From contig QHUZ01000094.1 in the NCBI GenBank assembly GCA_003223395.1, forward strand, positions 1-35,917: a DNA stretch of 35,917 nt, written 5' to 3'. The stretch's first letter is position 1. Every line of letters begins with the position of its first letter. The position numbers and the translations under genes are program-made. Under the pieces are notes generated by a model, which was given only the letters and a program-made list of their open reading frames with translations, ran no database searches and had not been told where the DNA came from. Of the stretch, positions 1-35,917 are shown piece after piece. This stretch comes from Gemmatimonadota bacterium (GTDB lineage Bacteria > Gemmatimonadota > Gemmatimonadetes > Gemmatimonadales > GWC2-71-9).

Positions 1-752
1 CCAGTATCACCGCGGACATATCCATAATTGTCGATATGTCGACGACGGTGGGGAGCTCCGCGGTGATGTCATTCAGCGTGCGCGAGTAAACACGCACCTT
101 GTCTGCGTTTTTGTGTACCTGAATCCGAATGCCATCGAGCTTGTACTCGAACGACGCCGGACCGAGCTCCGCAAGCGCGTCTTGCACATCCGTGGCCGTC
201 TTCGCCAGCATCGGCTTGATGGGGCGAAAGAGCTCGATCGCGAAGCTCTTTAAATCACCCTTGGCGACGGCGCCGAGGTTGCCGGCCAGCATCATGGCGC
301 GCCGCACGTCGCTTGCGGGGAGCTCGCGCGCTTTGGCGAGCGCCTCGACCATGATCCCCTCGAGCGCGCCTTGCCGTAGCTCTCCGGTCAGTAAGCGAAA
401 CAAGAAGTCCTGCTCTTCGGCTGTCGCGTGGGAGAACAGATCGGTGAGCAGACGCTGTTTCTCGCCGCCCGAGCCTTTGCCCGACGTCGTCGCGATCTTC
501 TCGAGAGTCTCATCGATATCGCGCAGTTGCAGGCGTGCCGACTTGCCGACGTGAGTCTTGGCCTTCTGCAGTGTTGCCCACCCGACACCGATCTTCGATT
601 GACGGATCGTGCCCGAGAGATACGCGATCGCGAGCTCGATCTCCTCGGGGCCCGCCTGCTTCAAGAGATCGGCGAGCAATGTGATTTTGGCGAGGCGGCC
701 GGACGTGGCCGCGACCTGGTTCGAAGTGGTGACGAGGACGTTCAGGAGCACG
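1..752 (-). CDS. ATP-dependent DNA ligase, LigB-like (N-terminal part; cut by window edge)
   Basis: Joins DNA nicks using ATP via a lysyl-AMP intermediate. About 250 residues are present and the C-terminal part lies beyond base 1. The N-terminal DNA-binding domain reads LLNVLVTTSNQVAATSGRLAK and continues with LSGTIRQSKIGVGWATLQ, GKGSGGEKQ and LTGELRQGALEGIM, which closely follows mycobacterial LigB. The adenylation motif I appears as EYKLDGIRIQ (lysine nucleophile), followed by VRVYSRTLNDIT. The start is fixed as GTG at 752-750: an in-frame TAG lies four codons upstream (764-762) and no other start codon falls between. The gene is divergent from the 824 gene. It could act in repair or end joining, but no Ku or polymerase partner is visible here. 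Identity is strong; full length cannot be judged. Confidence 0.93.
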
Positions 753-823
753 CGCGAAAACTAGTTTGTGCTCAACGGCGCGCGAAAGTTCGCTTTTGGA
801 CGTCCGATCCACTAGCTTGCGCG
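753..823. promoter_or_regulatory. Divergent intergenic region with a 10-bp palindrome
   Basis: This 71-base gap separates the divergent ligase and small zinc-binding ORF. It contains the perfect palindrome AAACTAGTTT at 759-768, immediately upstream of the ligase GTG. A role as operator or promoter is inference; no clear -35/-10 pair is visible. Confidence 0.3.
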
Positions 824-1021
824 ATGCCTACCGTTCATTGTCATCTCTGTGGCGGCTTCATCGCCAACCCCGCCGGAACGACGTATCGAGCACCGGACCC
901 CTCTGCTCCATCTGCAGCGGTTCCGCACAGCGCGCTCTGCGCGTGCGAGCATGCCGTCGTCTACGGCATTGCCCCCGCCACAATGCCGCTGCAGCGCATC
1001 AGATCGGCGTCGCGCAATTAG
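824..1021 (+). CDS. Small Cys-rich protein, possible zinc ribbon
   Basis: A 65-residue ORF starting MPTVHCHLCGGF, with a CxxC near the N-terminus and a CxC further on ([12 protein letters not shown]). That pattern fits a small zinc-binding knuckle pair. It starts at ATG 824 and ends at TAG 1019-1021, upstream of a second zinc-ribbon ORF and infA on the same strand. I do not recognise a named family. The residues between the two Cys pairs are Ala/Pro/Ser-rich and could reflect frame slippage, so the exact protein is uncertain. Confidence 0.5.
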   Translation: MPTVHCHLCGGFIANPAGTTYRAPDPSAPSAAVPHSALCACEHAVVYGIAPATMPLQRIRSASRN

Positions 1022-1214
1022 CAGCAATCGCGCAGCGGCGCGGAGTCCACTCGTCGTCGATCGTGGGCCGGCACGGTGTCCGGCCTGTCACCAATACCTC
1101 GAATTCCGCACCGATCGCCTCGGCCGCATGGTGGAGTACTGTCCCTGCGGTCATCGCACGTTTGTGGAACGGCGCAGCGGCAAACGCGACGCCCCTCAGG
1201 AGCCCACGCAGTGA
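951..1214 (+). CDS. Zinc-ribbon protein, translationally coupled to infA (start uncertain)
   Basis: The convincing part is the C-terminal half, which has [10 protein letters not shown] followed about 14 residues later by [13 protein letters not shown], a compact four-Cys zinc ribbon. The stop TGA (1212-1214) overlaps the infA GTG start (1211-1213), which suggests translational coupling and supports the ORF. The start is unclear. ATG 951 would give 87 residues but overlaps the preceding ORF by 71 bases in another frame. The only start-like codon between the upstream stop and the ribbon is an ATT at 1017. The role may be nucleic-acid binding, by inference from the ribbon and the neighbour. Confidence 0.5.
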
Positions 1215-1429
1215 CAAAAGAAGTGCCGTTGGAAATAGAAGGAACGGTCGCCGAGCTGCTCCGCAACTCGACGTTCCGCGTGACGCTCGTCAACGGGCAT
1301 TCGGTGCTCGCCACGATTGCGGGCAAGATGAGGAAGTTTCGGATTCGAGTGCTGGCTGGAGACCGCGTGACGCTCGCACTCTCGCCCTATGATCTGACCA
1401 GGGGCCGGATCGTCTACCGCCACAAGTAG
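1211..1429 (+). CDS. infA: Translation initiation factor IF-1
   Basis: A 72-residue S1/OB-fold protein that occupies the 30S A site during initiation. Family hallmarks are [42 protein letters not shown] and [16 protein letters not shown], at the expected length. It starts with GTG 1211, overlapping the upstream zinc-ribbon stop. It is not in the usual ribosomal-protein context (rpmJ/rpsM), and the KFRIR variant resembles the second IF-1 copies of some bacteria. It may therefore be a paralogue, which the rest of the genome would settle. Confidence 0.95.
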
Positions 1430-1435
1430 TCCGCA

Positions 1436-1873
1436 ATACCAACAACGAGCGCTGGACTGCTACTCTACCGTCTGAGAGATGGGGCGCTTGAGGTATTTCT
1501 CGTCCATCCCGGTGGCCCGTTCTGGGCCCGCAAAGACGACGGCGTCTGGTCGATTCCCAAAGGCGAGTTCGAGCCTGGTGAGGATCCTCTGGACGCCGCC
1601 AAGCGTGAGTTCACGGAAGAAACGGGCTTCACGGCGTCGGGAGACTTCGTCCCGCTCAAACCGCTCAAGCAGCCGAGTGGGAAGGTGGTGCACGCGTGGG
1701 CGGTGAAGGGTGATGCGGATCCGGCGCGCGTGCGCAGCAACACATTCGCGTTCAAGGGGCGCGAGTATCCGGAGGTCGATCGCGCGGCGTGGTTTCGTCC
1801 GGATGAGGCTCGAAAAAAGATCCTGAAGGGTCAGATCGGATTCTTAGACGAGCTACGCTCCCAACTGCATTAG
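1436..1873 (+). CDS. NUDIX hydrolase, apparently with a non-standard start codon
   Basis: Hydrolyses nucleoside diphosphates linked to another moiety. The complete Nudix box is visible from about residue 43: G(x5)E(x7)REFTEETGF, preceded by DDGVWSIPKGEFEPGED. The N-terminal strand reads SAGLLLYRLRDGALEVFLVHPGG, as in related NUDIX proteins. The frame is open directly after the infA TAG (1427-1429) but has no ATG, GTG or TTG before the first strand. Residue 1 is placed at ATA 1436, giving the expected PTTSAGLLLYR start. The alternative CTG 1457 would remove part of the first strand. The 3' end overlaps the convergent ogt by 21 bases. Confidence 0.85.
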   Translation: MPTTSAGLLLYRLRDGALEVFLVHPGGPFWARKDDGVWSIPKGEFEPGEDPLDAAKREFTEETGFTASGDFVPLKPLKQPSGKVVHAWAVKGDADPARVRSNTFAFKGREYPEVDRAAWFRPDEARKKILKGQIGFLDELRSQLH

Positions 1874-2362
1874 TGCCCCTTCGTGCTCCAGCAGCCACCG
1901 TTTCGTATCCAATCCTCCACCAAAGCCCGTCAGCTCACCCTTTGACCCCACCACGCGGTGGCAGGGCACGATGATCGGAATCGGATTCTTGCCGTTGGCG
2001 AGGCCCACGGCACGGGTGGCGTGCTTGTCGCCGAGGAGCTTGGCGAGTGCGCCGTAGCTCGTCGTCGAGCCGTAGGGGATCTGGCGCAGCGCGTTCCACA
2101 CCCGATGCTCGAATGCCGACCCCAGCGCTTCGAGGGGTAAGTCGAACGTCGTGCGCGTGCGCGCGAAATACTCCTCGAGCTGTTGGCGCGCGCGCGCGAG
2201 AATCTCGGCGGCTGGGCCTTCGGTACCGGCCTCGACCCAGCCCGCCTGGTGCGTTGGCGCGGGGCCGCGGCGCGAGGTCGGGAAGAAGACCCCGGTCAAC
2301 GCGGTGTCGGAGGCTGTGAGGACCAGCTCGCCGATGGGGGTAACGATTTTGGAGAAGACCAT
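1853..2362 (-). CDS. ogt: Methylated-DNA--protein-cysteine S-methyltransferase
   Basis: Suicide repair protein that moves the alkyl group from O6-alkylguanine to its own cysteine. Of 169 residues, the C-terminal domain carries the active-site PCHRV with Cys at about 134, preceded by IPYGSTTSYGALAKLLG and AVGLANGKNPIPIIV (the Asn hinge), and followed by GFGGGLDTKRWLLEHE. ATG 2362 is chosen because MVFSKIVTPIGELVL is the normal family start; the longer frame runs into cutC on the other strand. It is divergent from cutC with a 24-base gap that holds an AT-rich -10-like box, so the transcript may be nearly leaderless. Confidence 0.95.
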   Translation of the reverse strand: MVFSKIVTPIGELVLTASDTALTGVFFPTSRRGPAPTHQAGWVEAGTEGPAAEILARARQQLEEYFARTRTTFDLPLEALGSAFEHRVWNALRQIPYGSTTSYGALAKLLGDKHATRAVGLANGKNPIPIIVPCHRVVGSKGELTGFGGGLDTKRWLLEHEGALMQLGA

Positions 2363-2386
2363 GTGACGGATAATATAACTTCCCGG
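2363..2386. promoter_or_regulatory. Very short AT-rich divergent promoter region (ogt/cutC)
   Basis: Only 24 bases separate the two start codons, and they contain GATAATATAACT in an otherwise GC-rich region. Read on the minus strand this gives TATTAT a few bases upstream of the ogt ATG. Read on the plus strand it gives TATAAC upstream of the cutC ATG. This suggests back-to-back -10 elements and leaderless transcripts. It is inference from sequence composition only. Confidence 0.4.
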
Positions 2387-3019
2387 ATGCCGATTCTCAT
2401 CGAGGCAGCCGTTGAGTCGCTCGACGCCGCGCGCGCGGCCGTCGCAGGGGGCGCCAACCGCCTCGAGCTGTGCACCGACCTCGCCCATGGCGGCACGACT
2501 CCCGACCTGAACCTCCTTCACGTGCAACTTCCTATTCCCGTTTTCGTGCTCGTGCGTCCCCGCCCGGGCGATTTCGTCTACACCGATGCCGAGCATCGCA
2601 CGATGCTCGGGCAAATCTCTCGAGCCAAGAGTGCGGGCGCGCACGGCATTGTGACAGGAGACTTAAGCCTCGATCGCTCGCGCGACCTCGTCGCTGCCGC
2701 TCGGCCGCTCCCCGTGACGTTCCATCGTGCATTCGACGTCTTCCCGGATCGCTCCGAAGCGCTGGAGCGGCTCATCGAACTCGGGGTCGAGCGGGTGCTG
2801 ACGTCGGGCGGCGCGCCGACGGCGCCGGAGGGCGCCGAGCAGATTCGACAGCTCGTCGTGCAGGCGAAGGGGCGGATCGGGATTCTGCCCGGAGGCGGGA
2901 TCAACGCTCACAACGTGGCTCGGCTCGTGCAAGAGACGGGCGTCCAAGAAGTGCACTTCAGCGTGAAAGATGCGGAGAAGGTGCGAGGGGTGGTCCGTGC
3001 CCTGAATGCGCCTTCCTAA
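2387..3019 (+). CDS. cutC: CutC family TIM-barrel protein
   Basis: A 210-residue TIM-barrel protein of the CutC family, historically linked to copper homeostasis although its biochemical role is unsettled. Characteristic segments are LIEAAVESLDAARAAVAGGANRLELC, HGGTTPDL, VLVRPRPGDFVYTDAE, PVTFHRAFD, RVLTSGGAPTAPEG and GILPGGGINAHNV. ATG 2387 gives the standard start (PILIEAAVES). A GTG at 2363 in the same frame is possible but adds unconserved residues. The stop overlaps the convergent downstream gene by 4 bases. Confidence 0.93.
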   Translation: MPILIEAAVESLDAARAAVAGGANRLELCTDLAHGGTTPDLNLLHVQLPIPVFVLVRPRPGDFVYTDAEHRTMLGQISRAKSAGAHGIVTGDLSLDRSRDLVAAARPLPVTFHRAFDVFPDRSEALERLIELGVERVLTSGGAPTAPEGAEQIRQLVVQAKGRIGILPGGGINAHNVARLVQETGVQEVHFSVKDAEKVRGVVRALNAPS

Positions 3020-3792
3020 TTCCCGTCTTTACTGAATCGTCGTGGCGGCGCGGCGCGACGATGCGAGCGGGACGCTCCGCGCGCCGCGAGTGCCTTGGCC
3101 TTGATATCCAGTCGTTCTTGCGCGCGCTGGTCCCCGGGCCGCTTCAACATGCCGGGCTTCCCCGTGTCGGGGTCATAAAATCCAAGATATCCACCGGGGT
3201 TGACCCGGAACGATGACAGCGTACCGCCGGGGTGCGACCGACCCAGGAAATCGTTGCGACCATGTATCTCGTTCCCACTCGTGAAATACAAAGGAAGCAC
3301 GAAGTTGCAGACGGGCACGTCGCCGATGTAATAGGACTCATCCTGCACCGGATCACACATCTCGTACCAATAGTAGGCGACGCCGTTGTGACCGCTGGGA
3401 CCTGGCCCCCGGACGAGCAGGTTGGCTTCGGGATCGGCGATCAGCTCGAGCACCTCGTGTGACAGCGTCGTGCGCCAATCTTCCTTGAGTTGGTCGGCGA
3501 GCTCGGTAAACACAAAGCCATACGGCAAGCCGCGATCGGTCTTGTCGTGATACCCGAGTGCGTCATCGGGCGCAATCTTGTCCCACAGGTAGATGATCGC
3601 ATCGCCGCGCAGATCCGCCCCGGGCTGCGGGTCCGACCGGCGTTCGGTCCGCCGCTCCAACCGCAAGCGTGCCCCCATGCTCCAATACGGCTCGAAGTCC
3701 TCGGTGACTTGCGTGTTGATCGCGCGGATCGCGTGCAACACCTCCTCATCCTTCAGACGGCCGTGGGTGTGGTTGACGACAGATATGATCAT
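3016..3792 (-). CDS. Uncharacterised protein with an HExxE metallopeptidase-like motif
   Basis: 258 residues, no signal peptide. It begins MIISVVNHTHGRLKDEEV and has conserved-looking blocks DFEPYWSMGARLRLE, GDAIIYLWDK and LPYGFVFTELADQL. The segment TLSHEVLELIADP (His112, Glu113, Glu116, Asp120) followed by YYWYEMCDP (Glu144, Asp147) resembles zincin-like proteins with HExxExxxDP and a downstream acidic residue. Catalysis is inference. The C-terminal 35 residues are Arg/Ala-rich and low in complexity. It is divergent from a clostripain-family peptidase, and a copy of the GCTCAAAGTGTCATAG element sits 33 bases upstream and points at this start. Confidence 0.8.
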   Translation of the reverse strand: MIISVVNHTHGRLKDEEVLHAIRAINTQVTEDFEPYWSMGARLRLERRTERRSDPQPGADLRGDAIIYLWDKIAPDDALGYHDKTDRGLPYGFVFTELADQLKEDWRTTLSHEVLELIADPEANLLVRGPGPSGHNGVAYYWYEMCDPVQDESYYIGDVPVCNFVLPLYFTSGNEIHGRNDFLGRSHPGGTLSSFRVNPGGYLGFYDPDTGKPGMLKRPGDQRAQERLDIKAKALAARGASRSHRRAAPPRRFSKDGN

Positions 3793-3825
3793 CCAACGAA
3801 AGCCTAAATCGCGCGTCGCTCATAG

Positions 3826-3841
3826 CTATGACACTTTGAGC
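3826..3841 (-). promoter_or_regulatory. GCTCAAAGTGTCATAG element, copy 1
   Basis: A perfect match to the consensus on the minus strand, in the divergent gap between the metallopeptidase-like gene (3792) and the C11 peptidase gene (3903). It overlaps the 12-bp palindrome TCATAGCTATGA (3820-3831), so a second half-site may face it. Its function as operator or promoter is inferred from recurrence, position and orientation. Confidence 0.65.
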
Positions 3842-3902
3842 GCAGCCTTGCGATCACTCGGTCGACGCGCAGAATCACCGCTGAGGAAAGGGAGGAATAC
3901 CT

Positions 3903-5153
3903 GTGCCAAAAACGAAAACACCGAAGCGCTGGACCGTGCTCGCCTGGATCGCGGGTGACAACAACCTCGATAGCTACGGATTGAACGATATCAAGGAGAT
4001 GAAGCGCATCGGATCGACGAAGGACGTGGACGTCGTCGTCCAGTTCGACCGCCGTGGAAACGGTAAAACCTACCGATACCACCTGAAGAAGGGGACGCCG
4101 CTCGCATCCGACGTTGTAGATACGCTCGGCGAGACCGATACCGGCGATCCGGCGGTCGCAACCGATTTCTTCACCTGGGGGATACGGACGTATCCGTCCG
4201 AAAAGGTGCTGGCCGTGATTTGGAATCACGGCAGCGGCATCGATGAGGCCGATGTCTACGCGCGCGCGCGGAATTCCGGCATCCGCATCGAGCGCCGGGC
4301 CCGGGCGCGCCCCAATATCCGGCCGCGCAGCCAGGCGCGGGCGATTGTCACGAGCGGGTTCGGCCGTTCGCTATTCGGCACCACCCTCGATTCTGCGATT
4401 CGGCTGCGGGCCATCGCCTACGACGATTACAATCGGGACTTCCTCGATAACGCCGAGCTCAAGCGCGTGCTCGTGAACGTCGTCAAGCAAGCCAAGCGCC
4501 CCATCGACGTGCTCGGATTCGATGCTTGTCTCATGAACATGGTGGAGGTGGCCTATCAACTCCGTGGCTTGGTTGGCCATATCGTGGCCTCTGAGGCGGT
4601 CGAGCCGGGAGACGGTTGGCCGTATGAGAAGGTCATCGGCGATCTCGCCGCGAAGCCGAGCGCAGACGGCGCGACCGTGGCTCGCTCGATCGTCAAGCGG
4701 TATCTGGCTTCGTATCCGTCTTCCGAAGAAGTCACGGATTCGGCCGTCGACGTCAGTCGCGTGCAGGTGCTGGCCCAGGCGGTGGACAATCTGGCGGCGG
4801 CCTGCATCCCCACCTTGCAGGCGCCGAGCGAGGCGGACGCCTTCGGCCGTTCGGTGCGTACCGCGCAGCGGTTCGACATGAAGGACTACGTGGATCTGGG
4901 TGCGCTCTGCAACCAGCTCATCCTTCGCTCCCCGCGGCCCGCGGTGCAGCAGGCCGCGCAACAGGTGCTGACCAACCTGCAGGGACCGCAGCCGTTCGTG
5001 ATCGCCGAGGGGCACAAGGGCAAGACGGTCGCGGGCGCCACTGGCACCGCGATCTACTTCCCGCTGGTGGGCGACGTGACGGTGAACTACGGGAAACTGG
5101 ATTTTGCCAAATCGACGCGGTGGGGGCAGCTGATCACGGCGTACGGCCAGTGA
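3903..5153 (+). CDS. Clostripain-family (C11) cysteine peptidase
   Basis: 416 residues of the caspase-haemoglobinase fold, which cleaves after basic residues in characterised members. Visible are the first strand RWTVLAWIAGDNNLDSYG, the catalytic His109 in VIWNHGSG and the catalytic Cys209 in VLGFDACLMNMVEVAYQL, followed by GHIVASEAVEPGDGWPY. A basic, disordered-looking insert at 124-147 lies between His and Cys, where clostripain-type zymogens are processed. The absence of a signal peptide suggests a cytoplasmic enzyme. The start is GTG 3903 with a strong SD (GGGAGGA, 3890-3896). It is divergent from the HExxE gene and 12 bases upstream of the peptidoglycan-binding gene. Confidence 0.92.
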   Translation: MPKTKTPKRWTVLAWIAGDNNLDSYGLNDIKEMKRIGSTKDVDVVVQFDRRGNGKTYRYHLKKGTPLASDVVDTLGETDTGDPAVATDFFTWGIRTYPSEKVLAVIWNHGSGIDEADVYARARNSGIRIERRARARPNIRPRSQARAIVTSGFGRSLFGTTLDSAIRLRAIAYDDYNRDFLDNAELKRVLVNVVKQAKRPIDVLGFDACLMNMVEVAYQLRGLVGHIVASEAVEPGDGWPYEKVIGDLAAKPSADGATVARSIVKRYLASYPSSEEVTDSAVDVSRVQVLAQAVDNLAAACIPTLQAPSEADAFGRSVRTAQRFDMKDYVDLGALCNQLILRSPRPAVQQAAQQVLTNLQGPQPFVIAEGHKGKTVAGATGTAIYFPLVGDVTVNYGKLDFAKSTRWGQLITAYGQ

Positions 5154-5165
5154 TGTAGTCTCGCC

Positions 5166-6422
5166 GTGAGCATCTCGCTGGGATCGTGCGATCCCGCGGC
5201 CGTGCCCGCGGATGTGACGACATTCCTGCGCCCGTTGCACGAAGGCAACATGGATGTTCGACGCTTTCGTGGAGAGAAGGACGCGGAGTGGGTGCCTTTC
5301 CACAACGAGAGCGCGCCGAGCGTGCGCGATATGCAGACCACACTGCGCGCGGCGGGGTTTCTCCCCACGGGGGAAGCAAATGGTATACTCGACTATCGCA
5401 CCTTGTCGGCGATCCGGCTGTTTCAGGAATACGTGCGGAGCGTCGAAGGCCTCAGCGCCATCGGCGCGCCGGATGGTCTGGTAGGTCCCAACACCGCGGC
5501 GCATCTCGCCCGCTGGAAGAATGCCGGCACACGGGTTGACTGGGCGAACCGTTCGCCCGACAACGCGATGCCCGCCTTTCGTTACTGGATGCTGGTGTTG
5601 GCAATGTATCAAGCATACAACGCGCAGAAGCCTGTCACGCTGATCATGCAGAAGGCTGAAGCGTATTCGAGGCCAAGCGACACGCTCAAGATCGCACGAT
5701 GGAACCTGGACCGGCGCGCGATCCATTTGATCGGCGTGCGTCGTCAGGAATGGCGCACGGCGCAGGTCCGCCGGAACGACGATGTGTTCGTGTTGTTGGT
5801 GAACGGCCTCGCGTTTGCATTCTCAGGCTCGACCGATGCCAATCCCAAGCAGGCGACGCGCTCCGACGAGCCGTATCTCGTGCGTGGGCAACACCAGTAT
5901 CGGTTCGGCTGGCACAAGCGCGAGGATCAGAACCGGGTCTATCGCGCGTTCCGACCGGTTGGGCCGGGCGTGCTCGTTTGCCGGGACACGGTGAACGATG
6001 ACGCCCTGACGGACGCTGACCTGGCGAATGGTCTCGATGCGGTTGGCGATATCAATATCCATTGGAGCGGCGCGGGCACGGGCAACTGGTCGGCAGGATG
6101 CCAGGTCATCGAAGGGACGCGGTATCTCAACCATCGCGGTGCCGTCGTCGACTGCTCGGCGTTCGCAGCCCCGACGTACGGCGGTCTCGGCGCAAAGACG
6201 AAGGGTGCGTACAACGTGCTGCTGGATTTGATCACGGTATTCTCGCCGTCGAACGCGACGACGGGAATCGGGCTGCACTATACGCTGTTATACGAGAAGG
6301 ACCTCCAGCTCGAAACCACTCCGGGCCAGAACGTCGATCAGGTGGCGCGCATGAATTTGCCCGCGGCGGAGGTGGAGCCGTTTACGGTGCCGCAGTTGGT
6401 GGGGGCGTTGGTGAACGGTTAG
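5166..6422 (+). CDS. Peptidoglycan-binding protein with L,D-transpeptidase-like C-terminal domain
   Basis: 418 residues. Residues about 50-115 form a PG_binding_1 repeat (SVRDMQTTLRAAGF, ILDYRTLSAIRLFQEY, GLVGPNTAAHLARW). Near residues 296-317 the segment NIHWSGAGTGNWSAGCQVI resembles the His...SxGC signature of YkuD-type enzymes or of phage-like cell-wall proteins. The conserved His, Ser, Gly and Cys are all present. No signal peptide is visible, which is odd for a cell-wall protein. It starts at GTG 5166, 12 bases after the C11 peptidase, so co-transcription is likely. The substrate is unknown. Confidence 0.8.
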   Translation: MSISLGSCDPAAVPADVTTFLRPLHEGNMDVRRFRGEKDAEWVPFHNESAPSVRDMQTTLRAAGFLPTGEANGILDYRTLSAIRLFQEYVRSVEGLSAIGAPDGLVGPNTAAHLARWKNAGTRVDWANRSPDNAMPAFRYWMLVLAMYQAYNAQKPVTLIMQKAEAYSRPSDTLKIARWNLDRRAIHLIGVRRQEWRTAQVRRNDDVFVLLVNGLAFAFSGSTDANPKQATRSDEPYLVRGQHQYRFGWHKREDQNRVYRAFRPVGPGVLVCRDTVNDDALTDADLANGLDAVGDINIHWSGAGTGNWSAGCQVIEGTRYLNHRGAVVDCSAFAAPTYGGLGAKTKGAYNVLLDLITVFSPSNATTGIGLHYTLLYEKDLQLETTPGQNVDQVARMNLPAAEVEPFTVPQLVGALVNG

Positions 6423-6470
6423 ACAGACCTGACCACCCGAACGTCGGCATTGAGCGACCAATCAGTGTCG

Positions 6471-6737
6471 CTACCTTGATCCGAGGTACTCAGCCGCTGC
6501 GCCAAACGTGGCGACGGCGGCCTGGACCGCGCTCGCGAGCAGCGCGTCCAACCGCGCCAGGAGTCGGCTCAGCGCATCGCTATCGTGCATCGCCACTCTC
6601 GCCGACGCCTTCAGCGCGGCGACGAGACTCTTCACCAATGGCTCGCGGAACAAACAGGCGCGGTGCCCATCTGGCGTCACCGCCAGCACGGGGAGTTTGG
6701 GATACAGTCGAAACAGATCGTCCCATTCGGGGCCCAC
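6471..6737 (-). CDS. Small hypothetical protein
   Basis: About 88 residues from GTG 6737, reading GPEWDDLFRLYPKLPVLAV and then a helical, Ala/Leu-rich C-terminal half (LVKSLVAALKASARVAM, LARLDALLASAVQAAVATF). A longer frame from ATG 6827 is possible but adds Arg/Ser-rich residues that overlap the upstream region of the 6845 gene. I do not recognise a family. The composition looks like a real soluble helical protein rather than a shadow frame, but the call is tentative. Confidence 0.5.
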   Translation of the reverse strand: MGPEWDDLFRLYPKLPVLAVTPDGHRACLFREPLVKSLVAALKASARVAMHDSDALSRLLARLDALLASAVQAAVATFGAAAEYLGSR

Positions 6738-6833
6738 ATATGAGCCGTTCGGTGGGGCGGATCTGGATCGTCGGCTGAATCTTGACCTGCGCTGCGCGAC
6801 GGCGCAGGCTCTTGCCTCGGCGCCCACTCTCCC

Positions 6834-6840
6834 CGGAGGT
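6834..6840 (+). promoter_or_regulatory. Strong ribosome binding site deciding the 6845 start
   Basis: CGGAGGT lies 4 bases before ATG 6845. It selects this start over the in-frame upstream ATG at 6782, whose extra residues are Arg-rich and unlike the rest of the protein. Confidence 0.7.
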
Positions 6841-6844
6841 AACG

Positions 6845-7213
6845 ATGGCAGCCGTGATCGTGGCGAAGAGCGCGGTCTACGAGGTCAAGCCCAGTGCGTC
6901 GGTCACCCTTTCCATCACCATCGGCGACGGACAGGCAGGCGGGAGCGTCGTGCGATTCAAGGGCGCGAAGATCGGTCCTGGGCCGGCCATTCAGAGCCTC
7001 CGCATCCCGCAAGCCGGCGACGCCGATCAGGATCTGAAGGACAAAACGGTGTCCTGCACCACGACCGTGGAACGGATCAACTCCGCGTCGAGCCATTCGA
7101 GTGTGACGTATTCGCTGCGCGGCGGCGGCCAGGACAGCGACTTCACGTTCGACGCCACGCTGCCCGAGATGGGGCAACTTGCCGAGTACCGCACCACCAT
7201 CATCTTCGAGTGA
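6845..7213 (+). CDS. Small hypothetical beta-rich protein
   Basis: 122 residues with no signal peptide or membrane segment. Alternating hydrophobic/polar stretches (SVTLSITIGDG, GSVVRFKGAKIG, SSVTYSLRGGG, FTFDATLP, YRTTIIFE) suggest a beta-sandwich. The SD is clear. Only 7 bases separate its stop from the GTG of the next gene, so the two are probably co-expressed. I do not recognise the family. Its place in a cluster with hydrolases and an outer-membrane protein suggests a binding or accessory role, which is inference. Confidence 0.72.
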   Translation: MAAVIVAKSAVYEVKPSASVTLSITIGDGQAGGSVVRFKGAKIGPGPAIQSLRIPQAGDADQDLKDKTVSCTTTVERINSASSHSSVTYSLRGGGQDSDFTFDATLPEMGQLAEYRTTIIFE

Positions 7214-7220
7214 ACGAGCC

Positions 7221-8372
7221 GTGACGCACACCAACGTGTGGAGACTGGTTGTCGTGCTCGGCGCCGCCGCGGGTCCGCTTGCGGCGCAGACGCCTGACGC
7301 CGGGCCCGCATTCAACGGGCTGCGGACGCCTGTGTCGCCGGCATTCGTCCTGCTCGGCATCGCGCCCACCGTCGTCGAACGCCCGAACACGCCGGCAGAT
7401 CTCGCATTCAGCGTGCTGAACCGCAGTGCGGCATTCACCAGCCTACCCCGCGACATCGCGCTCGAGCTCAGCCCCTATTGGCTGGTCAAGCATCCGACGC
7501 TCACCTGGACCGCGGACACCGTGCGGGGGCTTAGCACCTCGCTCTCCCGCACGATGACCCTGTCGTTTGCCACCGCGGAGCTTGGCACGAGCACGCGACC
7601 GGTGACCGGACTCTCCGTCGGATTTCGCGCGGCCCCGTTCTCGGGACGGCTGTCGCATCAGTCCATTACGCGGCTGCACGAGCTGGAGGCGCAGTTGGGG
7701 AATCTCAGCTCGCTCGTCGATTCGCTCACCGCGGTGGACGTCGCCCGGCTCGACAGCATCCTCATCCGCGAGCGCAGGGCGGCGACGAGCGACGCCGAGC
7801 GACAAGCCGCGCAGAACCGCCACGCTGCCGCCGTGGCCGAACTCACGCGCACCGTCACCGAGTCCGAGGCGTACACCACGGCGGTTGCCGACATGAAAGA
7901 GACGTTCAAGGATCTGGCGTTGATTCGCGAAGGATTCGTGCTGGAAGTCGCCGGCGGCGCGGCGATGCAAGCGCCGGGTGGCGCGGCGGACAGTGCCAAG
8001 CTGGCTCGCTGGGGCGCGTGGATCACCGCCGGTTATGAAGGAAAGTCCTTGAGCTTCGTCGTCGTGAACCGCTTTCTGGCCAGCTCGGTGGACTCGAGCT
8101 TCGATGCGCTGGATCTCGGTATGCGGTTGATCTACACGACCGGCCGCTACGCGCTGTCGGCGGAGGGCAGCTTTCGCTCATTCACCGATCGCGGCGCGCC
8201 GGCTAACGAGTACCGCTTCGCCGCACTCGTGGACTTCGAGCTACAGAAAGGGCTGTGGGTGACCGGCACGTTCGGACGCGACTACAGCGCCAGCGCGCCT
8301 GGCAGCTTGCTTGCACAGATCGGCGTCTCGATGAACGTCGCAGGCGAGCGCATCAAGCTCCCGCTACACTAA
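7221..8372 (+). CDS. Exported protein with coiled coil, probable outer-membrane beta-barrel
   Basis: 383 residues from GTG 7221. The signal peptide reads MTHTNVWRLVVVLGAAAGPLAAQ. The middle (about residues 145-215) is strongly helical and charged with heptad-like spacing (LHELEAQLGNLSSLVDSL, ERRAATSDAERQAAQ), so a coiled coil is likely. The last 130 residues alternate in strand-like fashion (WGAWITAGYEGKSLSFVVVNRF, LGMRLIYTTGRYALSAEGSF, LWVTGTFGRDYSA) and end IKLPLH, as expected for an outer-membrane barrel. An in-frame ATG at 7179 exists but would put the signal peptide internally. Function unknown. Confidence 0.8.
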   Translation: MTHTNVWRLVVVLGAAAGPLAAQTPDAGPAFNGLRTPVSPAFVLLGIAPTVVERPNTPADLAFSVLNRSAAFTSLPRDIALELSPYWLVKHPTLTWTADTVRGLSTSLSRTMTLSFATAELGTSTRPVTGLSVGFRAAPFSGRLSHQSITRLHELEAQLGNLSSLVDSLTAVDVARLDSILIRERRAATSDAERQAAQNRHAAAVAELTRTVTESEAYTTAVADMKETFKDLALIREGFVLEVAGGAAMQAPGGAADSAKLARWGAWITAGYEGKSLSFVVVNRFLASSVDSSFDALDLGMRLIYTTGRYALSAEGSFRSFTDRGAPANEYRFAALVDFELQKGLWVTGTFGRDYSASAPGSLLAQIGVSMNVAGERIKLPLH

Positions 8373-8470
8373 GGCACCGGCGTCGGGCGCGTGCGCCGCG
8401 ACCTCCCGCAGCGCCGCGGGCACATCGGCCGCTGTGCCGACGACCGCGAGTCGCGAGGGCTCCCCGGACA
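8373..8470 (-). pseudogene. Remnant of a receiver (response-regulator) N-terminus
   Basis: On the minus strand a short frame reads VLVVVSGEPSRLAVVGTAA and then DVPAALREVAAHAPDAG, and stops just inside the 3' end of the 7221 gene. It resembles the beginning of a receiver domain but is truncated after about 35 residues. A GCTCAAAATGTCCTAG element lies directly upstream. It may once have been the front of a receiver-HTH gene like the one at 8509-9051. The identification rests on a short stretch and is tentative. Confidence 0.35.
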
Positions 8471-8476
8471 CGACGA

Positions 8477-8492
8477 CTAGGACATTTTGAGC
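8477..8492 (-). promoter_or_regulatory. GCTCAAAATGTCCTAG element, copy 2
   Basis: 14 of 16 positions match the consensus on the minus strand, upstream of the receiver remnant. It is 32 bases from copy 3, about three helical turns, and in the same orientation. Confidence 0.55.
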
Positions 8493-8508
8493 GGAGGAGA
8501 AAACAGAC

Positions 8509-8524
8509 TTATGACAATCTGAGC
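8509..8524 (-). promoter_or_regulatory. GCTCAGATTGTCATAA element, copy 3 (degenerate)
   Basis: 12 of 16 positions match the consensus on the minus strand. It overlaps the last codons of the HTH regulator gene and forms a tandem pair with copy 2. Confidence 0.4.
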
Positions 8525-9051
8525 CGCGCGCGGTGGTGTTGGGCGGCGCGCCCCTTCGCTGCAACGGGCGGCAGGCGACGAGCTGGCGTGGCGCGACGCT
8601 GCGGGCTCTGCTTTTCCCACACCCGCAGCTCACTAAGGAACCGGCGCAGCGCCCACGGCGATCCCTTGTCCAGAACCTCTTCCCAGCCATGCCCTGTCAC
8701 CTTCTTCACCAGGCGATAACACGCGCTGGGGTGGCGATGGCAGCGAAACGCCATCCAACAGAGCGACACGTGTTCGCGCTCAGCAGATTCAACCCAATTG
8801 AGCACCGTGACCCATTCGGTCATACGGTGTAGCGGTGGGAGCCCTTCGTGTTCGAGCAGGCGGGCAAGCTGGAAGCGGTTGCTGAGTCCGAGGGCGCGGG
8901 CTACGACCTGTGCCGAGCCGATCGGTCCTTTCGACAGGAGCACGGCTTCGATGACGGCGCGTGCACGAAGCCGCATCTGAGGACGGGCGGAGCGGATGGC
9001 CACCATTACGCGTTCGAGCACGCAGGGTCCCGAGGGCCGAGAGCCGACCAA
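8509..9051 (-). CDS. AraC-like helix-turn-helix transcriptional regulator
   Basis: Up to 180 residues from TTG 9051; GTG 9021 and ATG 9006 are alternative starts, and an in-frame TAG (9090-9088) blocks any longer form. The central part is a two-HTH, AraC-like domain: RARAVIEAVLLSKGPIGSA, ARALGLSNRFQLARLLEHEG, PPLHRMTEWVTVLNW, then HRHPSACYRLVKKVTGHGWEEVL. The first 30 residues (VGSRPSGPCVLERVMVAIRS) look like the tail of a receiver domain, so the N-terminal receiver seems to be lost. Tandem GCTCAAAG elements lie on both sides. This regulator is the natural candidate to bind them, by inference. The basic C-terminal tail is probably not conserved. Confidence 0.72.
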   Translation of the reverse strand: MVGSRPSGPCVLERVMVAIRSARPQMRLRARAVIEAVLLSKGPIGSAQVVARALGLSNRFQLARLLEHEGLPPLHRMTEWVTVLNWVESAEREHVSLCWMAFRCHRHPSACYRLVKKVTGHGWEEVLDKGSPWALRRFLSELRVWEKQSPQRRATPARRLPPVAAKGRAAQHHRARLRLS

Positions 9052-9100
9052 TGATGTGCGCCATCGCCGCGGGTTGCAATCTCTGGACTAGACCCGTGTT

Positions 9101-9116
9101 GCTCAAAATGTCATAA
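9101..9116 (+). promoter_or_regulatory. GCTCAAAATGTCATAA element, copy 4
   Basis: 14 of 16 positions match the consensus, on the plus strand pointing to the 9241 gene. It is in tandem with copy 5, which starts 57 bases further on. Confidence 0.6.
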
Positions 9117-9157
9117 CGCCTTTCACGAGATCGAAACCCTCGGTGCTTTGCCGGGAT

Positions 9158-9173
9158 GCTCAAAGTGTCATAG
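9158..9173 (+). promoter_or_regulatory. GCTCAAAGTGTCATAG element, copy 5
   Basis: Perfect consensus, continuing as TCCAGTCGC, close to the TCCGTCGC that follows copy 8. It points to ATG 9241, 67 bases away. Confidence 0.65.
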
Positions 9174-9240
9174 TCCAGTCGCTTGGCAACAGACATGATC
9201 TTTTTGCTGCCCACATCGTCAGGTAACGAAAGGACAACAA

Positions 9241-9776
9241 TGACGCGTCAAGTGAGGAGGGCCTCGGGGGCCGTCTTGGGAAGGGGCGGAATATCTGGAG
9301 CGACGGGGACTCGCGGGCTGGGAGGTGGCGCTCCTGCGCCTGCCCCTACCCGTACCCCTACCACTGAGCCTGCCGCTGCCCCGGCGCCTGCGGGTGCGGG
9401 CGCGGTGACGGCCGGCACGCCGGATGACTATATCGACCGGCTCATGAAGTTGATTCCGGCCGACACCGTCGCTCTCTACCTCTCGCTCGATGGCATCGTG
9501 CGCAGCGGCCTCAAGGGCGATCCTGCGCTTTCAACCTGGATGTGGGCACTGTTCGTCGTTGTTGTAGTGGGGAACGTCCTCTATTGGCGGAAGACAGGCG
9601 TTACCGACGTCGTCCAGTACGTGGTCTTGACGCTCGCGTTCGTGGTGTGGGTGTTCACGATCGGCGGACCGTTCCACGACCTGCCCTGGTACAAGCCGTT
9701 CATGGGTTCGGTATTGCTCGGCCTCTTCACCTTTTTTGCGCCCCTGTTGTACAAGGGCGCGCCGCAGCCGACGTAG
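9241..9776 (+). CDS. Membrane protein with Ala/Pro-rich N-terminus and three C-terminal helices
   Basis: 178 residues from ATG 9241. The first 65 residues are low-complexity Gly/Ala/Pro/Thr. A conserved-looking amphipathic block follows (DDYIDRLMKLIPADTVALYL), then three hydrophobic helices (WMWALFVVVVVGNVLYW, VVQYVVLTLAFVVWVFTIGG, FMGSVLLGLFTFFAPLLY). I do not recognise a named family. The flexible linker plus helix bundle suggests an inner-membrane effector or anchor, but that is speculation. Two tandem GCTCAAAG elements precede it. It is convergent with the GH172 gene. Confidence 0.8.
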
Positions 9777-9789
9777 CGAGGATCTCCCC

Positions 9790-10899
9790 TCAGCGGAGCG
9801 CGACCAAGAGGAAGAGCGCGATCGGGACCGCCACCACGAGGGCAGCCTGGAGGATGTTGGGCGCCGCAGATGTCACGGCGCGCGCGACCGCCGGCGGCAG
9901 CACCCCGAACGGCCGGTGCGGCTCACTCTGATACCAATAGGCGACGCTCGCATAGTCGCTGCGCAACATGTTGTCGAGTCCGTGATCCAGCATCACCCGC
10001 AACGATTTTTGGAACGGCGTCGGCGCATCGAGATCGAAGCGGTACGCCGCGACGCGGCCCTTCACGTACGACCGGACCGTGCACCCGTGCGTCGCGCCGT
10101 CATAGGTGCCGCGCGCGAAATACCATCCGGCGTTGAAATAGTCTTCGGTGCCGGTCCCCTGTACCGACGGCTGCTTCTCGCCATCGACATAGATCGCTTC
10201 CTGCCCCTCCAGCAGTCCCAGACCGTAGCCGTACGGATATCCCATGCGCGCGGGCGGCAGCCGCAACCAGCGATCGCGATTCTGCAGAAACGCGTGACAC
10301 CCCACATAATGGCCGCTCCCGTTGGCCTCCAGAATCGTGTACGGCACGCCACGCGGCGTCGGGTTTTCGCGCCGCCACTCCGCATGAAAACGCAATGCGC
10401 TCGGCGGCTCAACCTGCTCGAGCACCGTGATCTGGTAGTACAGCGGATCGATCAGCTTCGGACCGTCATTGGTTACGTCGAGACGCGCGCCGGCGGCGTA
10501 CGGCATTGGAAACGCGCAATGATAGCCGCCGCTGCCTAAGCTCGTCGCTGCGGAGGTGTACTGCACGTAGCAACCGAACGGCGCGCCGAAGAAGTCTCCC
10601 ATGGGGCACTGCACGCTGGGCTCGGTCTCACCGTCCCAGTAGAAGCGGAGCACAAGGTGGCGCAGCGCGCGCCGGTTGAACGGCAGCAGCGTGGTCATCC
10701 ACACGCGAGTCACGAGCCCCGGACCCGTAGTGCTGGCCATCGTGTGCGTTTCCCCCGCCGCCACCACAATTCTCTTCCGCCGCGCTGGAGCGGGCCGCAG
10801 GCCCAACCAATCGCCGCCGCGGTGCGGATCCCTGTCAAAACTCGAGAATTGGCGCACGCGCCCAGGTTGGGGGACGAGCAGACGCTGGAGGTCGTTCAT
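9790..10899 (-). CDS. GH172 (DUF2961) glycoside hydrolase with C-terminal membrane anchor
   Basis: 369 residues. The DUF2961/GH172 signature GTGTEDYFNAGWYF is at about 245-258, with supporting blocks VTRVWMTTLLPFNRRALRHLVLRFYWDGE, PMGDFFGAPFG and FPMPYAAGARL. Characterised GH172 enzymes act on alpha-fructofuranosides (difructose dianhydride) or on D-arabinofuranosides such as mycobacterial D-arabinan. The start is ATG 10899, overlapping the upstream stop as ATGA. The C-terminus ends in one hydrophobic helix (NILQAALVVAVPIALFLLVAL) and no N-terminal signal is present. The protein thus looks tail-anchored, which is unusual for this family. With DUF2723 upstream and a DPPR synthase nearby, an arabinofuranosyl substrate is inferred. 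Confidence 0.87.
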   Translation of the reverse strand: MNDLQRLLVPQPGRVRQFSSFDRDPHRGGDWLGLRPAPARRKRIVVAAGETHTMASTTGPGLVTRVWMTTLLPFNRRALRHLVLRFYWDGETEPSVQCPMGDFFGAPFGCYVQYTSAATSLGSGGYHCAFPMPYAAGARLDVTNDGPKLIDPLYYQITVLEQVEPPSALRFHAEWRRENPTPRGVPYTILEANGSGHYVGCHAFLQNRDRWLRLPPARMGYPYGYGLGLLEGQEAIYVDGEKQPSVQGTGTEDYFNAGWYFARGTYDGATHGCTVRSYVKGRVAAYRFDLDAPTPFQKSLRVMLDHGLDNMLRSDYASVAYWYQSEPHRPFGVLPPAVARAVTSAAPNILQAALVVAVPIALFLLVALR

Positions 10900-12548
10900 C
10901 GCAGGACCGCGTCGATGACTTGCGCCAGCGTCTGTGGTTGATACGGCTCCGCGCACGTGCCGGCTGACGGATGCCGAGGTTGCACGCGGTACAGGTTTGC
11001 ATCGGGGAAGACGCGAAACTCGCGCCGCATCTCGGCGCTGTAGGCGCGCGCGGTCATAGTGGGGACGTAAAACGGCCGGCAGGGGCTGACGGTGCGTGCT
11101 TTGACCGCGAGGACATGCGGCATCAGCGGCATTGCGACGAAGCCCAACGGATCCACATACACGTCGGGGCGAACGCCCTCGACCACCTGCACGTACCGCA
11201 GTACCATGCTGACCTCGAGGTCCGGCCGCGGCGCAATCACGACGGCGTTGGCCTTCAGCTTGGCGAGCGTCGCGCGCGCAAACCGCTCCGCCGAGTGGTC
11301 GCCGTGCTTGTTGGGATTCAGGAAATAGGCGAGCCCATCGCGCGCGCGTCCCCCAGGTCCAATATCCGGAATCCCCAGATCGGCATCGTCGATCCCCGCG
11401 GCGCGCAGGGCGCTCGGCGCCGCCTGATACAAGGCGATCGGCGCGATGACCACGGCAGCCCCGAGGGCCGCAAGGGTCGCAACGCGCCGAGTCCCAGACT
11501 GCACGGTCGCGATCGCGCGCGTGGCGCCCACGCCGATGCACAGAGCAAAGACCAGGTAGGACGGCAAATGAAACGCGAATCGATCTTCGAACGGGAAGTT
11601 CAACGAGAACGCGACATGCGTCCCGAAGAGCCACGCCAGATACGTGGCAGCCTCGGGCCGGGTCTTCCTGAGTGTGGCGAAGCCGAGGATCCCGAGTGCA
11701 ACGCCCAGCGGCGTGAACTGGTAGAGCAGGTATCCGGCATAATGGACGATGTTGATCGCGACGGCCGCGAGTGCGTGTGGCACGGTGTCGTCCGGGAGCG
11801 CGGGCAACCACGTGGCGGCCGTGAACGCCGGTCCCAGTCCAATGACGCGCGCCACGCGAAGAAACTGAATCCACCATGGCGCGAAGCCCGCGAGAAATGC
11901 GCCGATGACTGCCGTAGTCTGCATCATGGTCGGCCGGCGCGTACCCCCACCCTCCCAGATCAAGTAGCCCGCTGTCGGGATCAGGGTCAGCACCAGCATG
12001 ACGTGATTCGCGAGACCCAGCCCGCTGATAAAGGCCAACCAACGAAGATCCGTGACCCGCCGGTGCTCGAGCCACCGCAGCGAGAGCGAGATGACCGCAA
12101 TCATGAACAGGCAATGCAGCGCAAGCACTTCCGTCGTGACGGCGTGCCACCAGAACGTGTGTGAGACGGCGAGGGCGAGCGCGCCGAGCGCTGCGCCGGT
12201 GCGATCGGCGCCCAGTCGCCGCGCGAGGGGATAGGCGAGCGCGACCGCGAGTGCGGCGATGAGGGCCGAGAACAAGTTCAGCCGGAGGCCGGGAGACCCG
12301 AGCGGCACGAGCAGCGCGCCGCGGGCCAGCACGATGTACAGCGGATGATCCCAGGGAGTCACGCCCAATCGAGCAAACGGTCCGCCATCCATCGGCGCGT
12401 GGCTCAGCTCGGGGAGAAACCAGTAGTTCGAGCCGCCCAGCACGACGTCCAGCTGCATGCGACCCGCATCGGCCCAATCCAACGACGGCGCGAGGGTCGC
12501 GCAATACAGCGCCAAGGCGCCGGCAAAGAGCGTGGCCCGAGGGCGCAT
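10896..12548 (-). CDS. DUF2723 polytopic glycosyltransferase (GT-C, protein O-mannosyltransferase-like)
   Basis: 550 residues, with about ten hydrophobic helices in the first 380 residues and a soluble C-terminal domain. It opens LFAGALALYCATLAPSLDWADAGRMQ; the early acidic residue in the first loop is typical of GT-C enzymes using polyprenyl-phosphate sugars. Further blocks are WDHPLYIVLARGA, SHTFWWHAVTTEVLALH and GLANHVMLVLTLIP. The family is known as DUF2723/TMEM260-like. Its stop overlaps the GH172 start (ATGA) and it starts 4 bases after the upstream gene ends, so the three genes form one operon. Donor and acceptor are unknown. Confidence 0.85.
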   Translation of the reverse strand: MRPRATLFAGALALYCATLAPSLDWADAGRMQLDVVLGGSNYWFLPELSHAPMDGGPFARLGVTPWDHPLYIVLARGALLVPLGSPGLRLNLFSALIAALAVALAYPLARRLGADRTGAALGALALAVSHTFWWHAVTTEVLALHCLFMIAVISLSLRWLEHRRVTDLRWLAFISGLGLANHVMLVLTLIPTAGYLIWEGGGTRRPTMMQTTAVIGAFLAGFAPWWIQFLRVARVIGLGPAFTAATWLPALPDDTVPHALAAVAINIVHYAGYLLYQFTPLGVALGILGFATLRKTRPEAATYLAWLFGTHVAFSLNFPFEDRFAFHLPSYLVFALCIGVGATRAIATVQSGTRRVATLAALGAAVVIAPIALYQAAPSALRAAGIDDADLGIPDIGPGGRARDGLAYFLNPNKHGDHSAERFARATLAKLKANAVVIAPRPDLEVSMVLRYVQVVEGVRPDVYVDPLGFVAMPLMPHVLAVKARTVSPCRPFYVPTMTARAYSAEMRREFRVFPDANLYRVQPRHPSAGTCAEPYQPQTLAQVIDAVLR

Positions 12549-12552
12549 GCCG

Positions 12553-14106
12553 TCAGGGCCCTCGCAGCAGCGCCAAAAACCCGGTCCCGAGGAGCTGCAG
12601 GAACGATGTGACGACGGGGATGGCCGAGGTGATCTTCAGGTGTACGCGCAAGTTGCGGCTGATCGGCCAGGTATCGCACTGTTCGATGAACACCGTCCGC
12701 ACCTGTTTCGCGCGCTCGATTCCTTCCAGCGTGGCCGGCACCTTGGCCGGATCGGTCTTGGCGTCTCTCCGTGCAGCGGCCAGCAGCTCCTCGATGTCCT
12801 GTGAGATCCCGTTCAGTTCCCGCTCGCGCGCCTCCTCCATGGCCTCGTGAGTCGGCCAGAGGATGAATCCCAGGGTGGCGACCGTCACGATCAGCAGAAG
12901 TCCCCATTCCACCGGGATCAGTGGCGACCAGACGTACAGCCTGATCCCCCACACCGTGACGGTCGGGACGTCAAGTCGTGACGCCGCGTGTACGCTGACG
13001 ACGCTGATCTCGAACGGCTCCATCCCGAGCCGATTCAGGAACGTGAACGCCCGCATGCCGCGATGCAGGCTGTCCATCACCACCGTCGTATCGAGTGCAA
13101 CGGTTTGCGAGGTCAGCTTCGTGACCTGCAGGCGCAACACGTCGTGTCGCCCGAGTCGCCGCAGCTTGGTGCGGACCGTGTCCCTCGCCGAGTCGAGCGC
13201 GACGGTGACCAGAATCTCCTTTCCGTTGGCGGCGACCATGCCGAGTTCCCAGGGAATCCCCGCGCACGTCCCGGCCGACGTACAAGGAGGGAGCCAGCGC
13301 ACGCCCTTCGCGGGAGCGGTGACGAGGATCGTGTCTGCGACAACGTCCCGCTGATCGGAGCGCAAGCTGGGGAGCACGCTTCCCATGAAGACAAAGAGCG
13401 TCATCACGGCGAGGAAATAGGAAATGCCGATCGCGTGGAGCCCGACCGCGCTCAGCCCGCACGCCTCGTCGGGATGGAACGGATGCAGCACCAGCCCTCC
13501 CGGCACTTCGCGCCACATCCGGCGCCACCAGTAGAGCGTCAGCCATTCGCGGATGAGAATCTGGCTGACCACGTAGGCCACGCCGCCAACGAGGACCAGC
13601 GATACGTATCGCGGCATGACATAGCCGTCGAACCACGGCTCGACCTTGGGATGCGGGCCCCAGAGCTGCTTTGCGACGAGCAGGACGGCCAGCGCGGCCA
13701 TCCCAAGCCCGATGAACCACCACCGCAGTCGGGACATCGACGCATAGACGGTGCGGATGAACCGCGTGTAGGCCTCCGGGTCCTTGAAGCTCGCGTTGTG
13801 CCCGAGGCGGCGAAACACGTTCGCGATGTCACTCCCCATCCAGACATAGAAGGCGAAGCAAAACGGAAACCACACGAACCCCGTCAACATCGATTCGATG
13901 TCGGGCCGCCAGAGGCGCACATCAGGGCCGAGGTGGCCATACCCGCCCAGCGTGGGAAGGATGAGCTTCTCGATGGGGCCGTAAATGAGGAACGAAACGA
14001 GCCACGCCTGCGGCCAATCGACGCGGAGGTAGTCGCGGAGAAACCGCACGACCGGATCCCCGGCGTCGGTCGGGAAGTGCTCCGGCATCACATCCGTTCG
14101 CTGCAT
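12553..14106 (-). CDS. Polytopic membrane protein with HPDxxCGL motif
   Basis: 517 residues from ATG 14106; GTG 14154 and ATG 14088 are alternatives. Helices are visible near 34-52, 74-92, 128-146, 166-186, 224-243 and close to the C-terminus (WGLLLIVTVATLGFILWP). A motif LHPFHPDEACGLSAVGLHAIG (about 207-227) precedes the fifth helix and recalls a group of uncharacterised membrane proteins with an HPDxxGGL signature. Between helices 5 and 6 is a soluble, probably periplasmic domain with paired Cys (PPCTSAGTC). A charged cytoplasmic tail follows. It is first in the operon with DUF2723 and GH172, and a GCTCAAAG element lies 53 bases upstream. Function unknown. Confidence 0.78.
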   Translation of the reverse strand: MQRTDVMPEHFPTDAGDPVVRFLRDYLRVDWPQAWLVSFLIYGPIEKLILPTLGGYGHLGPDVRLWRPDIESMLTGFVWFPFCFAFYVWMGSDIANVFRRLGHNASFKDPEAYTRFIRTVYASMSRLRWWFIGLGMAALAVLLVAKQLWGPHPKVEPWFDGYVMPRYVSLVLVGGVAYVVSQILIREWLTLYWWRRMWREVPGGLVLHPFHPDEACGLSAVGLHAIGISYFLAVMTLFVFMGSVLPSLRSDQRDVVADTILVTAPAKGVRWLPPCTSAGTCAGIPWELGMVAANGKEILVTVALDSARDTVRTKLRRLGRHDVLRLQVTKLTSQTVALDTTVVMDSLHRGMRAFTFLNRLGMEPFEISVVSVHAASRLDVPTVTVWGIRLYVWSPLIPVEWGLLLIVTVATLGFILWPTHEAMEEARERELNGISQDIEELLAAARRDAKTDPAKVPATLEGIERAKQVRTVFIEQCDTWPISRNLRVHLKITSAIPVVTSFLQLLGTGFLALLRGP

Positions 14107-14159
14107 GCCGCCACCTGGGCGCGGGAGCGCCGGAACATGCCCCGTGGCTCCCACACGCT

Positions 14160-14175
14160 CTAGAACACTTTGAGC
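14160..14175 (-). promoter_or_regulatory. GCTCAAAGTGTTCTAG element, copy 6
   Basis: 14 of 16 positions match the consensus on the minus strand. It points to ATG 14106 at 53 bases, nearly the spacing seen for copy 7, which supports that start codon over GTG 14154. Confidence 0.58.
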
Positions 14176-14205
14176 ACATCGAAAAAGGATCTAGAAAAGG
14201 ATTCA

Positions 14206-14233
14206 TTGACAGTCGGCATGCCCCACCTAGCGT
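14206..14233 (+). promoter_or_regulatory. Possible sigma-70 promoter for the UbiA-family gene
   Basis: TTGACA at 14206-14211, a 16-base spacer, then TAGCGT at 14228-14233, 15 bases before ATG 14249. The -10 is poor. The upstream stretch GAAAAAGGATCTAGAAAAGG is unusually AT-rich and contains two AAAAGGAT units. Confidence 0.35.
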
Positions 14234-14248
14234 TTCGCGCTCGCGACG

Positions 14249-14926
14249 ATGCGTCCGATCCTGCTTGCGCTGCGCCCCGCGTACTGGCTCAAGAACGCCT
14301 TGGTGTTCGTGCCCCTCCTGCAGGGGCGCGGCACCCAACAGGGCACCATGCTGCTCGCGCTGGGCGCCGTCGTCGCGTTCAGTCTCGCCGCTTCGAGCGC
14401 GTACGTCCTCAACGATGTGCTCGATGTGGGCAGTGATCGACAGCATCCCGTCAAACGGCATCGGCCGTTTGCGAGCGGCGCGCTGGACCTGCGCACGGGA
14501 CTGTTGTTTGCCGCCGGGTTGGCGGGTGGCGCGACGCTGGCTGGGGTCTCCCTCGCGCCTCGCGCCGCGGGTCCGCTCGCCGCGTACCTCGTATTGAGCT
14601 CGCTTTATTCACTCGGGCTGAAGCACGTATTTCTCGCCGACGTGTTCACGCTGGGGGCGCTCTACACGCTGCGGATCGTCGCGGGCGGTGTCGCGACGGG
14701 AGCGCCCGTCTCGAACGCACTGGTGATCGCCTCCGTCGCACTGTTCGCGGCGCTCGCCATTGGGAAGCGGCTGGTGGAGCTGCGGCAGCTCCCGCCGGGC
14801 CGTGATCGGTGGCCCGGACGGCCCTATCACAACGGACACCGGAAGTATCTGCGGCAGCTCGCGGTCGTCGCGGGATGCGCATCGCTCGTCTCGGTCCTCG
14901 TCGCGGAGCTCGTATGGCGCGGCTGA
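14249..14926 (+). CDS. UbiA-family decaprenyl-phosphate phosphoribosyltransferase-like protein, short
   Basis: Polytopic prenyltransferase relative. RPAYWLKNALVFVPLLQG, SSAYVLNDVLDVGSDRQHP and VKRHRPFASGAL form the first aspartate motif in the DPPR-synthase version, and SLYSLGLKHVFLADVFTLGALYTLRI the second. Such enzymes transfer phosphoribose to decaprenyl phosphate, the first step to decaprenyl-phospho-arabinose. At 225 residues it lacks roughly the last 60-70 residues (about two helices) of typical members; it ends VSVLVAELVWRG as the next gene begins. The fold core and both Asp motifs are intact, so activity is possible but uncertain. It is divergent from the DUF2723/GH172 operon. Confidence 0.87.
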   Translation: MRPILLALRPAYWLKNALVFVPLLQGRGTQQGTMLLALGAVVAFSLAASSAYVLNDVLDVGSDRQHPVKRHRPFASGALDLRTGLLFAAGLAGGATLAGVSLAPRAAGPLAAYLVLSSLYSLGLKHVFLADVFTLGALYTLRIVAGGVATGAPVSNALVIASVALFAALAIGKRLVELRQLPPGRDRWPGRPYHNGHRKYLRQLAVVAGCASLVSVLVAELVWRG

Positions 14927-15756
14927 TGGCCGTCGCGTTGACCATCGCGTTGGCGGGCCGCGCCGCCGGGGCACAGACCTGCTCCACCACCGTCGTTTCT
15001 CGCGATGAGCTGATTGCCGCGATGCGGGAGGAGCAAGGCTACAATCTCGTCGCGACCACGAATTGGGCGCGCTTTCAGACCTATGTCTTCTTGCGCCTCG
15101 CGCGCGCCGCCCGGGCGCGCGATTCGAGCGGGCGCAAGCCTATCCTGATCAGGGCGGAAGATTGGTTTTGGAATTACGTCGCGGTGGCCGGACTGAATCC
15201 CGACTCGGCACCGCTCGGCACGCGGCGCGCGCACGATCTGGGTCAAGACATGCAGCTCGACTACAATCCCGCGCATGTCCTCAGTGACGTCCGCCGGGGG
15301 CCTCAGCCGGTGCTGGCGATGAACGTTCGGATTTCATGGCCTCCTGGGCCCCGCGTCCCCACGAGTTACAGCTACCGCGATACCCTCTCGGTGCCGAAGC
15401 TGAAGGTCACGAGTCAGCAGATGATCACGTACCGCCTCGTGGATTTCGGCGATATGGTGCTGTACGACGAGATAAAGGGGGTATCGGGACGTCCGACTTC
15501 CGGACTGCTCGGCGCCCTGTTCTCAATCCTGGGCGAAGGGAGTCTCGTCGAATCCCGCATGACGATCTCTTCCGACGGTGTCCAAGTGCTGCGAGCGCGG
15601 TCGAAGAAGCTGTTTTCGGTAACGGCGATTGCGACCGTGCAGCCCGATGGACGCGGAGAAAAGGGCGTGCCCAACGGAAATGTCGCGCTTGCCACCCTGA
15701 AAGCACGGTTGGAGGAGCCGCTGGAGCTCGTATACAAACCGTACGTCTGCTGGTGA
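14914..15756 (+). CDS. Secreted protein of unknown function
   Basis: 280 residues from ATG 14914, overlapping the end of the UbiA-family gene by 13 bases. The signal peptide reads MARLMAVALTIALAGRAAGAQ. The mature protein begins TCSTTVVSRDELIAAMREEQ; two helical segments (WARFQTYVFLRLARAARA, DWFWNYVAVAGLNP) are followed by a beta-rich part (VLAMNVRISWPPG, QQMITYRLVDFGDMVLYDEI, LFSVTAIATVQPDG). I do not recognise the domain. The overlap suggests co-translation with the UbiA-like gene, so a periplasmic partner in the same pathway is possible. Confidence 0.75.
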   Translation: MARLMAVALTIALAGRAAGAQTCSTTVVSRDELIAAMREEQGYNLVATTNWARFQTYVFLRLARAARARDSSGRKPILIRAEDWFWNYVAVAGLNPDSAPLGTRRAHDLGQDMQLDYNPAHVLSDVRRGPQPVLAMNVRISWPPGPRVPTSYSYRDTLSVPKLKVTSQQMITYRLVDFGDMVLYDEIKGVSGRPTSGLLGALFSILGEGSLVESRMTISSDGVQVLRARSKKLFSVTAIATVQPDGRGEKGVPNGNVALATLKARLEEPLELVYKPYVCW

Positions 15757-15826
15757 GCAGCTCACGCGCACCCGAAACGCGCCTTCCGAATCGTCCAAAG
15801 CCCAGTCCGGGATTCTTTTGAGACCG

Positions 15827-17536
15827 TCAATGCGTCATGCGCAACGGGTCGTTGAGACCGTTCAGCCGCGGATCCCGGATCACCGGCAGTGGACCGCGGG
15901 GCGGTATCGGCGGCAGCTCCTCGAACAGGTGCCGCGGCGGTACCAGGATGATCCTGAAGCAGCTGCTCCCCGCGATCGACGCAAGTTTTTTCCGGCGGCG
16001 GTCGAGATCATTGAACGGATGCGTCGTGGGTAAACCGACGACCGGATCGACCACAAAGAACAGATCGGGCGAGTCGGTGATCGACGGCGTCAACCCCGTC
16101 ATGAATCGCGACAACTGCGCGGGCATCGGCCGCGGGTCCACGTGCAGAAACGGCGTTTGCGTTTCGCGGATGTGGCACGCGCTGCAGGTGTTCAGCGAAA
16201 AGTGGAAGCGTGCGTCGTTGTCGACGATGCCGGTCGCCCGGAAATGCGTGTTCAGCTGATTGGTCGGAGTCGCCCGTGAGGTCGCGGCCATGAACGGATC
16301 GGTCGCGCCGGGGAAATGATCGGGCACAACATGCTTGTCGAGCTTGATCGCCGGCGCATTGGCATTCACATACGTGGCAATTACCGGTTGGGTGTTCAAC
16401 GTCTCGTCGGTAGTTTGCTTGGTCGTCACCTCTTTGAGCTGGTGCGTCGCCGAATCAATCGCAAACTCGCGTAATTCCCACAGCGGGTCCAACGCGTTCT
16501 CGTTGGTGCGGAGCTGGTTGAGCGCGCTGCCGTTCGGTTTCGCTGGATCGGCATTCGCGCGCACGAAGACCTCGGTGATCTTTTCGAGCGAGTCGTTGTA
16601 CGTGGCGCTGCCGAGCGGGAGTGAGCTGAGTGCCACCCAGCGGAGCGCCCAGGCGCGGACATCCGGGCACGTATGCTTGGGGATCCCGTATTCGAAGATC
16701 ACCGAGAACGGCAGGAATTGGCAGCCGACGGTGCCGCTGTCCCGGTTCTGCACCCCGAAGATGAATCGCCCCTCTCCGGCGCTGCCGCGGCCGCCGTAGG
16801 CCGGGTTGTCCCCGAGGTCGATGCGGTTCACGATCGCGGCCAGTCGGAACGGCGAATGATCGAGGTCGAGCTTGCCGCCGGTCCGCGGCCACGGGTTGAT
16901 GATGCGCGTCTGGATGGTTCCGCGTGGCGCCGCGTTGAACCCGCTCGTCACCGGTTGGCTCGCGTTCCATTTCTGCAGCCACCGCTCCATGCTCATCGGG
17001 TCCACCGCGGGAACAAGATCGAAGAGGTTGATGCGCATCCGGGCGCTGATGACGTTGTTGATGTCGCGCAACGCGGCAAAGCGCGCGAGCCGTCCTCGCA
17101 CCATGGCGGTGTCTTCGATCCCGATGACTTCCCGGCCTCGGAAGATGATTTGCGGCATCGTATTCGATTTGAGCGCCGCTCCGCGTGCGACATCCTTGCC
17201 GAGCTCCGCAAAATCGAAGTCGACGATGGCGGAGAAGACGCCGTCGTGCGCCGTGGAATCGCCGTTACTGCCGTCGTCGCGCAACACGATTTCCTTGCCG
17301 CGCGGATAAATGCTGACGCCCTGCTGCACGCTCGAATCACCTTGCTCAAAACGGACTTCGAGGACTGCATTGCCGCCCGGCTGTCCGTTCGGGAGTGGCC
17401 GGATCGTGGCCGACTCGATGCCGGGGGGATTGCGGCTGAAGTCGCGCGCCGCGGGGCGAGTCGGCTCTACTTTGCGACACGATCCGACGAAGCCCAAGCC
17501 AAGCAGCATCGTAAATAGGATCTGACGCGTGCCCAT
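15827..17536 (-). CDS. Large lipoprotein with a single CxxCH haem-binding motif
   Basis: 569 residues. Residues 1-20 (MGTRQILFTMLLGLGFVGSC) are a lipoprotein signal with lipobox Cys20. Near residue 450 the sequence FSLNTCSACHIRETQTP contains one CxxCH motif, as in c-type cytochromes or oxidase-associated proteins. Other recognisable blocks are AIVNRIDLGDNPAYGGRG, GEGRFIFGVQNRD and LPFSVIFEYGIPK. It resembles uncharacterised secreted proteins of soil bacteria; I cannot give a function. The start has a strong SD (AGGAGG just before ATG 17536). It is divergent from the SH3b gene across a 176-base region with an inverted pair of GCTCAAAG elements. Confidence 0.78.
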   Translation of the reverse strand: MGTRQILFTMLLGLGFVGSCRKVEPTRPAARDFSRNPPGIESATIRPLPNGQPGGNAVLEVRFEQGDSSVQQGVSIYPRGKEIVLRDDGSNGDSTAHDGVFSAIVDFDFAELGKDVARGAALKSNTMPQIIFRGREVIGIEDTAMVRGRLARFAALRDINNVISARMRINLFDLVPAVDPMSMERWLQKWNASQPVTSGFNAAPRGTIQTRIINPWPRTGGKLDLDHSPFRLAAIVNRIDLGDNPAYGGRGSAGEGRFIFGVQNRDSGTVGCQFLPFSVIFEYGIPKHTCPDVRAWALRWVALSSLPLGSATYNDSLEKITEVFVRANADPAKPNGSALNQLRTNENALDPLWELREFAIDSATHQLKEVTTKQTTDETLNTQPVIATYVNANAPAIKLDKHVVPDHFPGATDPFMAATSRATPTNQLNTHFRATGIVDNDARFHFSLNTCSACHIRETQTPFLHVDPRPMPAQLSRFMTGLTPSITDSPDLFFVVDPVVGLPTTHPFNDLDRRRKKLASIAGSSCFRIILVPPRHLFEELPPIPPRGPLPVIRDPRLNGLNDPLRMTH

Positions 17537-17591
17537 AGAACCTCCTGCGGGTTGGCCATCGTCTCATGGTACGGCCGTCACGATGTGTCGA

Positions 17592-17607
17592 CTAGGACAC
17601 TTTGAGC
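17592..17607 (-). promoter_or_regulatory. GCTCAAAGTGTCCTAG element, copy 7
   Basis: 15 of 16 positions match the consensus on the minus strand. It points to ATG 17536 at 55 bases. It is the left arm of an inverted pair with copy 8, with 21 bases between the arms. Confidence 0.65.
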
Positions 17608-17628
17608 ATACCCCCCCTCATCAGAATC

Positions 17629-17644
17629 GCTCAAAGTGTGATAG
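17629..17644 (+). promoter_or_regulatory. GCTCAAAGTGTGATAG element, copy 8
   Basis: 15 of 16 positions match the consensus on the plus strand. It points to ATG 17713 at 68 bases, almost the same distance as copy 5 to its gene. It is the right arm of the inverted pair. Confidence 0.65.
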
Positions 17645-17712
17645 TCCGTCGCACGGAACGCCTATCGTTTGAGTGGCGGACAGGTTGCCGATGACCCGGG
17701 TTCGGAGGTGTC

Positions 17713-18603
17713 ATGAGCAGACTCGCAATTGCCATTGCTGCCCTGCTCTGGTTCGCGCCGACTGTGGATGCACAGCAGGTCGGGGTCCTCACTCATGACG
17801 CCACGTTACACAGCGGACCGTCGAGCTCATCGGCCAAAGTGGGCGTATTACAGACTGGCGACGCCGTCACACTGGTCGGCAACGGACATCGGACGGGGTA
17901 TCTCCGCGTGCGCACGCAGAACGAGGAAGTCGGGTGGGTCTACGAGCGCTATGTCACGATCGTTGATCCCACCGAGCTACACGCGCCTGCTCCAGCGCAC
18001 ACATTCAGCGCTGGAGCGCCCGCGCTGGCGGCCGGACCGGGCGACTTCGACTCGTGTCCCGACTCGGGCAATGCGAAGCTGCGCAACGTACGGGCCTTGA
18101 ATCGCCTGAAGAACCGGAGTGCGCAACCTCAAGATGTGGACATCGACAGTAGTGTGACCCTGGCCGCCATGCTCGCGCCCAGCACAAACGACAGCGGTCG
18201 ATTCGGCGACGGGAAGGCCGCGGAGATCACCGGGTATGTCTTCCGTGTGATTCCCGGCGGGCACTTCGAGACCACGAACTGCGAGAAAGGGGATCCCATC
18301 CATCGCGATACCCATATCGAGCTCACCACGAGCCCGACCGATACCGTCGAAATCCGCCGGGTCATTGTCGAGGTGACCCCGCGTTGGCGTGCGGCCGCCT
18401 TGCAGGACTCGGTGGAATGGTCCACCGCCACGCTGCAGCAGACGCTCGAGGGCCACTGGGCCAAGGTGCGTGGGTGGCTGATGTTCGACTCAGAGCACAA
18501 AGCCCAATCCGAAAACACGCGTCCGGGAGGAGACGGGAACTGGCGAGCGACCGCTTGGGAGATTCACCCCATTACGGCACTTACGATCATCAGTCAGCCC
18601 TGA
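17713..18603 (+). CDS. Exported SH3b-domain protein
   Basis: 296 residues. The signal peptide reads MSRLAIAIAALLWFAPTVDAQ. Residues about 22-85 form a bacterial SH3 domain (VLTHDATLHSGPSSSSAKVG, GDAVTLVGNG, VGWVYERYV). After a linker comes a second domain of unknown function with GYVFRVIPGGHFETTNC, DTHIELTTSP, VIVEVTPRWRAA, VRGWLMFDSEHKAQS and TAWEIHPITAL. It has an upstream SD (GGAGGT). Three bases separate its stop from the GTG of the DUF2235 gene, so the pair is almost certainly an operon. SH3b domains often bind peptidoglycan or proteins, so a periplasmic role is likely. Confidence 0.82.
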   Translation: MSRLAIAIAALLWFAPTVDAQQVGVLTHDATLHSGPSSSSAKVGVLQTGDAVTLVGNGHRTGYLRVRTQNEEVGWVYERYVTIVDPTELHAPAPAHTFSAGAPALAAGPGDFDSCPDSGNAKLRNVRALNRLKNRSAQPQDVDIDSSVTLAAMLAPSTNDSGRFGDGKAAEITGYVFRVIPGGHFETTNCEKGDPIHRDTHIELTTSPTDTVEIRRVIVEVTPRWRAAALQDSVEWSTATLQQTLEGHWAKVRGWLMFDSEHKAQSENTRPGGDGNWRATAWEIHPITALTIISQP

Positions 18604-18606
18604 ATC

Positions 18607-19698
18607 GTGTCCAAGAACATCGTTATCTGCTGCGATGGCACGGGCAATCAATTTGGAACGCAAAACTCGAACGTCATAAAGCTCTATAAGACGTTGGTCT
18701 GCGACACGACGCAGATCGCCTATTACCACCCCGGTGTCGGGACGATGGGGGCGCGCGCCGCGCTCACGCAAATCGAGCAGTGGTGGACCCGTGTCCTCGG
18801 TCTCGCCTTTGGGTATGGGATTTCCGACAACATTGCTGACGCGTACCAGTTTCTCATGCGAGAATTCGCAGCCGGCGACCGGTTGTACATCTTTGGGTTC
18901 AGTCGGGGGGCATACACAGCACGAGCGTTGTGTGGGATGCTCCACATCGTCGGCCTGCTGACCGAGGGTAACGAAGCCTTGATTCCCTATGCGATCCGGA
19001 TGATCAAGCGCAAGCAGATCGATTTCGCGGTCGCCGCTGATTTCAAGCACACCTTCGCACGTGAATGCAAGCCGCACCTCGTCGGGGTGTGGGATACGGT
19101 CAGCTCCGTAGGATGGGTGTACGACGCGGTGCACTTTCCATTCACGCGAGCGACCAAGAACCCCGACTTCAATATCGTGCGGCACGCCGTTTCCATTGAT
19201 GAGCGTCGCGCCTTCTTCCGCCAGAACTCGTTCGGCGACCCGCACGACACCCAGCAGGATATCAAGGAAGTGTGGTTCGCCGGCGTGCACTCTGACGTCG
19301 GCGGCAGTTATCCCGAGTCGGAGAGTCAGCTCTCCAAGATTGCGTTGCGGTGGATGTTGGGTGAGGCCGAGCGGGCTGGCCTTCGAGTTGACCAGTATCG
19401 CAAGGCGGACATTCTCGGCGGGAAGCCGCCGTATGTCGCCCCTGATTCTGCCACGACAAACCAGCACGAATCGCTGAAGGGGTGGTGGTGGATTGCTGAG
19501 TTATGGCCAAAACTGACTCACCGGCAGGTCACGCCGGGCGTATGGCGGCAGTCGATTCGCGTGAATCTGGGGCGAAGACGGTTGATTCCGGCCGACGCGC
19601 TGGTCCATGAGTCGGTGCAACAACGTCTAGAGCGCGTTCCCGACTACAAGCCACGCAATTTGCCGCAGCAACGTCATGTTCTCAGCGACTCTCCGTAG
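18607..19698 (+). CDS. DUF2235 alpha/beta hydrolase (Tle1-like phospholipase family)
   Basis: 363 residues from GTG 18607. The DUF2235 signature is clear: NIVICCDGTGNQFG at the start, the nucleophile elbow YIFGFSRGAYTARALCG with Ser99, VGVWDTVSSVG, and the acid block EVWFAGVHSDVGGSYPE. This family includes the type VI secretion phospholipase effectors Tle1, but also many housekeeping or unassigned hydrolases. No T6SS genes (VgrG, Hcp, PAAR) are in the window and the protein has no signal peptide. It is directly coupled to an exported SH3b protein, so a secreted-effector/partner arrangement is one reading. The substrate is unknown. Confidence 0.88.
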   Translation: MSKNIVICCDGTGNQFGTQNSNVIKLYKTLVCDTTQIAYYHPGVGTMGARAALTQIEQWWTRVLGLAFGYGISDNIADAYQFLMREFAAGDRLYIFGFSRGAYTARALCGMLHIVGLLTEGNEALIPYAIRMIKRKQIDFAVAADFKHTFARECKPHLVGVWDTVSSVGWVYDAVHFPFTRATKNPDFNIVRHAVSIDERRAFFRQNSFGDPHDTQQDIKEVWFAGVHSDVGGSYPESESQLSKIALRWMLGEAERAGLRVDQYRKADILGGKPPYVAPDSATTNQHESLKGWWWIAELWPKLTHRQVTPGVWRQSIRVNLGRRRLIPADALVHESVQQRLERVPDYKPRNLPQQRHVLSDSP

Positions 19699-19755
19699 TC
19701 GCCCCCCCCCGGCCCCTCCGTTGCGTCCCTCGGCCGCGCGCACAGCTTATTCGGG

Positions 19756-21054
19756 GTGCTTCCCTCCCTCACCGCCGCGCTCTGGCCCGCCAGCGCCTAT
19801 CGACGCGATCAGTTGCCCGAGCGCGTGCTCCAGTTCGGCAGCGGCATGCTGCTGCGCGCGCTGTGCGCGGCGGCAGTGGACGCGGCAAACCGGGCGGGGG
19901 CGCGTGCCGGTCGCATTGTCGTCGTGCAGAGCACGGCGGAAGGAGCGGCCCGCGCCCGCACCCTGAACGCCCAGGACGGCTTGTTCACCCTGGTCGAGCG
20001 CGGCCTGTCCGGCGGCGCGCCGCTCGAACGCGTTGGCCTGATCGGCGCGATCTCGCGCGCGCTCGCCGCGGACAGTCAGTGGAACGCCGTGCGCGACGTC
20101 GCGGCGCAGCCTGAGATCCAGGTGATCGTCAGCAATGTCTCGGAGGCGGGGTTCCGGATCGACGCGCCCTTCCCGGGCCGGCTGACGGATGCGCTGCACG
20201 CGCGATTCACGCGCGCACCCGCTGCACCGCCCGTGTTCGTCATCCCGACCGAGCTAGTGCCAGATAACGGCCCACGCCTGGCGGCCATGATTCACGAAGT
20301 GGCGAGGAAGTACGACAACAGCTTTCGCGCCTGGCTCGAGGCGCGCGTGCGATTCTGCTCCTCACTCGTCGACCGGATCGTCACCGCGCCGCCGCCCGAT
20401 CAGCATGCCGCGCTCGAGGCGACGCTGGGCTACCGCGACGCGTTGCTCACCGTGACCGAACCGTACGCCCTGTGGGCCATCGAGGTGGATCCCGCCGAGC
20501 TGCGGACCGTGTTTCCGATTGACAGCGCAAATGTCGTGTTCGCACCCGATATCGCGTTCTACCGCGAGCGCAAGCTGCGCCTGCTCAATGCGGTGCACAC
20601 GGCGACGGCACCGCTCGCCGCTCTGGCCGGCGTCCGCACTGTGCGCGACGCCACGCTGCATCCGCTGCTCGGCGGCTTCCAGAAACGGCTGCTGTTCGAC
20701 GAGATCATCCCCGCGACTGATATCCCGGCGGACGACGCGCGCGCGTTCGCACACCAGGTGCTCGAGCGGTTCGCTAATCCGTGGCTCGAGCACGAGTACC
20801 GCGTCATCGCGACGAATCAGGAAGAGAAGTTCCGAATCCGGGTCGTGCCGCTCATCGTTCGCCGTCCTGCACCAGGATTGTCCCTCGCCGCCGCGGCCCA
20901 CCTGACATTCACCCGGGCGCCGCTCGACGCGCTCGGCGAGGCGGCGCGCATCTCGGAATTCGCCGCAGCGACGACGCGCTGGATGGCGGTGCTGGCGCGG
21001 GACGGCGTCGAGGCGGCGCTAGCCGCGCTGACGGAGAGTGCCCGATGTACATGA
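19756..21054 (+). CDS. uxaB: Mannitol-dehydrogenase-family hexuronate reductase (UxaB-like)
   Basis: 432 residues, NAD-dependent. The nucleotide-binding start RVLQFGSGMLLRAL matches tagaturonate reductase UxaB rather than the FHRAH form of fructuronate reductase UxuB. Further blocks are FVIPTELVPDNGPRL, FCSSLVDRIV, YRERKLRLLNAVHTATAPL and RVVPLIVRR. The family Lys/His catalytic region is in KLRLLNAVHT. It overlaps uxuA by 10 bases. Sequence suggests tagaturonate to altronate, but the partner is mannonate dehydratase, so in this pathway it may reduce fructuronate to mannonate. The start is GTG 19756. Confidence 0.82.
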   Translation: MLPSLTAALWPASAYRRDQLPERVLQFGSGMLLRALCAAAVDAANRAGARAGRIVVVQSTAEGAARARTLNAQDGLFTLVERGLSGGAPLERVGLIGAISRALAADSQWNAVRDVAAQPEIQVIVSNVSEAGFRIDAPFPGRLTDALHARFTRAPAAPPVFVIPTELVPDNGPRLAAMIHEVARKYDNSFRAWLEARVRFCSSLVDRIVTAPPPDQHAALEATLGYRDALLTVTEPYALWAIEVDPAELRTVFPIDSANVVFAPDIAFYRERKLRLLNAVHTATAPLAALAGVRTVRDATLHPLLGGFQKRLLFDEIIPATDIPADDARAFAHQVLERFANPWLEHEYRVIATNQEEKFRIRVVPLIVRRPAPGLSLAAAAHLTFTRAPLDALGEAARISEFAAATTRWMAVLARDGVEAALAALTESARCT

Positions 21055-22085
21055 CGTTCCGCTGGTTCGGGCCCACCGACCCGATCCCGCTCGCGCACAT
21101 CCGCCAAATCCCCGGCGTGGAAGGCGTGGTGAGCGCGCTGTACGACGTGCCGGTCGGCGATGCGTGGCCGAGGGGCCGGCTCGCGCAGCTGCAGAATGAC
21201 ATCGCGGACGCAGGGCTCAAGCTCGCGGTCGTCGAGAGCATTCCGGTTCACGAAGACATCAAGCTCGGACGTCCCACGCGCGACCGCCTGATCGCGAACT
21301 ACTGTGAGAGCGTTCGCACCATGGGCGAGCTGGGCGTGCGGGTGCTGTGTTACAACTTCATGCCCGTGTTCGACTGGATGCGCACCGATCTCGCGCTGCC
21401 GCTGCCCGATGGATCGACCGCGCTCGCGTACGACGATGCGGCGCTCGCCCGCATGGACATCGCGCGGGGGACCGGCGATCTCCCCGGCTGGGCTGCGACC
21501 TATGATGCAACCGAGCTACGTGGGCTGCTCGAGGCGTACCGCAAGGTGCACGCGGAGCGGCTGTGGGATCACCTCGCCTACTTCCTCGAGCGCGTCGTCC
21601 CCGTCGCCGAGCAAGCGGGCGTGCGGATGGCGATCCACCCCGACGACCCACCGTGGCCCATCTTCGGGCTGCCGCGCATCATCTGCCGCGGCCGGGACTT
21701 GGAGCGACTCCTGCAGCTCGTCGACCGTCCCGCCAACGGCGTCACGTTCTGCACGGGCTCGCTCGGCGCCCTCCCCGAGAACGACCTGCCGGCGATGGTG
21801 CGGCGCCTCGGCCCGCGCATCCACTTTGCGCACTGCCGCAACGTGCGCGTCACCGGTGAGCGGCAGTTCCACGAGACGCCACATCCCTCGGCGTTGGGCG
21901 ATGTCAATCTAGCAGCCGTGCTGCGAGCATTGCGCGACACGGGCTTCGCCGGCCCGATGCGCCCCGACCACGGGCGGATGATCTGGGGCGAGCGCGGACG
22001 GCCGGGCTACGGATTGTATGACCGCGCGCTGGGCGCGACTTACCTTCAGGGACTGTGGGAAGGACTAACGACAGAAACGGGATGA
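21045..22085 (+). CDS. uxuA: D-mannonate dehydratase
   Basis: Converts D-mannonate to 2-keto-3-deoxygluconate. A 346-residue TIM barrel with UxuA hallmarks: FRWFGPTDPIPLAHIRQIPG at the start, VVESIPVHEDIKLG, LCYNFMPVFDWMRTDL, MAIHPDDPPWPIFGLPRI, VTFCTGSLGA and the metal-binding FAHCRNVRVTG followed by MRPDHGRMIWGE. ATG 21045 overlaps the uxaB-like stop, which implies translational coupling; a second ATG at 21051 is possible. It is slightly short compared with the Escherichia coli enzyme (about 394). Confidence 0.94.
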   Translation: MYMTFRWFGPTDPIPLAHIRQIPGVEGVVSALYDVPVGDAWPRGRLAQLQNDIADAGLKLAVVESIPVHEDIKLGRPTRDRLIANYCESVRTMGELGVRVLCYNFMPVFDWMRTDLALPLPDGSTALAYDDAALARMDIARGTGDLPGWAATYDATELRGLLEAYRKVHAERLWDHLAYFLERVVPVAEQAGVRMAIHPDDPPWPIFGLPRIICRGRDLERLLQLVDRPANGVTFCTGSLGALPENDLPAMVRRLGPRIHFAHCRNVRVTGERQFHETPHPSALGDVNLAAVLRALRDTGFAGPMRPDHGRMIWGERGRPGYGLYDRALGATYLQGLWEGLTTETG

Positions 22086-22121
22086 TGGACTCACGGTTCA
22101 ACTCCTCGTTGGAAACCGAAC

Positions 22122-23021
22122 TCAGCCTATCCCCGCATCTCTCAAATATCCGGCCGCCACTTTCGCATACTGCTCAATCGCGACCTCGGGCTCCTCAATC
22201 TCCGGATGCCACCGCTTCTCCCACTCGAAGCTAAAGAACCCACGGTAGCCGATCTTCGCGAGCGCCGCGATCTGCCGTTTCACGGGTACGTCACCGGTGC
22301 CGGTGAGGACATAGCGCCGGTCGGTGCCGGCGGCGACGGAGTCCTTGAGATGGGTGTGCCGGATGTAGCGCCCCAGCTGCCGCACGGTGTCCTCGGGCTG
22401 CTCTTTGCCCGACACGAAGGTGTGATGCGCGTCCCACAGCAACGCCACGTTGGGTGAGTCGGCTTTCTGGAGGATTTCGAACAGCGCGGGCGAGTCGGTG
22501 AAGTCGCCATGCGATTCGATGATCACGGTGACGTCTTTGCCGCGCGCATAATCGCCAAGCTCGTGCAGCGCGCCGCCGATGTGCGCGAGCATCTCGTCGC
22601 GTGGCACGCCGGCGACGTACTCGTTGCCGAACACGCGCACGTACGGCGCGCCGAGTGCGTGGGCGAGATCGATGAAGCGGCGCGCCTCGTCGAGCTGCGC
22701 GGCATGCTTGACCGGGTCCATGTCGTGCATCTGCGCCGACGCGCCAAGGCAGGACACGCTGAGCTCGTGCGCCGCGAGCTGGCGTCGCGCTTCGGCGATT
22801 CGCTCTGGCGCAAGCTCGGGCACCTTCGTGAGATCCATGTTCGTCAGGATGCCGCGTAGCTCGACCGACGCGAATTGCTGCTCGGCCGCAAAATCGAGGA
22901 TTCGGGGCCAAGGCCAGCTGGGGCAGCCGAGCGTGGAGAAGCCCAGAGGCAGCTTCTTGGCCGCGTGCCAAGGCAGCAGCAGCGCAGCCGCAGTTCCGAC
23001 AAACTCCCGTCGAGTGGTCAT
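22122..23021 (-). CDS. Exported sugar phosphate isomerase/epimerase (xylose isomerase-like TIM barrel)
   Basis: 299 residues. The N-terminus MTTRREFVGTAAALLLP is a Tat-like signal with RR, suggesting periplasmic export. The barrel shows LGFSTLGCPSWPWPRILDFA, SVELRGI, VTVIIESHGDF, VALLWDAHHTF, IRHTHLKDS and GFFSFEWEKRWHPEIEEPE, with the Glu/Asp/His/Glu metal ligands of the family. It is divergent from the Tat-exported oxidoreductase at 23130 and lies within the hexuronate cluster. Its substrate is probably a sugar acid or keto-sugar; this is inference. Confidence 0.85.
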   Translation of the reverse strand: MTTRREFVGTAAALLLPWHAAKKLPLGFSTLGCPSWPWPRILDFAAEQQFASVELRGILTNMDLTKVPELAPERIAEARRQLAAHELSVSCLGASAQMHDMDPVKHAAQLDEARRFIDLAHALGAPYVRVFGNEYVAGVPRDEMLAHIGGALHELGDYARGKDVTVIIESHGDFTDSPALFEILQKADSPNVALLWDAHHTFVSGKEQPEDTVRQLGRYIRHTHLKDSVAAGTDRRYVLTGTGDVPVKRQIAALAKIGYRGFFSFEWEKRWHPEIEEPEVAIEQYAKVAAGYLRDAGIG

Positions 23022-23032
23022 AGCGTCGTTCC

Positions 23033-23052
23033 TGAAACTAGCTTTTAGTTCA
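23033..23052. promoter_or_regulatory. Imperfect palindrome in divergent promoter region
   Basis: TGAAACTA (23033-23040) and TAGTTCA (23046-23052) form an imperfect inverted repeat. It lies in the 108-base gap between the divergent isomerase and oxidoreductase genes. It is a candidate operator for a sugar-responsive repressor. No matching regulator gene is in the window. Confidence 0.3.
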
Positions 23053-23129
23053 CCGTGACGCTCGACCAGTCCCGTCTTGCAGGACCACGGGGACGAAGTC
23101 TATTTCCGCAGTATCAAAGTGAGGCCACT

Positions 23130-24428
23130 ATGAAACGCCGTCGCTTCGTGAAAACCGTTTCCAGCGCCGCACTCGGACTCGTCGCGGCGCGTGCGCCGCT
23201 GTTCGGGTCAGGCTCCCCCAGCGAGAAGGTCGTGGTCTGCGTGATGGGCCTGAACGGCCGCGGGACCGTGCTGGCGAAAACGTTCGCCAAGACGCCGCAC
23301 GCCGAGGTCGCCAGTGTGTGCGACGTGGACGCCAAGGTGCTGGCCAAGGCTGCCGCAACCGTGAACGCGAAAGCCATCGCCGATTTCCGGCGCGCGCTCG
23401 ACGACAAGTCCATCGACGCGCTCGTCATCGCGACGCCCGACCACTGGCACGCGCCCGCCGCGATCCTCGCGATGGCGGCCGGCAAGCATGTCTACCTCGA
23501 GAAGCCGTGCGGCCACAACGCGCGCGAGGGCGAGCTGCTCGTCGATGCGCAGCGCAAGACACGCCGCGTGGTCCAGATGGGAACGCAGCGCCGCAGCTCG
23601 CCACGCGCCATCGAAGCCGTGCAGGCAATCCGGGACGGGATCATCGGCCGCCCCTACTTCGCCCGCGCGTGGTATGCGAACCGCCGCGCGACCATCGGGC
23701 GGGGCAAAGCTGCGCCGGTACCAACAGACTTGGATTACGAGCTGTGGCAGGGGCCGGCGCCGCGCACGCTGTACCGCGACAACGTGATTCACTACAACTG
23801 GCACTGGTTCCGCCGCTGGGGCACGGGCGAGATCTGCAACAACGGCACGCATGAGATCGACGTCGCCCGCTGGGCCCTCGGCGTCGATCATCCGGTGCGC
23901 GTCACGTCCGCGGGCGGGCGCTACCACTTCGACGACGACTGGGAGTTTACCGACACGCAGGAAGCGGCGTTCGAGTTCGACGGCGGCCGGTCGATCGCGT
24001 GGCAGGGACTGAGCTGCAATCCCTATCCCGTAGAGGGCCGCGGCCGCGGAACGATGGTGCACGGCACGACCGGCTCGATGGTGCTCGATCAGGACGGCTA
24101 CGTCGTGTACGACATGGACAACAAGATCGTGAAACAGAACGTCGCGCCTCCGCCGTCAGGCACCGATTCGCTCGCGCTGAGCGGCGACGATCAGCTCACG
24201 GCATTCCACATCGCGAACTTCGTCGAAGGCGTCCGCACCGGCGCTCCGGTCAGCCAGCCGATCGAGGAAGGCGCGAAGACCGTGCTGCTGTGCCATCTCG
24301 GCAACATCGCGCAATGGACGGGTCGCGCGCTGCGCGTCGATGCCACGACGGGTCGCATCCAGGGCGACGAGGCGGCGATGGCTCACTGGCAGCGGGAGTA
24401 CGCGCCCGGTTGGGCTCCAACAGTCTGA
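23130..24428 (+). CDS. Tat-exported Gfo/Idh/MocA family oxidoreductase
   Basis: 432 residues, NAD(P)-dependent sugar oxidoreductase. The signal MKRRRFVKTVSSAALGLVAA has the RR of a Tat substrate. The Rossmann part reads VVVCVMGLNGRGTVLAKTF and VASVCDVD, and the family EKP motif is in HVYLEKPCGHNAREG. The C-terminal domain holds HYNWHWFRRWGTGEICNNGTHEIDVARW. The start ATG 23130 has GTGAGG upstream. An in-frame ATG at 23055 would bury the Tat signal. It overlaps the uxaC frame by 19 bases, so the two are co-translated; it may act on an extracytoplasmic uronic acid derivative. Confidence 0.9.
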   Translation: MKRRRFVKTVSSAALGLVAARAPLFGSGSPSEKVVVCVMGLNGRGTVLAKTFAKTPHAEVASVCDVDAKVLAKAAATVNAKAIADFRRALDDKSIDALVIATPDHWHAPAAILAMAAGKHVYLEKPCGHNAREGELLVDAQRKTRRVVQMGTQRRSSPRAIEAVQAIRDGIIGRPYFARAWYANRRATIGRGKAAPVPTDLDYELWQGPAPRTLYRDNVIHYNWHWFRRWGTGEICNNGTHEIDVARWALGVDHPVRVTSAGGRYHFDDDWEFTDTQEAAFEFDGGRSIAWQGLSCNPYPVEGRGRGTMVHGTTGSMVLDQDGYVVYDMDNKIVKQNVAPPPSGTDSLALSGDDQLTAFHIANFVEGVRTGAPVSQPIEEGAKTVLLCHLGNIAQWTGRALRVDATTGRIQGDEAAMAHWQREYAPGWAPTV

Positions 24429-25765
24429 ACCCCGATCGCTTCTTCGACTCCGATCCAGCGATACGGCGCGTCGCGCGCGCGCTGTACGAGGAGACTCGGG
24501 GCCTACCCATCGTCTCGCCCCACGGCCACGTGGACGCGCGCATCCTCGCGGAGAACGCGCCGTTCCCCGAGCCGGCGTCGCTCATCATCCAGCCCGACCA
24601 CTACATCCTGCGCCTGCTGTACGCCAACGGCGTGCCGCTCGAAGCGTTGCTCAAGGGCGAGCCGCGCCGCGTGTGGCAGCTCTTCGCCGAGCATTATTAC
24701 TTGTTTCGCGGCACGCCGAGCGGGGCATGGCTCGACTATGAGCTGTGCGAGGGATTCGGGATTCGGGACTCGGTTTCCGGGGAAACTGCTACACGGATTT
24801 ACGACGAGATCGTCGAGAAGCTCAAGAGCCCAGAGTACCGGCCGCGCGCGCTGTTCGAGCGCTTCAACATCGAAGTGCTGGCGACGACGGACGCGGCGAC
24901 CGACAGCCTCGAGCACCATTGCGCGATCCGCGAGTCCGGCTGGAAAGGCCGAGTGATCCCGACGTTTCGGCCGGACGCGCTGTTCAAGATTTCCTCGCCC
25001 GGGTTCGACGGGCTCGGGGCGCGCGATTTCACGAGCTTCATCCGCGCGATCGCGGAGCGCCGTGTGCACTTCAAGCAGCTGGGTGCGACGGCGACCGATC
25101 ACGCGGTGCTCGAGCCGTACACTGCCGCGCTGTCCGAGGAGGAGGTCGAGCGCCTGTTTCAGCGCGCGCGGCAGGGTCAGGCGACGCCGGACGACGAGCG
25201 CCGCTTCACCGCGCACTTACTGATGGAAATGGCGCGTTTGTCGCTGGCCGACGGCCTGGTGATGCAGCTGCATGCCGGCGCGCTGCGCGACCACAACAGC
25301 CAGGTCTTCGAGCGCTTCGGCCCTAACATGGGCGCCGACATTCCGGTGGCGACCGAGTTCACGCGCAACCTGCGGGCGCTGCTCAATGCCTACGGCAACG
25401 ACCCGCGGTTCACGCTCGTGTTGTTCACGCTGGACGAATCGACCTACAGCCGCGAGCTCGCGCCGCTCGCTGGCCACTACCCCGCCGTGCGCCTCGGCCC
25501 CCCGTGGTGGTTCCACGATTCGATGGAGGGCATGCGGCGCTTCCGTGAGCAAACCACCGAAACGGCGTCGATCTACAAGACCGCCGGGTTCAACGACGAC
25601 ACGCGCGCGTTCTGCTCGATCCCTGCGCGGCACGATCTGGCGCGACGCATGGATGCGAATTTCTTGGGGGGCCTGGTGGCGCGCCACATGATCGACGAAA
25701 GCGACGCGCGGCGCATGGCGCGGGCGCTGGCATATGAGCTGGTGAAGAAGACGTACCGCCTCTAG
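24410..25765 (+). CDS. uxaC: Glucuronate/galacturonate isomerase
   Basis: Isomerises D-glucuronate to D-fructuronate and D-galacturonate to D-tagaturonate. 451 residues; family blocks are LNPDRFFDSDPAIRRVAR, PIVSPHGHVDARILAEN (metal-binding HGH), NIEVLATTDAATDSLEHH, VIPTFRPDALF, DGLVMQLHAGALRDHN, GADIPVATEF, GPPWWFHDSMEGMRRFREQ and ARHDLARR near the end. TTG 24410 is the best start: it overlaps the preceding gene by 19 bases, and no ATG or GTG lies nearer the conserved N-terminus. Confidence 0.94.
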   Translation: MGSNSLNPDRFFDSDPAIRRVARALYEETRGLPIVSPHGHVDARILAENAPFPEPASLIIQPDHYILRLLYANGVPLEALLKGEPRRVWQLFAEHYYLFRGTPSGAWLDYELCEGFGIRDSVSGETATRIYDEIVEKLKSPEYRPRALFERFNIEVLATTDAATDSLEHHCAIRESGWKGRVIPTFRPDALFKISSPGFDGLGARDFTSFIRAIAERRVHFKQLGATATDHAVLEPYTAALSEEEVERLFQRARQGQATPDDERRFTAHLLMEMARLSLADGLVMQLHAGALRDHNSQVFERFGPNMGADIPVATEFTRNLRALLNAYGNDPRFTLVLFTLDESTYSRELAPLAGHYPAVRLGPPWWFHDSMEGMRRFREQTTETASIYKTAGFNDDTRAFCSIPARHDLARRMDANFLGGLVARHMIDESDARRMARALAYELVKKTYRL

Positions 25766-25772
25766 GGCGGCG

Positions 25773-25803
25773 GATCTGCTTTGCCGGCGCTCGACAGCAG
25801 ATC
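25773..25803. terminator. Possible bidirectional hairpin terminator
   Basis: A perfect 8-bp stem, GATCTGCT (25773-25780) and AGCAGATC (25796-25803), with a 15-base GC-rich loop, lies between the convergent uxaC and TPR-barrel genes. There is no strong T-run on either side, so this is a moderate to weak call. Confidence 0.4.
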
Positions 25804-27724
25804 AATCAAGCGCCCACCGCAACGACATCGTCGCCGAGACGTAGCGCCATTGCGCCGTGGTCGCAACCTCGTTCGCGAATGCCGATTGCTCGCCGTCGAA
25901 CTCGAGCCGGAGATCGCGCCCCACCGCGAGCGGCACGACGATGAGTGAGTACAGGCGCAACGCGCGGCCCCATGGGCCGATGGTCGCGCCTTGCTCAGCG
26001 ACGCGCTGCACCCCCGCCCCGATGTCGAAGACCAACAGGATCCCCTGTGCAGTTTCGAACTCGAGGTACGATCCCGCCTGGGCGACTTGGACCAGACGTG
26101 GCGCGAAGTAGCCGGCGGTCGTCGAGTGAGCGAAGCGAATGGTGTGGAACTGGGCTGACACCTCGACGCTCGGCGTCACAGGAACCGCCACCATCCCGGC
26201 GAGCGTCGTCCGATGATTGACCTCAGCGGAGTCGCTGAGGGCCACCGTGCGACCAATCCCCCGCAGCTTGAAGACGCGGGCGACGGGCAGTTCGACCGTG
26301 GCGCCGAGCTCCGTTCGCAGCACACGGTTCGCCGCAAGCAACGGGGTCGCGTCCAGGAGGTCTCGCCGCGCTCTCAGGTCGACGATCGGCCCCGCCCCGG
26401 GAACTCGCCAGCGCGCCCGCAGCTGGCCCGTCGGCAGGATCGTCGCACTCCGTCCAGCGACGGCATCGAGCCGGCTCGCTCCACCGCTCGCTTGGACTTG
26501 CCACGCCGCTCCGGGCCGCCACGCCGCGCCCAAGGTGAGGTCTTGGCGGCCGGTGGTCGTCACGCCATCCTCGATCGCCGTCCGGCTCGCGGTCAGGCCG
26601 AACCGCATCGGTCCCCAAGACGCGATCTCACCCGTACCGCCCAGCCGGAGTGTGGTGTTGCCGTCCGAGTCGTGAGTACCGCTCGCGAGGGGCGTGATCG
26701 CGGCCGCGGCTGCCGCTCGCGCCACGGCGAGTCGCCGGGCAACAGTCGGGTCCGGCGCAATCGCCTGAGCACGCTCGAATGCTAGGGCCGCATCGCGCTC
26801 CCGACCCTGTCGCAGCCGTTGGCGCGCCAGCTCGCCCCATGCCTCCGCGTCACTGGGGTTCGCGTCGAGCCAGTGCCGATAGTCAGCGACGGCAGCATCG
26901 GTGTGCCCCGCGCGAGCGAGGACCCGCGCCCGACCGATGACGGCGTCGCGCTCGTCGGGCGCGAGCCGGAGAGCATCATCGTACGAGCGCAACGCGTCAC
27001 CGTAACTGCCAGACCGTGCGAGGGCGTCGCCCAGGGCCATGTAGCCCCATGGATCGGACGGCTCCAGGGCGACGTAGCGGCGGAACAACTGGAGCGCACG
27101 GGCCGGGTCACCCCGCTTGCTCAGGTCGGCGAGACGATAGGTCGCGCGCGAGTTCTCAGGATCGACCGCCAGCGCTGCCGCGTACTCACGCTCGGCCGAT
27201 GTCGCATCTCCTGCCGCAAAGGCGGAGTCCGCTCGGGCGAGACGGCGAGCGAGCGCGCTGGTGTTCTGTGCGGCCACCGTGTGCGTCCCGTCCGCCGCCA
27301 CGGCGAGCACGACGAGTACCGCCACCCTCGTGATCGGTATTTCCGCACCGCGCTCAAGCCTCGGCCCCGTCTCCCGATGGACCCACAGGCGCAGCAGCTC
27401 GACGCCAAGGAGAACCGCAGCGAGGGTCGCGGCAGAGAGCACGAGCGCGGCCGTGCGCAATACGTTTCCCGGGTGCGCGCCCGCGAGCAGATGGGGTGGA
27501 CGAACGATGGCGGCGGATGCGGTGATCGCGATCCCTACGAGCCACCCCGTCACCCATATGGCGGCGAGGATCGCGCCGGCCATGGCAGTCTGCCCTGCAA
27601 CGATGCGCCACCCAGCCGACGGGCGACGTCGTAACGACCGATACGCCTGGCGGAGCGGCATGGCGAGCGCGCTGACCAAATAGAACATCCCGCCGATCCC
27701 GGTCCCCGGCACGCCAACTGTCAT
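25802..27724 (-). CDS. PgaD-like membrane domain fused to TPR and outer-membrane barrel (PgaA-like)
   Basis: 640 residues. Two hydrophobic helices lie at about 46-74 and 88-114, the size and layout of PgaD. A third hydrophobic stretch at about 132-152 (VAVLVVLAVAADGTHTVAAQ) looks like an internal signal sequence ending in AAQ. TPR repeats follow to about residue 330 (DSAFAAGDATSAEREYAAAL, EPSDPWGYMALGDALARSGSY, YRHWLDANPSDAEAWGELAR). The rest is strand-rich and ends YVSATMSLRWALD, as in an outer-membrane porin such as PgaA. ATG 27724 follows the glycosyltransferase stop by one base. Likely role: assembly and export of the polymer made by the upstream enzyme. Confidence 0.8.
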   Translation of the reverse strand: MTVGVPGTGIGGMFYLVSALAMPLRQAYRSLRRRPSAGWRIVAGQTAMAGAILAAIWVTGWLVGIAITASAAIVRPPHLLAGAHPGNVLRTAALVLSAATLAAVLLGVELLRLWVHRETGPRLERGAEIPITRVAVLVVLAVAADGTHTVAAQNTSALARRLARADSAFAAGDATSAEREYAAALAVDPENSRATYRLADLSKRGDPARALQLFRRYVALEPSDPWGYMALGDALARSGSYGDALRSYDDALRLAPDERDAVIGRARVLARAGHTDAAVADYRHWLDANPSDAEAWGELARQRLRQGRERDAALAFERAQAIAPDPTVARRLAVARAAAAAAITPLASGTHDSDGNTTLRLGGTGEIASWGPMRFGLTASRTAIEDGVTTTGRQDLTLGAAWRPGAAWQVQASGGASRLDAVAGRSATILPTGQLRARWRVPGAGPIVDLRARRDLLDATPLLAANRVLRTELGATVELPVARVFKLRGIGRTVALSDSAEVNHRTTLAGMVAVPVTPSVEVSAQFHTIRFAHSTTAGYFAPRLVQVAQAGSYLEFETAQGILLVFDIGAGVQRVAEQGATIGPWGRALRLYSLIVVPLAVGRDLRLEFDGEQSAFANEVATTAQWRYVSATMSLRWALD

Positions 27725-27725
27725 C

Positions 27726-28751
27726 TCAGTGCCCCTTCTCGTAGACGTGCAGCGAACGACCGAACACCAGCTCGGCGCACACCGCGCGGAGAAAGAACAC
27801 CGCGTTGACCGTGCGCAGCACGAAGAAGGCCGGAACGCTCGCCAGCGCCCGGAGCACTTCCCGGCGTCGCGTGGCGCCGACCAACACCGGCACCAGCACG
27901 ACCGGTGCATCGATCAGATAGCCGAGCAGCACCCAGGGGCTCTTGAATGCGAGAGCGAGGAGGGGGAGCAGCACCAGATACAGCGCCGCCGCAATCGTCG
28001 CGTCCCAGAACGCCACCGCTACGGCGGAGCGGAGAAACGGCACACGGAGCAAACCGCGCCAGTGCAGCATCACGTTCTGGACGAAGCCGTGCGACCAGCG
28101 GCGCAACTGCTTCCCCATCAAGCGGAAGGTGTGGGGCTCTATCGGATAACACACCGCCTCAGGGACGAAGTGCACCTCATGGCCGGCCTGGTAGAACGTC
28201 CAGGTCAAATCCATGTCCTCGGCGAGCGTTCGGTCGGACCACCCCTGCTGCGCCCGCAGCAGCGCCGTCCGGTAGATCGAGAAGCACCCCGAGGAGATCA
28301 GCGGCTTGCCGTAGCACTCCTGCACCTGCTTGTAGTAGGTGAACGCGAACAGGTACTCGATGTACCGCCCGCGCTCCCAGATGCTGCGCACGTGGCGCGG
28401 CAAAACCAATCCGCACGCCGCCGCCACGCGCGGTCGGTCGAACACCGGCAGCAGGCGTTCGATGGCGTCGGGGGCGAGCACGGTATCGGCGTCGATGGCG
28501 GCGGTGAACGGGGTGCACACGTACCTGAGCCCGAAGCTCTGGGCTCCCGCCTTGGAGCCGGTGTTGGTCGGAGGGCGAACGACGGTGACCCCCAGGGCGC
28601 GCGCCACGCCGCCGGTTCCATCGGTGGAGCAGTCGTCCACGACGATGATCTCACGCGGCGGCGCGGTCTGCGCCTGCAGGCTGCGGATCGTGTCCGCCAC
28701 GCTCCCTGCCTCATTGTAGGCGGGGACGATGACGGTAAGGTCAGCGGTCAC
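27726..28751 (-). CDS. Processive family 2 glycosyltransferase (PgaC/BcsA-like)
   Basis: About 341 residues from GTG 28751; GTG 28799 would add 16 unconserved residues. The GT-A domain begins LTVIVPAYNEAGSVADTI, with DDCSTD, the metal-binding DAD (residues 87-89), the catalytic ED in TLAEDMDLTW (178-179) and the QLRRW motif (215-219) of processive beta-glycan synthases. C-terminal membrane helices follow (AALYLVLLPLLALAF, VLLGYLIDAPVVLVPVLVG). PgaC makes poly-N-acetylglucosamine, but the polymer here cannot be named. It is followed directly by a PgaD/PgaA-like fusion, so synthesis and export are encoded together. No PgaB-like deacetylase is adjacent. Confidence 0.92.
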   Translation of the reverse strand: MTADLTVIVPAYNEAGSVADTIRSLQAQTAPPREIIVVDDCSTDGTGGVARALGVTVVRPPTNTGSKAGAQSFGLRYVCTPFTAAIDADTVLAPDAIERLLPVFDRPRVAAACGLVLPRHVRSIWERGRYIEYLFAFTYYKQVQECYGKPLISSGCFSIYRTALLRAQQGWSDRTLAEDMDLTWTFYQAGHEVHFVPEAVCYPIEPHTFRLMGKQLRRWSHGFVQNVMLHWRGLLRVPFLRSAVAVAFWDATIAAALYLVLLPLLALAFKSPWVLLGYLIDAPVVLVPVLVGATRRREVLRALASVPAFFVLRTVNAVFFLRAVCAELVFGRSLHVYEKGH

Positions 28752-28900
28752 GTGTTGAAGAGTACCGGGAGGCCGGTTGCGTAACGTGCCGACCTGCACA
28801 TTGCAACGGCGATGCCGGGGCCAACGCCTCCTCTTATAAACCTTGCGGGCCGCCGCCCCGCAGAGCAGTTTCGACGAGTCCCCGCCCTGTTGGAGGAGTT
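28752..28900. promoter_or_regulatory. Divergent intergenic region (glycosyltransferase / glycine-rich lipoprotein)
   Basis: About 150 bases between divergent starts, with a short AT-rich patch CTTATAAACCTTG (28833-28845) that could supply a -10. It ends in a strong SD for the plus-strand gene (TTGGAGGAGTT, 28890-28900). I see no further repeat or operator. Confidence 0.4.
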
Positions 28901-30922
28901 ATGCGTCTCTCCTCACTCGCCCGGGTCGCCGGGCTGCTCGTGCTGGCCTCGTGTATCGCTCCCGTGGATACGGACCAGGCAGTCGGTCCACTCTCGCTCT
29001 CGGTCGTGTCCGGCAACAACCAGAGTGGACCACCTGGGACCGAGTTGCCGAATCCGCTCGTCGCGCTCGTGGAGGACTCCCGCGCCCACGCCGTGAGAGG
29101 GCAGATCGTCAATTTCGTCGTGGTCTCGGGCGGCGGCAGTGTATTCGCAGGTGCCGCGATTACCGGCGCCGATGGCATCGTGCAGGAGCGCTGGACCCTC
29201 GGCGCTTCGGGACCGCAGCGCGTCGAGGCGCGCGCGATCGATACCCAGACGGGCGCAAAGCTCACCTTCGCGAGCTTCGACGCGACGCTGACCGACGTAC
29301 AGGCACCGGTCGTGTCCGAGGTGGCCACGTCGCCGACCGCTCCGGTCTCAGGCAGCCCGTTCGACCTGACGGCAGTCGTGAACGACGCCACTACGGGCGG
29401 CTCGAACATCGCGGGGGCGACCTACGCGGTCGATGGCGGTCCGCCGGTCGCGATGGTCGCGCAAGACGGCGCGTTTGATGAGCCAAGCGAAGCGGTGCGC
29501 GCCACCGTGTCGCCGTTCGCGGCCGGCGGTTCGCACACCTTCTGCGTGACCGGCAGAGATGCCGCCGGCAACGTGAGCAGTCCGAGCTGCATTACGGTGG
29601 TCGTCACCGAGGACGCGATTTACGTCAGTCCCGCGGGCGACGATGCGGCGAACGGCACGCGGGCCGCGCCGCTCAAGACCATAGGTGCGGCGCTCGCGCT
29701 GGCCGGCACATCTGGTAAGAACAGAGTAAATGTCGCGCAGGGCACCTATCCAGAGAATGTGCAGCTGCGCGCAGGGGTCAGTTTGTACGGCGGCTACGAG
29801 GCCGCAACCTGGACGCGCGCACCGGCGACGTTCGTCACGACGATTGGACCCGGACCATCCACTTCGGCCGTTGCCGTGCAAGGCGACAACGTGACGGGAG
29901 TGACCGTCGACGGCTTCAGCATCCGGAGCGGCGACGCGATCGGTCCCCGTGAGAGCGCCTACGGGATGGTGTTGACCAATAGCGTGGCGACGATCTCGGG
30001 CAATCACATCATCGCGGGCAACGGCACCGCGGGCACCGACGGCTTCATTGGTTTCCCAGGACAGGATGGTATCGCCGGTCTCGACGGACAGCCGGGGTCG
30101 GCGAACGGACCCGAAGGTGACGGCGGTTTTGAGAGATCGCTCGTGTGTCTCGGCTCCACACTCATCGGTGGCGCCGGTGGGGCGGGCGGAGCGCCCGGCG
30201 CGGTGGGCCAAGATGGCGCGCCCGGCAACTCGCCCAACGGCGGCAATGGTGGAACGGGTGGACTCGGCGGCGCGACACCCCCGTTACCCGCTGGCGAAAA
30301 TGGGCAGGACGGCTTCGCCGGGATCGCTGGAGCCGCGGGATCGGGCGGTGACTCCTTTGGAGGCTTCTCTAGCTTCGGCGTCTACGTCCGGGCGGATGGC
30401 TCTGCTGGAGTGTTGGGCCAACACGGCGGCGGTGGCGGCGGCGGCGGTGGGGGTGGCGGGCTCGACCCCACGGGCGGCGGCAATGGTGCCGGTAGTGGTG
30501 GCACCGGTGGCTGCGCCGGGACCGGCGGTGGTGGTGGCAGGGGCGCCGGCGGCTCGTTCGGCATCGTCGGCGTGCTCTCGACGTTGACCATCACCGGCAA
30601 CACGATCGAGACGGGGAACGGCGGTGCCGGCGGTGCGGGTGGCAGCGGCGCGGCGGGTGGTGCCGGCGCCGCTGGTGGCCTCGGTGCGACGAACGATGCG
30701 CCGCAAGTCGGCGCCGGCGGCAACGGCGGCGCGGGTGGCAACGGCGGTGCGGGCGGTCCGGGCGGCGGCGGTGGTGGTGGGCCCAGCATTGGGATCGTCT
30801 CGCAGGGAGGAACGCTCGCGCAGGCCGGCAATGTGTTTGTGCTTGGCACTGGTGGGACTGGGGGAACATCACCCGGCGGGAATGCGGGCACCGACGGACT
30901 GCGGACGCAGATTCGTAACTAG
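28901..30922 (+). CDS. Lipoprotein with Ig-like, beta-helix and PE_PGRS-like glycine-rich regions
   Basis: 673 residues. A lipoprotein signal ends in LLVLASC (Cys18). Next is a Big_1-type Ig domain (SVVSGNNQSGPPGTELPNPL), a second Ig-like domain (about 135-235, ending HTFCVTGRDAAGNVSSPSC), and a DUF1565/right-handed beta-helix start (IYVSPAGDDAANGTRAAPLK). From about 370 to the C-terminus the sequence is GGxGGxGG-rich, like mycobacterial PE_PGRS tracts, interrupted by beta-helix turns (SYGMVLTNSVATISGN-like blocks, GVLSTLTITGNTIE). It is a surface or extracellular structural protein and probably Ca2+- or polysaccharide-associated; binding is inference. It has a strong SD and is divergent from the exopolysaccharide genes. 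Confidence 0.85.
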   Translation: MRLSSLARVAGLLVLASCIAPVDTDQAVGPLSLSVVSGNNQSGPPGTELPNPLVALVEDSRAHAVRGQIVNFVVVSGGGSVFAGAAITGADGIVQERWTLGASGPQRVEARAIDTQTGAKLTFASFDATLTDVQAPVVSEVATSPTAPVSGSPFDLTAVVNDATTGGSNIAGATYAVDGGPPVAMVAQDGAFDEPSEAVRATVSPFAAGGSHTFCVTGRDAAGNVSSPSCITVVVTEDAIYVSPAGDDAANGTRAAPLKTIGAALALAGTSGKNRVNVAQGTYPENVQLRAGVSLYGGYEAATWTRAPATFVTTIGPGPSTSAVAVQGDNVTGVTVDGFSIRSGDAIGPRESAYGMVLTNSVATISGNHIIAGNGTAGTDGFIGFPGQDGIAGLDGQPGSANGPEGDGGFERSLVCLGSTLIGGAGGAGGAPGAVGQDGAPGNSPNGGNGGTGGLGGATPPLPAGENGQDGFAGIAGAAGSGGDSFGGFSSFGVYVRADGSAGVLGQHGGGGGGGGGGGGLDPTGGGNGAGSGGTGGCAGTGGGGGRGAGGSFGIVGVLSTLTITGNTIETGNGGAGGAGGSGAAGGAGAAGGLGATNDAPQVGAGGNGGAGGNGGAGGPGGGGGGGPSIGIVSQGGTLAQAGNVFVLGTGGTGGTSPGGNAGTDGLRTQIRN

Positions 30923-31078
30923 ATTTTGTAGGCGATTAGCTTGCGCGCTCTACCACCCGGCGTACTGCGCGAGGATGTCCGAATACGCCGGCGCGGCCAG
31001 AAGCACTCCATTGCGCCAGCCGCTATTGACACGCCCCGCAACGATACGGTACTACTCGGCGTGCCATCACGAGCTACT
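30923..31078. promoter_or_regulatory. Intergenic region with possible TTGACA promoter
   Basis: 156 bases without a gene. TTGACA at 31026-31031, an 18-base spacer and TACTAC at 31050-31055 could form a promoter 24 bases before ATG 31079. The remainder shows nothing clear. Confidence 0.35.
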
Positions 31079-31468
31079 ATGCCAAACGACATGGGGACGT
31101 TTCGCGTTGACATCGAAATTGAGAACCCGGCCAGGCCGGGCCAAAGACGCACACTCGGGTCCGTCCTCGTCGACACGGGCGCGGAATTGAGTTGGGTGCC
31201 GGCCGAGGTGCTCGAAGCGTTAGGCGTGGAGCGCAACAACCAGTGGCGGTTCCGCCAAGCGAACGGGACGGTGCTCGAGCGCTGGACCGGTATCGTCGTG
31301 ATCACCGTAGCGGGAAAGCGAACGGGGGATGATGTCGTCTTCGGTGAGCCGGGCGACCTCACGTTGCTTGGCTCGCGCACGCTGGAGGGACTCAACTTCC
31401 GCGTGGAGCCGGTCACGAAGCGGCTCGTTGACGCCGGGCCGGCACCCGCGGCGGTCCTCACCCCCTGA
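31079..31468 (+). CDS. Retropepsin-like aspartic protease
   Basis: 129 residues without signal peptide. The single-lobe aspartic protease signature appears as VLVDTGAELSWVPAEVLEALG (catalytic Asp in DTGA). A second block, DDVVFGEPGDLTLLGSRTLEGLNFRV, corresponds to the family's hydrophobic-Gly flap and C-terminal part. Such proteins act as homodimers, each giving one Asp. ATG 31079 is chosen because MPNDMGTFRVDIEIENP starts the domain; an upstream frame from 30941 adds Arg-rich residues. The substrate is unknown. A strong hairpin terminator follows directly. Confidence 0.82.
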   Translation: MPNDMGTFRVDIEIENPARPGQRRTLGSVLVDTGAELSWVPAEVLEALGVERNNQWRFRQANGTVLERWTGIVVITVAGKRTGDDVVFGEPGDLTLLGSRTLEGLNFRVEPVTKRLVDAGPAPAAVLTP

Positions 31469-31493
31469 CCCCCTCTCCATTCTGGAGAGGGGG
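31469..31493 (+). terminator. Hairpin terminator
   Basis: A perfect 10-bp inverted repeat, CCCCCTCTCC and GGAGAGGGGG, with loop ATTCT, begins at the base after the retropepsin stop. It is followed by AACTCTTT, a weak T-tract. Confidence 0.65.
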
Positions 31494-31498
31494 AACTC

Positions 31499-31588
31499 TT
31501 TAACCCCGCGCCAGCTCTCTCAGCCTCTCCAGCACCTTCACCATCGCCCACGTGTCCCGCTCCTTTCTGGACGCACTCAGGCATTTGG
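31499..31588 (-). pseudogene. Possible 3' remnant of an unidentified gene
   Basis: On the minus strand a short frame reads SASRKERDTWAMVKVLERL and then RELARG with a stop. It looks like the natural helical C-terminus of an enzyme rather than random sequence. Nothing upstream (plus-strand right side) continues it, because the peptidase gene starts there. Low-confidence relic; the parent family is not identified. Confidence 0.25.
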
Positions 31589-31625
31589 GCTATCTCTAAC
31601 CCCCCTGAAAATTGGTGGGTGCTCT

Positions 31626-33803
31626 ATGCGTCGATCCGTGCTCGCCGGTCTCGCCGCGCTGATCCCAGTCGCCGTACTCGCGCAGGCCAATACGGGAGGT
31701 CCGCCGGCGACGCCCGTCCGTGTCGTCAACGACACCATCTTTGGCACCGTCGTCCCTGATCCCTATCGTTGGCTCGAGAACGTGCAGGACAGCGCTGTCC
31801 TCCAATGGTTGCACGCGCAGGATAACTATACCCGTCATCTCCTCGCCGCGATTCCCGGCCACGCCGACCTGGCGGCGCGGATTCACGCGCTCTCGAATGC
31901 CAATCCGTCGATCAGCGCGCCAAATTTTGGTGGGAAGCGCCTGTTCTATTTCAAGCGGCTCCCCGGCGAAGAGGTCAACAAGCTCTATGTGCGCGACAGC
32001 CTCGGCGCCCCCGAGCACCTGCTCGTCGATCCCGAGCGGCTGCAGCAGGCAGGCGGCCCGCACTGGGCGCTCGACTACTACTCCGCGTCGTGGGATGGCC
32101 GCTACGTCGCCTATGGCGCCTCGCCGGCCGGCTCGGAGAACAGCATCATGCGGATTCTCGACGTGACGACCGGCAAACTGCTGCCCGATTCGATTGACCG
32201 TGCGCAGTTCGGCGGCCCGTCGTGGCGACCGGATGGCCGGGCGTTTTTCTACAACCGGCTGCAGAAGCTGCCGCCCGGGGCGCCGACATCCGAGAAATAC
32301 CGCAACAGTCGCATTTACCTGCACACGGTAGGACAATCCGACACGACCGACGTCCCGCTCGTCGGTCTCGGCGTGATGCGCCGCATCCCGCTCGAGCCGG
32401 ATGACATCCCCTTCATGAACACGATTCCGGGAACCGCGTGGGCGTTCGCCACAATCGCGCATGGCGTGCAGAACGAGGTCACCGCATACGTCGCGCCGCT
32501 GGCCGATGTGCGTGACTCGACCACGGTGTGGCGGCCGCTGATCGCGCCGACCGACAGCATCGTGCTGTTCGACGTGCACGGTGACGACATCTATCTGCTT
32601 TCGCACCTCCATGCAGCGCGCTACAGGGTGTTGCGCACCAACCTGAAGAGCCCCGACGTGGCGCACGCGGCGGTCGTCTTCCCCGAGTCGCAGGGCGTGG
32701 TGGTGGTCTTCGGCACCTCGCGCGACGGGCTGTACATCAAGACCTTGGACGGTGGGTTGGGGCGCCTGTTCCGTCTCGCGTGGGGCGCGGCCCCCCCCGC
32801 TGCCCAGCCGGTGGCGCTGCCGTACGATGGCGCGATCAACAGCTTCAGCACCATACTCTCCCGCGATGGCGCGCTCTTCTCACTCGAATCGTGGACCCAT
32901 TCGCCGCTGTGGTTTGCGTCCGATCAGAAGACCGGTCACTTGACGGACACCGGTCTGCTGCCCGTGTCGCCGGTGGATTTTTCGGCGATTAAATCCGAGG
33001 AAGTGCGCGTGCGGGCACCCGACGGCACGATGGTGCCACTGTCGATCGTGCATCGCCGCGATGCCAAGCAGGACGCCAGCCATCCGCTCTATCTCGACGG
33101 GTACGGCGCCTACGGGTTCACGTACGATCCTTATTTCGGTCCCGCCTGGCTCGCGTGGTTCGAGCAGGGCGGCGTGTATGCCGTGTGTCACGTGCGTGGC
33201 GGCGGCGAGTTCGGCGAGGCGTGGCACCAGGCCGGTCGCGGCCCGACGAAGTCGAATACGTGGCGCGATCTGATCGCGTGCGGCGACTATCTCGTGGCCC
33301 AGAAGTGGACGTCACCGGCGCGACTCGCCGGCAGCGGCACGAGCGCCGGCGGAATCGAGATCGGGATGGCGGTCACCGAACGCCCGGAGCTGTTCGGGGC
33401 CGCCCTGCCGCGCGTCGGCACGCTCAATCCACTCCGGGAGATGCTGGTCGGCGTCAGCGGCCCCGCGAATCGTCCGGAGTTCGGCGATCCCACGACCGCC
33501 CAGGGCGCGCGCGAGTTGTTGGCGATGGATACGTAGCAGCACGTGAAGGCGGGGACTGCGTACCCGGCGATGTTGTTCACGAGCGGGTTCAACGATCCGC
33601 GCGTGGACACGTGGATTCCAGCGAAGACGGCGGCGCGTTTCCAGGCCGCGACCACGAGTGGCAAGCCGGTGTTGCTCCGCGTCGAGTTTGATGCCGGGCA
33701 CGGGTTCGGCTCGAGCATGTCGCAGCGCGAGGCTGAACTGGCCGATGAGTGGTCATTTTTGTTATGGCAGTGTGGCGTGCCGAAGTTTCAGCCGGTGCCG
33801 TAA
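31626..33803 (+). pseudogene. Prolyl oligopeptidase (S9A) interrupted by an in-frame TAG
   Basis: Codons 1-636 encode a secreted S9A peptidase: signal MRRSVLAGLAALIPVAVLAQ, the N-terminal block VVPDPYRWLENVQD, the propeller, then VHVR-type GGGEFGEAWHQAGRG and the nucleophile AGSGTSAGGIEIG. A TAG at 33534-33536 follows ELLAMDT, where relatives usually have an aromatic residue before HV. The same frame then continues for 88 residues with the rest of the catalytic triad: Asp in TSGFNDPRVD and His in FDAGHGFG. The stop therefore removes two of three catalytic residues. No other damage is seen, so it is a recent nonsense mutation, a sequence error or readthrough. Total size about 725 codons, normal for the family. 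Confidence 0.85.
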
Positions 33804-33807
33804 GACG

Positions 33808-35343
33808 CTACTCGAGGAGCGCCTGCACTTCAGCCGCCGCCGCAATCCGGCGGTCGACATGGTCCCCGATCGCCCGGGCGCGTTCGAGCACGAGCGTCAG
33901 ATCGGAGGGCGACCCCACGCCCGACTGCCGCTTCACGAGGGCAAGGCGCAGGTGTTCGAGCGCGGCCACCGCTTCGGTGAGCGATTCACCCGTGTCGCCC
34001 CGTGCGCGGAGTGCTTCGGCCCCGGTCTCCAATCGTTCGACCACGGCCGGAAGGTCTCGCGCCTGGCGCCGCTCCGCGTCCGGCAGCGCCTGATACGCCG
34101 AGAGTGCCGAGCGTCCGAGCACGAGCTCGGTCCGCTCGACGGAGGGCAGAGCCGGGCGTGCGGTTGTCTTGAGACCGATCCCCGCTAGGCGGAAGAACGT
34201 GCGTCCGGCTCTGCCGGCCCAGATCCGATACCACAGCGAGTCCAGCCGCAGGAACCAGCGGCGCCGCTTGATGACTTCGTCCTCCTCCTGCTGCACCTGC
34301 CGTTCGGCAAGCAGGGCCGCCCGGATGTCGTCGAACGTGTAGCCGTCCTTCAAGAGTCGGCGCGCCACCGCGACCAGTTGAAAGAGGAGGATCGCGCCGA
34401 TTATCCCCATCCCTCTCCCAGCCAGCACCGACGTCAACAGGACCAGGGTGGAGACTTGCGCGTTCCGCACGAAGGCACGCACCAGTGGCGGCGCGCGAAA
34501 GTCCCGGCCCCGCAGTTCGCCCGCGACCCGCGCGAGATCGTCCGCCGTCTGAAATCGCTCCGGCGGCGCTTTGCGGAGCAGGCGGTCGACTACGGCTGAA
34601 AGTTTGGCGGGCACCTCGGCCCGGAGCGCTTGGACCTGGGGGGCGGGCTCGTAGACGTGTTTCGTCAGGATCGCGGGCACGTTTGCGGCCTCGAACGGTG
34701 CCCGGCCGGTGAGGGCGTAGAAGAACGTCGCGCCCAGAGAGTAGAGGTCGCTGCGCGCGTCCACCGGCTCGCCGCACGCCTGCTCGGGGCTCATGTAGCG
34801 CGCGGTCCCGGTGACCGAGCCTCCCCCGCCCGCGCTTTTTCCGAGCGCGATGCCGAAGTCGGTGACGACCGCCCGCTCGGTCGCGCGCTCGATCATGATG
34901 TTGTCGGGCTTCACGTCGCGGTGAATCACGCCGCGCTGATGTGCGGCGCCGAGCGCCCACGCGACTTCCTGCAGCAGTTTCATCGCCAGGCGCGGCGAGA
35001 GCGGGCCGCCCCGCTCCACCCGATCGCGCAGTGTCTCGCCGTCCACGAAGCCCATCACGAAGAACACGAGGTCACCGTGTGCCTCGACGAGGTGAATCGG
35101 CACGATGTTGGGATGCGCTAGGCCGGCGGCGGTCCGCGCCTCCTGCAGGAAGCGGTCTCGTTCGTCGGGGCGCGTCGCGAGGTGCAGCGGCAGCAGCTTG
35201 ATCGCGACCGGGCGGTCGAGCGCCACATCACGGGCGAGCAGCACGATGCCCATACCACCGCGCCCGAGCTCGCGCTCGATCGAATAGCGGCCGGCGAGCA
35301 GCTCCTGGAGGGCGAGGAATTCGGGGCTGATCGACGCGGTCAT
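33808..35343 (-). CDS. PknB-like serine/threonine protein kinase with membrane segment
   Basis: 511 residues. The kinase domain (about 20-280) is complete: LGRGGMGIVLLARD glycine loop, Lys49 in VAIKLL, catalytic HRDVKPDN (Asp143), DFG at 162-164, TGTARYMSPEQACG activation segment and DARSDLYSLG. One or two hydrophobic segments follow (VSTLVLLTSVLAGRGMGIIGAILLFQLVAV, about 300-330). There is then a long helical C-terminal part without PASTA or TPR repeats (ELVLGRSALSAYQALPDAER, DLPAVVERLETGAEALRARG), which may be cytoplasmic or coiled. This architecture is common in Gemmatimonadota and Acidobacteriota. Signal and targets are unknown. Confidence 0.94.
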   Translation of the reverse strand: MTASISPEFLALQELLAGRYSIERELGRGGMGIVLLARDVALDRPVAIKLLPLHLATRPDERDRFLQEARTAAGLAHPNIVPIHLVEAHGDLVFFVMGFVDGETLRDRVERGGPLSPRLAMKLLQEVAWALGAAHQRGVIHRDVKPDNIMIERATERAVVTDFGIALGKSAGGGGSVTGTARYMSPEQACGEPVDARSDLYSLGATFFYALTGRAPFEAANVPAILTKHVYEPAPQVQALRAEVPAKLSAVVDRLLRKAPPERFQTADDLARVAGELRGRDFRAPPLVRAFVRNAQVSTLVLLTSVLAGRGMGIIGAILLFQLVAVARRLLKDGYTFDDIRAALLAERQVQQEEDEVIKRRRWFLRLDSLWYRIWAGRAGRTFFRLAGIGLKTTARPALPSVERTELVLGRSALSAYQALPDAERRQARDLPAVVERLETGAEALRARGDTGESLTEAVAALEHLRLALVKRQSGVGSPSDLTLVLERARAIGDHVDRRIAAAAEVQALLE

Positions 35344-35461
35344 GGGTGACTGGTCCTACGAGCGCAGCCTCGCTGCGTTTCGAGGGTGCTCCAATCTGCT
35401 AGCCTTCGGGGTAGTTTAAGGGCATGTCATTCACGCTCACCTTAGCCGCCGGAGGTTCGCG

Positions 35462-35917
35462 ATGCGTTTCCCTGGTCTGGCAACGCTTGCCGTTGTCGCG
35501 CTGTGTGCATGTGGTGGTGGTGGTGACGGAGGTCCGCACGCCAGTTCGATCGCGCTGAGCGCCGGCGACAATCAGGTCGCGGCGGCGGGCGCGGCGTTAC
35601 CCGAATCGTTGGCGGTGATCGTGCGCGATAATGCCGGCGCGGCGCTGCCGGGTGTCGCGGTGACCTGGTCTGTGACGGCAGGCGGCGGCAGCGTGTCGCC
35701 CACCACCCGCACCAGCGACGCGAGCGGCATTGCCAAGACGCGCCGCACGCTCGGTCCGAACGCCGGCACGCAGACGGCGCGCGCGACTGTCTCCAGTCTC
35801 ACTCCCGTCAATTTCAGTGCCGTTTCCCAGATTCAAGGTGCCGTCAACATCGCCAATGCGACGACGGGTCCGCTCACCGACACCGTGCTCGCCACCAAGG
35901 CCGAATCGCTCGACGTC
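35462..35917 (+). CDS. Lipoprotein with Big_1-type Ig-like domain (cut by right window edge)
   Basis: 152 codons are present and the frame is open to the edge. The lipoprotein signal MRFPGLATLAVVALCAC is followed by a Gly-rich linker. A Big_1 domain follows (SIALSAGDNQVAAAGAALPE, LPGVAVTWSVTAGGGSVSP, SGIAKTRRTLGPNAGTQTAR). The next segment (GAVNIANATTGPLTDTV) begins a second domain that cannot be identified. The start ATG 35462 has GGAGG upstream. In related genomes such N-termini precede secreted peptidases or adhesins; which one applies here cannot be told. Confidence 0.82.
   Translation, partial: MRFPGLATLAVVALCACGGGGDGGPHASSIALSAGDNQVAAAGAALPESLAVIVRDNAGAALPGVAVTWSVTAGGGSVSPTTRTSDASGIAKTRRTLGPNAGTQTARATVSSLTPVNFSAVSQIQGAVNIANATTGPLTDTVLATKAESLDV

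Follow-up and report, generated by a model that had tools for sequence, protein, structure and literature searches.

Separate genes encode the partner of the polysaccharide synthase and the outer-membrane pore in both the pga and the bcs system. The synthases themselves, when they are processive GT2 enzymes, are recognized by a signature of D, DxD, ED, and QxxRW. A bacterial precursor cut at an internal signal peptide is exemplified by the fbcH cytochrome b/c1 polyprotein of Bradyrhizobium, which resembles the protein described here in having such a peptide and differs from it in belonging to a respiratory complex rather than to an exporter.

Fusions of neighboring secretion parts, comparable in this respect to the present case, are known in polysaccharide operons and include BcsAB, BcsZC, and GT-PgaB, although none of these, in the accessible portion of the source (PMC7112194), joins a synthase partner to an outer-membrane pore. 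PelB carries a membrane anchor, TPRs, and a barrel in one chain, and the accessible part of its description (PMC12141448) reports a TPR scaffold of more than 20 nm and proposes that an uncleaved N-terminal helix, said to have no cleavage site, bridges both membranes. In AlgK, according to the portion of text available, 9.5 repeats measure 70 Å (PMC9384988). Our literature search itself, with subscription papers mostly outside its range, returned no report of a partner-porin fusion or of a bacterial internal-signal polyprotein.

Results

Organization of the locus

The window, the whole stretch of 35,917 nucleotides analyzed here, comes from the 3.41 Mb draft genome of a soil bacterium of the Gemmatimonadota. 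An earlier note on this DNA had placed a 640-residue ORF behind a PgaC-like synthase gene, and our coordinates agree with that placement (Table 1).

Table 1. Features of the synthase and fused genes in the window, with the basis of each assignment
Feature	Residues	Position	Strand	Remarks or basis
Fused gene		25802-27724	-	640 aa; ATG 1 base past GT stop codon
GT2 processive-synthase-like gene		27726-28751	-	341 aa; GTG start
Partner domain	1-118	27371-27724	-	GVPGTGIGGMFY start; alignment, AlphaFold2, hydropathy
Partner-domain helices	10-31, then long helices 39-74 and 85-118			AlphaFold2
Variable linker	119-130	27335-27370	-	low pLDDT
Internal signal-peptide-like segment	131-152	27269-27334	-	run VAVLVVLAVAA; c-region end VAA
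Proposed signal peptidase I site	A152^Q153	27266-27271	-	[AG]^Q in 13/13 fused loci; cutting inferred
TPR domain	157-339	26708-27256	-	11 helices (5.5 repeats); Pfam, AlphaFold2, structure matches
16-strand beta-barrel	341-639	25808-26704	-	AlphaFold2, structure matches

The locus is adjoined by a UxaC gene and by a gene for an Ig-like/Gly-rich protein. Annotation of these direct neighbors revealed no adjacent deacetylase gene, as had been noted before, and the five PF01522 matches in the genome all lie on contigs other than that of the locus, which, with no PgaB-type deacetylase in it, falls outside the definition of a PNAG (pga) operon. Among the genes listed around the gemmatimonad loci, no non-synthase gene is shared except within small clusters of two to four.

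Several features of the surroundings may be recorded. A hexuronate catabolism cluster (window 19756-25765) adjoins the fused gene and comprises a mannitol-dehydrogenase family protein, UxuA, a sugar-isomerase-like gene, an oxidoreductase, and UxaC. The 673-residue product of 28901-30922(+), a gene divergently placed upstream of the GT gene, begins like a lipoprotein, has a weak Ig-like (Big_1) stretch that stays below the cut-off, and is very rich in Gly in its C-terminal part. Within 31626-33803(+), a prolyl oligopeptidase ORF ends early inside its Peptidase_S9 domain, and 33543-33803 holds a further ORF, in a different frame, that resembles the C-terminus of that enzyme; the gene may be broken or the sequence in error.

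The synthase and its constant partner

The gene directly upstream of the fused gene was rightly described as PgaC-like: Pfam finds GT2 domains in its product, and the best NCBIfam model is PgaC_IcaA (TIGR03937), whose score of 114.5 bits lies far below the cut-off of 422.3 and falls short of family membership. Profile comparison with PgaC by hhalign gave 29% identity over 231 columns at a probability of 99.7. In an alignment of 23 of the 34 GTs, drawn from several phyla, the motifs VDD, DAD, ED, and QLxRW (QLRRW in the window) are retained, with D39 D40, D87/D89, E178 D179, and Q215/R218/W219 invariant, and the enzyme is thus predicted to be processive. Its AlphaFold2 model (pLDDT 88.8) is nearest to the synthases of hyaluronan, cellulose, and chitin and to comparable GT2 enzymes.

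The catalytic domain and motifs are those of PgaC (IcaA), but the GT has no N-terminal membrane helices. In E. coli PgaC, the catalytic domain is preceded by two hydrophobic segments and followed by three, of which the GT of the window keeps only those that follow. No segment upstream of the catalytic domain reached the hydrophobicity threshold of 1.5 in any of the 33 loci scanned (maximum 1.38, in L103), L045 having been excluded because its GT is cut by a contig end. The GT lies directly upstream of the partner in 34/34 loci, and across the 395 genomes sampled, the 14 with a GT match at E<=1e-40 are precisely the 14 with the partner (Fisher p 5e-26, a value that ignores relatedness). Since the GT lacks N-terminal membrane helices, those of the partner may take their place.

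The partner was previously called PgaD-like, a designation that PF13994, NCBIfam, Pfam, and hhalign all fail to support. PF13994 (PgaD) has no match at E<=1 in the window's genome and is absent from the 23 families found for the 33 partner sequences, while NCBIfam and Pfam return nothing above cut-off on the partner. Homology to E. coli PgaD was considered and rejected, its hhalign probability being just 0.6, and so was homology to the N-terminal helices of PgaC, for which hhalign paired a 20-residue stretch of the first helix at 40% identity but again with a probability of only 0.6. Sequence searches at E<=0.001 retrieved no solved structure for either the partner or PgaD, and the VIA and Foldseek match lists scarcely cover residues 1-130; in the AlphaFold2 model, the N-terminal part forms two or three membrane helices. 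The partner resembles PgaD as a small helical membrane protein encoded after the synthase gene, but differs from it in showing no detectable sequence relation and in having a conserved start motif of its own, residues M1, G4, P6, G9, G11, G12, F14, Y15, P23, and W39 being invariant in 33 sequences. On sequence grounds, the partner is a family of its own without a curated model.

The TPR-barrel part, a probable exporter

The TPRs and the outer-membrane barrel suggested by the earlier note are both borne out, the former by Pfam matches and 11 AlphaFold2 helices, the latter by 16 strands in the AlphaFold2 model and by structural matches. The model of the fused protein, computed from an input of 28 rows of partner or fusion sequences, has a mean pLDDT of 86.2. 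The solved structures closest to the TPR-barrel part are BcsC (Z 25.8), PgaA (Z 25.4), and PelB (Z 24.6), and these matches (6tzk, 4y25, and 9h80) place it in the class of TPR proteins with a 16-strand barrel; Foldseek also matches it to these exporters. By sequence, the PgaA model (TIGR03939) scores 32.5 bits against a cut-off of 366.65, below membership, with its best stretch at residues 229-343 in the TPR part. Likewise, hhalign of the fused profile against PgaA aligned the TPRs alone (probability 22), so that the link of the barrel to these exporters comes from structure.

As in PgaA, BcsC, and PelB, a TPR domain is followed by a 16-strand barrel, but here the TPRs number only 5.5, and a partner domain for the inner membrane and then an internal signal come before them. 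L044 and L045 show a 64-column gap in the TPR region, indicating still fewer repeats. The barrel is probably a channel that exports the polymer.

Recurrence of the fusion

The full fused protein was searched in 151 genomes, in which the GT-partner locus occurs in that of the window and in 10 others, and a search with the partner domain across the phylum found it in 14 of 395 genomes. After exclusion of nine of the 28 listed loci (L059-L061 and L063-L068), whose contigs equal in length contigs already counted, the gemmatimonad loci total 16, including L062, one additional record. As the contig of L103 ends inside the partner at the junction, 15 loci can be read as fused or split.

In 13 of these 15 (the window, L038-L042, L044-L046, L062, and L100-L102), partner, signal, and TPRs are fused in one frame; the TPR-barrel part of L041 contains an N-run, and both L046 and L101 are cut by contig ends. 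The remaining two, L043 and L047, consist of two overlapping genes each. The second gene of L047 (L047:8594-9577) has a TTG start overlapping the stop codon of the first and encodes a barrel relative with an ordinary signal peptide at its start and zero TPRs; that of L043 encodes a signal peptide and TPRs. In both split loci, the ordinary N-terminal signal peptide sits where the fused loci have the internal segment. The homologues do not consistently have two ORFs, the pattern by which a frame or stop error in the window might have been recognized, and the fusion sought in other genomes was found in 12 further loci.

The linker, measured from the end of the second partner helix to the proposed cleavage site, has 10 distinct lengths in the 13 fused loci, all of them in frame and free of stop codons (0/13). 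When the bases of the linkers were shuffled, a mean of 6.0 of the 13 loci acquired a stop, and only 1 of 2000 sets was stop-free. In close pairs, the linker evolves faster than the flanking domains, and that of L044/L045 shows no excess of silent changes. On the GT tree, the fused and split states require two changes, and the pairing of the split loci L043 and L047 has a support of 65/14, a result that fits an ancestral split as well as a later re-splitting. The recurrence in 12 further loci, the in-frame linkers of 10 lengths, and the stop-free frame argue that the fusion of a membrane partner to a TPR-barrel protein through an internal signal is real and due neither to chance nor to local error.

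A conserved cleavage-like site

AlphaFold2 predicts a short helix at residues 131-143 with flanking residues below a pLDDT of 50, confidence at the signal being low in general (pLDDT 41-53 in blocks 121-150). In all 13 fused loci, a hydrophobic run 8-17 residues long precedes [AG]^Q, and position -3 is small or aliphatic under a search rule that admitted A, G, S, V, T, L, or I; the -1 residue is Gly in L038. All 13 thus have the features of a signal peptidase I substrate, the cleavage itself being predicted, and Q153 is invariant in an 8-row alignment, unlike the linker. The internal segment of the window itself is a weak signal: its n-region has a net charge of 0 over the ten residues preceding the hydrophobic run, as in L101.

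The flanks of the partner helices are Arg-rich before 39-74 and after 85-118, which points to a cytoplasmic C-terminus of the partner, the right side for starting a signal peptide. Because [AG]^Q is kept in 13/13 fused loci and the corresponding segment of the split relatives is a true N-terminal signal, we propose a cut at A152^Q153.

GT-partner pairs outside the gemmatimonads

Eighteen loci (L069-L086) come from outside the named gemmatimonads, one from Omnitrophota, one recorded only as "bacterium", and the others from planctomycetes. Their partner is a free-standing gene of 117-178 aa, and their GT is 55-68% identical to that of the window. Among the neighboring genes listed, no barrel relative stands beside the GT-partner pair in any of the 18, and five such genomes searched whole with the fused profile gave matches only to the partner and to TPR-like stretches. 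The ancestral role of the pair need therefore not be secretion across the outer membrane. As a separate observation, L075 and L077 are two records of one Planctomycetia bin with two different GT-partner copies.

Discussion

Gene structure, a conserved frame, constant GT-partner pairing, fold matches, and a conserved cleavage-like site characterize this locus; the polymer, the topology, the cleavage, and the export are inferred. In the reading that we consider likely, the pair of genes encodes a compact apparatus for polysaccharide synthesis and export, in which a fused precursor is cut into partner and exporter in equal amounts. The GT2 enzyme would polymerize sugar at the cytoplasmic face and thread the polymer through the inner membrane, where the partner domain would join it, probably providing the N-terminal membrane helices that it lacks. 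The second gene would be translated as a single precursor, whose partner domain would insert with its C-terminus in the cytoplasm and whose internal signal peptide would launch a new export event. Signal peptidase I would then cleave after Ala152, and the freed TPR-barrel would reach the outer membrane and serve as exit channel. With one precursor cut into both products, the fusion would mainly keep partner and exporter equal in amount.

The earlier note had put forward a single chain spanning both membranes, with cleavage as the alternative; our results favor the latter. If the chain stayed uncut, it would bridge the two membranes and hold the synthase to the exit channel in the way proposed for PelB. 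Its layout, with a membrane anchor at the N-terminus and then TPRs and a 16-strand barrel, is that of PelB in the accessible part of the PelB report, and residues 126-144 of the window protein exceed a crude membrane-helix threshold (KD 1.89). However, the N-terminal helix of PelB is said to lack a cleavage site and its scaffold exceeds 20 nm (PMC12141448, as far as accessible), whereas the 11 TPR helices of the window protein, at 7-9 Å per repeat and with about 13 unfolded residues, would reach less than 100 Å by an estimate of size, and the repeats are fewer in L044/L045 and missing from split L047. Such a bridge is accordingly unlikely; the conserved cleavage-like site in 13/13 loci, the short hydrophobic run, and the presence of only 5.5 TPRs make cleavage into two products the likelier outcome. 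The chain might also stay whole and its short TPR spring draw the membranes together locally, one molecule then coupling synthase and exit pore, a rather improbable arrangement in which the fused partner would supply the synthase's missing N-terminal helices.

Two products might alternatively arise in translation, by re-initiation at an internal start before the signal, with the fusion only partly used. An in-frame GTG with an SD-like stretch lies near the signal in four of the 13 fused loci (L042, L044, L045, and L062), and the overlapping genes of the two split relatives suggest coupled translation, but nine, including the window, have no such start, and the frame is open in 13/13 across 10 distinct linker lengths, making this quite improbable. 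A further possibility, that the glycan made by the GT and its partner is lipid-linked or belongs to the wall and that the barrel is an unrelated outer-membrane protein recruited by chance, would fit the 18 pairs without an adjoining barrel relative. We give it little credence, as the TPR or barrel part is fused in 13/15 readable gemmatimonad loci and the next gene in the other 2/15, and its fold is that of known synthase-linked exporters. An assembly or base error joining two real genes, a notion to which the two genes of L043 and L047 might lend color, is refuted by the 12 further loci in other assemblies and has practically no chance of being correct.

Cleavage of one precursor into partner and exporter thus remains our preferred reading, and a fusion of partner and pore with a maintained internal signal offers a natural test of the balance between parts that reside in two membranes. 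The most useful by-product is the partner itself, a family that lacks a curated model, accompanies a single GT2 lineage, and occurs in at least three phyla. The N-terminal membrane helices of the synthase, seemingly supplied by another chain, provide a testable idea on how a synthase channel is built.
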